From: Pleurocapsa sp. PCC 7319
GTDB taxonomy: Bacteria; Cyanobacteriota; Cyanobacteriia; Cyanobacteriales; Xenococcaceae
DNA length: 64,000 nucleotides
Direction of reading: 5' to 3'
NCBI RefSeq assembly: GCF_000332195.1
Contig: NZ_KB235922.1
Coordinates: 4,623,322 to 4,687,321 of the forward strand
The notes beneath the pieces are model-generated. The model was not told the origin of the DNA. It saw nothing but the letters and a program-made list of their open reading frames with translations, and ran no database searches. The position numbers and the translations under genes are program-made. Shown piece after piece: positions 1 to 64,000 of this stretch (its first letter is position 1; each line of letters starts with the position of its first letter).

Positions 1-863
1 GCGATCAAGTTACTATTCTTGCCGCTCCCCATCCACAAGAATTTGTACGACACCAGGGAGCTTTTTATCAGGCGGGAACACCATTACTAGAAGCGGGGGT
101 CAATCTGGTTGCACCAGAAATTGCCGTCTTAGCCACCGCTCAATGTACCCAGCTATCGGTTTATCGTCGTCCACGGGTGGCAATTTTATCTACTGGAGAT
201 GAACTAGTTACCCCTGAACAAACTCTCCTACCAGGACAAATTGTCGATTCTAATCAGTATGCCTTGGCGAGCTTTGTTGCCAATAACGGTGGCATTCCCG
301 TTAAGTTGGGTATCGTGCCCGATCAACCAGAAATACTCAAAAATGCGATCGCTGAGGCGATTGAGTCAGTAGATGTTGTTTTATCCACCGGGGGGGTATC
401 CGTGGGCGACTATGATTATGTCGATCGCATTTTGGCAGAATTAGGCGGGACATTACATATTCGTAGTGTAGCAGTCAAACCTGGTAAACCCCTCACCGTA
501 GCTACTTTTGCCAACCATAATTGTTTATACTTTGGTATTCCCGGAAATCCCGTATCTGCTTTAGTTAGCTGCTGGCGTTTTGTTCAACCTGCCTTGAAAA
601 AACTATCAGGAAACAACAACTATCAACCACACTTTGTGAAAGCTATTACTCGTCATGATTTGAAAGCTGGAGGTAAAAGAGAAACCTACCTCTGGGGACA
701 ATTACATTTAGTTGACGGTGAATACGAATTTACTCTTGCTGGTGGTAGTCATAGTTCGGGTAATTTAATTAATTTGGCACAAACTAACGGTCTAGCGATC
801 ATACCTGTTGGGCAGAAATTAATTGCTGAAGGGGAAGAAGCCAGAGTTATGTTAATTGATTAG
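1..863 (+). CDS. moeA: Molybdopterin molybdenumtransferase MoeA (3' part)
   Basis: This enzyme inserts molybdate into adenylylated molybdopterin, the last step of molybdenum cofactor synthesis in the cytoplasm. The reading frame is open from base 3 at the window edge, so the N-terminal part of the gene lies outside. An internal GTG at 177 could be mistaken for a start, but the frame upstream of it already encodes MoeA-like sequence (VAPEIAVLATAQ). Recognisable family motifs are STGDEL, the glycine-rich GGVSVGDYDYV of the molybdopterin-binding domain, VKPGKP and GIPGNPVSA. The last ~70 residues form the C-terminal beta-barrel domain. No partner cofactor gene is visible in the window. The identification is firm and only the start is missing. 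Confidence 0.95.
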   Translation, partial: DQVTILAAPHPQEFVRHQGAFYQAGTPLLEAGVNLVAPEIAVLATAQCTQLSVYRRPRVAILSTGDELVTPEQTLLPGQIVDSNQYALASFVANNGGIPVKLGIVPDQPEILKNAIAEAIESVDVVLSTGGVSVGDYDYVDRILAELGGTLHIRSVAVKPGKPLTVATFANHNCLYFGIPGNPVSALVSCWRFVQPALKKLSGNNNYQPHFVKAITRHDLKAGGKRETYLWGQLHLVDGEYEFTLAGGSHSSGNLINLAQTNGLAIIPVGQKLIAEGEEARVMLID

Positions 864-920
864 TCACAGATTACTCCGCCGTCCCCATTCGAGGATAAAT
901 AAAACGACGGAGCCTTCTTA

Positions 921-999
921 CAAAAGTTGCTCATGGTGAGACAGTTTGCTTATGCCGGGGAACCCCGCCAACGGACTGTCTCGCAAGACCGCACTTTTG
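921..999. repeat. Palindromic intergenic element
   Basis: The outer arms CAAAAGT (921) and ACTTTTG (993) enclose inner arms GAGACAGT (938-945) and ACTGTCTC (975-982). The core is GGGGAACCCCGCCAACG at 957-973. The same core, again between inverted arms (GCAGTT/AACTGC), recurs at 57135-57173. It looks like a small dispersed palindromic repeat unit rather than a gene. It could also act as a transcription barrier between the converging moeA and the next minus-strand gene. Confidence 0.6.
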
Positions 1000-1044
1000 C
1001 GCTGCTGTGACCGTTGGTCAAAACAAATTATTTCAATTTGATTA

Positions 1045-1419
1045 TTACTTCTCTATTCTCAAGGGTGTACCTTGATGAAATCTCAGTTGCCATCCATCAT
1101 CCGAGCGCGACCAAATGGAACTTCTTAAACTCCTTTCTTCACCTTCTGGATAATTAACAATACTTATGTAAGTGATTTGGGCTATATTTTCATTTATGAG
1201 ACGAATTTTAAGGTCAATGAGAGGAAATACGCAGGGAATTTCTTGGCTAGTTACATTTAAAGTATCTGCTCTTAGATAAACTTTTCCAGAACGTCCAAAC
1301 TCAAAAAAATCTGGAGCAAGAACTTGTTCCATTTTAGGTATATCAAAACGAAAATTTGATTGCCACAATCCTTCTTCTAGTAGTTTCAGTACTTTGTAAT
1401 CTTCGTGACTAATTTTCAT
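1045..1419 (-). CDS. NTF2-like (DUF4440-type) protein
   Basis: This is a small soluble protein of about 124 residues with the helix-then-sheet pattern of the NTF2/SnoaL-like fold. It has an N-terminal helical part (EDYKVLKLLEEGLW), then LAPDFFEFGRSGKVY and a C-terminal strand pair ending DDGWQLRFHQGTPL, typical of DUF4440 proteins. I choose the ATG at 1419 (MKISHEDY). An in-frame TTG at 1458 would add 13 residues without homologous appearance. Members bind small ligands or are small enzymes, and the substrate cannot be read from sequence. It is a stand-alone minus-strand gene separated by 57 bp from the lipoprotein gene upstream. Confidence 0.7.
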   Translation of the reverse strand: MKISHEDYKVLKLLEEGLWQSNFRFDIPKMEQVLAPDFFEFGRSGKVYLRADTLNVTSQEIPCVFPLIDLKIRLINENIAQITYISIVNYPEGEERSLRSSIWSRSDDGWQLRFHQGTPLRIEK

Positions 1420-1515
1420 GAATGATGAATATGCAGAATACTTTTTAAAATCTGTCAACTAACCACTAGCCACGAACAACTAACATTTCCCATTATTCGC
1501 ATTTTTAATAGTAAT

Positions 1516-1989
1516 TCACTTATTCAAACAATAAGTATTAATTTCTTTAATTAAACTCTGCTGCATTTCTCCAGCCTTATTAGCATCTATTCGCGCTGCT
1601 TCGAGAGCATCGAAATTTTTGCTTTCTCTGGCATTTACGGCATCATAAGTAGCTTGAGAGTAAATACGATAAATACGAACTAATCTATTTTGATATCTAA
1701 TTAATTCGCTGTCATTTATATGCAAAGCTCTAATTTTGTTGGCAGCTTTATTCATCATCTCAGCCGCCTTTAACCAACTTCTCATTTCTGTTGGTTGTTC
1801 GTCATTGGTATAACTGACATTTTTGCTATTCTCAGTAACATTGTGGGCAATCTGAAAAATTTGTTCACACTGAGTAAATTGATTTTCTCCACAGCCAGCG
1901 ACCAATAAACTCAATAGGATACCAAGAAAAGTTAATTTGCCATTAACCCTCAGGTACACAGTGCGATCGCTTTGTCTCCCAACGAACAT
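1516..1989 (-). CDS. Putative lipoprotein, function unknown
   Basis: I do not recognise a family. The N-terminus carries a hydrophobic stretch (FLGILLSLLVAGC) ending in a lipobox, so the mature protein probably starts at the cysteine near residue 33 and is membrane-anchored. The remaining ~120 residues are predominantly helical and charged, with a possible coiled-coil segment around AAEMMNKAANKIRALHINDSELI. The stretch before the hydrophobic core is long for a signal peptide and is partly encoded over a HIP1 site (1966-1973), so the true start could be further inside. The gene lies 26 bp from galE on the same strand and may share its transcript. Confidence 0.65.
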   Translation of the reverse strand: MFVGRQSDRTVYLRVNGKLTFLGILLSLLVAGCGENQFTQCEQIFQIAHNVTENSKNVSYTNDEQPTEMRSWLKAAEMMNKAANKIRALHINDSELIRYQNRLVRIYRIYSQATYDAVNARESKNFDALEAARIDANKAGEMQQSLIKEINTYCLNK

Positions 1990-2015
1990 TTTTGCTATTA
2001 TTTTTTACTTCTTAC

Positions 2016-3014
2016 TTATCCATGTCGCTTTTGATGCCATTGCCAAGCATGATTAATGATAACCTGAAGATCGGCGTATTGAGGATTCCAACCCAGCTTT
2101 TGACGAACTTTCTGACTACTGCCAACTAGAATGGGCGCATCTCCTGGTCGGCGATCGCTTTCTAAAGCAGGAATCTCTAAACCTGTTACCTGACGAGCAG
2201 TTTCAATTACCTCGCGCACTGAAAATCCATTACCATTACCCAGGTTAAATACATCCGATTCACCCCCAGACAATAAATACTCTAATCCCAAAACGTGTGC
2301 GTCGGCTAAATCATTCACGTGAATATAATCTCGCACACAAGTACCATCAGGAGTATCGTAATCCGTGCCAAAGATATACAAAGATTGACGTTTTTTGAGG
2401 GCAGTTAGTAAAGCGAGGGGAATCAGGTGAGTTTCTGGCTGATGATCTTCTCCTAATAAGCCCTCAGGATCTGCACCACAGGCATTAAAATAGCGAAATG
2501 CCACGGATTTTAAATTAAAAGCAGTATCAAAATCACTTAAAATTCGCTCCACCATATCCTTACTTGCTGCATAAGGACTTAGGGGATTATGGGGATGATT
2601 TTCGGTCATGGGTACTTCTTTGGGCATCCCATAAACAGCACAGGTGGAAGAAAAGACAATTTTATTAATTCCGTGCGCTAACATTGCTTCTAATAGATTT
2701 AAGGTACTGGCAACGTTGTTACGATAGTACTTTCCTGGCTCTTTAACCGATTCCCCTACAGCTATGTAAGCAGCAAAGTGCATTACTGCATCAATTTTAT
2801 GGGCAGTAAATAACCGATCTAATAAAGGGCGATCGCTGGTGTCGCCGACAACTAGCTTAACTTGAACTACATCATCAATTATTTCTTGATGTCCATAGGA
2901 TAGATTATCTAAGATGATTACTTCATAACCTGCTTTTTTTAATGCCAATGCTGCATGAGAGCCGATATAGCCAGCACCACCAGTGACTAAAATAGTCTGC
3001 TTCTTAGATGTCAT
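2016..3014 (-). CDS. galE: UDP-glucose 4-epimerase
   Basis: GalE interconverts UDP-glucose and UDP-galactose, supplying galactose for glycolipids and surface polysaccharides. The 332-residue length is normal for the family. The NAD-binding Rossmann motif GGAGYIGSH is at residues 12-20. The catalytic triad is present as S123/T124 in FSSTCAVYG and Y148-x3-K152 in SPYAASKDM. Substrate-binding sequences NPYGADPEG-like (NACGADPEG) and DGTCVRDYIHV are also visible. It belongs to the extended short-chain dehydrogenase family. The gene is followed 59 bp away by sds on the same strand, with no obvious functional link. Confidence is high. Confidence 0.95.
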   Translation of the reverse strand: MTSKKQTILVTGGAGYIGSHAALALKKAGYEVIILDNLSYGHQEIIDDVVQVKLVVGDTSDRPLLDRLFTAHKIDAVMHFAAYIAVGESVKEPGKYYRNNVASTLNLLEAMLAHGINKIVFSSTCAVYGMPKEVPMTENHPHNPLSPYAASKDMVERILSDFDTAFNLKSVAFRYFNACGADPEGLLGEDHQPETHLIPLALLTALKKRQSLYIFGTDYDTPDGTCVRDYIHVNDLADAHVLGLEYLLSGGESDVFNLGNGNGFSVREVIETARQVTGLEIPALESDRRPGDAPILVGSSQKVRQKLGWNPQYADLQVIINHAWQWHQKRHG

Positions 3015-3073
3015 CTAAGCTTACTCCTTAGATAAATTTAAATTATTAAGTGAACTTATTTTAATAGCTGGAT

Positions 3074-4048
3074 TTAATATAATCGACTAACAGCATAATC
3101 TGTCAACTGATTTAGTGCCTTAGTCGAATCTGAAGCAGCTAAGCAACTTAAATTTTGAGCTGCCATGCGAGCATGATCTTTAGCTAGCTGACGGGCTTGC
3201 TCAATTCCATCGCTGTTTTTGATCAATTCTAAAGCAGTGCTTAAATCGTCTGGTTCAGAAAATTCTCTTTCAATCAAAATTTTTAAATAAGGTCTTTGTT
3301 CGAGTGCGTAAAGTACCGGAGCCGTTAAATTGCCACTAGCTAAATCTGAGCCAGCCGGTTTACCTAATACTTCAGTTGAAGTAGTGAAGTCTAAGATATC
3401 ATCAACAATCTGAAAAGCTAGACCCAAGTTTCGACCATAATGGTAAAGGTTTTCGATGACTTCTGGAGTCGCATCACTTAATACTGCCGAGGCTTTGGAG
3501 CTATTTGCCATTAGAGAAGCCGTCTTATAGTAGCTCTTATCAAGATAGGCATCAATTGAAGCACTAGTATCGAAACAATTTATACTTTGTAAGATTTCTC
3601 CTTCTGCATAATCTCTAATTACTTCTGAAAGTAATTTCACTACTTGTAAGCTATCCAAGTTGGCTAAATACCAGGATGATTGAGCAAATAGAAAATCGCC
3701 AGCTAATACGGCAATTTTGTTGTCAAACAGATTATTAACTGATTTTACATTGCGACGTAAATCTGCCTCGTCTACAACATCATCATGTACTAGGCTAGCT
3801 GTATGAATCATTTCTGTGATTTCTGCCAAACGACGATGATGATGGGTAAGCTGGTGATCTGGCATCGTAGCTCTAGAAACTAACAAGACAATTGCCGGTC
3901 TGATGCGTTTGCCTCCAGCTGCGAATAGATGTTCTGCTGCTGCACCTAAAATAGGGTGTCGGGCTCCAATCAGTTTTTTGAGATTATCTGTAAGAATCTG
4001 TAGATCATTTTCAACGGGGGCTAATAGGGAAGTTGTAGAAGATATCAT
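3074..4048 (-). CDS. sds: Solanesyl/polyprenyl diphosphate synthase
   Basis: This is a trans-prenyltransferase that builds the long isoprenoid tail, probably C45 for plastoquinone in cyanobacteria. It adds isopentenyl diphosphate units to an allylic primer. Both aspartate-rich Mg-binding motifs are intact: DDVVD at residues 89-93 (LVHDDVVDEAD) and DDILD at 216-220 (QIVDDILDF). GGKRIRP, which binds the IPP diphosphate, is at about residues 45-51. The 324-aa length matches cyanobacterial Sds. Chain length cannot be proved by eye, so the solanesyl assignment comes from family knowledge of cyanobacterial single-subunit enzymes. Confidence 0.92.
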   Translation of the reverse strand: MISSTTSLLAPVENDLQILTDNLKKLIGARHPILGAAAEHLFAAGGKRIRPAIVLLVSRATMPDHQLTHHHRRLAEITEMIHTASLVHDDVVDEADLRRNVKSVNNLFDNKIAVLAGDFLFAQSSWYLANLDSLQVVKLLSEVIRDYAEGEILQSINCFDTSASIDAYLDKSYYKTASLMANSSKASAVLSDATPEVIENLYHYGRNLGLAFQIVDDILDFTTSTEVLGKPAGSDLASGNLTAPVLYALEQRPYLKILIEREFSEPDDLSTALELIKNSDGIEQARQLAKDHARMAAQNLSCLAASDSTKALNQLTDYAVSRLY

Positions 4049-4624
4049 TGTTAAGCCAATTCTGGCAGTTATTATTATTTAAGAAACTTTACATATTATT
4101 GTACTTATTTTAAGGGAAGCCAGCCTAATAACCAATGATTAACCATTTAAGTAACAATAAAATCTAGCATCCAAGGCTGATTATTATGTTATTCTAAAAA
4201 TATAAGATTTTTAAAAAATTAGCAGTTGTCAAGGTAATGAAATTGCCTTGCAGCGTAATTCTGGCTAATAAGCATAACCATACAGTGCTTACTAAGTCTG
4301 CTCCACTGCATAATTTGATAAAAATATAGCTAGATAAAGTTTAGGGTGCATCCCAGCGATTATCTGCTTGTTACATTAGCCTCAATGTATATCATCTAAA
4401 GATAATCTGATTGAACTAATTTCAGATTCTTTTCTGGTGTGAGATTGCAGTTTCAGCAGTTTCGAGAAAAACTGTTGGACTAATCAGCTCATTATCTGGC
4501 ATTTTTTGTGCCAGTAAATAATTAGGATTCATGAAATAACTGAATCATAATTGTCTGTCATGGGGCGTTTACTTGACCAAAAATTCAACTTATATCACCT
4601 GTACTATTAACCCATCACCATCCA
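4049..4624. other. Long AT-rich spacer, no gene seen
   Basis: About 575 bases separate the start of sds from the small plus-strand gene at 4625. I see no convincing coding frame or RNA fold. The only notable structure is a short hairpin near 4497-4514 (TGGCA, T-rich loop, TGCCA). The region probably holds the divergent promoters of sds and the small gene. Confidence 0.4.
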
Positions 4625-4786
4625 ATGAGTTTCACCACTTTACCCGTTTTCATCTTACTTTTTGCGGTTGTTTATCTTGTGACTATTTACGGTTTACTTA
4701 AGATGGCCGAAATGCAAAATTATGGTAAGAATGTTGTTTCTCATAACTCTGAAGAAACTTCTAATTACACTAAAAAAATATCCTAG
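4625..4786 (+). CDS. Small single-span membrane protein (53 aa)
   Basis: The frame encodes a 53-residue protein that I do not recognise. It starts MSFTTLPVF, has one hydrophobic helix at about residues 5-26 (FILLFAVVYLVTIYGLL), and ends in a polar tail rich in Asn, Ser and Lys. The size and one-helix topology resemble small subunits of thylakoid complexes, but no specific family signature is visible. There is no strong ribosome-binding site. It lies alone on the plus strand between divergent sds and convergent murI. It could be a genuine conserved small protein or a chance open frame. Confidence 0.45.
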   Translation: MSFTTLPVFILLFAVVYLVTIYGLLKMAEMQNYGKNVVSHNSEETSNYTKKIS

Positions 4787-4965
4787 ATAATAACTATACA
4801 TATCAATAGTTAAAATTTAGATATCTCAAGGGAGGATGTCCAAGAAGCTCCTGTTGGAGTCTCCTAGCTATTTTTAGCTTAGGACAACAAGTTGAATTGA
4901 TTGTTTAATACTGCAAATAGTATAAACAGAATTTGGAACTTCAAACAATACTTTTTAGACATCCT

Positions 4966-5799
4966 CTAATCAAGGGGATTAAGAGCGACCATCCCTGCTG
5001 ATAACTCTTTGACCTGAATTTTTTCCACTTGAGGATAGTAACCCAGCCACTGGCGAGATAGGTCGGCGAATTGTTGAGGGGGACCACTAACGCAAAAACG
5101 TGTTGGTAAAGGAAAGCAGTTATTTCTTAGTCCTAATAAAGATAATTCTTTTTCCGCTGCCACCACAATATGTTCTGCTGGGTCAACAATTTGTACTGAA
5201 GCTGGCAATAATGAACAAATTGTTTTCTCCAAGTGCTTGTAATGTGTACAACCATAGATTAAGGTGTCAATATTTTTTTGTAATAAAGGTTTTAAATATT
5301 GTTGCGCTATTTGTCGAGTATAGTTTGTGTGAAGCTGGTTTTGTTCAATCAGACGCACAAATTCAGGGCAAGGAATTTCCCATACTTGAGTCTGAGGATT
5401 AATTTCTTGGATTGCTTGACGATAGGCATGGCTTTTAGCGGTGGCTGTAGTAGCAATAACTCCAACCCGCTTTCCTAGTTTTACCGCAGCTCTAGCGCCT
5501 GAGAGAATAACACCCAGGATGGGAACATCGTATTCTTGTCTAACAGTTTCCAAAGCTAAAGCTGAACTAGTATTACAAGCCATAATGACCATTTTTACAT
5601 CTTGCTTGCACATCCAGTCTAATATTTCACGAACAAACTGCAAGATTTCTTCAGGCGATCGCATTCCGTAGGGTAAACGAGCAGAATCAGCAAAGTATAA
5701 GAGAGACTCCGAGGGCATTTGGCGATAAATCTCCCTCAAAACCGTTAATCCACCCACACCACTATCAAACAAACCAATTCGCAGATTAGAATTTTTCAT
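4966..5799 (-). CDS. murI: Glutamate racemase
   Basis: MurI makes D-glutamate for peptidoglycan by cofactor-independent racemisation in the cytoplasm. The two catalytic cysteines are present: C75 in MACNTSSA and C184 in IYGCTHYKHL. The FDSGVGGLTVL motif with its aspartate is at residues 11-21, and FADSARLPYG is at about 36-45. The 277-aa length is usual. The gene lies downstream of the AMIN/amidase_3 gene on the same strand with a ~100 bp gap. This is a common cyanobacterial arrangement linking wall precursor synthesis to wall remodelling. Confidence 0.95.
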   Translation of the reverse strand: MKNSNLRIGLFDSGVGGLTVLREIYRQMPSESLLYFADSARLPYGMRSPEEILQFVREILDWMCKQDVKMVIMACNTSSALALETVRQEYDVPILGVILSGARAAVKLGKRVGVIATTATAKSHAYRQAIQEINPQTQVWEIPCPEFVRLIEQNQLHTNYTRQIAQQYLKPLLQKNIDTLIYGCTHYKHLEKTICSLLPASVQIVDPAEHIVVAAEKELSLLGLRNNCFPLPTRFCVSGPPQQFADLSRQWLGYYPQVEKIQVKELSAGMVALNPLD

Positions 5800-5900
5800 C
5801 TTTGATTTAATTTAGATAAATAATTATATTCTTTATATTTTTGATACCCATAGAGATTAAGAAGCTCGAACGCGACTCATAAAGTGTTGAGTAAATATAC

Positions 5901-7814
5901 CTAAATACCACTCTGTTTAATATACTCTATAATTCCTCGTGCGATCGCTTCTGCCATTTGACGACGGTGATTAGGATCTTTAAGTCGAGAAGAATCATCC
6001 GCACCAGTCAAAAAACCTACTTCTACTAAGACAGCGGGGGCAATTGAATGTCTCAAAACATAAAATCTTGCTCGGCGAATACCTCGGTTATCAATATTGA
6101 CTCCATTCAGAATACTCCAGTGAATTACTTCTGCCAGACGACGACCACTTTTGTAGTAATAAGTTTCCAGACCATTGACATCGGGACGACTGAGATTAAT
6201 CGCATTGGCATGAATACTGACAAATAAATCAGCATTGCGATCATTAGCTAAATCAGTTCTACCTTGAAGACTGATAAAGTAATCACTGTCTCGAGTCATA
6301 ATGACCTCAATCCCTTGTTTTCTGAGAATTTCGGCTACATCTAGGGAAATTGGCAAGACTACGTCTTTTTCACGGAAGCCGCCAATACCAATCGTGCCTG
6401 GATCCTTACCTCCATGTCCAGGATCGATAATAATTCTCGGGCGATCGCTAGCAGGAATCAAAGAAGGCGGTTGCTGGAAAGGTCTGTCTTTCGGGGCTTT
6501 GGCAAATTCAGGAGGTAACAAAGGAGCTTCATTCTGTGGTGGTAGAGAAGTGCCAATCTCAATGGGTAAAGCGATCGTCTCTTCCTCGGAACTAAGCTGA
6601 CCCAGACGATATCTTAATCTGGTTGTCACTTCTAAAACCACCTGAGAGTCTTCTTGTCGAACCTTTAATTGAGAAATCGGGCTACCCGCCTTTAATTCAG
6701 GACCTTGAAAATCTTCGGCTAATTCAGCGTTATTAATGGTTACTTGGTAAATACCATTACTTAGTCTAGAAGTAACTGCCGAAAGCTCAGTATCTGCCTG
6801 AACAAGCAATTGGCTGTCACTATCGGTTAGTTCGATCTCATCAATCTGACTTAGCTCTGCTGTTGTTTCTTCCTGAGGAAAGAGAGGTTCTAATGTTGCT
6901 GCTTCGGACTCAGAAGTTTCGGAAGCAGTGGCTACATTGGTAGAGGTAGGCAATTTGCCCCGAGGAACTAACAATAACCCTTGAATGCGGCTAAATGTAG
7001 CTAGCCAGTCAGGACTACCTTCAGCTACTTTTAAGCTCATTTTCGCTTCAGCAGCAGAAACCTGTTCAAATTCAATTGTAGAAACTCCATATTGATTCAC
7101 GGCTACCGACTGAGAGGCTAAATCAGTAGGAAGAGTAATTCCCTCAAGAACAAAGTCAATGCGATCGCCATCTCTTTGAGAATCGATTTTTATTTTTCTA
7201 TTGCCATCAATATTAATAAAAAAGCCATTTTTAGTGGCTCGAATGTGAGGAGAATTTACAGTATTAGTAGTCCTAGAACTACTACCAGTACTACCAGTAG
7301 TCCTAATATTGGTAGTAGTATTACGGGGAACTTCTGCTGACTCTAGTCCAGGTAAAGATGATGGCAGCTCAACCTGAGGAAGCTCTAGGACTTCTCGATC
7401 ATCATTTCTGGCGGTATTGATTCGAGAAATATAAGGCTGTGGTATTTCTACAGTCCACTGAGTGGGAGAAATACCACGAAATTGAATTTCATCAGAGTCA
7501 ATAGTATAGCCAGGGGCGAACTCTACTACAATACGGGACATATTTGGTTCTGGTTGTCCAATTCTGAACCCTCTAATTGCCCCCTGATATTGCTCTTTAA
7601 CAGTCTCTCTTCCTAAAGTTGTGCCTGGTAAATCAATCACCAAACGAGTTGGATTACTGAGTAACTGCGCCTTAGGTTGTACCCCCTCATCAGTAATAAA
7701 AACCAGATTGTTATCTTGCTCTTCAAATTCCCAAGATATGATTTTTCCAGCTTGAGCGGGGGCACATAGCAGAAAAATACCGATAAAACTTGGTAATAGC
7801 CAGTGAAATCTCAC
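5901..7814 (-). CDS. amiC: N-acetylmuramoyl-L-alanine amidase with AMIN domain
   Basis: This is a zinc amidase that cleaves the lactyl-alanine bond of peptidoglycan in the periplasm, used in cyanobacteria for cell separation. The N-terminus has a signal peptide (LLPSFIGIFLLCAPAQAG). An AMIN domain follows at about residues 25-130, with a second AMIN-like block near 195-285. A long Ser/Thr/Glu-rich linker comes next, and the amidase_3 domain occupies about 460-635. Zinc-site features are IIIDPGHGGKDPG, the following glutamate in FREKDVV, SIHANA, and the catalytic glutamate in LVEVGFLTG. A GAGGAG ribosome-binding site precedes the start at 7814. Which paralogue it is (AmiC1/2) cannot be decided. 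Confidence 0.9.
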   Translation of the reverse strand: MRFHWLLPSFIGIFLLCAPAQAGKIISWEFEEQDNNLVFITDEGVQPKAQLLSNPTRLVIDLPGTTLGRETVKEQYQGAIRGFRIGQPEPNMSRIVVEFAPGYTIDSDEIQFRGISPTQWTVEIPQPYISRINTARNDDREVLELPQVELPSSLPGLESAEVPRNTTTNIRTTGSTGSSSRTTNTVNSPHIRATKNGFFINIDGNRKIKIDSQRDGDRIDFVLEGITLPTDLASQSVAVNQYGVSTIEFEQVSAAEAKMSLKVAEGSPDWLATFSRIQGLLLVPRGKLPTSTNVATASETSESEAATLEPLFPQEETTAELSQIDEIELTDSDSQLLVQADTELSAVTSRLSNGIYQVTINNAELAEDFQGPELKAGSPISQLKVRQEDSQVVLEVTTRLRYRLGQLSSEEETIALPIEIGTSLPPQNEAPLLPPEFAKAPKDRPFQQPPSLIPASDRPRIIIDPGHGGKDPGTIGIGGFREKDVVLPISLDVAEILRKQGIEVIMTRDSDYFISLQGRTDLANDRNADLFVSIHANAINLSRPDVNGLETYYYKSGRRLAEVIHWSILNGVNIDNRGIRRARFYVLRHSIAPAVLVEVGFLTGADDSSRLKDPNHRRQMAEAIARGIIEYIKQSGI

Positions 7815-8114
7815 AATGATTGCTCCTCACAAAGAGTAGAAACTGACCGTTGACCTCCGGCTAGCGAAGACTCCCAAACCAAATGGAAACAGAATAACCA
7901 ATCAAGATTTGATACCCAATTAACTTTGTTTAGTAGGAGTAATGCTAACCCGAGAATATTCTTAGTCAACTCCATTAGAACTTTATAATACCTATTCTTG
8001 AATTTTGATCTATCGAGACGTAAATAGAAGCAATTTGGTTTCATAAACTACTCAAGGCGAATCACAAGGCAACTTTATGGATGTTTATACGATGAGCTTC
8101 GCCTAATTATGTTG
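7815..8114. other. Spacer upstream of amidase gene
   Basis: This stretch contains a 77-codon open frame on the minus strand that runs into the amidase start. Its composition looks non-coding, with no domain and many Trp, Leu and Asn without pattern. I see only the amidase ribosome-binding site (GAGGAG) near its end. Confidence 0.35.
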
Positions 8115-9521
8115 TCATTCTGGAACTTTGTCCACCGATTGACTAATAGGTTCGGTCTCTTTAAACACTAAGCGTAACAAGGGAGGTGCAATAAAAGTAG
8201 TCGAAATCACCATCACAATAATGGCGGCTTCCGTAGCTTCCGATAAAGCTCCGCTTGCCGAACCAACACCAGCAAAGACTAACCCAACTTCTCCCCGGGG
8301 AATCATGCCCACACCGATCGCCAGTTTATTTAAATCGGGGTTCCCAAAAACAGTAAATCCCGTAATTACTTTACCCAGAATAGCAACCACAATTAAAAAA
8401 GTAGCAATAATTAATCCCTCACGGTTAGTTGGTACGGCTGGATTAAGCACACTTAAGTCTGTTTGGGCACCAACACAGACAAAAAAGATGGGCACGAAAA
8501 AATCTGCCAGAGGAATTACTTGTTCTTCTAATTCTTTCCTTTTGTCGGTTTCAGCTAAAATTAGTCCCGCAGCAAATGCTCCGAGAATCCCTTCTAGATG
8601 AATGGCGGTCGCAATATAAGATAAGGAGAAGGCGAATACTAAGCCAGTTAATAATACTTGACCTCGTGTTTTCATTTCATTAACTAAGCCAACTAAGAGC
8701 GGGCTAAGCAAACGACCCAGCAAAATTGAACCGATCAGAAACACCGCCGCACTAATTACCAGATAAATAATATTACTAACCTGAATTTCTCCAGTTTTAA
8801 CTAAGCTTGCCACTACTGCCAAAACTACAATCCCTAAGATATCATCCAGTACCGCCGCACCAATAATAATTTGACCTTCTTCTGAACTAAGTTGTCCTAA
8901 TTCGGCTAAAACCTTGGCAGTGATGCCAATACTCGTAGCAGTCAAAGCTGCACCAGCAAAAATTGCTGGCACTACAGGGGTGTTAAAAATATATACTAGG
9001 CCTACTGTACCGGCCACAAATGGAGCAACTACCCCAACGACTGCTACGACAGCGGCGATCGGTCCGACGCGAATCAATTCCTTAAGGTCAGACTCAAGAC
9101 CAATTTCAAACAGGAGAATAATTACTCCTAGTTCTGAAAGCAAACTAATTACTTCACTTTGAGCGGCAAATACTGATGAGGCAGACTCTGGAGGCAATCC
9201 TGCGGTATTTTGGAGCAAGCTGATAATAAGAGAGTCTTCGGCCAAACTACCACTTTCAGGAAAGACTAACAGACGAAATGCGGAGATACCAATCAATACC
9301 CCGCCAACTAATTCTCCCAGCACTGGTGGTAAATTTATCCGGGAACAAATTTCGCCTCCTAACTTACTGGCAAAGTAAATTACAACTAAACTCAGTAAAA
9401 CTCCTGCTAGAACTAGAGTACCTTCTTCAGCTTCGGATTCTGTAGCGGCTTCTGCCGCAGTCGCGAGCAAAGGTGAATCGGTCAGCCAATTCCAAGGCAA
9501 CATACAAATATTATCGGTCAT
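8115..9521 (-). CDS. nhaS3: NhaS3-type Na+/H+ antiporter (CPA2)
   Basis: This is a monovalent cation:proton antiporter of the CPA2 family, about 468 residues with 11-13 membrane helices. The sequence LVLAGVLLSLVVIYFASKLGGEICSRINLPPVLGELVGG is the N-terminal part typical of cyanobacterial NhaS3, which in Synechocystis is an essential thylakoid antiporter. Other CPA2 marks are LLFEIGLESDLKEL, ALTATSIGITAKVL, GAAVLDDILGIVVLA (the ion-binding Asp pair) and IPRGEVGLVFA. No C-terminal TrkA-N domain is present, which fits NhaS3 rather than KefB/C. The match rests on sequence memory and is strong for the family, good for the specific symbol. Confidence 0.85.
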   Translation of the reverse strand: MTDNICMLPWNWLTDSPLLATAAEAATESEAEEGTLVLAGVLLSLVVIYFASKLGGEICSRINLPPVLGELVGGVLIGISAFRLLVFPESGSLAEDSLIISLLQNTAGLPPESASSVFAAQSEVISLLSELGVIILLFEIGLESDLKELIRVGPIAAVVAVVGVVAPFVAGTVGLVYIFNTPVVPAIFAGAALTATSIGITAKVLAELGQLSSEEGQIIIGAAVLDDILGIVVLAVVASLVKTGEIQVSNIIYLVISAAVFLIGSILLGRLLSPLLVGLVNEMKTRGQVLLTGLVFAFSLSYIATAIHLEGILGAFAAGLILAETDKRKELEEQVIPLADFFVPIFFVCVGAQTDLSVLNPAVPTNREGLIIATFLIVVAILGKVITGFTVFGNPDLNKLAIGVGMIPRGEVGLVFAGVGSASGALSEATEAAIIVMVISTTFIAPPLLRLVFKETEPISQSVDKVPE

Positions 9522-9642
9522 ATTCTCGGCTAAAAAAATTTTCTCTAATTTATTAGCTTATCGTCATCCTTCTCGATATGATGCTCACTGTGAGAAAAAC
9601 TAAGAATCTGTTACCGGAAGTGAAATGACTTTACCCCGGTCT

Positions 9643-11784
9643 TTAGCTTGACTTTTGGTTAGATGATTTACTGTTTAATTTCTTTAATTTCTGGTTAAGT
9701 TTAAGTTTTTCTGCCAAGGCATGATTGAGCTTTTGAGATGCTTCGGGAAATTGTGGCTCTAATTGAAGAACTTGGCTGTATGCCTTGACCGCACCGTCCC
9801 ATTTTTGCTGAATTTCTAATTGTTGACCTAAGAAATAATATGATTCTGTATCTTCCGGATGATGATTGATTATTTCTTCCAGATACCTAATCGCTTCCTG
9901 ATGTTTTCCCTGCTGGCTTAAAACTTCGCTTAATCGATGGTATGGTTGAATAAATCTAGGCTCTAGAAGAATTGCCTGATAGTAACAGCTAATAGCTTGT
10001 TGCTGTTGACCTTGATCGATAAGACCATTGCCCAAGTAGAAACGATCAATCGCTGAACCAATCTTAGGTTGCAAAGCCAAAGCCAACTGCATTTCTTTAA
10101 TAAATTCTTGCTGTTTACCAACTCTTAACAGAATTCTGGCTAAATTTAAATGAGCTTGGGCATAGCGTGGATTAATTTTAATTGCTTTACGATAACAGGA
10201 GATCGCATGCTGCAATTTACCTTTTCTCTGATATAGCCCTCCCAGATTGGTATGAATCATAGCTGAGTTGGGTTGCAGTTTTGACTGCTTATGATAACGC
10301 TTAATTGCTTTGTCTAATTGATCTTCGGTTACAGACGGGTTAGTCTTGTCTTGACGAGTATTATCCAATTTATGTCGTCTGTTATCTTTTTCGGTGTTGG
10401 TGTCGAAAATTGGCGACTTAAATTGATGAGATTTTACGTCGTCTTGAGGGCGGAGTAATCTCTGACTTTCCTGATTTATCAATCTTGTTTGCTGAGTCTC
10501 ATTATGGGGGTTTTCTGGTATTTTTTCTAGAGAATCTAATTTGATTGAGTCTTGGTCCTCGACTACAACAGGGGTCAGCACTTGTTGAGCTAGACTAGCA
10601 TCTAACGCCTTGCGATAGTACTGTGCTGCCTGCTGCCATTTTTGTTGCTGTTCCAACTTTTGAGCTATGCGACGATATGCCGCAATAGAATGACCGGAAG
10701 AATTGGATGGAGTGGCAGTTTTTGAAGTAACGTTACTGTGAAAAGGTTTGGAATTGAATGTTGCTGCTGAAGAAGATTCTAACTTCTGCGCCTGATACTT
10801 ATTTAACTCCGCTTTTCCCGAATCTCCCAGCTGCTGCCAAATATCAGCAATACTAAGATACACTTCAACGCTTGGTCTAATGATGATAGCTTTTTGATAG
10901 TGTTTAATTGCCTGATGCCACTTCTGTTGCTGAGCATAAATCTCAGCAATTCCCGCGTATACTTCAGCCAAGTTGGGTTTGATTTCTACTGCTTTGGTAT
11001 AGCAAAACATTGCTTCTGCTGTTTTGCCCATGCGCTGTAGTGCATTGCCCCAAATTTTGTAAGCTTCTGCCATACTGGGCATAATTTGCGTCGCCTGTTT
11101 ACAAGCGATCGCTGTCTGTTCCCATTCTTTCTTTTCTAAATGATCTAAAGCTTTTTGCAAGTAAACATGTGCGGTCTCCCAATCAATTCCCATGGCTTGC
11201 TCAGAATTGATTGTTTTGAGATTTTTAGAAAATGAGGGAATGCCTCTATCATCAGCTTCTACTTCAACACTACAAAAATCTGCAGTATTGGAAGATGATG
11301 TTGTCAACGCTAAACTATTATTAGCATTAGTTAAAGGTTGAAAAGAGAATGCGGTCTCTTTGAGACTTGCTAATGGGATTGGCGGTTTTTTACTTTGGAA
11401 TACGCTCGATCTAAGTAGTTGTTCTTTGGTGTTTCCAGTTAAGGCTTTGATATTAATTGCTTGGCGATAATAATTGGCAGCTTGTTCTATATTGCCTTGA
11501 TTTTTTAAACTTGTTGCTACTTTTTCATAAGCAGTAGCTAAATCTCCTTGATGTTTTAAACGTTCCGCCAAACGTTGCTGGATAGCTAATGATTTTGGGT
11601 TTTTTTCGATTGCCAGACTGTAAATCGCCAAAGCCTCACTAAGTTTGCCTTGCTCCCACAAAGTATCGGCTCGAGTAACTTGTGCCTCCCAGGAGTCGGG
11701 GGAACTAGAATTGGGGAGGGATGTGGTTGAATCAGATTTAGTTTCAGATTCGGCAGCAAGAAAATTCTTGAGTAAATTGAACAT
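9643..11784 (-). CDS. TPR-repeat protein (713 aa)
   Basis: This is a long soluble protein made mostly of tetratricopeptide repeats, probably a scaffold. Three to four repeats lie near residues 35-115 and at least three near 205-325 (for example AEAMFCYTKAVEIKPNLAEVYAGIAEIYAQ). A polar, low-complexity linker follows at about 330-500. A final block of five or six repeats occupies about 500-690. There is no catalytic domain, signal peptide or membrane helix. The C-terminal tail is Lys/Leu rich and coiled-coil-like. Similar cyanobacterial proteins sit beside glycosyltransferase or sulfotransferase domains, which are absent here. The partner is unknown. Confidence 0.85.
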   Translation of the reverse strand: MFNLLKNFLAAESETKSDSTTSLPNSSSPDSWEAQVTRADTLWEQGKLSEALAIYSLAIEKNPKSLAIQQRLAERLKHQGDLATAYEKVATSLKNQGNIEQAANYYRQAINIKALTGNTKEQLLRSSVFQSKKPPIPLASLKETAFSFQPLTNANNSLALTTSSSNTADFCSVEVEADDRGIPSFSKNLKTINSEQAMGIDWETAHVYLQKALDHLEKKEWEQTAIACKQATQIMPSMAEAYKIWGNALQRMGKTAEAMFCYTKAVEIKPNLAEVYAGIAEIYAQQQKWHQAIKHYQKAIIIRPSVEVYLSIADIWQQLGDSGKAELNKYQAQKLESSSAATFNSKPFHSNVTSKTATPSNSSGHSIAAYRRIAQKLEQQQKWQQAAQYYRKALDASLAQQVLTPVVVEDQDSIKLDSLEKIPENPHNETQQTRLINQESQRLLRPQDDVKSHQFKSPIFDTNTEKDNRRHKLDNTRQDKTNPSVTEDQLDKAIKRYHKQSKLQPNSAMIHTNLGGLYQRKGKLQHAISCYRKAIKINPRYAQAHLNLARILLRVGKQQEFIKEMQLALALQPKIGSAIDRFYLGNGLIDQGQQQQAISCYYQAILLEPRFIQPYHRLSEVLSQQGKHQEAIRYLEEIINHHPEDTESYYFLGQQLEIQQKWDGAVKAYSQVLQLEPQFPEASQKLNHALAEKLKLNQKLKKLNSKSSNQKSS

Positions 11785-12086
11785 TAGCCAACTGAAATAA
11801 TATAAAAATATATTTTTGTTTAAATTAATCTACTGACACCCGAATTTTACGTAGGCAAATAGTAGGATGCATTTTCTTTGATCGAGACAACTTGCTATTA
11901 GCTCACCATTCTACAATACAAAAAAAGCAGTGATTACACCATTTATTTACTAAATCTTAAAGGCAATTTCCTAGATTTTACTTAATCTTTATTTTTAAGA
12001 AAATCACTTCATAATTACTTTCAATGTAAAAATGATAATATTAAAAATTAATTAACCATCTCACCCAGCGCTTGAGAATATAAAAT

Positions 12087-12136
12087 TTAAAAAAGCGCAA
12101 TGTACACTATTAAATAGTTAATGGTACATTACGCTT
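12087..12136 (-). terminator. Rho-independent terminator of nrdB
   Basis: On the minus strand, AAGCGTAATGTAC (12124-12136) pairs with GTACATTGCGCTT (12093-12105), leaving a loop of about 18 bases. The stem runs directly into a T-run (12087-12094). It sits about 30 bases past the nrdB stop codon, as expected for its terminator. Confidence 0.8.
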
Positions 12137-12167
12137 ATAAAAACCGAATTAAGGCTGAATTTGCTAA

Positions 12168-13235
12168 CTAAATCTCATCCCAACCACTGACTCCAGAAGA
12201 CATGACATAGCTGGTTACTCCTGCTTCAAAAAAGTTGGCTTTGGTATGACCAGCTTTTTTAGTATCCGAAAATCTTTCTAAGTGTTTATAAGGGCTTTTC
12301 TTATATTGTTCATCTGGATAGAGTATCTCTAACCCAATTGAACGTAAACGCATATTAGCCATGTACTTAGTGTATTGTTCTGTACTAGTTTCGGTAATAC
12401 CCAAAACGCTATCCCCTACAATATGATTTGTCCAACGGCATTCATGTTCAACAGCAGTGTCAAACATTTCATAGATTTGTTCTAAGGAATGAGGGAATAA
12501 CTGCATCGCTTCTGGTAGTAGTTTTTGATAAAGTCGGACATGACTTAATTCATCACGGTTAATCATCTTAAAAATATCGGCACTACCAGGCATCAACATC
12601 CGTGAGGCTAAATTATAAAAATAGATAAAACCATTGTAAAAATATATTCCTTCTAAGAGGTAATCAGCCAACAAAGAAACAAAATAATTTTCTGGAGTAG
12701 GACAATCGACATATTTTTGATAGATAGAAGCAATAAATTCACAACGATCTGCCAAAACTTTATCTGTACGCCAAAAATCGTACACAGTGCGGCGGCGATC
12801 GCTTGGTATTACAGTTTCGATAATATATTGATAGCTTTGATTGTGCATTCCCTCCTGAGAGATTTGCTCTGCCATACATACGCTTACCTCTGGAGCAGTC
12901 ACACAGCTTTTAATATGAGGAATATTACAGGTCTGGACTGAATCTAAAAAAGTTAAATAGCTCAGAATTCCATCATAAGCACGACGCTCTTCTGTGGTTA
13001 GATTCCAGTAATCAGTTACGTCTTGGGTTAAATCTAGCTTTTGGGGAATCCAAAAGTTTTCTCGCATTTGTTGATATAAGCCAATTGCCCAAGAGTATCG
13101 CACGTCATTCAACTGCATTAAATTGGTTGTATTGCCAAACCAAATAGAGCGATTTTCCACCCGATCATCTCCACCAGGATTAAAAATAGGATTGGCAGAC
13201 ATGGTGCTCTGAGGTTGAGATAAAAATGAAGTCAT
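12168..13235 (-). CDS. nrdB: Class I ribonucleotide reductase small subunit
   Basis: NrdB holds the di-metal/tyrosyl radical centre that drives reduction of ribonucleotides to deoxyribonucleotides by NrdA. All ligand positions are visible: D98 (LTFLDSV), E128 and H131 (QEGMHNQSY), E195 (LLEGIYFY), E229 and H232 (RDELSHV). The radical tyrosine is Y135, with the same spacing from the E-x2-H pair as E. coli Y122. It is therefore a tyrosyl-radical enzyme rather than a Tyr-less class Ic type. The 355-aa length is normal. No nrdA is in the window, so large and small subunits are not adjacent here. The start at 13235 gives a somewhat long N-terminus, and an internal Met at residue 12 is also possible. 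Confidence 0.93.
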   Translation of the reverse strand: MTSFLSQPQSTMSANPIFNPGGDDRVENRSIWFGNTTNLMQLNDVRYSWAIGLYQQMRENFWIPQKLDLTQDVTDYWNLTTEERRAYDGILSYLTFLDSVQTCNIPHIKSCVTAPEVSVCMAEQISQEGMHNQSYQYIIETVIPSDRRRTVYDFWRTDKVLADRCEFIASIYQKYVDCPTPENYFVSLLADYLLEGIYFYNGFIYFYNLASRMLMPGSADIFKMINRDELSHVRLYQKLLPEAMQLFPHSLEQIYEMFDTAVEHECRWTNHIVGDSVLGITETSTEQYTKYMANMRLRSIGLEILYPDEQYKKSPYKHLERFSDTKKAGHTKANFFEAGVTSYVMSSGVSGWDEI

Positions 13236-13270
13236 AGAAATTTAAATTTAGAAAACACTATATACGGTGC

Positions 13271-13477
13271 TATAGCCTAACAAAAATTCTTATAAAGCAC
13301 TAGTAGTAGGTATAATACTTAGCTTAACTCAATTGTTATACATTCTTATTTATTCCCTGTTCCCCATTACCTGTTCCCTCCGAGGTAATAGCCTTGGTAA
13401 AGGGCTTCGCCCTAGCTATCAGCTAAGAATTAGCCAATTCTAAGCCTAGTCCATTCAATTAATTGAAAACTGCTATA
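13271..13477. repeat. Candidate MITE-like spacer with TATAGC ends
   Basis: The interval upstream of nrdB begins TATAGC and ends GCTATA. It contains a heptamer-repeat stretch of the TTCCCTG/TTCCCCA kind (13350-13380) and an AT-rich inverted stretch near its right end. The termini match the TATAGC ends of the three clearer elements at 35280, 39861 and 48705, but the inner TTAGGACA box is missing. It is a possible relative or coincidence. Confidence 0.3.
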
Positions 13478-13484
13478 AACCTAA

Positions 13485-14459
13485 TTAATTCTTGATTTGA
13501 TTAGTATTCTGATGATTGATTGCCGCAATATATTTGGCAGGATCTTCGTGTTTACCATTAACTTTCAGCCGAAAATCAAGATGAGCTCCAGTTGACCAAC
13601 CTGAGCTACCGACTTGGGCGATCGCTTGATTTTTCCAGACTTTCATCCCTTCCTTAACGGTAATCGAACTATATTTTAAATGACCGTAGGTAGCTATCTC
13701 ACCATTACCATGATCTATTTCAATCCAGTTTCCTAACTGTCCTCCACAAGCGAGACTACCAAAGTCCAGACATCCAGAAACAACTTTAGTCACAATTCCA
13801 TTACCGACTGCCACTACAGGGGAACCTAATGGCGCACCGTAATCAATTCCTTGATGAAACTGTAACTGATTACTGTATGGTCTTCGACGCCAACCAAAAG
13901 GGCTGGCAATCCTTCTGGTTTCTGGTGCAGGATTGGTCAGCTTTGTATTTTCAGGTAAAAAAGAACTATTTTCTTGGGGAAACGAGACAATCAAGTTGCT
14001 ACGCGAAACTTTGGGAAATTTAGGTTGTGGAGATAGAGGGGTAGTTGGTTGAATATAATTGTCAGGATGACTACTAGCTACAGGAGTAAGTGATTCTATC
14101 GAGGGTGTATTTTCAGACTTCAAGTGAAGCCATCTTTTCCAAGAAAACACGCAGCTTGAAGAGGTTGGCTTGCTAAATATTAAACGCTGCCTACAATCTG
14201 AACCCACATCGCTTGGCAGCAAGACGTTAGCTATTTTGTGTAACCATAAATCTGAATCAATTTCTGGCGTTTTACCGACTACTAGATCGAGACAGCTTTC
14301 TTCAGATGCTTTACAAGAATCAGTAATATTACTACTGGTGACTATTGAGGAAGTTTCGGGACTCGATATTTTTTGATTGCGGGGAATGATTGCTTCAGCC
14401 AGGTCAATTGGAGTTATTCCTGCTATTAGTAGTCCTAGTAATATGCTCCTCACTTTCAT
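13485..14459 (-). CDS. M23-family (LytM-like) peptidase
   Basis: This is a secreted peptidoglycan endopeptidase-type protein of 324 residues. It has an N-terminal signal peptide (ILLGLLIAGITPIDLAEA), a long Ser/Pro-rich spacer, and a C-terminal LytM/M23 domain from about residue 180. Zinc-site elements include HQGIDYGAPLGSPV (His and Asp ligands) and the catalytic His in ATYGHL. The usual HxH motif appears as AHLDF, so the second His, normally a zinc ligand, is Asp. The domain may be catalytically altered or a scaffold that activates other wall hydrolases, as described for degenerate LytM proteins. The family assignment is firm and activity is uncertain. Confidence 0.85.
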   Translation of the reverse strand: MKVRSILLGLLIAGITPIDLAEAIIPRNQKISSPETSSIVTSSNITDSCKASEESCLDLVVGKTPEIDSDLWLHKIANVLLPSDVGSDCRQRLIFSKPTSSSCVFSWKRWLHLKSENTPSIESLTPVASSHPDNYIQPTTPLSPQPKFPKVSRSNLIVSFPQENSSFLPENTKLTNPAPETRRIASPFGWRRRPYSNQLQFHQGIDYGAPLGSPVVAVGNGIVTKVVSGCLDFGSLACGGQLGNWIEIDHGNGEIATYGHLKYSSITVKEGMKVWKNQAIAQVGSSGWSTGAHLDFRLKVNGKHEDPAKYIAAINHQNTNQIKN

Positions 14460-14607
14460 TTAAAAAATTATTTAGATCTATTATTTACCTAAAGTTCATG
14501 TTAGTTTTGTTCTTTACATATATTCACATACTTTTAACTTTTGTCAAACTTTTAACTCTTATAATCAACACGAGATAATACTGATACACATTTTGGAAAC
14601 AATACTC

Positions 14608-15150
14608 ATGAAAAAATATTTAGGAGTTTTATCGCCACAAAAACTGCGTAAAACTTACTTGGTCTCAGTAGGTCTAGGTTTAGCAACTATGTTGATTGGT
14701 TGTGGCTCACAACAAGCTCAACTATATGAAGCAACCGCTGAAACTACCCTTACTTGGAGAGTTAATTACACTCACGATCCCTTAGAGGATAAACGAGGAA
14801 GATATGAGACATTTGAATCAGTCTCTTTGGTTAACCGTAATGGAGAAAAGCCAGAAGAAGCAGTGTTTCAAGACGACAAAGGTATTTGGTGGCCCAAAAA
14901 TCCTCCCAAACCTACTGTAGATGAGCTGGAAGCAGCTAAAAAAAAGCCCTATGAAAAAATTGGTAAACCCCAATTGTTACGTAAGGTTGAATATCGAGTT
15001 GAATACGATCAAGATGGTGAAAGAGTCAATTTACCCACTAACTATTCTGTTTATCGACAAGTGGTCAAAGCTTATCCTGATACACCGTTAAGCTTTACTA
15101 TGGGTCTAAATAACGGTTCTGTCGAAAAAGCAACACCAATAGCTAACTAG
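14608..15150 (+). CDS. Putative lipoprotein, function unknown
   Basis: This is an exported protein of about 180 residues that I cannot place in a family. The ATG at 14608 (MKKYLGVL) is preferred over an in-frame TTG at 14593. A positively charged start, a hydrophobic stretch (VGLGLATMLIGC) and a lipobox cysteine near residue 32 indicate lipid anchoring. The mature part contains TWRVNYTHDPLEDKRGRYE and a Pro/Lys-rich central stretch (PKNPPKPTVDELEAAKKKP), then a strand-rich end (KVEYRVEYDQDGERVNLP). It stands alone on the plus strand, divergent from the M23 peptidase gene. Its context suggests an envelope role only weakly. Confidence 0.7.
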   Translation: MKKYLGVLSPQKLRKTYLVSVGLGLATMLIGCGSQQAQLYEATAETTLTWRVNYTHDPLEDKRGRYETFESVSLVNRNGEKPEEAVFQDDKGIWWPKNPPKPTVDELEAAKKKPYEKIGKPQLLRKVEYRVEYDQDGERVNLPTNYSVYRQVVKAYPDTPLSFTMGLNNGSVEKATPIAN

Positions 15151-15342
15151 GGTTGACTGAAGCTAAAATTTGAAAATTTAATCTGGAAAAAGCTCTTAGC
15201 TATCAGCTTTTAGCTATTAGCTTTGACTACAATCAGGCTACTTATATATTGATATAATTCGTATTGATACTAATTAAGCTAAATAATATTTTAGATATCA
15301 AAATTAAAGTTATAGTTCACTTGATAATCCTGATCTATTTTT

Positions 15343-15744
15343 ATGACTAATTCTCCTGAATTAACCAAACAAGAAGAATTGAAATATGGAGAAAGAGCGA
15401 TCGCCGAAGGAAAATTAATCACTTTTCCTAATCCCCGAATTGGTCGCCAATATACGGTCAACATTACTTTGCCAGAGTTCACCTGCAAATGCCCTTTTTC
15501 TGGTTATCCTGATTTTGCCACAATTTATCTTTCCTATTCTCCAGATCAGACAGTGGTAGAACTGAAGAGCTTGAAACTATATATAAATAGTTATCGCGAT
15601 CAATATATTCCCCACGAAGAAGTAGTAAACCAAATTCTCGATGATTTTGTGTCTGCTTGTGATCCTCTGGAAGTTACTATTAAAGGTGATTTTACCCCTA
15701 GAGGTAATGTTCATACAGTAATTGAAGTGCATCACCAAAAATAG
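15343..15744 (+). CDS. queF: NADPH-dependent 7-cyano-7-deazaguanine reductase
   Basis: QueF reduces preQ0 to preQ1 in queuosine biosynthesis, acting in the cytoplasm. The 133-residue single-domain form is the short (YkvM-like) type. The nucleophilic cysteine is in FTCKCPFSGYPDFA (C50, with the general-acid Asp at 57). The NADPH-binding QueF motif ELKSLKLY is at residues 73-80. A glutamate-rich IPHEEVV segment and the GDFTPRGN stretch also match the T-fold family. No other queuosine genes are nearby. A long UACG-loop hairpin follows 15 bases after the stop. Confidence is high. Confidence 0.93.
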   Translation: MTNSPELTKQEELKYGERAIAEGKLITFPNPRIGRQYTVNITLPEFTCKCPFSGYPDFATIYLSYSPDQTVVELKSLKLYINSYRDQYIPHEEVVNQILDDFVSACDPLEVTIKGDFTPRGNVHTVIEVHHQK

Positions 15745-15759
15745 GAGAGTTCGGAGTTT

Positions 15760-15787
15760 GTAGGGGCGAACTACGGTTCGCCTCTAC
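15760..15787. repeat. 12-bp stem hairpin with TACG loop
   Basis: GTAGGGGCGAAC (15760-15771) pairs with GTTCGCCTCTAC (15776-15787) around the tetraloop TACG, with one G-T wobble. UNCG-class loops are exceptionally stable in RNA. There is no T-run, so it may protect the queF 3' end or be a dispersed palindrome rather than an intrinsic terminator. Confidence 0.6.
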
Positions 15788-15866
15788 TTCTGTTGAAGAC
15801 AAATACTTCTGTTAGAATAAGAGATATGAAGATTTGTTAACAACTTTAGGCAAGGGAATATAGTAA

Positions 15867-16040
15867 ATGAAAAGTGAAATTAAACCCAGCGTTACTCCAA
15901 ATTTAGAAGACCCTAAGTTTGGACTTAACTCTTATTCGGAACGACTAAATGGTCGTGCCGCCATGATTGGTTTTGCGGCGATTTTGATCATCGAATATAT
16001 GACTGGTAAAGGCTTACTAGCTTGGCTTGGTTTGCAATAA
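15867..16040 (+). CDS. hli: High-light-inducible protein (one-helix CAB-like)
   Basis: This 57-residue protein has the chlorophyll-binding signature ERLNGRAAMIGF (from about residue 23), followed by one membrane helix (AAILIIEYMTGKGLLAWLG). The Glu and Asn/Arg of this motif coordinate chlorophyll in the LHC superfamily. Hlips bind chlorophyll and carotenoid in the thylakoid, protect photosystem II assembly intermediates and quench energy under stress. It lies between queF and the converging sdhB. It is too short to be picked up by usual gene-length cut-offs. Which Hli paralogue it is cannot be told. Confidence 0.93.
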   Translation: MKSEIKPSVTPNLEDPKFGLNSYSERLNGRAAMIGFAAILIIEYMTGKGLLAWLGLQ

Positions 16041-16088
16041 AGTCTCTACTCTCCTAGATGTTGGCTATTAGCTAATTGCTATTAGCCA

Positions 16089-16829
16089 TTAACTAAATAC
16101 AGCTTTAAGATATTCTCGACGCATTGAAGCGATCGCATCTAGAGAAATTCCCTTAGGACATACAGCCTCACATTCCCCATGATTAGAGCAATCACCAAAG
16201 CCTTCTGTTTTCATTTGGGCTGTCATATTAAGCACTCTCTGTTTCCTTTCCGGATTTCCTTGAGGAAGTAATGCTAGATGAGAAATCTTAGCTGCCGTAA
16301 ACAAAGATGCTGATGCATTAGGACAAGCTGCAACGCAAGCACCACAACCAATACAAGCAGCATAGTCAAAAGCGCGATCGCTATTTTCTTTAACTACAGG
16401 TAAGGAATTGGCATCGGGTGCGGCCCCTGTATTGACTGAGATAAAACCTCCAGTAGCAACTATGCGATCGAATGCTGAGCGATCGACTACTAAGTCTTTG
16501 ACTATTGGGAAAGCTTTAGCCCGCCAAGGTTCAACAGTTATAGTATCTCCATCTTGAAAAGTTCTGAGATGCAACTGACATACCGCGGTTTGTTTCTGTT
16601 CTCCGTGTGCTACGCCATTAATCATTAAGCCACAAGAGCCACAAATTCCTTCTCCGCAGTCACTATCAAATGCTACCGGTTCTTGATTATTTTTTATTAG
16701 TTGTTCGTTTAAAACATCTAGTAGTTCAATAAAAGACATATCAGGATGAGCATTAGGAACACTATATTTAACTAGCGTTCCTGGACTTTCAGAGTTAGGT
16801 TGTCGCCAAATTTTTAAATTGATTTTCAT
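16089..16829 (-). CDS. sdhB: Succinate dehydrogenase/fumarate reductase iron-sulfur subunit
   Basis: This 246-residue iron-sulfur protein passes electrons from the flavoprotein SdhA towards quinone, on the thylakoid membrane in cyanobacteria. The N-terminal plant-type ferredoxin domain carries C58, C63, C66 and C84 ([10 protein letters not shown] and later AVCQL) for the 2Fe-2S cluster. The C-terminal part carries [12 protein letters not shown] (C159, C162, C165, C169) and [12 protein letters not shown] (C214, C220, C224) for the other clusters. The arrangement resembles the non-classical (type E-like) SdhB of Synechocystis. SdhA is not in the window, consistent with scattered sdh genes in cyanobacteria. 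Confidence 0.9.
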
Positions 16830-16871
16830 TGGTAGTATGGCATATTAGGCTATTTATCAAATTATTAACTT

Positions 16872-17387
16872 TCAAAATCGCAGATAGTATATTAATTGAG
16901 ATGTTAACTCACTATCAAGATTTAAGCGGTGTTTTAGCTCAATGATATTGCAATATTTGCCATTTTTTTGGCGTTCTTCGATTATTTTTTGAGCAAAATC
17001 ACTATCTACTCCAACAATAGTTGCAATTTCATCGGCTGAAGCTGTATTAGGATTTATTTTCTCTGGACTTAAAGAACTTAGACGATCATAATAAGCGAAA
17101 GTTAAAATCGGCTCAAAGGGTATAATGCGATGCAAAGGAACATTAATTGCCGCTGCTACATCTTCGAGGCAAACTAACTGTACTCCCATCTGAACTAACT
17201 CTACCAGCGATCGCGCCTGATGAATAGAAAACCCTGGTAGTCGCAACCAATCATCTACTGTCGCCTGATTAACATCAATGCTGATTCCTAAATCCACAGC
17301 GATCGCAACTTCGCGTAAAGACTGAAAACGATAGTAGGGGTCGTTGGCTATTTTATTTCTAATTCCAATTTGGGACAGTTTAAACAT
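16872..17387 (-). CDS. Helix-hairpin-helix (ComEA-like) protein
   Basis: This 171-residue protein has two helix-hairpin-helix regions. One reads IDVNQATVDDWLRLPGFSIHQARSLVEL (about residues 36-63). The other reads INPNTASADEIATIVGVDSDFAQKIIEER (about 113-142). This is the pattern of the ComEA/PsbU-like HhH family, whose members bind DNA or act as small structural domains. There is no signal peptide or membrane helix, so it differs from exported ComEA. It may sit in one transcript with the TM2-domain gene 22 bp upstream. The exact role is unknown. Confidence 0.75.
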   Translation of the reverse strand: MFKLSQIGIRNKIANDPYYRFQSLREVAIAVDLGISIDVNQATVDDWLRLPGFSIHQARSLVELVQMGVQLVCLEDVAAAINVPLHRIIPFEPILTFAYYDRLSSLSPEKINPNTASADEIATIVGVDSDFAQKIIEERQKNGKYCNIIELKHRLNLDSELTSQLIYYLRF

Positions 17388-17409
17388 AGAATTTTTAGAT
17401 GTTAACTGT

Positions 17410-17802
17410 TTAGGAAATATGCTCTAGTAATTGACGACGTTTTTGCTCAAATTCATATTCTGTAAGTAAGCCATCTTCCCGCAACCGGTCTAACTCTCGC
17501 ATAGCATCGGCGATCGCTTTTACTTGGAGAGAATTGTTGAAATTTAAATTATATTGGCTACTACCATTAAATTGGCGCTCAAACTGTTCCAAATCTTGTA
17601 CCACATACCAAATTGCATCTATGGCGGCAGCAATCCGCGGAATTGGGGTCGACCATAGCAGTATATACATCATGCCCCATAGTGGTTGTCCTAAATATAA
17701 TTTATGGAGTCCGGCGATCGGTGTAACAGTTCCTAATAAAGCTAATGCCACCGCAACACGACGTTTCTTGTGATGTTTAAAAAATTGGTCTAGCACTGAC
17801 AT
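17410..17802 (-). CDS. TM2-domain protein with SHOCT-like tail
   Basis: This 130-residue membrane protein has two hydrophobic helices separated by a short turn (VALALLGTVTPIAGLHKLYLGQ and GMMYILLWSTPIPRIAAAIDAIWYV). This is the TM2/NINE domain layout with the G-x2-K-x-Y-x-G core. The C-terminal ~35 residues (MRELDRLREDGLLTEYEFEQKRRQLLEHI) look like a SHOCT module, a short helical domain that often ends such proteins. The domain is often linked to envelope or stress functions, but no specific role is known. It is probably co-transcribed with the HhH gene downstream. Confidence 0.75.
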   Translation of the reverse strand: MSVLDQFFKHHKKRRVAVALALLGTVTPIAGLHKLYLGQPLWGMMYILLWSTPIPRIAAAIDAIWYVVQDLEQFERQFNGSSQYNLNFNNSLQVKAIADAMRELDRLREDGLLTEYEFEQKRRQLLEHIS

Positions 17803-18170
17803 ATAAATGACATAAAAATTTGTAAATTTGAGTGATCCCGATAATTGAATTTACTTTAGCTTATATTTTTGAATTGTATCGAGATTATAGTCATTTCAAT
17901 AATTAAGCTAATTACCCTAAAAAAACTTGACTTCCAGAAGACGACTTCAAGACCTCTTGGTCAATACTCCCCTGAGAGTATTAATTTAGCTTAAAAGCTT
18001 CTGCCTCCTGCCTTAATCTTACTTTTAAGTATCGTATCTAAACAGAACTTGGTATTAGATGCGATCGCTGAAATTGCCATATTCTCTAAAATTCACAGGC
18101 AAAAAAACTACTTAATAAGAGGTGTTTTCCGATATAAAATAAATATTAAGCAAATATTATTCGGAATCCC
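17803..18170. other. Divergent intergenic region
   Basis: This spacer separates the minus-strand TM2 gene from the plus-strand receptor gene, so it should hold two promoters. A perfect 7-bp hairpin, AATACTC/GAGTATT, lies at 17963-17982. A HIP1-like GCGATCGC lies at 18061. I see no coding frame. Confidence 0.4.
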
Positions 18171-20255
18171 ATGCAACAAAATTTATTCCCAGAAAAGCTA
18201 TTACAATCTCTGGACGAATTTGTTCAACAGATGCACCGACTCAATAAAGCAGACAACCCCAAATTAATTGTCAAAATAGTTACTAATTGGACACAAGCAC
18301 AGCCTTTACTAACTAAAAAACTTCTACAATACCTCCTACAATCAGAGCATAAAATTTGCCGAGGTCAAGAAAGGATAGCCGTAAAAAAAATCATTTTAAA
18401 TAAATTAATAAAAGAGTTTGAACAAGATAAATTAACACTTGAGATTAGAAAGCGCTTATATCAAGAAGAATTAAATACTGTAATTAAATGTGATAAATCT
18501 ATTATTACTAATAAAGATAGGTATTATTTAATAAAATTACAAAATAAACTAGGATTATCAACACAACAATGTCAAGCAGTTAAAAAACAAATTTTAACAA
18601 TTAAAAGTTCTCAAGCTTTTCGGCAAAACAATGATCTATTTGATAATCAAAAAGTTAAATGCAAACAAGTAAAATCCGATTTCTACAAGGCTCAAACTAC
18701 TAATAAAAAATCAATAGAGACTACTTCTGATCCAACTAGCAATTATCAGCAAGTACGCTTCACTAATCAAAAAGTTTTTATTGAAAATAAGCAATCAGAT
18801 GTGGTAAAGTTACAGCCCAAAAAATGGTCTTGGCTGCTATTGGGCATTCCTTTTCTATCATTATTTATTAAAGGTTTTGGCTGGAATAAAAACTCTCAAC
18901 TTAATATTGCTAACAATCATAGTTTACAGCAACAAGATATTTGTGTTGATTTAACCAGTAGCCAGTCACCACGAATGAGTCTAGGAAATAAACTATTATC
19001 TCAAGAATATAATCATCTCCAACCCCAAAGCAAAATCACTTTAAATGAGGGAATAGCTGCCTTTTCGAGATGTGAATTTTCAACTGCTAGAAATAAGTTT
19101 CAGCAATCTCTTGGTTCAGATATCAATAATCCTGAGGCTCTAATCTATGCGAATAATGCTCAGGCAATTACTCAAGAGAATTTTATGATTGCCGTAAGTG
19201 TTCCTTTGGGTAGTAAACCGAAAGTTGCCTGGGAAATTTTGCGTGGTGTGGCTCAAGCACAAGCAGAGATCAATCGGCAAGGAGGTTTACAAGAAAGACT
19301 CTTGTTAGTTGAAATTGTTAATGATGACAATGATCCTGAGATTGTTCGTCAGGTAGCCAAAAAACTGGCAGCAGATAAAAATGTCTTAGCTGTAGTCGGT
19401 CATAATGATAGCGATTCTTCGCTTGCTGCTTCAGAGATTTATCAGAAATATGGTTTAGTCATGGTTTCTCCTACCAGCAGCTCCACAAAGTTATCGGGTG
19501 CTGGAAGCTATATTTTGCGAACAACTCCCAGCGTAGCGATTATGGCCAATACCTTAGCAGATTATGCCTTATCAAAATCCTCAAACAAGATTGCTGTCTG
19601 TTTAGATTCTGAAAGTTCTGCGAGCACTTCTTTTGCTCAAGAATTCATGAAAGCAGTACACCAAGACTACGGAGAGATTGCACCAGTTAAATGTGATTTT
19701 GCTCAAAGTAATTTCAACCCTCAAAAGGTAGTTGAACGAGCGATCGCAGAAAATGCTGATGCTCTATTATTGGCTGCCTCAGTAAAAGGAATAAAACCGG
19801 CAATTGCCGTTGCCAAAGTAAATCAGCAAAGATTACCTTTATTTGGTACTCACTCTCTCTATACTTTTGAAACAATTCAGCAGGGAAAAGATACAGTTGC
19901 GGGAATGGTTTTGACTGCTCCTTGGCTAGCAGATAAAACCAAAAATTACGATTTTACCCAAACAGCGATGGAATATTGGGGTGGTCAAGTCAATTGGCGA
20001 ACAGCTATGGCTTATGATGCTACTGTAGCGATTATTCAGGGGCTAGAGCAGTCTGATACTCGCTCAGAATTACAGTCTGCCTTGACCCATTCTAATTTTT
20101 TGGTCGATGGGGCAACAGGTGTATTTTACTTTGAGCAGGGCGATCGCTTGGGAGAAGTGCAGCTAGCTCAGATTACGCAATCAGCTTTAAATCCTCGTAA
20201 ATATGAGTTTTCACGATTAAATTTAGATGACACTATCAGTAAACCTCAGCCTTAA
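18171..20255 (+). CDS. Membrane-anchored receptor-type ligand-binding protein
   Basis: This 694-residue protein has three parts. Residues 1-215 form a Lys/Gln-rich, all-helical, Asn-rich segment with no signal peptide, so it should be cytoplasmic. One membrane helix lies at about 219-237 (WSWLLLGIPFLSLFIKGF). The rest would be outside: a single TPR-like helix pair near 285-325, then a complete ABC-type branched-chain amino-acid receptor domain (about 335-690). Typical passages are AVSVPLGSKPKVAWEILRG, AVVGHNDSDSSLAASEIYQ and VMVSPTSSSTKLS. This resembles a sensor more than a transport lipoprotein. The N-terminal domain might couple ligand binding to a cytoplasmic partner, but I cannot name it. 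Confidence 0.75.
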   Translation: MQQNLFPEKLLQSLDEFVQQMHRLNKADNPKLIVKIVTNWTQAQPLLTKKLLQYLLQSEHKICRGQERIAVKKIILNKLIKEFEQDKLTLEIRKRLYQEELNTVIKCDKSIITNKDRYYLIKLQNKLGLSTQQCQAVKKQILTIKSSQAFRQNNDLFDNQKVKCKQVKSDFYKAQTTNKKSIETTSDPTSNYQQVRFTNQKVFIENKQSDVVKLQPKKWSWLLLGIPFLSLFIKGFGWNKNSQLNIANNHSLQQQDICVDLTSSQSPRMSLGNKLLSQEYNHLQPQSKITLNEGIAAFSRCEFSTARNKFQQSLGSDINNPEALIYANNAQAITQENFMIAVSVPLGSKPKVAWEILRGVAQAQAEINRQGGLQERLLLVEIVNDDNDPEIVRQVAKKLAADKNVLAVVGHNDSDSSLAASEIYQKYGLVMVSPTSSSTKLSGAGSYILRTTPSVAIMANTLADYALSKSSNKIAVCLDSESSASTSFAQEFMKAVHQDYGEIAPVKCDFAQSNFNPQKVVERAIAENADALLLAASVKGIKPAIAVAKVNQQRLPLFGTHSLYTFETIQQGKDTVAGMVLTAPWLADKTKNYDFTQTAMEYWGGQVNWRTAMAYDATVAIIQGLEQSDTRSELQSALTHSNFLVDGATGVFYFEQGDRLGEVQLAQITQSALNPRKYEFSRLNLDDTISKPQP

Positions 20256-20278
20256 AAACTTGAACATCGAGTAAAAGA

Positions 20279-20611
20279 TTAAATCTCCTTCAGGTTAATC
20301 TTTTCTAATTCTTGCCATAAAGTTTGCATAAATTCTTCTGTATTATTGAGCTTCATCTCGCCAAATGCCGCTAATTCTTCTGGGCTATATTCGCGATCGC
20401 TACCCATAATATCTTGAATCCAATAGGGTAAATCGGCAGGGTTTTCCATCAACATTTGACAGACTTCTAAAGCATCTTTGCCTAATCTTTGATCATCTAA
20501 TTTTGCTGCCAAACAAAACTTTAATAATTTAGCCAGATTGCTTTCTGGAGGAATTGCCAGTAAAGCAGCCATATATTGTGCTAATACAGATTTTGATAAG
20601 GTCATTGCCAA
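20279..20611 (-). CDS. Conserved hypothetical protein (110 aa)
   Basis: I do not recognise a family. The protein is helical, soluble and acidic in its C-terminal half (GSDREYSPEELAAFGEMKLNNTEEFMQTLWQELEKINL). It starts with a hydrophobic-leaning helix (LSKSVLAQYMAALLAIPPESNLAKLLKFCLAAKL). The start could be Met1 or Met3. It sits 34 bases downstream of the globin-fusion gene on the same strand, so the two may be co-transcribed. It converges on the receptor gene with only 23 bases between the stops. Confidence 0.65.
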   Translation of the reverse strand: MAMTLSKSVLAQYMAALLAIPPESNLAKLLKFCLAAKLDDQRLGKDALEVCQMLMENPADLPYWIQDIMGSDREYSPEELAAFGEMKLNNTEEFMQTLWQELEKINLKEI

Positions 20612-20645
20612 TATTTTCTAGTTTTAATTAGTTATACCCAGATAA

Positions 20646-22457
20646 TTATGGGTGAGTAGAGCCATCGGGCATGGTTGCTCCCTTAAGATAAGCTTGGCGT
20701 AAGTCTGATTCGTTTACCTTGGCATCTTTTAGATTAGCACCAGTAAAATAGGCATTGTGTAAGTCTGCACCACTCAAATTAGCACGACTGAGATTAGTAC
20801 CACTCAGATTAGCATCTCTTAAATCGGTACAAACTAAATTGGCATGACTTAAATTAGCACTACTGAGATTGACATAACTCAATTTGGCAAATCCCAAATT
20901 AGCATAACTTAAATTAGCATCTGTAAAGTTAACGCGAGCCAAGAGAGCATTCCCTAAGTTGGCATGACTGAGATTGGCATTGCTGAGATTAGCTTTAGTT
21001 AAATTAACATCGCTCAGATCGGCTTTGGGCAAATTAATTTTGGCTAAATTAGCGTTAGGAGCAATCAATCCCTTTAAAGGAACTCGGTCTTCATTTAAAT
21101 CTTGTAGAGCTAAAATCCTAGCATAGCTAACTTTGACCCCATTAGCATTATCGATGGTACTCCAAGCTTGATAGTGGAATTCCTTTTTGCGATCGGGTGT
21201 TTCTTTGATATACAAAACCAATGCTACTAAAAGGCTAATGGCATCTGCACCTTCTAAAAGTTCTGCTAAAAATGTCTCATCGTCAGCAACTAAATAGAGA
21301 AATGATAAGAAAAATGCTGAACCAACTGCAACTGCCCAAGTGGGTAACGCCCAAAATTCTTCTAGTAGTTTATCTAAGATTGATCGAAGTAGTGAGGCAA
21401 GAGAAGTAATTTTTACTGTTTGTTTTTCTTGATTACTCTTAAACTTTGCATTAAGGCGATCAAAGGAAACAAACGGTTTTTTAGGAGAAACTTCAGTTTC
21501 TAGGGGAATTTTATTAACTGTATGTCCAGAAGCACCTTCGAGCATCATGTTGGTAACAGTATTGTAGGTTGTTACCCAAGCTTGTTTGACTTCATCAGTC
21601 CAATCTTGTTGAAGATATTCGGCAAAGGTTTGTAAAAGGATATCCCCCACTAAAGGATAATACTGGGGGAGTGTACCGTATTGTTTATGTCTCGACCCTA
21701 AGTCAGCCAAAATTTGCTTTAATATTTCTGGTTGTCGCAGACTCTCTACCAATAGCACCAAAGAATTAATAAATTTTTTCTCCTGCTTGCCGATATCAGT
21801 TTTGGCGAATAATTGTTGAGTTTCAGGATAGGCAGCAAACAGATTTTGATAGAAACTCGCAGCAAAAGCTGAACCTTGAGGTTCAATTTTGGCAAAGCTT
21901 TGTTCTACAAGTTCGATTTGTATATTTTCAGGTGAAGTAGAAGTTGTCTTTTTATTTAATTGAATTGGCTTTGGAAATTGTGGTGCTGACTCTCTCTCTT
22001 GTTGAATAACAGTTGTTGCAGTCTGAGGAGTTTGTGGCTGAAGTGATGTATCTACTCCTGCACCTTCAAGCATCATGTTAGTAACTGTATTATAAGTTTC
22101 TATCCAAGCTTGTTTAACTTCATCAGTCCAATCTTGTTGCAGATAATCGGCAAAGGTTTTTAAGAGAATTTCGCCAACTAAAGGATAATATTGAGGTAGT
22201 GTACCATATTGTTTATGTCTTGCCCCTAGATCGGCCAAAATCTGTTTTAATATTATTGGTTGTCGTAAACTTTCTACCAATAACACTAAGGAATTGAGCA
22301 GCTTTTTCTCTTGGTTTTTCATATCCGTCTTGGCAAATAATCTTTTTGTTTCGGGATATGCTATAAATAGATTTTGATAAAAACTATGGACGAAATCTCT
22401 GGATTTAGGTTTTATTAGCTCCAAGCTTTGTTCAATTAATTCAATTTTTAATGACAT
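20646..22457 (-). CDS. Tandem globin / membrane / pentapeptide-repeat fusion
   Basis: This 603-residue protein carries two near-identical haemoglobin domains (about residues 1-135 and 178-315). Each has a candidate B10 tyrosine (SFYQNLF) and a candidate proximal histidine (H81 and H257 in the motif RHKQYGTLPQYYPLVG). The domains look like flavohaemoglobin-type globins without a reductase. A linker leads to a hydrophobic pair of segments (about 365-412). About 28 pentapeptide repeats (A-N/D-L-x-x) then form a right-handed beta-helix from about residue 455 to the end. The globins should bind haem and sense or detoxify O2/NO, and the beta-helix may be a scaffold. I know no characterised protein with this architecture. 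Confidence 0.88.
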   Translation of the reverse strand: MSLKIELIEQSLELIKPKSRDFVHSFYQNLFIAYPETKRLFAKTDMKNQEKKLLNSLVLLVESLRQPIILKQILADLGARHKQYGTLPQYYPLVGEILLKTFADYLQQDWTDEVKQAWIETYNTVTNMMLEGAGVDTSLQPQTPQTATTVIQQERESAPQFPKPIQLNKKTTSTSPENIQIELVEQSFAKIEPQGSAFAASFYQNLFAAYPETQQLFAKTDIGKQEKKFINSLVLLVESLRQPEILKQILADLGSRHKQYGTLPQYYPLVGDILLQTFAEYLQQDWTDEVKQAWVTTYNTVTNMMLEGASGHTVNKIPLETEVSPKKPFVSFDRLNAKFKSNQEKQTVKITSLASLLRSILDKLLEEFWALPTWAVAVGSAFFLSFLYLVADDETFLAELLEGADAISLLVALVLYIKETPDRKKEFHYQAWSTIDNANGVKVSYARILALQDLNEDRVPLKGLIAPNANLAKINLPKADLSDVNLTKANLSNANLSHANLGNALLARVNFTDANLSYANLGFAKLSYVNLSSANLSHANLVCTDLRDANLSGTNLSRANLSGADLHNAYFTGANLKDAKVNESDLRQAYLKGATMPDGSTHP

Positions 22458-22544
22458 TATTTATGGGTACTTACTAATTTATTAATTATTCCTCAATTAA
22501 TAAAAAATCAACGATTGCTTTTGGGCAAATACAGATATTAATTT

Positions 22545-23084
22545 CTAAATTTCGTCTAATTTAAAGTCGTCAATATAGAGCAAGAACAATCCTAATACAA
22601 TCGTTAAAATAGAACGCCAAAAAGGTTGGATAGGAATATCCCAAAGCAATCCCCAAATACCACACCAAGATACGATAATTGCCAGCAAAGTATAAATCGT
22701 TGATAGATTAGGATGTTTAGTCTTAAAGTAATGAAAAATCTTTTCTCTAGTATTCATCTCTGCTATATTTTTTTCTATATGAGTCTTTTTCATCAAGACC
22801 AACTCTGTAAGAGATAAATCGTCCACAAGAAGTAAAAAAAGACCAAACATCAACAAACTTAGATGACGAATAGGTACTGATAAAGAAATTTCAGGGGGAG
22901 ACTCTGCCATTAAATTAATGCCATGTGCCCACGAATCCGAAACGAGGACTATGCCACTCCAAATAGCTATTATATTAATCGTCACGTAAAGAGTGTGTAG
23001 ATTCGGATACTTTGTTTTTAGCAGACTAAAAAATCTTTCTCGCCAACTTAGTGGAGATAAGTGCCTTTTCTTTTGCTTGCTCAT
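22545..23084 (-). CDS. Duplicated small membrane protein
   Basis: This 179-residue protein is made of two similar halves. Each has a basic N-terminal segment (REKIFHYFKTKHPNLSTIY and RERFFSLLKTKYPNLHTLY), a helix, a loop, and a second helix ending LLLVDDLSL or LLYIDDFKL. Four membrane helices are expected. I do not recognise a family. It follows the globin fusion gene on the same strand about 90 bases upstream in transcription order, so it may be expressed with it. The conserved acidic pair after the second helix in each half is the most obvious candidate functional site. Confidence 0.65.
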   Translation of the reverse strand: MSKQKKRHLSPLSWRERFFSLLKTKYPNLHTLYVTINIIAIWSGIVLVSDSWAHGINLMAESPPEISLSVPIRHLSLLMFGLFLLLVDDLSLTELVLMKKTHIEKNIAEMNTREKIFHYFKTKHPNLSTIYTLLAIIVSWCGIWGLLWDIPIQPFWRSILTIVLGLFLLYIDDFKLDEI

Positions 23085-23238
23085 ATTAGAAATAACTAAA
23101 ATTCATTTCTGCATTCCAGCATATAGTATGCGCGAGAGCATGGTCTGGGGAAAGTTCCCCCAGAGATAAATATAGTTTTGAAGGATAAATTAACAATAAG
23201 ATAGTTCAGAATTAAGCGTTATTAATCCACATCAAGCA

Positions 23239-24144
23239 TCAGTTAATAATTTCATCTTTAAAATCAATTAACAACAGCATATTATCAATCATGATATTTC
23301 TCAGATCGTTATTCAGAGGTAACACACCCTGCGCTCCAAACCAACGATCAAAGATCGCAACATTCTCGGGTTTATTGTCTAAAAATCCCTGCATGAATTT
23401 GACCAGAGTATAGTTAATCGTGTTAAGAAACTGAGAATTATTTTCTGCCACCATACAGCCAATACCTTCGTGAGAATAGTCACCCACTATTTGAAAATTC
23501 TCGGGATTAGAGGTATTTCGTAGCCAGCTTTCGAGTAAAATGCCATCCGAAGCAAAAGCGTCAATTTCCCCTTGCTGTAGTGCTTGGTATCCAGCAGCGC
23601 GATCTTTAAAAATTACTATTTCTGCCAGAGGTTGTGCCCGTCTAATTGAACGCTCATTAGTAGTTTTAGCTAAGGCTCCAATCCTTTTTGCGACTAGAGA
23701 TTCAGCATCCCAAAAATCATTACCACTTTTAGTTAACAATCTTGTTCCTGTGGAGGCATAACTAAAAGAAAAATCAACTTGGCGATCGCGTTTCCAGGTA
23801 AAGCTACTGGCATCACAAACAATGTCAACTTGACCATCAATCAATTGTGGAATGCGCTCCTTGGGTTGCAAAGCAACAAGTTCTAGCTCAATTTCTTGCC
23901 CTAATTCTTCTTCTAGCTGACTAGTGATTAATTCTAAAATATCTATCGAATAGCCTACTAGCTCTCCACGTTCGTTGCGATAGGCAAAGGGCAAAGCATC
24001 TTTACTTGTACCCGCAGTTAATGTTCCGGTACGAGCAATTTTTTCTACTACCTTTTCAGCCGAAGCTGAAGGAGTAGCTAAGAACATCAAACCTAAACTG
24101 AAAAGAGAAATAGCAGCTTTTTTTGCCCACAGGGATTGAAACAT
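23239..24144 (-). CDS. Amino-acid ABC transporter substrate-binding protein (family 3)
   Basis: This 301-residue periplasmic protein has a signal peptide (AAISLFSLGLMFLATPSASA) and the SBP_bac_3 fold. It starts with IARTGTLTAGTSKDALPFAY, then GYSIDILELI. The mid-part reads VDIVCDASSFTWKRDRQVDFSFSY, and the closing lobe FASDGILLESWL and VAENNSQF. The family binds polar or basic amino acids or glutamine for ABC importers. No permease or ATPase is adjacent, so the partner is elsewhere or the protein has a sensing role. The ligand cannot be deduced. The C-terminal extension after VLPLNNDL is slightly longer than usual. Confidence 0.85.
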   Translation of the reverse strand: MFQSLWAKKAAISLFSLGLMFLATPSASAEKVVEKIARTGTLTAGTSKDALPFAYRNERGELVGYSIDILELITSQLEEELGQEIELELVALQPKERIPQLIDGQVDIVCDASSFTWKRDRQVDFSFSYASTGTRLLTKSGNDFWDAESLVAKRIGALAKTTNERSIRRAQPLAEIVIFKDRAAGYQALQQGEIDAFASDGILLESWLRNTSNPENFQIVGDYSHEGIGCMVAENNSQFLNTINYTLVKFMQGFLDNKPENVAIFDRWFGAQGVLPLNNDLRNIMIDNMLLLIDFKDEIIN

Positions 24145-24276
24145 AAGTGATGCTTGTCTTTTAAAGTTAGTTACTGTATTAGACCAGAAAAGTTAAATCG
24201 ACCAGTTTTATCACTTTTATTTAAGAATTTGCTAAAAAATATTATTATTTGTGAATAACTAATTTAAGACTAAATC

Positions 24277-24657
24277 GTGACTCGAATATTTTTAACGATC
24301 GCAGGAACATTAGGAGGCATATCAGTAATTTTAGGTGCATTTGCCAGTCATGCCTTAAAAGGAAAGTTAAGCGATCGGGCATTAGAGATTTGGGAAACTG
24401 GTACTAAATATCAGATGTATCATGCTCTGGCACTGATTTTAGTAGCTTTACTTCTTAGTCGATTAACCACCACTGACTCCACTTTACTTGTGGTTGCTGG
24501 CTATGCCTTTATTGCTGGAATAATACTATTCTCTGGTAGTTTATATGCCCTGAGTTTAAGTGGCATTAAATTGTTGGGTGCTATTGCTCCTTTAGGTGGA
24601 GTAGCTTTTATCATTGGTTGGGCTTGCTTAGCTATTGCGGGCTGGAGGTTTGAGTAA
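24277..24657 (+). CDS. DUF423 family membrane protein
   Basis: This 126-residue protein has four membrane helices and the DUF423 signature. It begins with the glycine-rich GGISVILGAFASHALKGKL, continues YHALALILVALLLS, and ends with GWACLAIAGWRF. The start codon is GTG at 24277, fitting the family N-terminus TRIFLTIAGTLGG. Members (YgdD-like) are small inner-membrane proteins of unknown function, widely conserved. The gene is unlinked to its neighbours by any obvious pathway. Confidence 0.9.
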   Translation: MTRIFLTIAGTLGGISVILGAFASHALKGKLSDRALEIWETGTKYQMYHALALILVALLLSRLTTTDSTLLVVAGYAFIAGIILFSGSLYALSLSGIKLLGAIAPLGGVAFIIGWACLAIAGWRFE

Positions 24658-24839
24658 AGAATGGTTTAAAGCTAATCTAAGAATTTATTAATTGGCATTA
24701 ATTAGCGATTTCTCTGGAATCTAGCTGTAGAATCTTACTTGAATCTTAATTAGACTTTAGTATTTTTATTTCGCAGTAAAGCTAAATACTTTTTACATTC
24801 ATTAGGTCTCTAAACTGACTATTTCTTAACTAATTTATT

Positions 24840-25976
24840 ATGCGTATTGCTCTATTTACAGAAACGTTTTTGCCCAAGGTTGATGGTATTGTTACTCGTT
24901 TACGTCATACAATCGATCATCTAGAACGCAATGGCGATCACGTTTTGGTAGTTGCTCCCGAAGGAGGTTTGACTGAATATAAAGGAGCAAAAGTCTATGG
25001 TGTGCCTGGAGTCCCTTTGCCATTGTATCCAGAGCTTAAGTTAGCCCTACCTCCTATTGGCACCAAAAATGCGATCGAAGAGTTTCAACCAGACTTAATT
25101 CATGTGGTAAATCCAGCCTTTTTAGGAGTTGGAGGTATTTATTATGCCAAAACCATGAATATTCCCTTAGTGGCTTCTTATCATACCCACCTGCCCCAAT
25201 ATCTACATCACTACGGCTTAGGGGCATTAGAGGGATTACTCTGGGAACTATTAAAAGCTGCCCATAATCAGGCTAAACTAAATCTCTGCACTTCTAGTGC
25301 GATGGTTCAAGAACTAATCGATCACGGCATTGAAAGGGTTGATTTATGGCAACGAGGAGTTGATACCGAGATGTTTCAACCCCATTTAGCTTCTCCACAA
25401 ATGCGATCGCGTTTATCTCAAGGAAATCCTGATGCTCCTTTATTACTCTATGTTGGTAGAGTCTCCGCCGAAAAACAAATAGATCAAATCAAACCAGTAC
25501 TAGAAGCAATTCCGGAGGCCCATCTGGCGATCGTTGGTGATGGACCCTCTAGAGAAGCTTTAGAAACCCATTTTGCAGGAACCAAAACTCATTTCGTTGG
25601 TTATCTTCAAGGATTAGAGTTAGCTTCTGCATTTGCCTCGGCAGATGCCTTTGTTTTCCCTTCCCGTACTGAAACCTTGGGCTTAGTATTATTAGAGGCC
25701 ATGGCAGCTGGTTGTCCTGTTGTAGCTGCTCGCTCAGGTGGTATTCCTGATATTGTTACTGATGGTGTGAATGGTTATTTATTTGAACCAGATGATCCAG
25801 ATGGTGCAATTACTGCTACCCAATCTTTACTTGAAGCCACAAAAACTCGAGAGGAATTACGACATAATGCCCGCCTGGAAGCAGAACAATGGGGATGGGC
25901 TGCTGCTACTCGACAGCTACAGAGTTATTATCGTGGTGTGTTAGATGCCGAATATGCTTTATCGTCAGCTGCCTAA
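24840..25976 (+). CDS. sqdX: Sulfoquinovosyltransferase (GT4)
   Basis: SqdX transfers sulfoquinovose from UDP-sulfoquinovose to diacylglycerol, the last step of sulfolipid synthesis in thylakoid membranes. The 378-residue protein shows the GT4 layout. The N-terminal domain starts RIALFTETFLPKVDGIVTRL, the donor-binding domain starts LLYVGRVSAEKQID, and the E-x7-E motif appears as ETLGLVLLEAMAAGCPVVA (about residues 273-291). YHTHLPQYLHHYG and WQRGVDTEMFQP also fit cyanobacterial SqdX. Its usual partner sqdB is not in the window. Confidence is high for GT4 and good for sqdX. Confidence 0.9.
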   Translation: MRIALFTETFLPKVDGIVTRLRHTIDHLERNGDHVLVVAPEGGLTEYKGAKVYGVPGVPLPLYPELKLALPPIGTKNAIEEFQPDLIHVVNPAFLGVGGIYYAKTMNIPLVASYHTHLPQYLHHYGLGALEGLLWELLKAAHNQAKLNLCTSSAMVQELIDHGIERVDLWQRGVDTEMFQPHLASPQMRSRLSQGNPDAPLLLYVGRVSAEKQIDQIKPVLEAIPEAHLAIVGDGPSREALETHFAGTKTHFVGYLQGLELASAFASADAFVFPSRTETLGLVLLEAMAAGCPVVAARSGGIPDIVTDGVNGYLFEPDDPDGAITATQSLLEATKTREELRHNARLEAEQWGWAAATRQLQSYYRGVLDAEYALSSAA

Positions 25977-26361
25977 TGCAAAAGCAGAGAAGATAATGAA
26001 CTACTAGCAGCTACTCTGCTACGCTACGTTGAGCAGCTAGTTTCTGATGCTTCGTCTGAGCTAGTTGCTGATATCCTCCGCAGTATTTAACCTTGGGTTT
26101 ACCAGTAGAGCTAGGGGACTTGCTGGAAAATAGTTTACCCATCACGGGCAGTGAAAGAAGAAAAGTGTGGGTCAATCTAGTTAGCAGACACTTTTCGCTA
26201 ACTAGATTCCTGCCAACGGAAGAAATCCATTCACTCACTGCGTTGAGCCCAACTAAGATTCAGCCTAACTTCTCCCCCACGTCTACTACTAAGCAATCAA
26301 ACAAGAAGGTGAAGTTCGCGTATTAATTTTGCTAATAATTTTTGATTTTAAGTTCTTCCGA
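25977..26361. other. Non-coding stretch with 12-bp inverted repeat
   Basis: Between sqdX and the transposase remnant lies a stretch without a convincing gene; overlapping open frames on both strands look like chance. It contains a perfect inverted repeat AATCTAGTTAGC/GCTAACTAGATT (26174-26185 and 26197-26208) with an 11-base loop. A shorter pair, AAAAGTGT/ACACTTTT, is nested across it. It may be the end of a decayed insertion sequence next to the two transposase remnants. Confidence 0.4.
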
Positions 26362-27557
26362 TTAAGGAGGAATAATCGTCACATCCCATCGCGGTAAATT
26401 TTCCGAAGATTGCCAAAATAGATAGAAAAATTCTAAGTCTGATGAGTTAACTGTTATTCCTTTGTTATAGTTATTTTCTATCAAATGAATTTGGGGATTA
26501 TTGCCTTTCCACTTCATGTTTGAGGCTCAAGATAAAACCGCTTCTCTTGAGTCCAAAATTGCCCCATTCCAGTAGTTTTCTAAGATGGCCCAACATCGTT
26601 CAACGGGATTATATTTACTATGATAGGGAGGGTAATAAATTAAACGAATTCTTAACTGTGTCTCCCTTGAAAACTGCACGATCCGCTTAATAAATTGAGT
26701 TCGATTACTGCGTTGTGATGCGCCATTATCTAGGTTGATTACTAGCTCTTCTACGGATGAGTAATGACTTTGATTTTCTCGCCACCATCGACTTAAACAA
26801 TCGACAATAAAATCCGAGGTTTCAGCAGATGTGCCAAAATAGATAGAAAAGTCCCCTCCTTGGACATCCAGAATTCCTAATGGGACTAAAACCTCTGACC
26901 ATTGATGATCATGATCATCTGCTTTTAAGGATTCTGCCCTTCTATCTTTTCCGACTCTTGATAAATTTCCGACTTGGACTTTCGCTTTAGAGTCGATAGA
27001 AATTCTCAAGCTGGTTGGCTCATCATCAGCTTCTTGATTAACTTTAGCTACATTCTCAAAAATCGCATTGGTTTCTGGAATTTTTTTGAGCGGTTTTACT
27101 TTTTGTGTTTTTTTAAACGATAACCTATTCGATTTAAAATCTCCCCAATAGTTTGACGAGAAGGTAATTCTTCTTCTCTGTATCCTTTTTCAGAGATTAA
27201 GGCTTCTCTGACTGCCCTTGCACTAATCCGACTATACTTAAAAGTCGAGCGAAATTTTGGTTCTGTGCTAGTCTTTTCAGACAAGAGACTTTCTAGATCT
27301 TGCCTTAATAAAGGTAAAATCTCCTCGGTTTTCTTTCTTCCTCTAGCTCCATAATTATCGACACAGATTAACCCCATTTCTAGTTCCTTTAATCCCGTAG
27401 CGCTCGCTTGTCTTGACCACCCCAATTCCCTTTCGGCTTTTCGAGGTGAATGATTGAAATGGTCTTGGGTTACTTGAGCCATAAATGCTCTTTTCTTGTG
27501 TCCAGTTAGCTTTTTCGCTGCATCTTTGAAGGTAAATTTGACTTTTTCAGTCAGCAT
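26362..27557 (-). mobile_element. ISAzo13-type transposase, frameshifted and stop-interrupted
   Basis: The first frame (27557-27096) encodes the helix-turn-helix N-terminus (ARAVREALISEKGYREEELPSRQTIGEILNRIGYR). At the A7 tract around 27104-27110 the frame must shift by -1 to continue as TQKVKPLKKIPETNAIFENV and then the DDE domain (LVINLDNGASQRSNRTQF, YYPPYHSKYNPVERCW). An in-frame TGA at 26527 stands where relatives are expected to have Trp. Beyond it the frame stays open (NMKWKGNNPQIHLIE) to TAA at 26362. The slippery A-AAA-AAA could be programmed, but the stop suggests an inactive copy. Terminal repeats were not identified. Confidence 0.8.
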
Positions 27558-27620
27558 GCTTGGTTAAGGAAGAAATCAGTCTTTTCCTCAGCTTATTGGG
27601 TAATCTATTAATCTGCAAGT

Positions 27621-27764
27621 CCCAAAGAATTTAAAGCCGAGATAGATAAAACGTATTCTAAACCCGTATTTTGGTCTGGGTCTTACTACATAGCTAGTAG
27701 TAGTGGCGTAGCGATAGATCGTTTACGTAAGTATATAGACAATCAAGATAGTCCTCTGGACTGA
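27621..27764 (+). pseudogene. IS200/IS605 TnpA C-terminal remnant
   Basis: The open frame reads KPVFWSGSYYIASSSGVAID, then RLRKYIDNQD and a stop at 27762. This is the C-terminal end of a Y1-type IS200 transposase (the FWS-x-SYY-x-AS, then KYI-x-NQD pattern). The N-terminal two thirds, with the HUH and catalytic tyrosine, are absent. The remnant begins just outside the ISAzo13-type transposase, which may have inserted into it. Confidence 0.7.
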
Positions 27765-27843
27765 TTTTTCAGGCATCGAGCCTTCAAATCAGTTCGCTAT
27801 CCCTCCCTACCCTATCTCCACTCCGCTACGATTGAGGGTAGGG
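27760..27843. repeat. Hairpins at the right end of the IS200 remnant
   Basis: Two inverted repeats follow the TnpA tail: ACTGATTT/AAATCAGT (27760-27793, extended inside by AGG/CCT) and CCCTACCCT/AGGGTAGGG (27805-27843). IS200/IS605 ends are recognised as hairpins in single-stranded DNA, so one of these may be the old right end. The first overlaps the tnpA stop codon and could also be a terminator. Confidence 0.45.
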
Positions 27844-27878
27844 ACACTCGCGAAGATGTTGTAATCCTAATTTGAACC

Positions 27879-30800
27879 ATGCCTACTACCTTGGCTTTTT
27901 TTGCAACATTGATCGCTACTACTTCCTCAGACACTCCTCCTGCTTCAGTAGGGACTCAGATTGTAGTGGCAATAGTTGTAGCATTAATGATTGCTTTTGC
28001 CGTTCAGTTTTTGCTGACTAATTTCGGATTGGCAATAGGAATCTCTTTGCTTAAATATCGACCCCAAACTTCATCAAAACCAGCTACTGAATCTTCTCAA
28101 TCCGAAAACAGTGGCATCAGTGTTAATCTTAGTTTTTTCGCTGGATTGGGAATTTTACTCACTTTAAATTCAGTCTTATTTATCGCTTGTTATTTGGCTG
28201 TCAGGTTTAGTACTGCTAACGATCCTGTTTCGGGAGCAACTTTAGGAATTGTTATTTGGTCAACCTACTTTCTGATTTTAATTTGGGTCAGCTACAGTGC
28301 GGTAAGTTCTGTGACCAGCTGGGTATTTGGTTCGGTGGCGACAAAATTACGTCAACTAATAGACGCGATCGCCACTTCAATTCAAGGAACAGAGAATCCA
28401 GCTTTAGAACTTTTAACCGAAGAAGCAGCAACCAACCTCATCCATCAAGAAATTCAAACTTCTTTGGCAGAATTTGACCTGCAACAGCGCATTGATGATT
28501 ATTTGCAATCAAGACCGTCACCTGAGTTGGATTTGACTCTAATTAGCCAGGGATTTGCTGATTTACTTGCCCAATTGAACTTAGAGACTTTGGCTGAAAC
28601 TAACTTATTACAAAAAATAGATCGGCAAACTTTTATTCCTTTAATCGAAGAACGTACCAATCTTTCAACCTCCCAAGTAGAGCAAGTTGTTGAACGACTA
28701 GAAAACGTTTGGCAACAAACCGTAGCTGGCTCTGGAGATCTAGATTTGAATACGGAGTTGCTGAAATTTTTACAGTCCGCTAATCCTGAAGAATTACAAT
28801 TTGAGCAGCTAGTTCAAAGATTAGAACAGTTAGTAGGCAAAGAAACTGAGAATAATTCTTTTGATTTAGATGAGCGATCGCATCAAGTAGCGGAAAATAA
28901 CAATTCTGATTCCGTCATCAAAAGGTGGAGTAATCTAGACTGGAAAGCAATCAAAAACGCACTGCTTACCAGAGTCGATCTTTCAGATATAGAGCTAGAA
29001 GATGTTTGGCATAACCTCCAACCCCTGTATCATCAAATTAATTTTGCAGAAGAAGGGTTGAAGTTACCATTTAACACGATTAGCAACGATGTCGAAGATT
29101 ATTTATCTCACGCCCCTCCCTGGCATTTAAACTGTGAAAAAGGCTGGCAAGAATTTAAAGAGGTAATTTACGATCCCGAAGCAGATCCAGTACAAGTTCG
29201 CTCTGAGCTAGAACAATTTCAGCCAGAAGATTTCGTCGCATTTCTTCAGCAACGAGATGACTTGGGTTCTGAAAAAATCAATGAAATTGCCCAACATTTA
29301 GAAACAGTGCGACAAGAGGTTTTGTCTTTGAGCGAGGAAGCAGAATTCTTAGAACAAAAGCAGGAATTAAGCGAGTGCCTGAAAAACTACTTACAAAAAG
29401 TTGAACTAAACGAATTAAAAGCGAGTAACCTACCGTTAAAGCTGGAGCAGTTAATAATTGAATCGGGGTTCAGGATAGAGACCTTAACTCAATTTTTGTC
29501 CAGTTGGCAGCAACTAGATTGTTCAACCTGGTTACAGCAACGACAAGATTTAGAGCCTGACGAGCTAAAACAGATAACAACACAGTTTGCCCAAATAGGC
29601 GATCGCTTGCTGAAAAAAGTCACAGATTGGCAAGCTCAAATATCCTCAACTGCTAAGGAATTACAACAGAAACTGGAATCTTATCTGCGCTACACCAAAA
29701 TAGATCTTGTAACCTCCGAAAAGATCGATGCCAAGTTAGAACAGCTTTGGCAAGAAGCAGGAGCTAATTTACCAGAAATACAGCAAATACCAGAAATTGA
29801 CTGCTTGGCGCTGGTAAAAATCTTAGAAAAACGCCAAGGATTAAATGAGGACAGAATCAAGGCGATCGCTATTCAAATCGAAACTAATTGGCAAAAATTA
29901 AATAGCTCGGCAATTACAGAAATTTCGCCAATCCAAACAAAATCTGCGGAATTAGTGGAAAATTTCGTCGATTATTTATATCAAGCCCTCCAGAACAAAT
30001 TAAAGCTAGCAGAAATTGAAGCAGGCTTACCCGAACTATTAGATGATACCAAGAGCGAGACAACTACACGAATCAACCAACAACTAGATCGATTAGATTG
30101 GCATGAGATTGAAGCCAAGCTCAATCAGGTTCAGCAAGATAGCGAACTTCAAATTCAGCAGACAATTAAACAGTTACGAGAAAGTATCCGGCGAGTGGCA
30201 AAATTCCCCCGACGCTGGAAAACTCGTACTTCTCAACAAGTTGAAAATGTAGTTGATGAACTTGAAGACTTCTTTAGCTACAGTAATAAAATAGAACTCA
30301 CCGCAGAACGCCTCGAGCATAATCTTAAAAGCATTTTTCATCGCTCAAAAGCATCTTCTGATTCCAATAGTGATTCTGTTGACAAGAATCTCGAGCAGTT
30401 GGCAAATATAACTTCTGATGACAATATTAACGACAACATTAAGAAGTCTCTTGCTGCCAGACAGGATATTACTTCCGTCGAAATAGCACAAATTAGCGAT
30501 CGCTTTATAGCTATTACCGAGCAATTATCCGCAGAGATGAAGACCAAGCAGGAAGAAACTAACGAACTAGTTCAAAATCTACTCGATCGTTTGGGTGATT
30601 ATTTTAGTTCCCTGAATTTATTTCATCTTGATTACGATCAGATTAAAAATAGCCTGACTAGTTTTGATTTTCAATCTTTGATTGATTCGTGGTCAGAAAA
30701 AATCACAGAAATACCTTTAGAAGAATTAGGCGATCGCCTAGGAAAATTAAGTTACGAATCTTTCGCGTCGATTATGGAGACGAAGGAAATACTTCCCAGT

Positions 30801-31022
30801 TCGAGCTTATCTCAAATTCAAGGCATACAAGATTATATCGCCGAGCAAATTGAAACAATCAAACTGACGGCTTCCGAACGGGCAAAAGCCGTTAAACAAC
30901 AAACCCTACAGCAAGTAGAAGCCACAAGGAAAGCGATCGCTTCTGCTACTTACTGGATGTTGGCGATCGCCTTTTCTTCTGCTGTCACCTCGGCTTGGGC
31001 TGGATTTTTGGCAACTAAGTAG
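27879..31022 (+). CDS. Large membrane protein with repeated helical modules (1047 aa)
   Basis: I cannot assign a named family. The N-terminus has three membrane helices (about residues 27-55, 85-110 and 122-150) and the C-terminus has one (about 1020-1043). The ~850 residues between are helical, acidic and rich in Gln, Glu and Leu. At least five copies of a loose module of about 100-130 residues can be seen. Each starts like L-x-x-Y-L and ends with a motif such as LQQRDDLGSEKINEIAQ, LQQRQDLEPDELKQI, LEKRQGLNEDRIKAI or LAARQDITSVEIAQI. The layout suggests a membrane-tethered rod, perhaps a scaffold. The start is ATG after GAACC with no clear ribosome-binding site. Confidence 0.75.
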   Translation: MPTTLAFFATLIATTSSDTPPASVGTQIVVAIVVALMIAFAVQFLLTNFGLAIGISLLKYRPQTSSKPATESSQSENSGISVNLSFFAGLGILLTLNSVLFIACYLAVRFSTANDPVSGATLGIVIWSTYFLILIWVSYSAVSSVTSWVFGSVATKLRQLIDAIATSIQGTENPALELLTEEAATNLIHQEIQTSLAEFDLQQRIDDYLQSRPSPELDLTLISQGFADLLAQLNLETLAETNLLQKIDRQTFIPLIEERTNLSTSQVEQVVERLENVWQQTVAGSGDLDLNTELLKFLQSANPEELQFEQLVQRLEQLVGKETENNSFDLDERSHQVAENNNSDSVIKRWSNLDWKAIKNALLTRVDLSDIELEDVWHNLQPLYHQINFAEEGLKLPFNTISNDVEDYLSHAPPWHLNCEKGWQEFKEVIYDPEADPVQVRSELEQFQPEDFVAFLQQRDDLGSEKINEIAQHLETVRQEVLSLSEEAEFLEQKQELSECLKNYLQKVELNELKASNLPLKLEQLIIESGFRIETLTQFLSSWQQLDCSTWLQQRQDLEPDELKQITTQFAQIGDRLLKKVTDWQAQISSTAKELQQKLESYLRYTKIDLVTSEKIDAKLEQLWQEAGANLPEIQQIPEIDCLALVKILEKRQGLNEDRIKAIAIQIETNWQKLNSSAITEISPIQTKSAELVENFVDYLYQALQNKLKLAEIEAGLPELLDDTKSETTTRINQQLDRLDWHEIEAKLNQVQQDSELQIQQTIKQLRESIRRVAKFPRRWKTRTSQQVENVVDELEDFFSYSNKIELTAERLEHNLKSIFHRSKASSDSNSDSVDKNLEQLANITSDDNINDNIKKSLAARQDITSVEIAQISDRFIAITEQLSAEMKTKQEETNELVQNLLDRLGDYFSSLNLFHLDYDQIKNSLTSFDFQSLIDSWSEKITEIPLEELGDRLGKLSYESFASIMETKEILPSSSLSQIQGIQDYIAEQIETIKLTASERAKAVKQQTLQQVEATRKAIASATYWMLAIAFSSAVTSAWAGFLATK

Positions 31023-31212
31023 TATTCATTGAAGAGGAATAAGAATAATCATCCCTAGTTCTTCTCCTTCGCTCTTTAGTTTAAAAAAAATAGTTAAAGA
31101 GAAGATTTTTATTCAGATGGAACAACCACCTGCATATCCGAAAAGAGCTCAACATAATAGCACTAAGCAAGCTTAATAATCCAATAAACAATACCCAAAG
31201 GAGAATAAAGCA

Positions 31213-32013
31213 ATGAAATCCAACTTTTTGACTGAAAATAGTTTTAAATCCTACAATAATGCCGAACAAGAAAGCATTCTCACAAAACAATTGTCTGAAA
31301 AATCAAATAGAGCAATACAAGAGTTTTACTGTCAGAAGTTTCTAGAGACGACTCAGCTAGACTATACTATGGCAGGTCATCCATCAGTCGCCCGTTGGGT
31401 TATCAATTCTATCGAAGTTAATGATAGCGAGCAGGATACGCACTTTCTATTTGTTTCTGAAGGCAAAGTAACCCTCAAAAGCAATAACGGAGAGTTCTTA
31501 TTGCAGGAAAATAGCTTTGCTACAGTTCCAGGTAACTTCTCTTTAGATGGTTCGGGACAAGTTTTAGTCGCCACCCTCCTCAACTACACTGGACTTTTCA
31601 CAATTGGAGGGCCTATTGAACCATTAGGAAGACTGAATTATATTGACGGCTGCTCTTCAACGGTTCTGATTAACCCTTTAAGACGTGGAGAACCCTGCTT
31701 GAATTTCCTCTACGTTCCTCCAGGTATATCCCAAACTCCCCATACCCATCCTTCGTTAAGAATCGGACTTGTCGCTTCGGGGAGTGGAACTTGTACTGTA
31801 AATGAAGGAATATTCAAGATGGAGACTGGAACAGTCTTTTGTCTTCCAGAAGATAAGTTACATAGCTTCTCTGCAATTGATGACTCTTTAAGAATCATTA
31901 TCTATCATCCAGATTCTGATGTAGGTCCAACTGATGATTCCCATACCATGCTTAACAATACTTTTGTGGGCGAAAAGTCAGCTAAAGTTCTAGATGCGAT
32001 TAGAACAAAATAA
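31213..32013 (+). CDS. Bicupin-like protein
   Basis: This 266-residue protein has an N-terminal beta-rich half (HFLFVSEGKVTLKSNNGEFLLQENSFATVPGNF) and a C-terminal cupin. The C-terminal cupin reads PHTHPSLRIGLVASGSGTC with the closing motif GTVFCLPEDKLHSF. Two histidines of motif 1 and the histidine of motif 2 are present, enough to bind a metal. The usual motif 1 glutamate is replaced, since PSLR follows HTH. Cupins include dioxygenases, isomerases and sensors, and the substrate is unknown. The gene is followed by a strong terminator hairpin, so it is a single-gene unit. Confidence 0.75.
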   Translation: MKSNFLTENSFKSYNNAEQESILTKQLSEKSNRAIQEFYCQKFLETTQLDYTMAGHPSVARWVINSIEVNDSEQDTHFLFVSEGKVTLKSNNGEFLLQENSFATVPGNFSLDGSGQVLVATLLNYTGLFTIGGPIEPLGRLNYIDGCSSTVLINPLRRGEPCLNFLYVPPGISQTPHTHPSLRIGLVASGSGTCTVNEGIFKMETGTVFCLPEDKLHSFSAIDDSLRIIIYHPDSDVGPTDDSHTMLNNTFVGEKSAKVLDAIRTK

Positions 32014-32025
32014 CAGGTTAATCAG

Positions 32026-32060
32026 AATTGCCTTTTTATTCGTATATTGGAAAGGCAATT
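32026..32060 (+). terminator. Terminator of the cupin gene
   Basis: A perfect 10-bp stem AATTGCCTTT/AAAGGCAATT (32026-32035 and 32051-32060) with a 15-base loop starts 13 bases after the stop codon. Only a short T-rich tail (TTGTG) follows, so termination may be partial. Confidence 0.65.
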
Positions 32061-32210
32061 TTGTGCGCTCGATCGCGGTTTTTACATTTTTTACATCAGT
32101 AGAATATAACTTTCTCACCTTCAATCGAATCTACTGAATAAGCATTTTTAATTTATACAACTGAAAAACACTATTAACTTTAGAAAACCCTATTGAAGAG
32201 CTAGTTAACT

Positions 32211-32813
32211 ATGACTGCTTACAACAGATTAATAAACAGTGTTTATTTTTATCAAAAAAACTGGGCTGTTCTTAAGTCGGTTGGGAATACTCTAGTCGAA
32301 GATTATGCGATCGCTATGAAGCGCGATCCCGCTGCGAGCCATTGGTTAGAAGTATTGTTCTGTTATCCTGGTCCTCAAGCAATAATTTTGTATCGCATAG
32401 CCCATTTACTTCACAACTTAGGCGTTTTCTTTTTGCCCCGGTTTATTTCCCATCTCGGTCGCCTCTTGACAGGAATTGAAATTCATCCAGGCGCGATTAT
32501 TGGCAAAGGTGTATTTATTGACCACGGCATGGGAGTAGTTATCGGCGAAACCGCAGTGGTAGGAGATTATTGTTTACTTTACCAAGGTGTAACCCTCGGC
32601 GGAACGGGTAAAGAAACTGGTAAACGTCATCCCACTTTGGGCTGTAATGTTACTGTCGGCGCAGGAGCAAAAATTCTCGGTAATATTAAGATCGGCAGTC
32701 ATACTCGTGTTGGTGCTGTTTCCATAGTTCTCAAAGACATACCCCCCAACTCTACAGTAGTCGGCATACCTGGTCGAGTTATTTCTCAGCAAGTTGACAC
32801 ACTCTCATCCTAA
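32211..32813 (+). CDS. cysE: Serine O-acetyltransferase
   Basis: CysE acetylates serine with acetyl-CoA, making O-acetylserine for cysteine synthesis. The C-terminal left-handed beta-helix shows the hexapeptide repeats, with [19 protein letters not shown] carrying the catalytic His/Asp pair (D104, H105). [16 protein letters not shown] is the usual flexible loop and acetyl-CoA site. The N-terminal helical part contains the conserved [20 protein letters not shown]. At 200 residues it is a short form, as in many cyanobacteria, with about 30 extra N-terminal residues before the conserved RDPA. No cysteine-pathway partner is adjacent. Confidence 0.93.
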
Positions 32814-32832
32814 ATCAAAGATTTAGAATGAG
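32804..32832 (+). terminator. Hairpin over the cysE stop codon
   Basis: CTCAT-C-CTAAATC pairs with GATTTAG-A-ATGAG around an AAA loop, giving a 12-bp stem with one mismatch. It overlaps the TAA stop of cysE (32811-32813). No T-run follows, so it may stabilise the mRNA end rather than act as a full intrinsic terminator. Confidence 0.5.
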
Positions 32833-32921
32833 ATTCTCAAGACTCACGACATAGAGAAGACTGTAATTAACTTCTAATCACTATTTCTACAGAACTATCA
32901 AATTATTAGCAGAATTGAGAA

Positions 32922-33995
32922 ATGATTTTACTTTCAAGCGATACTGAAACAAAGCCGACACAAGCCATGCGACAGGCGATCGCCAATGCTGAAGTTGGAG
33001 ATGAGCAAAAAGGAGAAGATCCGACCGTCAACCAATTACTAGAACGGGTTGCAGATTTACTAGGTAAAGAAGATGCTCTTTTCTTTGCTTGTGGAACCAT
33101 TTGCAACTTTGTGTCAATCAAAACTCATACTCGCCCTGCAGATGTGGTCCTAGCAGAACAGATGTCACACATTATTCGAGCCGAATCGGGGGGGGCAGCC
33201 TTAAGTTCTGGCGTACTAATGGAACCCATTACTAGTAAGCGAGGAATCTTTACTGTAGATGCACTGGAAGGAGCACTTGAAAGAGTTTCAACTGCTCCTT
33301 ATCTTTACCGTGCTATTCCACGCTTATTATGTGTCGAGCAAACCCACAATTTTGCAGGGGGTTCGGTTTGGCAGCTTAATGAACTACGTGAGGTTTGCGA
33401 TTTCGCCCGTCAACAAGATTTAGCCACCCATATGGACGGGGCAAGACTTTTAAATGCAGTTATTGCATCTCAAACTACAGCCAAGGATTTTGCTGCCTGT
33501 GTTGATTCTGTCTGGATTGACTTTACTAAAGGACTGGGTGCACCAATTGGTGCCGTTCTTGCGGGTACACGAGAGTTCATCTCTGAAGCACGTCGATATA
33601 AACACATTTTTGGTGGCGCAATGCGTCAAGCTGGCATTGTTGCAGCAGGTTGTCTCTATGCACTTGACCATCATGTTGAACGTTTACAAGAAGACCACGA
33701 CAACGCAACTTATCTAGCTCAAAGACTCAGTGAAATTGAAGAAATTACGGTTCGAGACACAAAACCCGAGACAAACATTGTTTTCTTTGATATTTCGAGA
33801 CTAGGACTCGACAACGCCACATTTCTTGCTCTGTTACAAGAGCGTGGTGTAAAAATGGGAGCCGTTGGTCACTCAATTCGAGCAGTCACTCATTTAGATG
33901 TTTCTCGAGCTGATATTGATTTTGCGGTTGATGCTGTAAGCAAAGTGGCAAAATTGTCAATTGTCAATTGTCAATTACGCTTATTACAAATATAA
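32922..33995 (+). CDS. ltaE: Low-specificity L-threonine aldolase
   Basis: This PLP enzyme cleaves threonine or allo-threonine to glycine and acetaldehyde. The start ILLSSDTETKPTQAMRQAIANAEVGDE matches the family's N-terminus. The PLP lysine is K203 in DFTKGLGAPIG. PLP-contacting segments are FACGTICNFVSI, HIIRAESGG and THMDGARLLNA. The last ~9 residues (SIVNCQLRL) are encoded by a TTGTCAA heptamer repeat, so the C-terminus was modified by a repeat expansion. The SDR gene starts 13 bases downstream, suggesting an operon in which the dehydrogenase handles a hydroxy-amino acid. Confidence 0.9.
   Translation: MILLSSDTETKPTQAMRQAIANAEVGDEQKGEDPTVNQLLERVADLLGKEDALFFACGTICNFVSIKTHTRPADVVLAEQMSHIIRAESGGAALSSGVLMEPITSKRGIFTVDALEGALERVSTAPYLYRAIPRLLCVEQTHNFAGGSVWQLNELREVCDFARQQDLATHMDGARLLNAVIASQTTAKDFAACVDSVWIDFTKGLGAPIGAVLAGTREFISEARRYKHIFGGAMRQAGIVAAGCLYALDHHVERLQEDHDNATYLAQRLSEIEEITVRDTKPETNIVFFDISRLGLDNATFLALLQERGVKMGAVGHSIRAVTHLDVSRADIDFAVDAVSKVAKLSIVNCQLRLLQI
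33954..33974. repeat. TTGTCAA x3 heptamer repeat inside ltaE end
   Basis: Three perfect tandem copies of TTGTCAA occupy 33954-33974, inside the last codons of the threonine aldolase gene. Because 7 is not a multiple of 3, each copy changes the frame, so repeat number decides the C-terminal tail of the protein. Confidence 0.8.
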
Positions 33996-34008
33996 CTAAT
34001 ATATTGAT

Positions 34009-34782
34009 ATGGTTTCTATTGAAAAGCAGACTGTGGTAATTACTGGTGCTAGTAGTGGTATTGGTGCATCTTGTGCAAAGATGTTTGCTAAAGAAGGGGT
34101 GTCGCTGATTTTGGCTGCCCGTCGCCGAGATAAACTAGAGGTCGTTGCTACCGAAATAAAGCAAGCTTATCAGAGCAAAGTCTACTTATTAGAGGTGGAT
34201 GTAAGGGAGCGAGGTGAGGTAGAAAAGTCTTTTGCTTCTTTGCCCGAATCTTGGCGTAATATCGACATTTTGGTCAATAATGCAGGATTAAGTCGCGGTT
34301 TGGATAAGCTGCAAGAAGGGGATATCCAAAACTGGGAAGAAATGATCGATACTAACGTTAAGGGTTTATTGTATGTAACGCGATCGCTTTTGCCTGGGAT
34401 GGTGGAACGCAATCAGGGACATATTATCAACATTGGTTCAATTGCTGGGCATCAAAACTATCCAGGGGGTAATGTTTACTGCGCCACTAAAGCAGCGGTT
34501 AGAGCCTTATCTGAAGGGTTGAAAATGGATCTGTTTGGTACTCCAATTCGGGTAAGTTCCGTAGATCCTGGTACAGTAGAAACTAATTTTAGTAACGTTA
34601 GATTTCGCGGAGATACGGAGAAAGCCAAAAGAGTTTATCAGGGAATGAATCCTCTAACTCCCGACGATATTGCCGAAATTGTTGTCTTTTGTGCTACTCG
34701 CCCTTCCAACGTTAATATGAGCGAAGTGTTAGTATTAGCTACGGATCAATCAAGCGCGACGATGGTTAATCGACAAAAATAG
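34009..34782 (+). CDS. Short-chain dehydrogenase (YdfG-like)
   Basis: This 257-residue classical SDR has the cofactor motif TGASSGIGA (residues 12-20), NNAG at 90-93 and the catalytic S144-Y157-K161 set (NIGSIAGHQNYPGGNVYCATKAA). Arg residues after the second strand (AARRRDKL) favour NADP over NAD. It resembles the YdfG group of 3-hydroxy acid/serine/allo-threonine dehydrogenases (DVDPGTVETNFSNVRF-like stretch). The close spacing to the threonine aldolase gene supports a role in beta-hydroxy amino-acid metabolism, which is inference. Confidence 0.88.
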   Translation: MVSIEKQTVVITGASSGIGASCAKMFAKEGVSLILAARRRDKLEVVATEIKQAYQSKVYLLEVDVRERGEVEKSFASLPESWRNIDILVNNAGLSRGLDKLQEGDIQNWEEMIDTNVKGLLYVTRSLLPGMVERNQGHIINIGSIAGHQNYPGGNVYCATKAAVRALSEGLKMDLFGTPIRVSSVDPGTVETNFSNVRFRGDTEKAKRVYQGMNPLTPDDIAEIVVFCATRPSNVNMSEVLVLATDQSSATMVNRQK

Positions 34783-34837
34783 TGAACAGCTTAAAAAGTT
34801 ACTATTTGCAAAATTAAGGGAAAAGCTGCAAAACTTT

Positions 34838-34900
34838 GGCGATCGCATTGAACTTTCTTTTCTGGCTGCTGTTCATGTTGCTAGAAAAAATAACTAAATT
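34838..34900 (+). repeat. GDRIEL repeat, copy 1
   Basis: A ~60-base segment starting GGCGATCGCATTGAACTT recurs at 36518 with about 85 percent identity by eye. In the same relative frame both copies read GDRIEL-x-FLAA. They look like 3' scraps of a duplicated gene and bracket the hspA to membrane-protein interval as direct repeats. Confidence 0.6.
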
Positions 34901-34904
34901 ACAA

Positions 34905-34936
34905 TAAAAAACCCAGTCACTACATGAGCAACCGGG
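34905..34936 (-). terminator. Terminator of hspA remnant
   Basis: On the minus strand CCCGGT (34931-34936) pairs with ACTGGG (34912-34917, one G-U), followed by a run of six T (34905-34911). It is placed 46 bases after the hspA stop, so this part of the original gene unit is preserved. Confidence 0.75.
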
Positions 34937-34982
34937 ATTCAATATTGATTAATATGACTGTTGATCGATTACCCTTAGAAGA

Positions 34983-35448
34983 TTATTCAGCAGCTTCTTC
35001 TTGTAAAAGATTTACTTTGACTACTTTGTTTTTTTCTTCTTCAGACTTAGGTAGAGTTAAATTGAGGATGCCGTCTTTGTAGTCTGCGGTAACATTAGTG
35101 TTTTGGATACGTGAGGGGAGAGGAATTACTCTTTGGAATTTACCGTAACGGAATTCAGTGCGAGTTTTACCATCTTCTTCTGATTTAGTTTCAGATTTTC
35201 TTTCCCCTGCGATCGCTACTCGATCTATCATTACTTGAATGTCTAAATCTTTGGCTGACATACCAGGAACTTCTAGTTTTATAGCACTACGAGAAAACAT
35301 TAGGACATTTTCTATTCCCTATTCCCTATTCCCTTTGAACCAATATATTATGTCCTAAGCTTAAAGCGTAATGCTATAGATTCAAAGCATCATCAGTTTC
35401 AGTTAATTCCGCAGCAGGAGTTTTAGAGAAATTACGAATTAGAAATTT
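34983..35448 (-). pseudogene. hspA: Small heat-shock protein hspA interrupted by MITE
   Basis: The alpha-crystallin domain is intact from LKLEVPGMSAKDLDIQV to LPKSEEEKNK. Directly upstream lies a 99-bp MITE (35280-35378). On its other side the frame continues as KTPAAELTETDDALN, the canonical sequence just before the crystallin domain. Removing the MITE and one TA copy restores ALNLKLEVPGM exactly. The present 105-codon frame starts with an ATG inside the MITE (35300, MFSRSAI). Further upstream a TGA at 35449 ends the remnant and the N-terminal arm is gone. Oligomerisation normally needs that arm, so chaperone activity is doubtful. Confidence 0.85.
35280..35378. mobile_element. MITE copy A, inserted in hspA
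   Basis: This 99-bp element has imperfect 28-bp terminal inverted repeats, from TATAGCACTACG to TTAGGACA and the mirror TGTCCTAA to CGTAATGCTATA. The centre holds three CCCTATT-type heptamer repeats. The TA at each end is the expected target duplication, since excision with one TA rebuilds the hspA frame. The TA target is typical of Tc1/mariner/IS630-type transposition. Its left end supplies the ATG now used by the hspA remnant. Confidence 0.9.
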
Positions 35449-35506
35449 TCAAGCACGACGATGATTGATATGCTGATTTTAATGGTTGAAATATTGAACA
35501 TTAGTT

Positions 35507-35743
35507 ATGTATCAACTAGAAAAGTGGCAACATTCAAGCTGGCAAAAAGATACTCGCTTTTACTTACTGGAATTATCCCAAGACCTATTTGGCAATTGGA
35601 TTATTAAACGCACCTGGGGCAGTGCCATCAAACAGGATTTTGGTCGCTCTAACTCCACAATTTGTCCCGACTATCAAACGGGTTTACTCTGGTACGAAAA
35701 ACAAGCTTCTCGTCGTCAGAAACGGGGATATGTCAGGAGGTGA
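35507..35743 (+). CDS. WGR-domain protein (78 aa)
   Basis: This small protein has the layout of the WGR domain: an N-terminal strand pair (RFYLLELSQDLFGNWIIKRTWGSA), then DFGRSNSTICPDYQTGLLWYEKQASRRQKRGY. The WG(R) signature is present as TWGSAIKQ. In eukaryotes and some bacteria this domain accompanies PARP or binds nucleic acid, and stand-alone bacterial copies have unknown function. It starts 58 bases from the end of the hspA remnant on the opposite strand and ends 54 bases before the next gene, possibly one unit. Confidence 0.75.
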   Translation: MYQLEKWQHSSWQKDTRFYLLELSQDLFGNWIIKRTWGSAIKQDFGRSNSTICPDYQTGLLWYEKQASRRQKRGYVRR

Positions 35744-35797
35744 AAATTTCTAACTTTTGCAAGACAGCCTCTTTGAGCATCAGTGGAGGTAAGTGAA

Positions 35798-36502
35798 ATG
35801 CAACGTCTGGCTCATCTGACATTAATCTTCGCTATTGTATTTGCTGTCTTTATCATCACTCCAGCTTTTCTCAGTGGTCAGTTTGCCCTTTATCCGTTAC
35901 TAAAAAATGGAGATGTTCTAGACCTTTTAACTTCCTTAGTTTTAATTCCTCTTTACTGGTTGCTGTTTCAAATTCATCCTCGACGTTCACCAAACCAAAA
36001 GGAGATGCTCGTGTTTCTTCTATTTGCCGCCCTGTGGGTTGAAGGTCAAGGTATGCACTTAGTCGCTAACTCCATCGGACATCTAACATCAGCCGATTCT
36101 GGCAGTGAAGTTCAACAACTGACTCATTTTTATGATGAAATACTCAGTCACTATATTTGGCATTTTGGACTTGCGGGCTTGTCTGCACTTTTAATTTATC
36201 GACAGTGGCAAAACCCTTTTATCAAGCAACGTTCGGGATTGAAATTTGAGATTACGGCAGGAATTATTCACGGGTTCAACTACTTTATCGATGTTGTAGA
36301 ATCGGCGACGACTATTCTAGGTGTCCCATTTGCTGTAGGAGTTGTCATTTTTACTTTGATTTGGGGACGACAACATTTACGCCAACAGCCGATTCTGGCT
36401 TTCTTCTTTGTGTCTTATTTGATCGCCTGCCTGTTCTTCTTGGGCTGGGGATTGTACTGGGGTGGACTACCGGAGTTTAGCGAGGTAGGAATTATTGATT
36501 AA
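35798..36502 (+). CDS. Polytopic membrane protein, function unknown
   Basis: I do not recognise a family. The protein has about 234 residues and seven membrane helices, starting MQRLAHLTLIFAIVFAVF. A GGAGGT ribosome-binding site at 35785 decides the ATG at 35798 over an upstream GTG at 35783. Loops include a conserved-looking His/Asp patch: GQGMHLVANSIGHL, HFYDEILSHYIWHFG and IHGFNYFIDVVESAT. Several His residues lie near membrane faces, suggesting metal or haem contact, but this is only an observation. It ends with WGLYWGGLPEFSEVG. Confidence 0.65.
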   Translation: MQRLAHLTLIFAIVFAVFIITPAFLSGQFALYPLLKNGDVLDLLTSLVLIPLYWLLFQIHPRRSPNQKEMLVFLLFAALWVEGQGMHLVANSIGHLTSADSGSEVQQLTHFYDEILSHYIWHFGLAGLSALLIYRQWQNPFIKQRSGLKFEITAGIIHGFNYFIDVVESATTILGVPFAVGVVIFTLIWGRQHLRQQPILAFFFVSYLIACLFFLGWGLYWGGLPEFSEVGIID

Positions 36503-36517
36503 CCCTATCACCTCAAT

Positions 36518-36580
36518 GGCGATCGCATTGAACTTTTGTTTCTGGCTGCTATTCAGGTGCCAGAAAAGATCAATAAATTA
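36518..36580 (+). repeat. GDRIEL repeat, copy 2
   Basis: This is the second copy of the segment described at 34838, starting GGCGATCGCATTGAACTT. Here the frame reads GDRIELLFLAAIQVPEKINK and stops at about 36604. It sits just after the membrane-protein gene. The pair may mark a duplication or recombination joint. Confidence 0.6.
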
Positions 36581-37303
36581 CTTAGTAGCAATAATCGTAA
36601 TTAAGCCATTGTTAACATCAGACTCAACCTGGCTAAAACCTATATTCTCAAGTTGATTATCTACCCACTGTTTTGACAAGCGAAGCTTTCTATAGAAACT
36701 TTTATTTAGTTTCCAGTTACCATTATCTTTCTGATATACAAGATCGTGGACTTTAACTGTTTCTGGTTCATATTCCAAAAAACAAGTAAATATTATATTT
36801 TCATCACTTTTCACAGGTATAAAGCGATCGAGTTCTGATAATTCATGGTCAAGTTGGCGAAAGGTAATAATAAACTTGCCCTTGTTTTCTAGTGATGAGA
36901 ATACTTTTTTAAACAGAAAACTCACCTTATTTTTTGATTCTAAATGAAGAAGAGTATCGGTCATACAGATGATTGACTCAGCTTTACTATCGATGTGCTG
37001 CTCGAAATTAATCAAATCATCTTGAATTGTGGTGATATTCAATTTGTCAGAATTTTCTTGTAATTCATGGAGCAATTTTGCATCTAAATCAATAGCAGTC
37101 ACAGTGAAGCCGAGTTGAGCCAATGGAATTGATTGAAATCCACATCCAGCACCGAGATCGATTGCGATCGCCGACCCAGTTGGGCTGATATTATGCTTGT
37201 GGAAAAACTGAAGATTCTTGCGAGTACCCTGATCAAACCCTCCCAACATCCAAGAATAGACATCTGCCAGAACTTGATTGTAATGCTCTTTTACTGTTGC
37301 CAT
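36578..37303 (-). CDS. Class I SAM-dependent methyltransferase
   Basis: This 241-residue protein has the class I fold. Motif I is AIDLGAGCGFQSIPLA (about residues 47-62), the motif II acidic residue is in TAIDLDAKL, and a later motif reads SIICMTDTLLHL. The family transfers a methyl group from S-adenosylmethionine to an unknown acceptor. The strands after motif III (FIITFRQLDHELSELD and the DRFIPV loop) are not diagnostic. It converges with the membrane-protein gene and has no informative neighbour. It is a small-molecule-type methyltransferase by size. Confidence 0.85.
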   Translation of the reverse strand: MATVKEHYNQVLADVYSWMLGGFDQGTRKNLQFFHKHNISPTGSAIAIDLGAGCGFQSIPLAQLGFTVTAIDLDAKLLHELQENSDKLNITTIQDDLINFEQHIDSKAESIICMTDTLLHLESKNKVSFLFKKVFSSLENKGKFIITFRQLDHELSELDRFIPVKSDENIIFTCFLEYEPETVKVHDLVYQKDNGNWKLNKSFYRKLRLSKQWVDNQLENIGFSQVESDVNNGLITIIATK

Positions 37304-37811
37304 ACTCTATGACTATGATTAATTATTTCTGATCATTTTAGACACTACTGCATAAAAAAACAGAATCAACTGCTAGTAAAAAGAAGATATAAGCAGCTTC
37401 CTCGATAGGTATTAAATAAGCCTTTAACAGTGATCGAATTATTCTTATTGATTTACTTGAGAAACTCGATACTGAAATTATTTTTTTGATTAGTTTATAA
37501 TTATAAAAAGAGAAGTATATCAGACTAAGTCCAAAAAGGAATCAAAGATAAATATATTATCAAGCAAAGTAAACTACTTAGCTTTTCGAGCTAAAACTTT
37601 AAACTATCTAGCTGAAAATTAAACACTACTATAGACAATTGTGTAATATAGCTTAATTTTCAAAAGGCTAAGTACCTTAAAAATAAAGATTCAATACTTG
37701 ATGATTGCATAATCTGCTTATTGTTAGTTTTATTAATTTTTTTTGATTAGCTACTCATGGTTTGCGCTAATCAGAAAATTTTAGTCTGTTTAGTTTCAGG
37801 AGATAATAACA
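37304..37811. other. Long AT-rich divergent spacer
   Basis: About 500 bases separate the methyltransferase start from the dioxygenase start. The stretch is very AT-rich, with no coding frame and no strong hairpin found. An AGGAGA ribosome-binding site lies just before the dioxygenase ATG. Promoters of both divergent genes should lie here. Confidence 0.4.
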
Positions 37812-38516
37812 ATGTTGAAATCACAAAAAAAACTTAATTTCAATTGTCTTAATGACTATGTATTAGAAACACTTAATACTTTAAATTTAGAGCGACTAGA
37901 TGATTCTTTTAATAATTTACCTGCCGATCCCTACATAGCAGAAAATTATCGCTTTAGGCGGCTATCTAGCTTTAATATTGTCAACAATCAGCTAGTTAAG
38001 CTGCCCCACAGTCCCTTATTTCAAAGTAAAAAATATAATCCTTTAGTAGGAGATGTGGTCAGAGACTATGCTGAACTAGAACAGAATTTAGTAGAACTTC
38101 CAGACTTTCAAACTATAGTTCGAGAATTTTTTGAGTTTTGCCAGCTATGTTCTGATGTCAATCAAATTAAAGCTAATGAAATTAGTGTTCATCAGATCAG
38201 AACCGTCGCTAATCCCCAAGAAGTAGGTTATCCCGCACCAGAAGGAATTCATCGCGATGGAGTAACATTAGTGGGTATATTTTCCGTTAGTCGCCATAAA
38301 ATTGAAGGAGCCGCAACTTCTCTGTACAAATCTAAAGATCAAGATCCTGTTTTTAATAAAATTCTCAATCCCGGAGAATTTGTTATTTTTAGCGATCGCC
38401 AATTATTCCATTTTACTTCAGTCATCAAAGCGACAACTGCTGAAGTAGGGACTAGAGATGTCTTTGTGCTTACTTATCCTGGGTTGCGCCCTCCTAAAGA
38501 TTGGGTACAAGCTTGA
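37812..38516 (+). CDS. 2-oxoglutarate/Fe(II) dioxygenase (IDO-like, PF10014 type)
   Basis: This 234-residue protein carries the H147-x-D149 iron motif (PEGIHRDGVTL) and the distal H200 (QLFHFTS), with Arg residues nearby to bind 2-oxoglutarate (TRDVFVLTYPG). The overall order (FRRLSSF, HQIRTVA, PEG-H-RDG) is that of the PF10014 family, which includes L-isoleucine 4-hydroxylase of Bacillus thuringiensis. A free amino-acid hydroxylation role is therefore likely, with unknown substrate. The class V PLP enzyme starts 44 bases downstream on the same strand, so the pair probably works together. Confidence 0.8.
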   Translation: MLKSQKKLNFNCLNDYVLETLNTLNLERLDDSFNNLPADPYIAENYRFRRLSSFNIVNNQLVKLPHSPLFQSKKYNPLVGDVVRDYAELEQNLVELPDFQTIVREFFEFCQLCSDVNQIKANEISVHQIRTVANPQEVGYPAPEGIHRDGVTLVGIFSVSRHKIEGAATSLYKSKDQDPVFNKILNPGEFVIFSDRQLFHFTSVIKATTAEVGTRDVFVLTYPGLRPPKDWVQA

Positions 38517-38559
38517 ACAGTAGACGTTTGAGAGTAAAAAACTAATTAAGGAGTTCGCT

Positions 38560-39840
38560 ATGGTTTCTTTGAACCTAGAGTGGATACGCAGTCAATTTCC
38601 TGCCTTAGCATCAGAAAAAAACGGTCAGCCGATTATTTTCTTTGATGGACCAGGAGGAACTCAAGTACCAAGAACGGTTGTCGAAGCAATGGGAAATTAT
38701 TTGCTGGAATCTAACGCCAATGCCCATGGTGCTTTTGCTACTAGTAGTCGTACCGATGCCCTGATTGCTTCCGCTCGTGCGTCTATGGCAGATTTACTCG
38801 GTTGCGATCGCGATGAAATCGTGTTCGGAGCCAATATGACCACTTTAACTTATGCTTTTAGTCGAGCAATTGGTCGTGAATTACAAGCTGGTGATGAAAT
38901 TGTAGTTACTCGGCTCGATCATGATGCCAATGTATCTCCCTGGCAGGCACTGACAGAAAAGGGTATCATCGTTCGTACTGTCGATATTAATACTGAAGAC
39001 TGTACCTTAAACACTACTGATTTAGAACAGAAAATTAGCTCCCGAACCAAAATTGTAGCTATCGGCTATGCTTGCAATGCTATAGGAACGGTTAACGACA
39101 TCTCTCAAGTGGTGCAGTTAGCCCATAATGTTGGAGCTTTAGTGTTTGTTGATGCCGTTCATTACCTACCTCACAGTTCAATTAATGTGCGTACTCTGGA
39201 CTGCGATTTTTTAGTTTGCTCGGCATATAAATTTTTCGGTCCTCATGTGGGGATTATCTACGGTAAAAAAGAGCATTTAACTAGATTAAGTCCTTATAAA
39301 GTTAGACCAGCCAGCGATGAAGTTCCATCACGTTGGGAAACAGGAACTTTAAACTTTGAAGGGCTAGCGGGTTTAGTAGCTACCATTGATTACCTGACTA
39401 ATCTTGGTCGTTATGTTGCGCCAAATAGCCTAAGCCGTCGTGATGCTTTAATAGCAGCTATGAATGCAATTCAAGCTTATGAAAGGCAGTTATGCAACCA
39501 TCTAATAAGTGGTCTTAAGCAAATCTCTGGACTCAAAATTTATGGCATTATCGAATCAGATCGTTTTGCCTGGAGAACTCCCACCGTTGGTGTCAGACTA
39601 GCAGGATATACCCCAAGTGAGTTGGCTAAAGCTTTAGGCGATCGCCATATTTATACTTGGCACGGTAACGTCTATGCTCTAGGTTTAACTGAAAGATTAG
39701 GTATTGAGTCTAGCGGTGGGTTTTTACGGATTGGGTTGGTGCATTACAACACAATTTCCGAGAGCGATCGCTTATTAGAAGTATTAGAGAAGGTTACTTC
39801 ATCCCGTATTTCGTTAACTTCTGAACCACTAAAGGCTTAA
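38560..39840 (+). CDS. Class V aminotransferase / cysteine desulfurase-like PLP enzyme
   Basis: This 426-residue PLP enzyme begins IRSQFPALASEKNGQPIIFF, then DGPGGTQVP. The PLP lysine is K224 in CSAYKFFGPHVG, and the cofactor-contacting Asp is D198 in VFVDAVH. It belongs to the SufS-like branch typified by Vibrio VC1184. Near the end, where CsdA/SufS enzymes have the active-site Cys loop (RxGHxC), this protein has TWHGNVYALG and SSGGFLRIGL, without that Cys. It is therefore unlikely to be a classical desulfurase; beta-lyase, epimerase or transaminase chemistry is possible. Pairing with the dioxygenase suggests modified amino-acid metabolism. Confidence 0.82.
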   Translation: MVSLNLEWIRSQFPALASEKNGQPIIFFDGPGGTQVPRTVVEAMGNYLLESNANAHGAFATSSRTDALIASARASMADLLGCDRDEIVFGANMTTLTYAFSRAIGRELQAGDEIVVTRLDHDANVSPWQALTEKGIIVRTVDINTEDCTLNTTDLEQKISSRTKIVAIGYACNAIGTVNDISQVVQLAHNVGALVFVDAVHYLPHSSINVRTLDCDFLVCSAYKFFGPHVGIIYGKKEHLTRLSPYKVRPASDEVPSRWETGTLNFEGLAGLVATIDYLTNLGRYVAPNSLSRRDALIAAMNAIQAYERQLCNHLISGLKQISGLKIYGIIESDRFAWRTPTVGVRLAGYTPSELAKALGDRHIYTWHGNVYALGLTERLGIESSGGFLRIGLVHYNTISESDRLLEVLEKVTSSRISLTSEPLKA

Positions 39841-39860
39841 TCTCATATTAGTTAAGTATA

Positions 39861-39952
39861 TATAGCAATACGAACTTTTATTAGGACACTCATTACTCGT
39901 TACTTACGAGCAATCAAATAAACTTGTCCTAACGTAACTTTATACGGCTATA
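39861..39952. mobile_element. MITE copy B
   Basis: This 92-bp element runs from TATAGCAATACG...TTAGGACA on the left to TGTCCTAA...ATACGGCTATA on the right, with 28-bp imperfect inverted repeats. It matches copies A and C in the outer TATAGC and inner TTAGGACA boxes. It lies between the PLP enzyme stop and the next start (39962), so its right part is in the leader of that gene. Confidence 0.88.
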
Positions 39953-39961
39953 AGGGGATTT

Positions 39962-40471
39962 ATGAGTAAAGTTGTAGTTGGGGTTATGGGAGCGGGAAAT
40001 TTGGCAACCCCCAAAGATATTGAACTGGCTTATGAGCTAGGTAAATTAATTGGAGAACAAGGTTGGGTATTACTCACAGGTGGCAGACAAGCTGGGGTGA
40101 TGGATGCAGCAAGTAGAGGTGCCAAAGCTAGTGGAGGATTGGTAGTAGGAGTTTTACCGAGTAACAATACTGTAGGGATGTCTGACGCGGTGGATATTTC
40201 CATTATTACCGATATGGGTAATGGGCGAAATAATATTAACGTGCTGTCTTCCCATGTTGTCATTGCCTGTGGGATGGGTTTGGGAACAGCATCAGAAGTG
40301 GCTTTAGCTTTAAAAAACGGTAAGCCAGTAATCTTATTAAATCAAGCTGAATTGACCAAGGAATTTTTTGCCAGTTTAACTGCCAATAATCTATTTAACG
40401 TCGAAACTACGACTCAGGCGATCGCTATAATCAAAAAAGTTCTGACACGTCTAAAAGATGATATCTGTTGA
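39962..40471 (+). CDS. SLOG/TIGR00725-type protein
   Basis: This 169-residue single-domain Rossmann-like protein belongs to the TIGR00725 group of the LOG/SLOG superfamily. It has GAGNLATPKDIELAYELG at the N-terminus, GGRQAGVMDAASRGAKASGG as the nucleotide loop, and CGMGLGTASEVALALKNGKPVIL. Related LOG proteins release cytokinin-type bases from ribotides, and SLOG domains sense or process nucleotide ligands. This version lacks the PGGxGT motif of true LOG phosphoribohydrolases. It overlaps by 21 bases the 3' end of the converging cysteine hydrolase gene. Confidence 0.85.
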   Translation: MSKVVVGVMGAGNLATPKDIELAYELGKLIGEQGWVLLTGGRQAGVMDAASRGAKASGGLVVGVLPSNNTVGMSDAVDISIITDMGNGRNNINVLSSHVVIACGMGLGTASEVALALKNGKPVILLNQAELTKEFFASLTANNLFNVETTTQAIAIIKKVLTRLKDDIC

Positions 40472-41479
40472 TTTAATTAGGTTCATTCCCGCAGCAGCAA
40501 ATTTTTGAAAAGCTTCATCTGCTTGACTAGTAAAGTCAACAACTCCTGGTATCACTACAGGGGATGTGCAATCTTCTAATAAATAAATTTTTTTCGCTAA
40601 ATTAATATCTATATTCTGAATTTCGGTTAATAAATTATCAATTGTCCAAGCAACACAATGACTTTTAGCTTGCCCGGCAATTACCAACCGATCAAAATCA
40701 ATTAGCTTTTTAATCAAAGCTGTATTTTTCTGAGCGATTATCTTACCATCCGCACCATCTAAAACTTCAGGACTTAATACCGAATAGTTTTCTGTAAGTG
40801 GATTACTACCTTTGAGTTCAAAACTAGCTTGACTTTTTCTAGCAATACTATGAAAAAATACTGCTTCTTCTACTGCCGAAACTAAAGCATGACCAATACC
40901 TCCTAACATGGAATGATAAGGCCAAATGGTTAGAGGATATTTACCATCATCATTCAGTTTTTGAACATAATGTAGAGCGTATTGTGCTAATTGATTCACA
41001 TCACCATGAACCAAACTATAAGCCACTTCAGGATTAACTTGCCATTTTCCCTGTTGTACATCTGTCAAACTAATCATTGTTGCCGGCTCGGGATGATTCC
41101 CCCGATCATTCACCCAAAATAGAGGATGAAATATTTGCATTGCTGTATGACTGTCCATTGTTGGGATAATCTCTGTAATTAAGCCTAAATTTCGATAAAT
41201 AAACTCACACAGCCTAATGTTATCTTCAACCGCACCCATCCCCGATATACCGCCAACAAATAATTCAAAGTCAGGAATACAAAAGGTATTCTGCACATCG
41301 ATTAGTAACAAACCTACTCGTTTTCGATCCGTTGATGCTGGCTTGATATGGTTTTCTGTTGCCCAAGCTTCTGCATCTACTGCTCTTTGTTGATAAGGAA
41401 TGCGATAAACTTTTTTTACTAGATTTGGCTTAAAAAAATTGGGTAGATCAAGATAATGCTGTTGTTTTGTAGCATTCAT
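40451..41479 (-). CDS. Isochorismatase-like cysteine hydrolase (nicotinamidase-type)
   Basis: This 342-residue protein has the isochorismatase/nicotinamidase fold, with the catalytic D61 (LLIDVQNTF) and nucleophile C275 (AGQAKSHCVAWTI). A D109-x-H111...H118 set (TMDSHTAMQIFHP) resembles the metal-binding residues of PncA. It is far longer than a standard 200-residue nicotinamidase, because of an insert between about residues 125 and 255. It is divergent from an NrtR-like Nudix regulator gene, which supports a link to NAD salvage. That functional link is inference, and other amide hydrolase activities are possible. Confidence 0.8.
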   Translation of the reverse strand: MNATKQQHYLDLPNFFKPNLVKKVYRIPYQQRAVDAEAWATENHIKPASTDRKRVGLLLIDVQNTFCIPDFELFVGGISGMGAVEDNIRLCEFIYRNLGLITEIIPTMDSHTAMQIFHPLFWVNDRGNHPEPATMISLTDVQQGKWQVNPEVAYSLVHGDVNQLAQYALHYVQKLNDDGKYPLTIWPYHSMLGGIGHALVSAVEEAVFFHSIARKSQASFELKGSNPLTENYSVLSPEVLDGADGKIIAQKNTALIKKLIDFDRLVIAGQAKSHCVAWTIDNLLTEIQNIDINLAKKIYLLEDCTSPVVIPGVVDFTSQADEAFQKFAAAGMNLIKSTDIIF

Positions 41480-41598
41480 AAGTTTTATTTGGTGTACCTA
41501 TGATTTTTACACTAGCTATTGACTATTAGCTATTAGCTTCTGGCAACAATAGATTTAACTCATAGATAACTTTTGTAGATTTTGCACTTAAACACAGG

Positions 41599-41613
41599 TT
41601 AGTGTTTTTACTA
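41599..41613. promoter_or_regulatory. Candidate operator between hydrolase and Nudix genes
   Basis: TTAGTGTTTTTACTA is a short imperfect inverted repeat (TAGT/ACTA) in the divergent intergenic space. Autoregulated NrtR-type regulators usually bind palindromes here. The match is weak and unsupported by a second copy. Confidence 0.25.
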
Positions 41614-41686
41614 CACGATGTCAAGATATAATTATCAATGAGCTTGACAAATCTTGATGATTTTGATTACTGACCACTCTAAAAAT

Positions 41687-42379
41687 ATGTCTTATACATA
41701 CAAATATCCCAAGCCATCAGTCACCGTAGATTGTGTTGTCTTTGGTTTAGATGATGCACAAAAACTCAAAGTAATGCTCATTCAGAGAAGAAATGAGCCA
41801 TTTCGGGATAAATGGGCATTACCTGGTGGGTTTGTAGAGTTGGATGAATCTATCGATGTAGCTGCTGCTAGAGAGTTAGAGGAAGAGACGGGAATAGAGA
41901 ATGTATTTCTCGAACAACTTTATACTTTTGGCGAGGTAAATCGAGATCCACGCGATCGCGTTATTAGTATTGCTTACTATGCTTTGGTGAATATAGGAGA
42001 ATACACTGTTCAAGCGAGGAGCGATGCTAAAAATGCCGAGTGGTTTCCGGTTGAGCAATTACCATCACTAGCTTTCGATCATGACCATATATTGAATGTA
42101 GCTAAACGAAGACTCAAAGGAAAGTTACGTTATCAACCAATTGGTTTTGAATTATTACCAACTGAGTTTACCCTGACTCAATTACAAAGGCTTTACGAAA
42201 CAGTGTTAGAACAAAAATTAGATAAGCGCAACTTCCGTAACAAGATATTGAAGATGAAATTACTAATTGATACGGGAGAAATGCAAGTTGGGGTATCTCA
42301 TCGCCCGGCTAAGCTATATCAGTTTGATGAAGCAAGATATCTGGAATTGAAGCAAGATGGATTTAGCTTTGAACTTTAA
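41687..42379 (+). CDS. NrtR-like Nudix/winged-helix protein
   Basis: The N-terminal Nudix domain has the complete box G-x5-E-x7-REL-x-EE-x-G ([24 protein letters not shown] region). A C-terminal winged-helix segment follows ([28 protein letters not shown]), then [10 protein letters not shown]. This layout is that of NrtR, a repressor of NAD synthesis genes that senses ADP-ribose, but some relatives are active ADP-ribose pyrophosphatases; the intact box allows catalysis. I choose the ATG at 41687 ([15 protein letters not shown]), which fits the family, over an upstream ATG at 41654. The neighbour is a nicotinamidase-type hydrolase. Confidence 0.85.
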
Positions 42380-42402
42380 ATAACTTTTTGAGCAGATTTT
42401 CT

Positions 42403-42790
42403 CTAATTCCAATCCAATAAATGAGGAATTTCACCCATCAATAAAAGTTCTAAAGCTGAGCGAACATAATTAACATTGGGAGGACAACCAGGAAGATAAA
42501 CATCTACCTCCACTATGTCATTTACCTTAAAAAGCTTTAAGCTCTAAGCCTTAAGCTTTAAGCTCTAAAGTTTACGCTTGGTAAACGGCTAACAGCTTAT
42601 AGCTATCGGGTTTAATGCCCCCAGCAAACGAAGTTTGGTGGTCTACAATTAGGAGAGGTTAAAGCCTCTTCTAATTGGCTATAAGCTTACAGCTAACAGC
42701 TTATAGCTGCGGCTCTGCCGCTTTACTGGTTACACTTGCCCTGAACAGTCACCAAAAGAAATCAGAATTTTAGAGCGATCGCGGATTTGT
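42403..42790 (-). pseudogene. NiFe-hydrogenase small-subunit (HoxY-like) remnant
   Basis: Two minus-strand fragments match group 3 hydrogenase small subunits in order. The first (42728-42786) reads KQIRDRSKILISFGDC, like the HoxY passage around SFGDCA; it ends in a TAA after QV. The second (to the TAG at 42403) reads IVEVDVYLPGCPPNVNYV, then RSALELLLMGEIPHLLDWN. Between them lie about 200 bases of heptamer and palindromic repeats (TTAAGC-type and GCTATAAGC-type). The gene is therefore decayed and has no N-terminal part. The rest of a hox operon is not seen. Confidence 0.6.
42536..42570. repeat. TTTAAGC/TCTAAGC heptamer array
   Basis: Five consecutive heptamers occur: TTTAAGC, TCTAAGC, CTTAAGC, TTTAAGC and TCTAAAG. 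They sit inside the hydrogenase remnant. Related imperfect copies (GCTTATAGC, GCTTACAGC) continue to about 42720. Confidence 0.75.
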
Positions 42791-42794
42791 TTAA

Positions 42795-43406
42795 TTAACA
42801 AAATAGTTCAATACTGGAAGGAAGTTTGGGAGCTGGATTGGAATTTTTGGAGGCTACTGCTTGCCATTCTTTAACTACTGCTATTGGTATATGCAAACGG
42901 GATAACTTACCCTTTTCCAAGGGAATTTCTAGAAATAAATCAGTTGTTGGTAGTTGAGGCAAAATATTTTTTAGATTGTATTGTCCAATACTAGGTAAAG
43001 GTGCTTCTTGGAGGAAGATATCTGATGCTTTATAGCGATCGCCTTGAATATCAATCACTAAAGACCTTTGAGACTGGATCTTGAGGGCACTAGAAAGTCC
43101 AGATAATCGAAGATTCAAAGATGTAACTTGAGGCGTATTAGCTTGAGTAAAGAACATTACATCCCATTTTTGCCCTGCTTCATCGGATAAAACATGTTCC
43201 GAACGACAAAGTACTTGCCCTGGTGCAATATCAGTTTCAGTAATAGTGGCGATTGGACTCCGTTCAGGCTTCGCGATTGGACGAAGCCCACCGCCAGAGG
43301 CGATCGCGGGTTCACTAGTCAGAAGGGCAATAATTACAAATAAGATTAGGGTCATGATTACAAAGGCGATTCCCCACTCCAGATCATGCAAGATATCGCG
43401 TAACAT
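42795..43406 (-). CDS. DUF3122 family protein
   Basis: This 203-residue protein is anchored by one N-terminal membrane helix (GIAFVIMTLILFVIIALLTSEPAIA). Its extracytoplasmic domain has the DUF3122 features: APGQVLCRSEHVLSDEAGQKWDV, LNLRLSGLSS, and the C-terminal IPIAVVKEWQAVA. The family is restricted to cyanobacteria and has no known function. The segment encoding GGGLRPIAKPERSPIA (around 43250-43300) contains palindromic DNA and HIP1 sites, suggesting a small repeat insertion into the coding region. The stop is adjacent to the hydrogenase remnant. Confidence 0.8.
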   Translation of the reverse strand: MLRDILHDLEWGIAFVIMTLILFVIIALLTSEPAIASGGGLRPIAKPERSPIATITETDIAPGQVLCRSEHVLSDEAGQKWDVMFFTQANTPQVTSLNLRLSGLSSALKIQSQRSLVIDIQGDRYKASDIFLQEAPLPSIGQYNLKNILPQLPTTDLFLEIPLEKGKLSRLHIPIAVVKEWQAVASKNSNPAPKLPSSIELFC

Positions 43407-43629
43407 TTCGTTCGCCTCCCCAAATTAAATTAAAGATATAGAGGGTAGGAATATGAATACCTCTATCTCAAGAAGCATGTAGAATAATCTCTGATTTCCG
43501 TACCCGTGCCAGTTGGTTGTGATGTAGTTAAGGTTTTGATTACTACTAGCTTTGTCTATTTATTATCTCTAAAACTGTTATACACTCGAAGTTTGAGAAA
43601 CTTGTGAGAAATATTGATTAGTGAAGTGG

Positions 43630-44604
43630 TTAACTTATTGGTTGCTGTATTGTTTGTCTTAGTTCCCTGCGAATTTGGTCTTCAAGAAATTGTCTTTGCA
43701 AAATTCCCCATTCTTGCCATTTTTGATAGCGAGTTGTCGCCAGTAAATTGGCTAATGTAGGCATACGTGTAGCGACCGCCGATTTCAAGATTTTTTCTAA
43801 GTTCTCTTTTAAGACGTAACAATCTTGAATTTGACCGAGTACTTCCTGAATTTGCTCTATTTGTTTGACGTAGTAATGATAAGTATCATCATAGAATTGA
43901 GAAAATAGCTCTAGATTGTAGCGGGTTTTTTTGGCTAATTTTCGCAGATCGTGGAGAATAGGGTCTTCTTGTTCTAATAGTTCCTCGACTGCCTCTTGAT
44001 TCAACATTCCAGGAAAATGAATTCTACCTTCATTTAGTTCTATTCCTACTAGCCAACCCGGATGGAGCAAAAGTTGGCTAATCTGGGGTAAAAGTAAATC
44101 AGGTAAGACGGGAACAATAGAACACTCACCAATTGCTTTATATTTTGGCTGTTTTAACCAGTTTTGTAGTCCTTGCTGGAGATTGAGATAAAGTTTACTA
44201 TTGATAGTTTTCTGAACCTGTTTCAATTCCTGTTTTCGTTGTTTACTTAGGGATTTTAAAACTTTATCCAAGCCCTTTTGTTCAACTGGAGGCAATAGCG
44301 AACGATAATCATTGGCTAAAGCAGCTATTAAGACATCTAAATCTCTAAGTTTCCCTAAAGAACGACCTATTTTAGCGATATTTTTCTCGGATACAGTTGG
44401 TGGTAAATCTATTGCCAAAGTAAAACCAGCGATCGCACTCCGTAAACGTCGCATCCCTACCCTCATTTGATGTAAATCTTCTGGATCTTTGTCTTTAATT
44501 ACCTTAGATCTATATTTGAGCATCTTGCGAGTATGTTTGGCGATCGCAATATAGGCCCACTCTTTTAAAGTTACAGGATTATCTTTATCGCTCATATCAA
44601 TCAC
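43630..44604 (-). CDS. CHAD domain protein
   Basis: This 324-residue helical protein has the CHAD domain. Its conserved histidines and basic residues appear in the N-terminal DLHQMRVGMRRLRSAIAGF and in DPILHDLRKLAKKTRYNLELF. CHAD domains bind polyphosphate and associate with granules in some bacteria. Most are fused or linked to CYTH triphosphatase domains, and this one stands alone. The overlapping-distance gene at 44609 starts 4 bases upstream in transcription order, so the two are surely co-transcribed. Confidence 0.88.
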   Translation of the reverse strand: MIDMSDKDNPVTLKEWAYIAIAKHTRKMLKYRSKVIKDKDPEDLHQMRVGMRRLRSAIAGFTLAIDLPPTVSEKNIAKIGRSLGKLRDLDVLIAALANDYRSLLPPVEQKGLDKVLKSLSKQRKQELKQVQKTINSKLYLNLQQGLQNWLKQPKYKAIGECSIVPVLPDLLLPQISQLLLHPGWLVGIELNEGRIHFPGMLNQEAVEELLEQEDPILHDLRKLAKKTRYNLELFSQFYDDTYHYYVKQIEQIQEVLGQIQDCYVLKENLEKILKSAVATRMPTLANLLATTRYQKWQEWGILQRQFLEDQIRRELRQTIQQPIS

Positions 44605-44608
44605 CTCA

Positions 44609-44878
44609 TTACTCCTCGGCAGTAAAATTGGTGTTGTCTAAAAGTTCTTTCTTAGAACGCTTAAGCTGTTGCCAAAACTTTTTAATCTCATCATAAGTAT
44701 CCTCGGGACTTATTTTGCCATTGGCTTCTAAACCGCAAAGATAAGATACTTGTTGAGCAAACTGTTGTAAATTAGCATTAAACGCTAAATTTTCAGGATT
44801 AAACTCACCGCGATAGTTACCAATAGGATATAAAAACTCTTCTTTGAGGTTATCGATGTTCTGGGAATTCTCTGTCAT
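44609..44878 (-). CDS. Conserved hypothetical protein upstream of CHAD gene
   Basis: This 89-residue protein is soluble, acidic and helical, with a mid-part FLYPIGNYRGEFNPENLAFNANLQQFAQQV and CGLEANGKISPEDTYDEIKKFWQQLKRS. I recognise it only as a cyanobacterial small protein commonly adjacent to CHAD genes, possibly DUF7219, which I am not sure of. The 4-base gap to the CHAD start implies translational coupling and a shared role, perhaps polyphosphate-related. Confidence 0.7.
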   Translation of the reverse strand: MTENSQNIDNLKEEFLYPIGNYRGEFNPENLAFNANLQQFAQQVSYLCGLEANGKISPEDTYDEIKKFWQQLKRSKKELLDNTNFTAEE

Positions 44879-45732
44879 TGCTATGTCCTCGATTTAAACT
44901 TTATGCTTAAATGATTGTCTGCTGTAATCAATCTTAGTTTTTAGAGTGATGTGACAAGGTTAAGTTGAGTTTAAATTAATCATGCTTTGATTACTATTAG
45001 CGGCTAAGCTTAATCAATCTAAATCATAGTAATTCTAAATGAGTTGAGAGAATTTCCATTGCCTATTGTCTATTGCTTAGCTTCATGAATTAATTCTTAA
45101 TTTAAATTGGATTACCATACTGTTATAATTTTGCAGCAAAAAATTGAAGAAGTTGTGAGTAATATGAGTTAGAGAAAATTAAATCTAAATTACATACTCA
45201 GGATTGGCTTGAAATTACTTTTACTGTTATTTGTAATTAACTGTATTAGTTGACTTTTTGTATCGTAAAAGTTCCTAGTTAGATAAAAAAGACTATATTA
45301 AAAGTAGGTGATTTCTGTTGGACTTACTTCATAACTGATATCCTCAAGCGATATACATTTCTAGTTTTAGGAAAACAACTTGAAGAAAATTCTAAGTTTA
45401 TTAGTAGTATAAGTCTAGTATTCACTTCTAATTTCTGTGGGTAAATTACGATTTACTACTATCGGCTAATAAAGGCGCTAATTGTAGATACTATTGCTAC
45501 AAAAAGTATCTTATGGTAATCGCTAACTATAGAGAACCTGAGTCGAGTATGATCAATCCAATTGAGTCAAGAGTAAAATAAAAAAGGAGAAGTGCCAATA
45601 ATTTTCCTCAAGCAACGTTAGCCAACTTTAATCGACCCATCAGAAAAAAGATATTGTTTGAGGTTAAGTTATTCAAAGGTTTGATAATTACTTGTTTCGC
45701 TTAAAAATCAATACATTTGGGAGTAACAAATT
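44879..45732. other. 850-bp AT-rich spacer, no gene seen
   Basis: This divergent spacer contains no frame that I can support as coding and no known RNA family. It is AT-rich throughout. It holds the promoters of the minus-strand CHAD operon and the plus-strand gene at 45733. Confidence 0.4.
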
Positions 45733-45957
45733 ATGACTACTAATAATGCACAAAATAAGAGACATTTTTGCATTTTTGATTATTATTTAGATGGCTCATA
45801 TCTAAAATGGGAGGAAGTAAAGGGGGAATGTCCAATCTTAACTCGTGGACAAGAATGGATTGTGAACTTAGAAGATGGGACACAAATTACTACAGAAGTT
45901 ATGGACACCGAAGCTGTTAGTGAAAATGAACGTCGAATATATCTTCGTTCTCGTTAA
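45733..45957 (+). CDS. Small hypothetical protein (74 aa)
   Basis: I do not recognise a family. The 74 residues look like a compact beta-rich domain: FCIFDYYLDGSYLKWEEVKGE, then ILTRGQEWIVNLEDGTQITTEV and RRIYLRSR. The start is preceded by GGGAGT at a reasonable distance, which supports translation. It sits alone in an AT-rich neighbourhood. Confidence 0.55.
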   Translation: MTTNNAQNKRHFCIFDYYLDGSYLKWEEVKGECPILTRGQEWIVNLEDGTQITTEVMDTEAVSENERRIYLRSR

Positions 45958-46040
45958 AAGTATTGTTTAACTTGAGAAAGTATTGCTCGCTCACAACTTT
46001 CTCAAGCTATTTTGCTAATTTACTGCGCTTTTGAGTTAAA

Positions 46041-46120
46041 TAGACCACACAAACAAGTAAAATTCTATTCCCTTTCCCTGTTCCCTGTTCCCTATTCCCT
46101 GAATAGACCAATGTGGTCTA
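46041..46120. repeat. TTCCCTG heptamer array with flanking inverted repeat
   Basis: TAGACCACA (46041-46049) and TGTGGTCTA (46112-46120) enclose an array of TTCCCTG and TTCCCTA heptamers (46068-46100). It is the same class of heptamer array as in MITE copy A. A smaller TAGACCA/TGGTCTA palindrome is nested at the right end. Confidence 0.7.
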
Positions 46121-46202
46121 CCCAATCGAAAACTGCTGTAATAGTAAAAGACATTTTAGGGAGGAGAGATTAAGAGAACTACTAAATAGGAGGTGTAAAG
46201 AC

Positions 46203-46713
46203 ATGAAAAAAGGTTTTTTTCAGCAATACATTTACTTATTTGATTAGTGCGCTCGCTGCTTTAACAATTGGAGAATATTGGTTGCTAACTACTAACGCAT
46301 TAGCCCAACCAACTCTCCCAAATTTGATTGCTCAAGAAATTGACAATCTCAAACAGTCAGATCGGTCTTGGGTAGAAATTGATCTTTCTGACCAACATTT
46401 ATTTGCTTGGGAAGGCAAGAATCAGACTTTTACGGCAATCATTTCGACAGGTAAAGCCAAAACTCCAACTAATATAGGGATTTATACAGTTCAAAGAAAA
46501 TATCCTCAAGATAGAATGCGCGGTTCGGATTACGATATTCCCAATGTTCCTAATGTACTATACTTTGATCGCGGTTATGCTCTTCATGGTGCATTTTGGC
46601 ACAATAATTTTGGCACCCCTGTCAGTCATGGTTGCGTTAATCTTCCTGTCAGTAATGCTAAATGGTTATTTGATTGGGCAAAAATCGGTACACCAGTAAT
46701 TATTCATCAATAA
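46203..46713 (+). pseudogene. L,D-transpeptidase (YkuD), frameshifted in signal peptide
   Basis: The catalytic domain is intact: HGAFWHNNFG, then PVSHGCVNL with the active cysteine, and VEIDLSDQHLFAWEGKNQ at its start. Such enzymes make 3-3 cross-links in peptidoglycan. The ATG at 46203 has an excellent AGGAGGTG ribosome-binding site but runs into a stop at 46245. The catalytic frame is one base off. It is restored by removing one T of the seven-T tract at 46214-46220, which gives MKKGFFSNTFTYLISALAAL, a plausible signal peptide. Otherwise only a poor TTG start (46240) remains. It could be phase variation, a decay or a sequencing homopolymer error. Confidence 0.75.
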
Positions 46714-46848
46714 TGTCTAGTGTCAACTCTGTGAATTAGCAACATTCAGGTTCATTAATTTTCTGCTATCAGCTAGCGAATTTGTTATGGAAATAGTCCT
46801 GCAATAAACTTAAATAAACTTAATTTTAAAGTTATTTATTGCTTAATA

Positions 46849-47574
46849 ATGGAGATTTTAATAGTTGAAGACGAACGGGAAATAGCAGAAATTATCCAAG
46901 AATGTTTAGAATCTGAAGGATTTGCCTGTCGCGTCTGTTATGATGGTCAATCGGCCCTCAGACTCTATGGCGAATATCAACCGGACTTGATTATTCTCGA
47001 TATTAGATTGCCAGGAATGGATGGATTGGAAGTATGCACGCAAATCCGCCAAAAACCAGTAGCTCACGATCCTTATATCTTAATGTTAACTTCTCGGGGA
47101 GAAGAAATTGATCGCATTATTGGTTTATCTACTGGAGCAGATGATTATTACGTTAAACCCTTCAGTCCCAGAGAATTAGTTGCTAGGGTGCGGGCTTTGT
47201 TACGTCGTCGTTTACGAGAAAGCGATCCGCCAGGCTACGCGCAGCGTAATCGCTCTGGGTTGATAAGAACAAAATCTTTTACTATCGATTTAGAACAACA
47301 CTGTATCAGTCGCCATTTTGAGGAGGAGTCAGCAAAACAGTTAGATTTATCTTCTTCTGAGTTTAAGTTAATGACTCTATTTGTGAAGCATCCAGGCAGA
47401 GTATGGGAAAGAGGACAACTAATAGAAAAGCTCTGGGGTGATGATTTTTTTGGTGAAGAGCGAGTAATTGATACCCACATAGCTAGATTACGGAAAAAAG
47501 TTGAACCTCATCTTGGTAAACCCAGATTTATCCAAACCGTTGTGGGCGTGGGTTACAAATTTGAAGATTCATAG
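46849..47574 (+). CDS. OmpR-family response regulator
   Basis: This 241-residue regulator has a receiver domain with the phospho-acceptor D51 (LIILDIRLPGMDG), the acidic pair E7/D8 and K103 (YYVKPFSPREL). A C-terminal winged helix follows, with RVWERGQLIEKLWG, VIDTHIARLRKKVEP and VVGVGYKF. The linker (residues 125-137) is encoded over an imperfect palindrome (47221-47254) that adds SDPPGYAQRNRSG. The histidine-kinase gene starts 7 bases after the stop, so this is a complete two-component pair. Direct-repeat sites downstream may be its targets. Confidence 0.95.
   Translation: MEILIVEDEREIAEIIQECLESEGFACRVCYDGQSALRLYGEYQPDLIILDIRLPGMDGLEVCTQIRQKPVAHDPYILMLTSRGEEIDRIIGLSTGADDYYVKPFSPRELVARVRALLRRRLRESDPPGYAQRNRSGLIRTKSFTIDLEQHCISRHFEEESAKQLDLSSSEFKLMTLFVKHPGRVWERGQLIEKLWGDDFFGEERVIDTHIARLRKKVEPHLGKPRFIQTVVGVGYKFEDS
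47221..47254. repeat. Palindromic insertion within the response-regulator linker
   Basis: AGCGAT at 47221 and ATCGCT at 47249 enclose a second pair ACGC/GCGT around GCA. The unit lies between the receiver and DNA-binding domains. It is read in frame and encodes a Pro/Gly/Asn-rich linker segment, so it appears to be a small repeat tolerated in a coding region. Confidence 0.6.
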
Positions 47575-47581
47575 GTAATTA

Positions 47582-48682
47582 ATGAACAAGCTCAATTTGC
47601 AAGTTAGACTTTTTTTTTCCCATATCCTAGTTACTATTGTTGGGGTAACGGCATCTTCGGTGGTGGGTAATTTTTTTTCTCCCCGATTTTTTCAATTCCA
47701 TGTCAGAGAACTAGAAGGAAGAGGCTTAACTATTAGCACTGCTCACTCTCAGCTATTAGAGGTATTTGAGACAGCCTGGGCAAGAGGCAATTTTTGGTCT
47801 TTTTTAATTGGGACATTGGCAGCAGCAATTCTTAGTTACTGGCTAGCCAAGCGAATTGTTCAACCTTTGAATCAGATGGAAACGATTATTGAACAATTTG
47901 CTAACGGTAAACTAGACCAACGAATGTCTCATTTAGAGATTCCCGAGCTAGACCGTCTGGCAATGGGTTTTAATCGCATGGCAACCAGTTTAGAAGAAGT
48001 AGAATCAAGACGACGAGAAATAATCGACGATCTTACCCACGAGTTACGAACCCCTTTAACTATTATTCGCGGTCGGTTGGAGGAAATAGCCGATGGCATT
48101 ATTGTCGGTAACTCTCAAATATATTCGCGACTAATCCGTGAAACTAAGCGTTTACAGCGTTTGCTTAATGATTTGCAGGAATTATCTCAGGTGGAAACAG
48201 GCAATCTATCGTTAAATCTACAACCGACTAATTTACGCCAGATTCTTGAGCCATTAGTAGAAAGGTTCGCCGATCAGTTACTTGGTAGCGATCGCGTTTT
48301 AAATTTAGACTGTCCGACTAATTTGCCCTATGTCATGGCAGATAGCGATCGCTTGGAACAAATTTTAGTTAATTTACTCAGTAATGCAATTCGTCATACT
48401 CCATCTGGTTCTATTACCTTAAAAGCTTGGTCTGATGTAGATAAAGTCTGGCTGTCTCTGACTGATACTGGTTCGGGAATTGCACCAGAAGAATTGCCTC
48501 ATGTTTTTCGACGTTTTTGGCGATCGCAGAAATCTCGTTCTCAAAAGTATGGTGGTACTGGTATTGGTCTAGCGATTTGTCGTCGTTTGGTAGAACTTCA
48601 CGGAGGAGAAATATTTGTCGCCAGTCAGTTAGAAGTGGGCAGTACTTTTAAATTCTATTTACCTATAAGTAGTATCAAATAA
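47582..48682 (+). CDS. Sensor histidine kinase (HAMP-HisKA-HATPase)
   Basis: This 366-residue membrane kinase has two membrane helices (about 8-30 and 72-89) around a short, ~40-residue periplasmic sensor. A HAMP domain follows (about 90-142), then the dimerisation domain with H153 (DDLTHELRTPLTI) and the ATPase domain with the N box (NLLSNAIRHTP), DTGSGIAPEELPHVF and GGTGIGLAI. The small sensor and layout resemble BaeS-type kinases of envelope stress. It is translated together with the response regulator 7 bases upstream. MITE copy C begins 22 bases past the stop. Confidence 0.93.
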   Translation: MNKLNLQVRLFFSHILVTIVGVTASSVVGNFFSPRFFQFHVRELEGRGLTISTAHSQLLEVFETAWARGNFWSFLIGTLAAAILSYWLAKRIVQPLNQMETIIEQFANGKLDQRMSHLEIPELDRLAMGFNRMATSLEEVESRRREIIDDLTHELRTPLTIIRGRLEEIADGIIVGNSQIYSRLIRETKRLQRLLNDLQELSQVETGNLSLNLQPTNLRQILEPLVERFADQLLGSDRVLNLDCPTNLPYVMADSDRLEQILVNLLSNAIRHTPSGSITLKAWSDVDKVWLSLTDTGSGIAPEELPHVFRRFWRSQKSRSQKYGGTGIGLAICRRLVELHGGEIFVASQLEVGSTFKFYLPISSIK

Positions 48683-48704
48683 CCAAAAAGCAACTGGTCA
48701 CTGA

Positions 48705-48819
48705 TATAGCCGTACAAAATTGTGTTAGGACAAGTAAAGTTACTGGTTCGTAAGTAGCAAGTATCAAATAGCAAGTATCAGTTTCAAAAAGTGTCCTAAC
48801 CTAAATACGTAATGCTATA
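48705..48819. mobile_element. MITE copy C
   Basis: This 115-bp element lies just after the histidine-kinase gene. The left end TATAGCCGTACA...TTAGGACA mirrors the right end TGTCCTAA...CGTAATGCTATA as imperfect 28-bp inverted repeats. The centre contains the repeat AGCAAGTATCAAAT / AGCAAGTATCAG. It separates the two-component genes from the phased direct repeats that follow. Confidence 0.88.
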
Positions 48820-48831
48820 ACTAAGGGAAGT

Positions 48832-48870
48832 TTGTCAAAACTGACATAAAACTGACATAAATCTGCAATA
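48832..48870 (+). promoter_or_regulatory. Phased direct repeats, likely OmpR-type binding site (site 1)
   Basis: CTGACAT occurs at 48841 and 48852, and CTGCAAT at 48863, spaced exactly 11 bases. TTGTCAA lies just upstream. Direct repeats at helical phase are the usual target of OmpR-family regulators. The site is about 60 bases before the next start, in a promoter position. The two-component gene pair lies just upstream, which makes its regulator the prime candidate. Confidence 0.6.
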
Positions 48871-48930
48871 AAAGTGTGATATGGCTTAGGGTTGATAGGT
48901 ATTCATTATTCTATAAACTACCAACAGTAA

Positions 48931-49128
48931 TTGAATATATTTAATCCTTCCCGTGCACGTCTACTCGACGATTTCGCTATTTTACAAGAATTCTATAAAC
49001 AAGCTAAACCTTGTCCACACTTAATAGTTGAAAATCTGTTTGATACACAGATATTAACTGACATCCTCAGAGTAGAGATCGCTCTGAACGAAGTTCCAAA
49101 TTTTTGTCAATTTACTATTGGAGTTTAA
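48931..49128 (+). CDS. Small hypothetical protein (65 aa)
   Basis: I recognise no family. The frame begins with TTG at 48931 and reads NIFNPSRARLLDDFAILQEF, with later HLIVENLFDTQILTDILRVE. It has no membrane helix. It lies between the two phased-repeat sites and belongs to the same plus-strand stretch as the zinc-ribbon and glycosyltransferase genes. The weak start and absence of a good ribosome-binding site make it uncertain. Confidence 0.4.
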   Translation: MNIFNPSRARLLDDFAILQEFYKQAKPCPHLIVENLFDTQILTDILRVEIALNEVPNFCQFTIGV

Positions 49129-49150
49129 TTCCAATGTAAATCGTATTAAC

Positions 49151-49179
49151 GTTTGTCAAAATTGACATCTAACTGTCAC
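49151..49179 (+). promoter_or_regulatory. Phased repeats, site 2
   Basis: GTTTGTCAAAATTGACAT is followed by CTGTCAC 11 bases after TTGACAT (49162 and 49173). The block TTTGTCAAAA-x-TGACAT is shared with site 1. It lies about 85 bases before the zinc-ribbon gene, so both small genes have the same kind of site. Confidence 0.6.
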
Positions 49180-49265
49180 GGCCATGAAAGAACTATTTGT
49201 TAGCTTAACAATGAATTAATCTAGTTAAACATCTCAAGCCGCTTTCCAGATTTGGAGATAAAGCT

Positions 49266-49460
49266 ATGAATAGTTGTCCGCACTGCTCTCACAATTTACT
49301 CCGCCATCTCCGTTCTCATAATCTCTATTGGTATTGTTCACATTGCCATTTAGAAACATCAGATAGTTTTATAAGAATACAAAATAGACATATTAGGCAT
49401 ATTGTACCTAGGTCAGAACCTGTAAAATCTCATCGTTCCAGTTTAATTGCTGCACTTTAA
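49266..49460 (+). CDS. Small zinc-ribbon-like protein (64 aa)
   Basis: The 64-residue frame starts at an ATG and contains CPHCSHNLL and CSHCHLE, four cysteines in two CxxC pairs spaced like a zinc ribbon. A basic tail follows (RIQNRHIRHIVPRSEPVKSHRSS). Such small proteins may bind nucleic acid or act as adaptors. It lies 34 bases upstream of the glycosyltransferase gene, and the phased-repeat site 2 precedes it, which suggests one transcript. Confidence 0.6.
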   Translation: MNSCPHCSHNLLRHLRSHNLYWYCSHCHLETSDSFIRIQNRHIRHIVPRSEPVKSHRSSLIAAL

Positions 49461-49494
49461 TTTTTAGTTCACTTTAATTCTTAGATTTACAACT

Positions 49495-50763
49495 ATGCAG
49501 ACATTATCAACTATTGCTCTAATTTCAGTTCATAGCGATCCTGCTACGGAAACTGGTAGTCAAAATGTATATGTGCGTCAGGTTGGGGAAGCTTTATCTC
49601 GGTTGGGATGGCAGGTAGATATGTTTACCCGTAAGACTGATGCTAGTCAGGCAACCATAGTACAACATAATCCTCTGTGCCGTACTATTCGTCTCTCTGC
49701 TGGTCCAGAAGAATTTATCTCTCGACAAAAACTGATTGGCTATTTACCAGAATTCCTGAAGCAACTACGTCAATTTCAGTTAGATCGTGATATTAGGTAT
49801 CGCTTAATCCATACTAACTATTGGCTATCGGCTTGGGTGGGTATGGAACTTAAAAAAGTTCAACCCCTAAAGCATGTCCATACATATCATTCTTTAGGTG
49901 CGGTTAAGTATGCCAACGTTGATTATCTATCTAACTTAGATAAAACTCGCTTGGCAATTGAAAAAGCTTGTTTAGAAACAGCTGATTTAACTATCGCTAC
50001 CTGTCCTCAACAGAGAGATTATCTGCGGAAACTAGTATCCCATAAAGGTCAAATTGAAATTATTCCTTGTGGTGCTGATATAAATTTATTTGGTTCAATT
50101 GCCAGTTTTACAGCCAGGAAACAACTAGGTATTGCTCAAAATACATTTAATGTACTTTATGTCGGTCGATTCAATCGTCACCTAGGAGTCGAAACTTTAA
50201 TTAAAGCTCTTAGCAAACCTTCTTTGCATAGCGTTTGTGATATTCACTTAACTTTGGTTAATAACTCTCCTTCAAGTAATCCACTCAAAAGAAAACGCAT
50301 TGAAAAGTTGGTCTGGGATTTTGGTATAGACAATATCACCACATTTGCCGAACAAGCTAATCGAAAGGAATTGGCAAAGTATTACGCTGCAGCTGATGTT
50401 TGCGTCATTCCCAGCCACTATAATCCTTCAGGAATGGTAGCTATGGAGTCTATGGCAAGCGGAACCCCAGTGATTGCTTCTAATGTAGGAGGTCTTAAGT
50501 ATGTGATTCAACACGAACAAACAGGCATATTGTTTCCAGCCTTCAATTCATTTATTTTAACTAGGGGCATTTCTCGTTTAATAACCCAGCCAGAATGGCG
50601 ACGGAAATTGGGTGAATGTGGCAGAGAAAGAGTAGAAAAACTATTTACTTGGGATGGTGTCGCTCATCAACTAAATGAATTTTATCTCGAACAAATTGGG
50701 CAGCAAAATCTAGAGTTTCTGCATAAATCATTAGAGTATACGGTTCAGGCAGTAGGATATTAG
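49495..50763 (+). CDS. GT4-family glycosyltransferase
   Basis: This 422-residue enzyme has the GT-B fold. The N-terminal domain starts IALISVHSDPATETGSQNVYV, with the HTNYWLSAWVG segment of sucrose-phosphate-synthase-like enzymes. The donor domain starts FNVLYVGRFNRHLGVETLIKAL. The E-x7-E motif occurs in ESMASGTPVIASNVGG preceded by NPSGMVAM. It would use a nucleotide sugar to build a glycan, sugar phosphate or surface polymer, and the acceptor is unknown. It ends the cassette after the two small genes. Confidence 0.88.
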   Translation: MQTLSTIALISVHSDPATETGSQNVYVRQVGEALSRLGWQVDMFTRKTDASQATIVQHNPLCRTIRLSAGPEEFISRQKLIGYLPEFLKQLRQFQLDRDIRYRLIHTNYWLSAWVGMELKKVQPLKHVHTYHSLGAVKYANVDYLSNLDKTRLAIEKACLETADLTIATCPQQRDYLRKLVSHKGQIEIIPCGADINLFGSIASFTARKQLGIAQNTFNVLYVGRFNRHLGVETLIKALSKPSLHSVCDIHLTLVNNSPSSNPLKRKRIEKLVWDFGIDNITTFAEQANRKELAKYYAAADVCVIPSHYNPSGMVAMESMASGTPVIASNVGGLKYVIQHEQTGILFPAFNSFILTRGISRLITQPEWRRKLGECGRERVEKLFTWDGVAHQLNEFYLEQIGQQNLEFLHKSLEYTVQAVGY

Positions 50764-50993
50764 TTTTTTATGTCCTGAGAATGCTAGAAAATACTGACTA
50801 CAAGTGGCAGATTAAAACTTTTAAATGCGGAGAAAAGGTTAATATTGGCAACTAAAGCATCAGCATCAATGAGAGTATATCGTTTAGCAGTAGTAATTCT
50901 CTTGGTTATTTGGTTGCGATCGCTATTGAATTATTGGGGTCAACTTTGTACGGGATTGGCACAATGTCATTTAAGCGATCGCATTCGCAAATC

Positions 50994-51230
50994 GACACTA
51001 TTTTAGGCGATCGCGGAACACATCTATCAGGTGGTCAAAGGCAGCGTATTGCTATTGCCAGAGCTATTTTACGCGATCCAGAAATTCTGATTCTTGATGA
51101 GGCTACTAGTGCCTTAGATTCTGTTACTGAAAGATTAATCCAGCAGTCACTAGATCGGTTAACAGAGGGCAAAACAGTAATTGCGATCGCTCACCGTCTC
51201 TCGACGATTGTCAAGGCTGATAAGCTAATC
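50994..51230 (+). pseudogene. ABC exporter ATPase C-terminal fragment
   Basis: The fragment holds the signature LSGGQRQR, Walker [13 protein letters not shown] and the H-loop IAHRLST of a type I ABC exporter. The Walker A half and all membrane helices are missing. After KADKL the frame leaves the family and enters a TCTCCC heptamer repeat. Upstream sequence is out of frame. It is a gene relic. Low expression of a chance protein is possible but not functional as an ATPase. Confidence 0.8.
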
Positions 51231-51278
51231 CAGAGTTACCTTGCATATTTATTAGTTAGAAAACAAACCTTACAACCT

Positions 51279-51311
51279 TCTCCCTATTTCCCTATCTCCC
51301 CATCTCCCCAT
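51279..51311. repeat. TCTCCCTA-type heptamer array
   Basis: CTCCCTATTTCCCTATCTCC and following CCATCTCCCCATC form about four degenerate heptamer units of the CCCTATT/CCCCATC type, just after the ABC-exporter relic. Confidence 0.6.
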
Positions 51312-51363
51312 CAGCCTCAAGCGATCAATTCAATGTTGACCAGCTTATGGTCATTCCAATTAA

Positions 51364-52572
51364 CTATTTTAGAAGCGTCTGTTGTAAACATTGAGCAATT
51401 CTTTGAGCTGCCCCAGCTTCTCCCATACGTCGTTTTCCATTGAGGGCAATTTGTGCTAGGAGTTGAGGATTATTAATAACTTGGGCGATCGCTTTGGCGA
51501 CTTGCTCTGGACTTTCCACCATCATGATTGAACAACCCAGTAAACGAGATTGGGCTTCGGCAAAGGCATAGGTGAACTGAGGTCCTTCTCCTGGCATAAT
51601 TATCGCTGGTTTGCCTAAACCAACAAATTGTTCGGTTGCCGTTCCTGCCATAGCGATCGCGATATCTGCCTGTTGTAAAAACCGTTGATAGCTATTTTGG
51701 CTCAAAATCAAACTACTTTGATCTTTGGTTAGAGTTCTAGTTTGAGGTTGCTCTGCTGTTATCTGCCATCCTTGAATATCCGCTTCTTCGATAAATGCCT
51801 GAAGATTTAAAGCTGGTGCGATCGCTCCCCCAAAATTTAATTTCTCTTGGGGAAAAGATTTGATTATTTCTGGTAGCGAAGTTAATATCTGCTGCCAATT
51901 TTTTAACGCTTCTGGCATTCGAGAGCCTGGTAACAATAGCACATTTAGCTGCTCTGGTTGGCTAAATTGACTGTTGGCTGTAATGCCATCCATCATCGGA
52001 TTACCCAAATCGTAAGCCGGAATTGACCATTTTTGTAAAATCTCTGTGGTTAAGCTATCTCTGGGAAATGCTGCTTTGCAAGCACTACGGCTCATTAACC
52101 AACGCTCCCAAGGCAGATAAACTGAACCCAATTTTTTTTCTAACCAAGAAGTCTGAGCTAACCACTCAGTTTCGTTTCTAAGGTAATATTCTGATTTGGC
52201 AGTACCGACAAAAGCGTAATTTGCCTTACTTAACCAAGCATATAGCAGTGGTACTATATCTCCAACTGCTAAAATTACTGTATTCTCTTGACCCCAGTGA
52301 CGTACCAGCTTAAGCTGTTCAATTGTAAGTTGAATCAACCCACCCCGAATGTCTGACCAGAGTGGATTTCCTCCCATATAAATAAAGCCACCGGAAGGCA
52401 TCTGCTGCACTCTACCCGCGATCGGAATATTGAGCTTGCTGTAGGCATAGCCCTGACCAACAATTGGCAAAGCCACTATTTCGAGTTTGTGGGTAACAAT
52501 TTGTAATTGTTCTATAATACGAACAGCAATTTCGTCTTCTCCATGACCATTACTGAGAACCAAAAGCTTCAT
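51364..52572 (-). CDS. LpxB-like (TIGR03492) glycosyltransferase-related protein
   Basis: This 402-residue protein belongs to the cyanobacterial TIGR03492 group related to lipid-A-disaccharide synthase. Family marks are [20 protein letters not shown] at the start, [13 protein letters not shown], and a C-terminal donor domain with [37 protein letters not shown] and [10 protein letters not shown]. It should have the GT-B fold, but its substrate is not established. Cyanobacteria generally lack standard lipid A, so an unusual acceptor is likely. It converges on the ABC relic. Confidence 0.85.
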
Positions 52573-52614
52573 ACGATTTTGAGCGATTGATCTCGCTTTA
52601 TTTAAAATAAATTA

Positions 52615-52911
52615 ATGATATATGTGATTGTTGCGATAAATTTATCGATTACCCTGCTTAATATTTATATTGCGATTAGAATTTGGCAAATAAGGATGAT
52701 ATTAGCTAGAATCACTGCTATTTTGATTAATTACGAAAATTACTTCAATGTTGTATTGAACGCTGCCCCGCAAATAATTTATCAAGGACAAAACAACCTT
52801 TATCACGTCCGCCAACGCTATCAACTATTGCAGTTACAAGTTACAAAAATAAAACAGCTCATCTGGTTACTCAATTGGAGTTATCAGATTTGGCGTAGAC
52901 CCCAAACATAA
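52615..52911 (+). CDS. Small membrane-anchored hypothetical protein
   Basis: This 98-residue protein starts with a membrane helix (IYVIVAINLSITLLNIYIAIRIW). A basic, amphipathic Gln/Arg-rich region follows (IIYQGQNNLYHVRQRYQLLQLQVTKIKQLIWLLNWSYQIWRR). It resembles small proteins conserved in cyanobacteria, but I cannot name it. It is divergent from the LpxB-like gene with only 42 bases between the starts, so the two promoters overlap. Confidence 0.6.
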   Translation: MIYVIVAINLSITLLNIYIAIRIWQIRMILARITAILINYENYFNVVLNAAPQIIYQGQNNLYHVRQRYQLLQLQVTKIKQLIWLLNWSYQIWRRPQT

Positions 52912-52957
52912 AATTCGTTAATAATTAATTTTTAGGTGATTAAATTTAATATTGGAT

Positions 52958-53179
52958 TCAAACGGAAACTAAACGAGATTCTGCAGTATCTTTAATCAGA
53001 CCCATCTTAGAATGAAGATAAGAATTTAAACAGATACGCTCTTGATCTGCTAAAGGTATTTGAGCATCAAGTTTATTTAATAACCGCTGTATCAATTCTG
53101 CCTCACTAATTTCTAATAGCTCTGAAGCATTAATGGTTTCGATTAAATTCCAGGTTTGGCGTAACAATTTAGTATTCAA
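52958..53179 (-). CDS. Small hypothetical protein (73 aa)
   Basis: The 73-residue protein is soluble and helical (TWNLIETINASELLEISEAELIQRLLNKLDAQIPLADQERICLNSYL). I recognise no family. The regular acidic and hydrophobic spacing suggests a real coding sequence. It lies between converging or isolated genes with no operon partner. Confidence 0.55.
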   Translation of the reverse strand: MNTKLLRQTWNLIETINASELLEISEAELIQRLLNKLDAQIPLADQERICLNSYLHSKMGLIKDTAESRLVSV

Positions 53180-53394
53180 GCTGCTTCACCTTCTTAAAAG
53201 ATTACATCGCTGGAGAACAATCTGGAACTCTAACGACAATATAGATTGTAGTCTATCTTTAGTAAATCTAAAGAAAGTGTTTAAATTTCGAGATATTATT
53301 CACATAAAGCTTAATATAATGAGTTGCTTGTTTACTAAATTTTCTTTCACGAAATTAGGAATTAATAGTCTCAAGGGCTGATCAATTAAATTCA

Positions 53395-54471
53395 CTATTT
53401 TAATTCAGGATGTTCTGTGACATTACAAGGCAGACCCAGTTCATTGATCCTAGCAATTAGTTGGTATAGACGACCGAAATTTTTCTGATTGAAATAGAAG
53501 GTTAAACGGGATAAATGAATCGTTTCTAGATCATTTTTTTCTTCTGGTAAGGCAACATTTTTGCTGATTTTACCCTGACTAAGAAGATCGGCAAATTCTT
53601 GGTTAAGCTGTGCGACCACTGCATCGGATAATTCTAATTTTAGGCGCATCACCAAAAGCTGACCAACGTAACGACTGGAATGGTAGACTCGATAAAAGTC
53701 CTTTATAGTTTGACAAGCTACGTCTATTTGATCGGTAATTGTATATAGACTAGGATCGTCTGGATTAATTAAACCTTTTTCTTTGAGTTGTTTACATACA
53801 TAGTTATTCCACGAATGCCAGTAGTCGCCTCCTGGTTTATCAACTAATACTAGAGGCACGGGACCGTATTTACCCGTTTGGCAGAGAGTTAAAGTTTCAA
53901 AAGCTTCATCTTGAGTCCCAAATCCCCCAGGAAAAAGAGCGATCGCGTCACTTTCTTTGAGAAAAAATAGTTTGCGGGTAAAAAAGTATTTAAAATCGAT
54001 TAGCTTATCATCGCCATCGATTAGCTTGTTAGCACCTTGCTCAAACGGCAGTTTGATATTTAGACCGAAGGAATTAGCACGTCCTGCTCCTTCATTTCCA
54101 GCTTGCATAATTCCTCCTCCTGCACCGGTGATTACCATAAAACCCGATTGGGTAATACAACGGGCAAAATCAGCCGCCATTTTATATTCTTCTTGTTTAG
54201 GAGAAGTCCTGGCCGAACCAAAAATAGCAATTTTTCTGGTATGACGATAGGGATAAAATCTTTTGATTCCCTGTTCTAAATCTTCTAGAGAAGCGGTTAA
54301 TATCTTCCAATCAAGACGCTCAGTATCTTCCTCAGCAATTCTCAGCAATGCTCCTAAAGATCTCTGGATTAACTTACGATGAGGATGATTTGAAAGGTTG
54401 GTAAGTAGTTTTTCAAGCTGCTGATTTAATAATGCTGAATTATCAGGAGAAGATGGAGAAGATAAAGTCAT
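53395..54471 (-). CDS. LOG family protein (TIGR00730-like)
   Basis: This 358-residue protein has the LOG Rossmann-like domain, with GAGGGIMQAGNEGAGRANSFG and the PGG-x-GT-x-xE signature (FPGGFGTQDEAFETL). LOG enzymes are cytokinin riboside 5'-phosphate phosphoribohydrolases; bacterial members are often described as nucleotide 5'-monophosphate hydrolases. The ~70 extra N-terminal residues and the C-terminal extension (about 290-358, with LTFYFNQKNFGRLYQL) are typical of the long cyanobacterial type. It is a single-gene unit downstream of trxA in position, on the same strand. Confidence 0.87.
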   Translation of the reverse strand: MTLSSPSSPDNSALLNQQLEKLLTNLSNHPHRKLIQRSLGALLRIAEEDTERLDWKILTASLEDLEQGIKRFYPYRHTRKIAIFGSARTSPKQEEYKMAADFARCITQSGFMVITGAGGGIMQAGNEGAGRANSFGLNIKLPFEQGANKLIDGDDKLIDFKYFFTRKLFFLKESDAIALFPGGFGTQDEAFETLTLCQTGKYGPVPLVLVDKPGGDYWHSWNNYVCKQLKEKGLINPDDPSLYTITDQIDVACQTIKDFYRVYHSSRYVGQLLVMRLKLELSDAVVAQLNQEFADLLSQGKISKNVALPEEKNDLETIHLSRLTFYFNQKNFGRLYQLIARINELGLPCNVTEHPELK

Positions 54472-54627
54472 AGTTTAGTGCAAAATAATGAAGATTTATC
54501 TCGATTAGTTGCAGCGATGGAGATAACCTATTCAGTATAACTACACTAGCATGATCACAACAGTAGGCAAGCCCCAGCTTGATCTCACGAAAAGACGTGC
54601 TGAAGCCGTAATTAACAGTCAGAAAAA

Positions 54628-54954
54628 TTAAAGGTATTTTTCCAAAGTATTTGCCAAAGTAGTTTTTGGTACAGCACCAACAACCATATCTACTCGCTGA
54701 CCGTCCTTAAAGATCATTAAGGTAGGAATACTACGAATACCATATTGGCTGGCAACTTGAGGATTTTCGTCTGTATTTAACTTGACGACTTTTATTTGTC
54801 CTTCGTATTGCTCGGCGATTTCATCGACTACTGGTGCAACCATTCTGCAAGGCCCACACCAAGGGGCCCAGAAGTCTACTAGTACAGGAACTGAGCTTTC
54901 TAAAACTTGTTCTGGAAAACTTGCGTCTGTTACTGGTGCAGCTGATGATGACAT
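54628..54954 (-). CDS. trxA: Thioredoxin (m-type)
   Basis: This is a 108-residue thioredoxin with active site WCGPC (C33, C36), [17 protein letters not shown], and the cis-proline in SIPTLMIF. It reduces protein disulfides in the cytosol, using ferredoxin- or NADPH-dependent reductase. The Yfr1 RNA gene lies about 170 bases upstream on the same strand, the arrangement known from other cyanobacteria. Which of the thioredoxin types (m, x, y) it represents is judged from the standard m-type sequence. Confidence 0.95.
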
Positions 54955-55119
54955 GCTTATCTAAGTCCTTAAATTAACCACAAATCCTTTTCAATAATAC
55001 AGGATCTTATCATAGCCCTTGAATAATCAGAGGTAAAACCAATGAGACTTTACATATCAAGGATTGAAAATCAAGGCTAAATTTGAGGTTAATCGCTGAG
55101 ATTATACGGAACTTGAGGC

Positions 55120-55197
55120 GAAAAATAGAAAACCGCCCGATTAATTTTCGAGCGGAGTGTGGTGTGAGGAGTGAACGGAAACTTTTGTCTCCGCCCT
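55120..55197 (-). ncRNA. yfr1: Yfr1 small RNA
   Basis: The minus strand carries the Yfr1 hallmark ACTCCTCACAC (55162-55172) in an unpaired stretch between two hairpins. The 5' hairpin is CGGAGAC/GTTTCCG (55175-55193). The 3' terminator is CCGCTCGA/TCGGGCGG followed by TTTTCTATTTTT. A -10-like TAGAAT lies just upstream (about 55203-55208). Location upstream of trxA is the known cyanobacterial position. Yfr1 is a trans-acting small RNA that pairs with outer-membrane porin-type mRNAs. The 5' end is estimated, not mapped. Confidence 0.85.
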
Positions 55198-55237
55198 CTC
55201 CATTCTAAAATACAACTCTAAAATTGCCAGAACTTTC

Positions 55238-55282
55238 CTCAACTTTATTTTTAGAGATTACCGAAAGTTGAGAGTTTTTTTT
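55238..55282 (+). terminator. Terminator-like hairpin on the plus strand
   Basis: CTCAACTTT (55238-55246) pairs with AAAGTTGAG (55264-55272) and is followed by AG and eight T on the plus strand. No plus-strand gene lies upstream before trxA's converse strand. It may stop antisense transcription into the DUF2079 gene or belong to an unannotated RNA. Confidence 0.6.
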
Positions 55283-55345
55283 AGATTGATTTTAGATTAG
55301 ACACAAAATATTTGAGAGTCGATAAAATGTGTTGAGCAATTCTCA

Positions 55346-57019
55346 ATGGTAAAAATGTTATCTAAATCGAGTACTGTTCAGGGAAACAAGATTGTTATTT
55401 ACGCGGCGATCGCTTTTTTTATTTGTACTCTGTCATTGACTTTAAATCGTCACTTCTCTTTTTATTCTTCCTACGACCAGGGTATTTTTAATCAGGTTTT
55501 TTGGAATAGTACTCATGGTAATTTTTTTCAAAGTACTCTCTCTTCACAATTATCAACAAATGTGATTCATGGTGGGGAAGTTCCTGATGTAGAATACCGT
55601 CGCTTGGGGCAGCATTTTACCCCTGCTTTGCTATTGTGGTTGCCAATTTATTACCTGTTTCCAGATCCAGCTACTCTCACGGTATTACAGGCAATTTTTG
55701 TAACTGCTGCGGGTTTAGTGCTTTATGCTTTAGCACGAATTTACCTAGAACCGGCGATCGCTACTCTGATTACTATTAGTTTTTACTGTGCTAACGCTGT
55801 AGTGGGTCCAACTCTGGGAAATTTCCATGACATATCTCAGATGCCTTTATTTGTCTTTAGCCTCCTCCTAGCAATGGAAAAACGCTGCTGGTGGCTGTTT
55901 GCTATTTTGGCAGTCTGTATATTGGCAGTGCGAGAAGATAGTGGCATTACTTTATTTGGCGTTGGGATGTATTTAATTCTGAGTCGGCGATATCCGAGAA
56001 TTGGATTTGCGGTTTGCTTGGGCAGTTTTTTATATGTGCTGGTTCTGACTAATTTAGTGATGCCTCTATTTTCTGATGATATTTCTAAAAGATTTATGTT
56101 AGAAAACTTTGGACAATATGCAGAGGGAGATCAAGCCTCAACGTTAGAAATTATCTTCAACATGATTACCAATCCAGGGCGTTTAATTGTCGAAATATTG
56201 ACACCATTCTCTGATACCTTTAAATATTTGCTAGGACAGTGGCTACCTTTAGCATTTATTCCCGTAGTTGCTCCTTATGCTTGGGCGATCGCTGTTTTTC
56301 CCTTATTAAAATTGTTTTTGAGCCAAGGAGATCTAGTCTTAAGTATTTCGATTCGTTATGCCATCAGCGTTACTCCTGGTCTATTTTACGGTTCAATCTT
56401 GTGGTGGGCAGGTCAAGGTTTTGGTAACTTTAAGCAATTAATCGGTAACTGTCAGCCACGAAAACTCCGTCCTCAATTTCGCCGTTTCTGGATTTTTTGT
56501 ATCTGTTTATCAGTATTTTTTACCATCACCTCAAATCCAAGTGAGACTTTGTATTTCATCGTCCCTACTTCCATTAAGCCGCTAGTTTATATTTCTGCTC
56601 CAGAACAATGGCAACATAGCCAAAAAATTCGCACTTTTTTAGCTCAAATACCTGCCGATGCTAGTGTTTCGGGTTCTACTTTTATTGTTCCTCACATTTC
56701 CAGTAGAAGAGAAGTGATTCGTCTACCAGGATTAGAAATCAAAAATGAGGAGCAAGAAATTAATCAAGTAGATTATGTGATTGCCGATCTGTGGCAACTG
56801 GAGCGTTATCAAGTAGTTTTTAGCAACTATCGCGATGATTTGAATGTCTTGACTCAAGTAATTAGCCAAGCAATTAGCCGCCAGGAGTATGGGATTATTG
56901 GCTTTAATGATGGCGTAGTTTTGTTACGGAAAGCTGTAGATTCCAATCCTGAAGCATTAAAAGATTGGCAGGATTATTTCCAAAAAATTCAACCAATAAT
57001 TGAGTCTCATGAGTCTTAA
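55346..57019 (+). CDS. DUF2079 membrane protein
   Basis: This 557-residue polytopic protein has about ten membrane helices and the DUF2079 signature SSYDQGIFNQVFWNSTHG. A conserved RRLGQHFTPALLLWLPIYYLFP and FHDISQMPLFVFSLLLAM follow. The family is related to large membrane glycosyltransferases of the GT-C type, and the acidic and aromatic residues at the N-terminus fit. The C-terminal soluble stretch (PEQWQHSQKIRTFLAQIPADASVSG) is the usual end. Its substrate is unknown. Start and length match the family. Confidence 0.85.
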   Translation: MVKMLSKSSTVQGNKIVIYAAIAFFICTLSLTLNRHFSFYSSYDQGIFNQVFWNSTHGNFFQSTLSSQLSTNVIHGGEVPDVEYRRLGQHFTPALLLWLPIYYLFPDPATLTVLQAIFVTAAGLVLYALARIYLEPAIATLITISFYCANAVVGPTLGNFHDISQMPLFVFSLLLAMEKRCWWLFAILAVCILAVREDSGITLFGVGMYLILSRRYPRIGFAVCLGSFLYVLVLTNLVMPLFSDDISKRFMLENFGQYAEGDQASTLEIIFNMITNPGRLIVEILTPFSDTFKYLLGQWLPLAFIPVVAPYAWAIAVFPLLKLFLSQGDLVLSISIRYAISVTPGLFYGSILWWAGQGFGNFKQLIGNCQPRKLRPQFRRFWIFCICLSVFFTITSNPSETLYFIVPTSIKPLVYISAPEQWQHSQKIRTFLAQIPADASVSGSTFIVPHISSRREVIRLPGLEIKNEEQEINQVDYVIADLWQLERYQVVFSNYRDDLNVLTQVISQAISRQEYGIIGFNDGVVLLRKAVDSNPEALKDWQDYFQKIQPIIESHES

Positions 57020-57069
57020 CGTTCTCATAGCAATTCTAAGATTTATGAGGTTAACTTCAATCAACCATT

Positions 57070-57245
57070 AGCCCTTCGGGTTCAGCACTTTGCTCAAGTC
57101 GGACAAAGGCCAGGCGTATGGCCCTTCGGGTTCAGCAGTTTCTTTAAGCTGGGGAACCCCGCCAACGAACTGCTTCACCGCATCGTACCCGCCCAACGCA
57201 AGTGCTTCACCATTAGCCATTAGCCATTAGCCATTAGCCATTAGC
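57070..57245. repeat. Repeat cluster: GCCCTTCGGGTTCAGCA pair, palindrome, CATTAGC x5
   Basis: GCCCTTCGGGTTCAGCA occurs at 57071 and 57121. The second copy flows into the palindromic element sharing the GGGGAACCCCGCCAACG core (57135-57173). Five perfect CATTAGC heptamers follow at 57211-57245. Together these fill the spacer between DUF2079 and the convergent GGDEF-EAL gene. Confidence 0.85.
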
Positions 57246-57249
57246 TTTT

Positions 57250-59638
57250 CTAAGCTGCAAGGGCAATCGGTTTACCCATGATATAACCCTGAGCGTAATC
57301 AATGCTGATGCTACTTAAATGTTCTAATATTTGATCGTCTTCTACGAATTCGGCAATGGTTTTAATACCCATTAAATGAGCTACTTCGTTTATGGAGGTA
57401 ACAATTGCTCGGTCGTATTCTTCACTTAGAATATTTTTAACCAGACTGCCATCAATTTTCAAATAGTCTACCGAAAGATTTTTTAGATAAGAAAAAGAAG
57501 AAACTCCGCTACCAAAATCATCCAGAGCAAATTTGACTCCTAGGTCTTTCATCGCTGCCATAAATTTTTGAGCATGACTAATTTGAGCAATAGCTGCCGT
57601 CTCTGTAATTTCAAAACAGAGGCAATCTCCCGCAACCTCTGATTTTTTAATTAAATCAATCGCAAATTCAGTAAATCTTTCGTCATTAATACTAGCACCA
57701 GATAAATTAATCGAAACTAAAGCCTGTTTCGGCGCAAAATACTGACCATAGGCATTAAGAGTAGCTTCCAAAACCCACCGGTCGACTATGGTAATGACAC
57801 CATAACGTTCGGCTATGGGAATAAATTGTTCAGGAGTGATCCATTTCCCAGATCGGTCTTTAAGACGGAGTAAAATTTCATAATGTAGGCGTTGTTGACC
57901 ATCATCAACTACGGGTTTAATTGACTGTTTGAATAAATAAAAACGATTTTCTTTAATTGCTTGAGATACGTTAGCAATATGCCCCATTTGAGTTTGCTGT
58001 AGATCGAGCTCTTGATGATTATTTTCAGCGATATAAACTCGACCTCGACCTAAGTTTTTCGCCTGGTAACAAGCTAAATCTGCTCGACTCAGCAGTTCTG
58101 TCGCATCTGTGGAGGTATCAGAAATTCCTACTAGACCAATACTAACTCCCACATCAAATTCTAAAGTCTGCCACTTGAGACGATAGTTCTTGATCGTGTT
58201 GACTATTTTTTCACATATTTGCTCTGCTTCAGGTATGGAACAGCCCTCAAGTAATAGACCAAACTCGTCTCCTCCCAACCTGCCCAAAGTGTCTTCCTTG
58301 CGAATCATACTCTGTAACAGTTGAGCCAATTCAGATAATAAGCGATCGCCAACCAGATGTCCTGCTGTATCGTTGACAATTTTGAAACGGTCTAGATCTA
58401 GATAGCAGAGAACTGATTCTGTATGATATTTACGTGCTTTTTGCACTGAATATTTCAGTTTTTCGCCAAATTCACGGCGATTTAATAGACCAGTTAAATC
58501 ATCATAGGTAGCTTGATAAGCGATCTTTTTATAAAGATTTTGTTCGGCAGTTATTTCTTGTTTGACTCCACGATATCCAAGAAAATTTAGTTCATCATCA
58601 TACAAGGGATTACCATTAACTTTAAAAATTCTGACGACATCATGTTCTTTTTCTTGCAGACTAAAAGTAAAGTTTCTAATCGGATGTCTCGCTTGTATAA
58701 TCTGTTCAAATAATTCCCAATCAACATCTAATCCAGGATGATTACGGTGCAGCTCGGGGGGATACTTTCCCAGTAATTCAGAGGGCTTTAAGCCACATAA
58801 ATCGCCAATATCACCAGATATATAGCAATATTGTAACTCTGCATTCAATTCCCAAAAAACATTCGCTCCAGCTTCTGCTAAATCCCTGTAGCGTTGTTCA
58901 TTTTCTTGCAATATCTTATTGGCGATCGCTCGCTTTCTCATTCTTTCAATTAATAAAATAATAGTGAGAAAGCTGGAGAGAAAACTGAGAGCGACAATTA
59001 AAACTACTCTTGAGTTTTTCTATCTGCTCTTGATTAGCTAGACCCGTTTCAGTAAAATCATTGACGATGATAATTGTGTCTGTCCACATCTGCCTACTAG
59101 CTTCTAAGGCAGTTTGGATGACAGCGTAATCCTCAAATACTCCAGTAAGCCAAGGCGTTTCCAATAATTCTTGTCGGAGAGAATTAATTCCCAAGAAGAC
59201 TACAGGTATATTGGTCAGAAAGTGCTCCGGCTTGGCTCTTACTGTGTATTTTCGTTCTTGTAAAATTAACTCTAAGCCAGGATCATCAACGACCATCAAT
59301 AAATCAATCGGGATGTGATGATATTTGTTATTGACATAATTAATAAATCCCTTACCATGTTGTAGTCTTGGATGGCGTTTACTGTCTAGAAACTCATGAT
59401 ATACGTTGACTTTTCTCCCTGTTTCGGCAAATCCTTGATCAATACTGTCATGCTGCTGTTTTGTCCAAGATAGTTCTGGATGGTAAGAATGAATGACTAA
59501 AATATTCTCTTCTGCATTAACTTCCACAATCCCGAAACCAAACCAAACCAAAATAAAGACTAAAATGCTTCCTGGCTTTGCATACAGATAGCTAATCGTA
59601 GTTATTATGGCTACCAGTAATCCCCGATTATATGACAT
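57250..59638 (-). pseudogene. Periplasmic-sensor PAS-GGDEF-EAL protein with one frameshift
   Basis: The first frame (59638-58946) encodes an ABC-type substrate-binding-like sensor (HSYHPELSWTKQQHDSIDQG, LVVDDPGLEL). About residue 210 it goes out of frame (near 59015). The other frame continues as VVLIVALSFLSSFLTIILLIE, a membrane helix, then a PAS domain, an intact GGDEF (LGGDEFGLL) and an EAL domain (YEILLRLKD, DDFGSGVSS). Fused, this is a ~796-aa cyclic-di-GMP enzyme with a ligand-binding input. Either a +1 shift or an assembly error separates them. Confidence 0.85.
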
Positions 59639-59777
59639 TGATCAATATAAAATCAGTTTGATGGTTTAAAAATACCTAACAATACTAAAATCTTTCAACT
59701 AAATAAATCCTAAACTTTGAACATAAATCAGCGAGATAATTGATCTCGCTTATTATCAGACTGCATTAGCTGTTGAG

Positions 59778-61589
59778 TTAAAAATTAGTATGAGCCGAAA
59801 TTGCCTCTGTCAATTTAGTCATAACTTCAGATACAGCGATCGCTCCTAACTCTCCCGAAGCACGAGTACGGATACTCAAAGTATTATCTGATACTTCTTG
59901 ATCTCCTACTACCGACATTACAGGAATTTTCTGCTTCTCGGCATTACGAATCATCTTGCCCAAACGTTCGCCGCTAGTATCGGCTTCAGCACGAATTCCT
60001 ACCTCTCGCATTTTTGCTGCCACTTCACGGACGTAATCAAAATGGGCATCTCGGACAGGTAATAAGCGCACTTGTACAGGAGCCAACCAAAGAGGAAAAT
60101 CTCCCGCATATTCCTCGATTAAAATACCAATTAGCCTTTCTAGAGAACCAAAAGGAGCGCGGTGAATCATAATTGGACGCTGACGGGAACCGTCTTCCGC
60201 AACATACTCTAACTCAAAACGTTCGGGCAAATTATAGTCTACCTGTACCGTTCCTAGCTGCCATTCTCTTCCCAGAGCATCTTCAAAAATAAAGTCGAGC
60301 TTGGGACCATAAAAAGCCGCTTCTCCCAGAGCCTCAAAATAATTCATCCCCATTTTTTCCACCGCGCGACGAATAGCGTTTTCTGCCTTATCCCAGGCTA
60401 GGTCAGAACCAATATATTTATCTGATTCTGGGTCACGAAAACTTAAACGAGCTTTAAACTTAGTTAATTGCAAACTTTTAAAGACCGACAGGATTAAATC
60501 AACGACTTTTAAAAATTCATCGTCTAACTGTTCTGGAGTAACAAACAAGTGTGAGTCATCAACAGTAAAGCCTCTCACCCTAGTCAAACCACCCAATTCC
60601 CCTGACTGTTCGTAGCGATATACTGTCCCGAATTCTGCTAATCGCATCGGTAATTCCTTGTATGACCGCAACTCACTTTTGTAGATTTGGATATGAAAGG
60701 GACAATTCATCGGCTTGAGGACAAAACCTTGTTCGGCTTCTGCTGCGGTGGCATCTTCCGCCATCATCGGAAACATATCTTCCTTATAGTTTTGCCAGTG
60801 TCCTGAAATTTTAAACAAATCGATTTTGGCAAGATGGGGAGTGACCACTGGCAGATAACCACGTTTGATTTGTTCCTGTTTGAGAAAATCTTCTAGTTGC
60901 GATCGCAGTATAGTTCCTTTAGGAGTCCACAAAGGTAAGCCAGGTCCCACAGGATCGGCGAAGATAAATAATCCTAATTCTTTACCTAATTTACGGTGAT
61001 CTCGTTTTAAAGCCTCTGCTTTTCGACGTTGATGTTCCTCTAGCTGTTCGGGAGTTTCCCATGCAGTCCCGTAAATTCGCTGAAGCTGGGCTTTGGTTTC
61101 ATCTCCTCGCCAATATGCCCCCGCTACACTTTCTAAGGCGATCGCTTTGGGGTTAATATCGGCAGTGCTTTCTACATGAGGTCCAGCACAAAGATCCCAC
61201 CACTGTTCGCCTAAATGATAGATAGTGATCGGTTCATTGATACTGTCTAAGATTTCTAGTTTATAAGGTTCCCCGAGGTCTTCGATTCGCCGTTTTGCTT
61301 CTTCTCGACTAACTTCTTCACGCACTACGGGCAACTTACGGTTAATAATCTTGATCATTTCTTTACGGATTTTTTTTAAATCCTTCTCGGTAAAAGAATC
61401 AGGACTATCAAAATCGTAATAAAAACCATTCTCTGTCCAAGGACCAATCGTCACCTGCGCCTGGGGAAACAGTTTTTGCACTGCCATCGCCATTATATGA
61501 GACGTAGTATGACGAATTTTCTTTAATGATTCGGATTCGCTAGTGCGAAGTAATTTGAGCGGTTGTTGTGCTTGTTCTGCTTCGGGCAT
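59778..61589 (-). CDS. thrS: Threonyl-tRNA synthetase
   Basis: ThrRS attaches threonine to tRNA-Thr. The 603-residue protein starts with the N2 editing domain (HTTSHIMAMAVQKLFP and the DLCAGPHVE motif). It continues with the catalytic core (zinc-binding MNCPFHI, SHLFV, MIHRAPFGSLERL) and the anticodon-binding domain (LLPVRDAHFDYV). The N1/TGS domain of the long form is absent. Shorter forms of this kind are known in cyanobacteria, so it should be a complete type T1 enzyme. The gene stands alone on the minus strand. Confidence 0.95.
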   Translation of the reverse strand: MPEAEQAQQPLKLLRTSESESLKKIRHTTSHIMAMAVQKLFPQAQVTIGPWTENGFYYDFDSPDSFTEKDLKKIRKEMIKIINRKLPVVREEVSREEAKRRIEDLGEPYKLEILDSINEPITIYHLGEQWWDLCAGPHVESTADINPKAIALESVAGAYWRGDETKAQLQRIYGTAWETPEQLEEHQRRKAEALKRDHRKLGKELGLFIFADPVGPGLPLWTPKGTILRSQLEDFLKQEQIKRGYLPVVTPHLAKIDLFKISGHWQNYKEDMFPMMAEDATAAEAEQGFVLKPMNCPFHIQIYKSELRSYKELPMRLAEFGTVYRYEQSGELGGLTRVRGFTVDDSHLFVTPEQLDDEFLKVVDLILSVFKSLQLTKFKARLSFRDPESDKYIGSDLAWDKAENAIRRAVEKMGMNYFEALGEAAFYGPKLDFIFEDALGREWQLGTVQVDYNLPERFELEYVAEDGSRQRPIMIHRAPFGSLERLIGILIEEYAGDFPLWLAPVQVRLLPVRDAHFDYVREVAAKMREVGIRAEADTSGERLGKMIRNAEKQKIPVMSVVGDQEVSDNTLSIRTRASGELGAIAVSEVMTKLTEAISAHTNF

Positions 61590-61775
61590 CGGCTATTGTA
61601 AAAGACGCAAGTAATCTCGTTATATTCTAGATCGGGATTGGTAGATACAGTAACAAGTACTTTGAAAGCAGTCATCATTAAGACTCTTAGATTATATTAA
61701 AAAAAATCAAAAATATATTAATTTTTATGAAACCCGCTAAGATAAATATTGAGATAATAAGCTAATTTAAAATTG

Positions 61776-62090
61776 ATGTCCACAAAGCAACCCACTGAGA
61801 AAGAATTACTCAAAACGGTTTTAGAGCCGCTGCTAGAAGATTTTCAATACTGGTTTGAGCGATCGCGTTCTTTATTGGAATCAGAGCAAATGTCTTTTTT
61901 GTCTGCTCAACAGCAAGCTCAATTATTAGAGAGAATTAATCAGAGCCAGCAAGAAGTTCAAACAGCTCAAATGCTATTTAAAGCTACTGGAGGAACAGCA
62001 GGAATTGACTCCAAAATGCTACTTCCCTGGCATCAGTTGGTTGCTGAATGTTGGAATGTAGCTCAAAAGTATCGAGAGTCTAAAAATTAG
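61776..62090 (+). CDS. DUF2605 protein
   Basis: This 104-residue helical protein (TEKELLKTVLEPLLEDFQYWFERSR, ATGGTAGIDSKMLLPWHQLVAE) belongs to the cyanobacteria-specific DUF2605. The start at 61776 (MSTKQPTEKELL) is preferred; an upstream TTG three bases earlier adds nothing. The family usually lies next to DUF2973, which here follows 98 bases downstream on the same strand. Function is unknown. Confidence 0.85.
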   Translation: MSTKQPTEKELLKTVLEPLLEDFQYWFERSRSLLESEQMSFLSAQQQAQLLERINQSQQEVQTAQMLFKATGGTAGIDSKMLLPWHQLVAECWNVAQKYRESKN

Positions 62091-62188
62091 GAGAATGAAA
62101 CATCGCTAAAATCTTAAAACTGTAGAAAAAATTTCATTTCTTAGTCGGCAAATTATAGTAATGAGTTTATGAGGAAGAAATAAAATTT

Positions 62189-62494
62189 ATGTTGCATTTA
62201 GTCTACATTCTGCTATTTACCGTTATTGCCCTTCTAGCAGTCACTAACCTAATTCGTAGTTTAGTTATTTTGAGTGGAGAGACACAAAAGCTTCATGCTC
62301 ACAATCACAATGGCTCAACGAGAAATAGATCTCGTCGAGAAAGAAAAGTACATCCAGAACTACTAGATGAACAAGGAAAAGTGATAGAAGAGCCATTACT
62401 AGTCATGCGTTCGGTGTCAGTAGATGATGCTCGTTCAAGGTTAGATGCTCTCTACAAGTCTTCCCCTAGCAAAACTAATGAACCTGAGGATTAA
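62189..62494 (+). CDS. DUF2973 protein
   Basis: This 101-residue protein has one N-terminal membrane helix (YILLFTVIALLAVTNLIRSLVIL). A basic loop follows (RNRSRRERKVHPELLDEQGK) and the family end VMRSVSVDDARSRLDALY. It is the partner of the DUF2605 gene just upstream; the pair is conserved only in cyanobacteria. Function is unknown. The basic linker suggests contact with a polyanion or membrane surface. Confidence 0.85.
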   Translation: MLHLVYILLFTVIALLAVTNLIRSLVILSGETQKLHAHNHNGSTRNRSRRERKVHPELLDEQGKVIEEPLLVMRSVSVDDARSRLDALYKSSPSKTNEPED

Positions 62495-62663
62495 TTGCCT
62501 TATCTTTAAGTCTTAGGTGATATTGATTTAGTGAGCTTATAGGATTGACTTTGAGCGCTCAACGATTCTTGTTCGCTGCTTTCTGGTGCCCTTAATATAA
62601 AGATCAACTAACGAGATTTAATATCGGATCAATGACATTTAAATCCGGCTTTATGGGAACTAT

Positions 62664-62942
62664 ATGTATTGCAGTTCTCAAACATTTCCTATGCCTAGAA
62701 AGCCTGATGAATACGCAGTTCACCTACTTATTTCTGGAGGTCACAGAGAAGAAGTTCGGTTCAACACCGTACAAGACTTTCAAAAGTGGTATAGTGGCGA
62801 ATTAATTGCCAAATCTGATTCTGAAGATTTTATTAATATACCGATTAAAAACATTCAGGGAGAGTATATGGTAGTACGACCAACAAGCGTTTTAGCTATC
62901 AGAGTAGAGCCAGTCTTCCTTGGTAGTGTTGAAAGATTTTGA
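62664..62942 (+). CDS. Conserved hypothetical protein (92 aa)
   Basis: I do not recognise a named family. The protein is a small beta-rich domain (EYAVHLLISGGHREEVRFNTVQDFQKWYSGEL, IPIKNIQGEYMVVRPTSVLAIRVEPV). The first ATG (62664) has a weak GGGA ribosome-binding site. The Met at residue 10 (MPRKPDEY, 62691) is an alternative and fits the charged start of the domain better. It converges with cytM and shares a hairpin between the two stops. Confidence 0.6.
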   Translation: MYCSSQTFPMPRKPDEYAVHLLISGGHREEVRFNTVQDFQKWYSGELIAKSDSEDFINIPIKNIQGEYMVVRPTSVLAIRVEPVFLGSVERF

Positions 62943-62976
62943 ATTTGAATAATCTTAATATTTGCAGTTTGAATAG

Positions 62977-63013
62977 GAAACAGTTAATTTTAGGTTCATG
63001 AATCAACTGTTTC
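62977..63013. terminator. Bidirectional hairpin between converging genes
   Basis: GAAACAGTT (62977-62985) pairs with AACTGTTTC (63005-63013) around a 19-base loop, between the hypothetical gene and cytM. No strong T-run is present on either side, so termination efficiency is uncertain. Confidence 0.5.
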
Positions 63014-63018
63014 TCTGG

Positions 63019-63393
63019 CTAAAGTTGACTTAAATATCCGAGTAAATCTGCCATTTCTTTTTGACTTGGCTGAAATTTAGGCATTGGAGGAGTTCGACCA
63101 CTAGTTACTTGTTTGATTATGTCGCGCTGAGATCTACGCTTAGAAATATGTTCTAAGCTGGGACCAACATTTCTATCTGCTCTTAAACTATGACAGCCAG
63201 CGCAATTTATCTGAAAAATAGCTAATCCCTTCTGAGGATCTCCTTCTAGAGATAATACTTCTTGAGTGTAAGGATCGGCAGTTTGTTGCCAGTAGACACC
63301 CAGAATGCTGAGACCAACAATAAGCATTACTGCCATTACAGTTAAAATTAGGCGGTTTAGCCATATTGGAGATTGGACTAACTGGTTATCCAC
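63019..63393 (-). CDS. cytM: Cytochrome M
   Basis: This 124-residue membrane-anchored c-type cytochrome has an N-terminal helix (WLNRLILTVMAVMLIVGLSILGVYW), then DPYTQEVLSLEGDPQKG. The haem attachment site is CAGCH (C64, C67, H68). The axial methionine is in TPPMPKF (M104). The haem site followed by NVGPSLEHI and TSGRTPPMP is the signature of CytM, a cyanobacterial cytochrome implicated in suppressing respiratory or photosynthetic electron flow under stress. It is divergent from petG, a b6f subunit gene. Assignment is confident. Confidence 0.9.
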   Translation of the reverse strand: MDNQLVQSPIWLNRLILTVMAVMLIVGLSILGVYWQQTADPYTQEVLSLEGDPQKGLAIFQINCAGCHSLRADRNVGPSLEHISKRRSQRDIIKQVTSGRTPPMPKFQPSQKEMADLLGYLSQL

Positions 63394-63644
63394 TGTTTAT
63401 CTTAGTGATTTATGAATGTTTACTTATATTTATTATGATTTATAAAATAGCTTAAAATTTATGGTCAAGCTATGCAAGCTTTATTAATTCTTTTTGGGTT
63501 AGTCTGATTATTGAAGATAATACTAAGATTGACTGAAATTTATCATCACTCATATCTGTGACCCAACTATGTCTCTATGACGCTGATGTCTAAATTGACG
63601 TAGGATATACCTTAGCTAAACAATTTGTTTTTAGGAGAGACATT

Positions 63645-63761
63645 ATGATAGAACCTTTGCTTTTAGGGATTGTACTCGGTTTAATTTTTATTACTTTATT
63701 AGGATTGTTTTTTGCTGCTTATATGCAGTACAAACGTGGCAATCAACTTGGGATTGACTAA
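63645..63761 (+). CDS. petG: Cytochrome b6f subunit PetG
   Basis: This 38-residue one-helix subunit stabilises the cytochrome b6f complex in the thylakoid. The sequence [12 protein letters not shown], then [14 protein letters not shown] and GID matches the PetG consensus. AGGAGAG lies 8 bases before the ATG as a ribosome-binding site. It is too short for usual gene-length cut-offs. A terminator follows at 63805. It is divergent from cytM, another electron-transfer gene. Confidence 0.96.
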
Positions 63762-63804
63762 TTAAATAAGACTATTAAATGTAATTAATACAAAAATTAT
63801 GCTC

Positions 63805-63842
63805 AGGATGGGGAAATAAATTCAAGTTTCCCCGTCCTTTTT
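63805..63842 (+). terminator. Terminator after petG
   Basis: AGGATGGGGAAA pairs with TTTCCCCGTCCT (one T-G) with a 10-base loop, followed by TTTTT. It is a strong intrinsic terminator on the plus strand for petG and could work on the minus strand only weakly. Confidence 0.85.
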
Positions 63843-63869
63843 CGATCTTAAATTAAGAGGTATGATGCG

Positions 63870-64000
63870 CTACTCTGGTGCCAGTTCGGCAAAATTTTCG
63901 ATAAATTTTAGATCGTGATGACTTGTGCCGTATCGTTGTATGCAAGCTTTTCTAGCTTGAGAGTGGGCAACTAGCTTAATTTCTAAATAACCTGGTGGCT
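63870..64000 (-). CDS. C-terminal end of an unidentified protein (partial)
   Basis: The minus-strand frame is open to the window edge and ends at 63870, reading PGYLEIKLVAHSQARKACIQ and then YGTSHHDLKFIENFAELAPE. There are too few residues to identify a family. The frame looks coding by amino-acid composition. The rest lies beyond the window. Confidence 0.4.
   Translation of the reverse strand, partial: PPGYLEIKLVAHSQARKACIQRYGTSHHDLKFIENFAELAPE

Follow-up and report, generated by a model that had tools for sequence, protein, structure and literature searches.

Can a mobile repeat that cuts a gene also provide the remaining part with a new start? This question is raised by a locus in Pleurocapsa sp. 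PCC 7319, within a 64,000-nucleotide stretch of DNA (the window). The minus strand there reads TDDALN, then a short element with inverted ends, and then KLEVPGM, a sequence of hspA, which encodes a cyanobacterial HSP20 (small heat-shock protein). The original prediction was that a MITE had cut hspA and given its crystallin domain a new start codon, in an exon-like capture. We reach a different reading, to which we assign a probability of about 0.87: the locus carries a 5'-truncated, most likely non-functional hspA copy with a recent MITE insertion.

MITE insertion at a TA within hspA

The MITE copy, together with its two TA copies, occupies 35280-35378 on the minus strand (99 bp), with a core of 95 bp at 35282-35376 and a net insertion of 97 bp. 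Read directly, the element opens with TATAGCATTACG and closes with CGTAGTGCTATA on that strand, so that the core has the form TAGC...GCTA. Its arms (35280-35316 and 35342-35378, 37 nt each) form a 73% complementary inverted repeat, and TATAGCAYTACG is present at both ends. The folding of the element gave a z of -4.1, which was equaled by 0 of 200 shuffles. It is, therefore, a short element with terminal inverted repeats, as expected of a MITE, and its position between TDDALN and KLEVPGM was confirmed both by direct reading and by computation. Within it are three GGGAATA heptamers (35313-35333, minus strand), and the number of these units differs among copies.

The same genome gave at least 48 matches to a 100-bp element query, many of which are the heptamer array alone; this count is a lower bound, as 40 of 91 candidates were scored. 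The nearest other copy shares 99% identity across 98 bp. The number of matches and the identity of this copy indicate that the element is not a chance pattern, and the 99% identity makes the insertion look recent. Seventeen places were inspected, and similar copies lie at multiple unrelated places. Well-kept copies are 92, 99, 106, 113, 120 or 134 bp long, and these 7-bp steps fit whole CTATTCC/CTGTTCC heptamers. Two well-kept copies (L006 and L012) have a terminal TG in place of TA, two others (L201 and L202) carry a larger insert within the heptamer array, and four (L197, L200, L203 and L204) are partial, damaged or diverged.

The effect of the insertion on hspA can be read from its flanks. 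TA stands on both sides of the core, and a CTA leucine codon is split. When the flanks were joined by script around a single TA, with 97 bp left out, the result was ALNLKLEVPGM in frame, i.e. NFSKTPAAELTETDDALNLKLEVPGMSAKDLDIQ... / NFSKTPAAELTETDDALNLKLEVPGMSAKDLDIQVM..., and the predicted restoration was, thus, reproduced. Since the net length is 97 bp, the insertion shifts the frame; with the element in place, the hspA frame meets a TAG (CTA TAG) in the first bases of the element and ends there.

Relatives and paralogs provided the empty site. A blastn search covered 32 hspA loci (L001-L003 and L014-L042, with the self loci L004, L005 and L013 omitted). In 12 of them (L002, L014-L020, L022, L023, L028 and L042), both flanks match one hspA, and the element is found in 0 of these 12. 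The flank pieces adjoin or lie at most about 10 bases apart, as in L016 and L015 (at 1499/1500). At E <= 1e-5, the remaining 20 loci gave no match to the short upstream piece, and one of these (L034) had no match of any kind at this setting. An eight-row alignment displays the single TA in L016 and L020 as CATCTAAAACTAG, within CATCTAAAACTAGAAG; TA at both ends here versus a single TA in relatives marks a target-site duplication. The proposed comparison with relatives, thus, placed the flanks on one uninterrupted hspA (12 of 32 loci) and supported a MITE insertion at a TA inside the gene, with an empty site at all 12 two-flank loci. The possibility that relatives share this arrangement without a MITE was checked and did not overturn this result. 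These empty sites demonstrate MITE-like insertion of this heptamer-carrying element at TA in a Pleurocapsa-like cyanobacterium.

The interrupted hspA copy and its surroundings

On the 3' side of the element, hspA runs from KLEVPGM to its TAA (34983-35279, minus strand), open to the stop, with 98 codons that contain no stop or frameshift. It has an alpha-crystallin domain by its match to PF00011 (HSP20; E 5.8e-20, 71.7 bits against a cut-off of 20.8), which covers profile positions 10-100 of 102, with the first positions missing. The best matches of the fragment reach 85-92% amino acid identity in six of 12 same-genus genomes and are lower in the other six. Homology by blastn continues to 34889-34908 in nine of the 32 loci, and a terminator-like hairpin at 34912-34936 on the minus strand (one found versus 0.5 expected) was probably retained from hspA.

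The 5' side is much shorter. According to the blastn loci, the alignment and the joining of flanks, what remains is 35379-35438 on the minus strand (NFSKTPAAELTETDDALN and the C that begins the split CTA codon). The point where homology to hspA stops is 35433-35440 for 11 two-flank loci and 35421 for the twelfth, L042. Relatives have 51-55 residues (about 55) before KLE versus 19 in the window, and about 36 codons, the ribosome-binding site and the promoter region are gone. From a TGA to the element, the only potential start codon in the hspA frame is one TTG, with ATG and GTG both absent; therefore, the fragment is without a start of its own regardless of the MITE. The N-terminal arm and own start signals of a functional HSP20 gene are, thus, lacking here. 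An arm starting at its own Met was found by pattern search in 27 of the 32 hspA loci and is also present by eye in L022 and L033; it is interrupted in L017, and L016 and L026 have no normal start.

The next stretch, 35439-35506, comprises the junction zone and the leader of the next ORF, and a match in genome G013 begins at 35466. The TGA lies here (35449-35451) and, as predicted, is in frame with the upstream remnant. It had also been taken as a sign that the arm, separated from its domain, was decaying further. This part did not hold, since the TGA lies past the end of hspA homology and is, therefore, not evidence of arm decay. The arm is missing instead, with 19 of about 55 residues kept and the leader of another ORF following them. 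The alignments, thus, indicate that the window holds a displaced or truncated piece of hspA and not a whole gene split in two.

Two of the 32 loci deserve separate mention. In L026 (G013:C1), the third locus without the usual N-terminal start, the frame upstream of DALTP is unrelated. In L017 (G002:C12), an hspA of the same genus, a different short palindromic repeat interrupts the gene a few codons after the ATG; TTTTGGGTATGAGTATTCACACCCAAAA lies within an insert that is bordered by GTAAG on both sides and shifts the ATG out of frame. The repeat pattern occurs five times in its own genome at <=3 mismatches (L206-L209 among them) and 0 times in the genome of the window.

The surroundings of the fragment do not point to a conserved place. 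A conserved 78-codon ORF (35507-35743, plus strand) is divergent from the fragment, with homologs at 80-92% amino acid identity in L044-L049 and lower in L050-L052. It is followed by a 239-codon ORF (35783-36502, plus strand), and neither ORF has a Pfam match at E <= 0.01. Homologs of the two lie together in G025 (L050/L148), the sole retained pair seen. At E <= 1e-10, hspA was found in 0 of six regions with a homolog of the 78-codon ORF (L148-L153) and in 0 of eight with a homolog of the downstream SDR gene (L158-L165), where some of the stretches end at contig ends; the location of the fragment is, therefore, not conserved. Conversely, 0 of four hspA regions (L154-L157) contained the 78-codon ORF or the SDR gene. 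Conserved synteny was, thus, discarded as a guide to the ancestral place, because SDR, 78-codon ORF and hspA homologs do not occur together in the fetched stretches.

Another possible explanation is that a shortened hspA was already working before the MITE arrived, with a cut common to L016 that was kept by selection until the MITE broke the gene. L016 (G005:C353, from a same-genus genome; its sequence equals L056, Pleurocapsa sp. MO_192.B19) has its hspA cut at nearly the same base, beginning about GGTAATTTCTC, and no other row lies closer to the window in tree path (0.22, 89% identity). Its branch dN/dS is also low, at 0.077, compared to 0.064 for L067 and about 0.21 for the window fragment (a triplet, with pairwise values combined by hand). 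However, the sequence before the cut differs, being tRNA-Phe and tRNA-Pro in L016, whereas in the window it is the 78-codon ORF leader. Furthermore, no starred set (at most half of the rows) in the tree includes the window row, and L016 derives from a metagenome assembly. We consider a shared, selected cut unlikely. At L016:1267-1460, hspA is joined to the sequence after the tRNA-Phe and tRNA-Pro genes, and this join may lie within a further, cut tRNA.

The value of about 0.21 for the window is raised yet far from 1, and the damage may be younger than most of the branch. Changes unique to the window comprise four nonsynonymous and 0 synonymous ones, in two codons, compared to totals of 16 and 23 across nine other rows; these counts are too few for a test. 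This substitution pattern fits late relaxation, and a low value is also expected of a mostly conserved gene.

A search for a second hspA, which had been suggested, found three further HSP20 frames open in the genome (146, 157 and 155 codons). Because of these, the fragment is probably redundant. In five rows from relatives (G005:C192, G014:C186, G022:C236, G022:C49 and G025:C45), hspA-like copies are broken by internal stops or have split frames; the family may, thus, often lose extra hspA copies to decay.

Under the truncated-copy reading, the fragment most likely reflects ordinary decay within a multi-copy gene family. Either a deletion or the movement or duplication of a fragment would have rearranged the gene, so that the part from about codon 37 to the stop, along with its terminator, came to lie beside an unrelated divergent ORF. 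Before or after this truncation, a TA-targeting MITE entered the CTA leucine codon and duplicated the TA. The insertion at once placed a TAG stop in the hspA frame (CTA TAG), and the ATG within the element end would be incidental.

The 105-codon frame

This ATG (35298-35300, bases 17-19 from the end of the core) opens a frame of 105 codons on the minus strand (34983-35300), which reads MFSRSAI and then KLEVPGM and is open to the natural stop. The prediction was, thus, correct that the element end carries an ATG and that the frame is real. Its central claim, that the MITE gave the crystallin domain a new start codon, found no positive evidence. If that were so, the frame would be translated as a shortened small heat-shock protein. 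The ATG and the open frame exist, most of the HSP20 profile is matched, a terminator-like hairpin lies downstream, and 98 codons without a stop or frameshift also fit a gene in use. A recent insertion explains those open codons equally well, however, and the start signals and the domain itself argue against translation.

There is no Shine-Dalgarno-like sequence in the 17 bases before the ATG (GAATAGAAAATGTCCTA), in contrast to AGGAG, GGAGG or AAGGA in the corresponding place of L002, L014, L015, L018 and L020 in the alignment. Promoter-like sites were not above chance in a scan of sigma-70-type sites (two versus 2.8 expected in 34850-35850), and the sole minus-strand site sits within the 78-codon ORF. 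Structure matching starts at residue 17 of the 99-residue HspA chain 6ewn_A and at residue 57 of wheat Hsp16.9 (1gme_A); therefore, the frame lacks the first part of the alpha-crystallin domain. The seven residues from the element end (MFSRSAI) stand in for this part, which we take to hold the beta-2 strand used for dimerization. Compared to cyanobacterial HspA and HSP20 proteins (PF00011; PDB 6ewn), the frame has the alpha-crystallin sequence from KLEVPGM onward but no N-terminal arm and no domain start.

Other copies of the element were also considered, and 11 of the 17 inspected were tested for frames. The same ATG in six other copies opens frames of only 9, 15, 24, 28, 28 and 22 codons, and four copies have no ATG in the tested context. 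On the basis of the 11 copies tested, the element was rejected as a general donor of start codons. The longest frame through the empty site has 122 codons at the window copy and 34-71 codons at nine other tested copies. At L009, a 330-codon frame runs through the empty site, where the site lies three codons past the opening stop and before the first ATG.

Together, these data make translation of the 105-codon frame quite improbable, and the hspA fragment is most likely unexpressed. An element end that supplies an ATG does not by itself justify the claim of a new gene. The term exon-like capture also does not apply, since the insertion breaks the frame and its host is a gene fragment. We also regard it as improbable that the MITE end serves as the translation start of a small heat-shock protein that lacks the arm and acts as a modulator of the three remaining HSP20 proteins. 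Well-kept copies do vary by 7-bp steps, but a heptamer phase switch, in which gain or loss of a unit turns hspA on and off, is ruled out because the TAG precedes the array and the ATG at 35300 follows it, so that unit number alters neither frame.

Known elements and the repeat family

Nezha elements are about 100 bp long, have inverted ends with TA at both, and are present in many copies without a transposase of their own. The element described here is Nezha-like in each of these respects, a likeness of form and not a sequence-level comparison. Nezha of cyanobacteria is cited among bacterial MITEs in a review (PMC10969869). BrickBuilt of Porphyromonas gingivalis, described as a MITE with a minisatellite (PMC4596501), likewise has a tandem repeat array inside a MITE. 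Its units are 23 nt, whereas the unit here is 7 bp and, on its own, has matches at many other genomic places.

In-frame fusions of small repeats with genes have been described, above all for Rickettsia palindromic elements (PMC10969869), and enterobacterial RU elements were found fused in frame to other reading frames, one of which was termed a "trial and error fusion" (PMC2759123). As in those cases, a small mobile repeat in a coding sequence adds residues to a predicted frame. Unlike those in-frame fusions, the insertion here ends the frame of its host, which is itself a gene fragment. The present case is a weaker example. Judging from titles and the openings of abstracts, none of the papers found on MITEs, start codons and pseudogenes concerned this case.

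Judging by its ends and TA target, the element probably depends on an IS630/Tc1-type transposase for its movement. Of the 56 PF13358 (IS630-type) matches in the genome, 30 were examined by inverted-repeat scan with the three best pairs each. No full-length transposase partner with the ends of the element was found among these 30. Four inverted-repeat elements of 963-965 bp (L170-L173) have ends that share only the first six bases, TATAGC, and then differ. Sites of TATAGCANTACG with one mismatch numbered 105 forward and 106 reverse versus 67 and 72 for the backward control; therefore, many of these sites arise by chance.

In the 27 family genomes, G014, G017, G019 and G020 have 78-82% matches over approximately the whole element among the matches listed. 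The variable heptamer array of the MITE (CTATTCC/CTGTTCC), for which L198, L201 and L202 are examples, also matches alone at many genome places. Lastly, a hand count among the matches listed gave 54 exact TATAGCAATACG sites in the genome of the window (G000), such as C7:4663182-4663193 (window 39861-39872). These sites resemble the element end TATAGCAYTACG and may belong to a related, larger element family.
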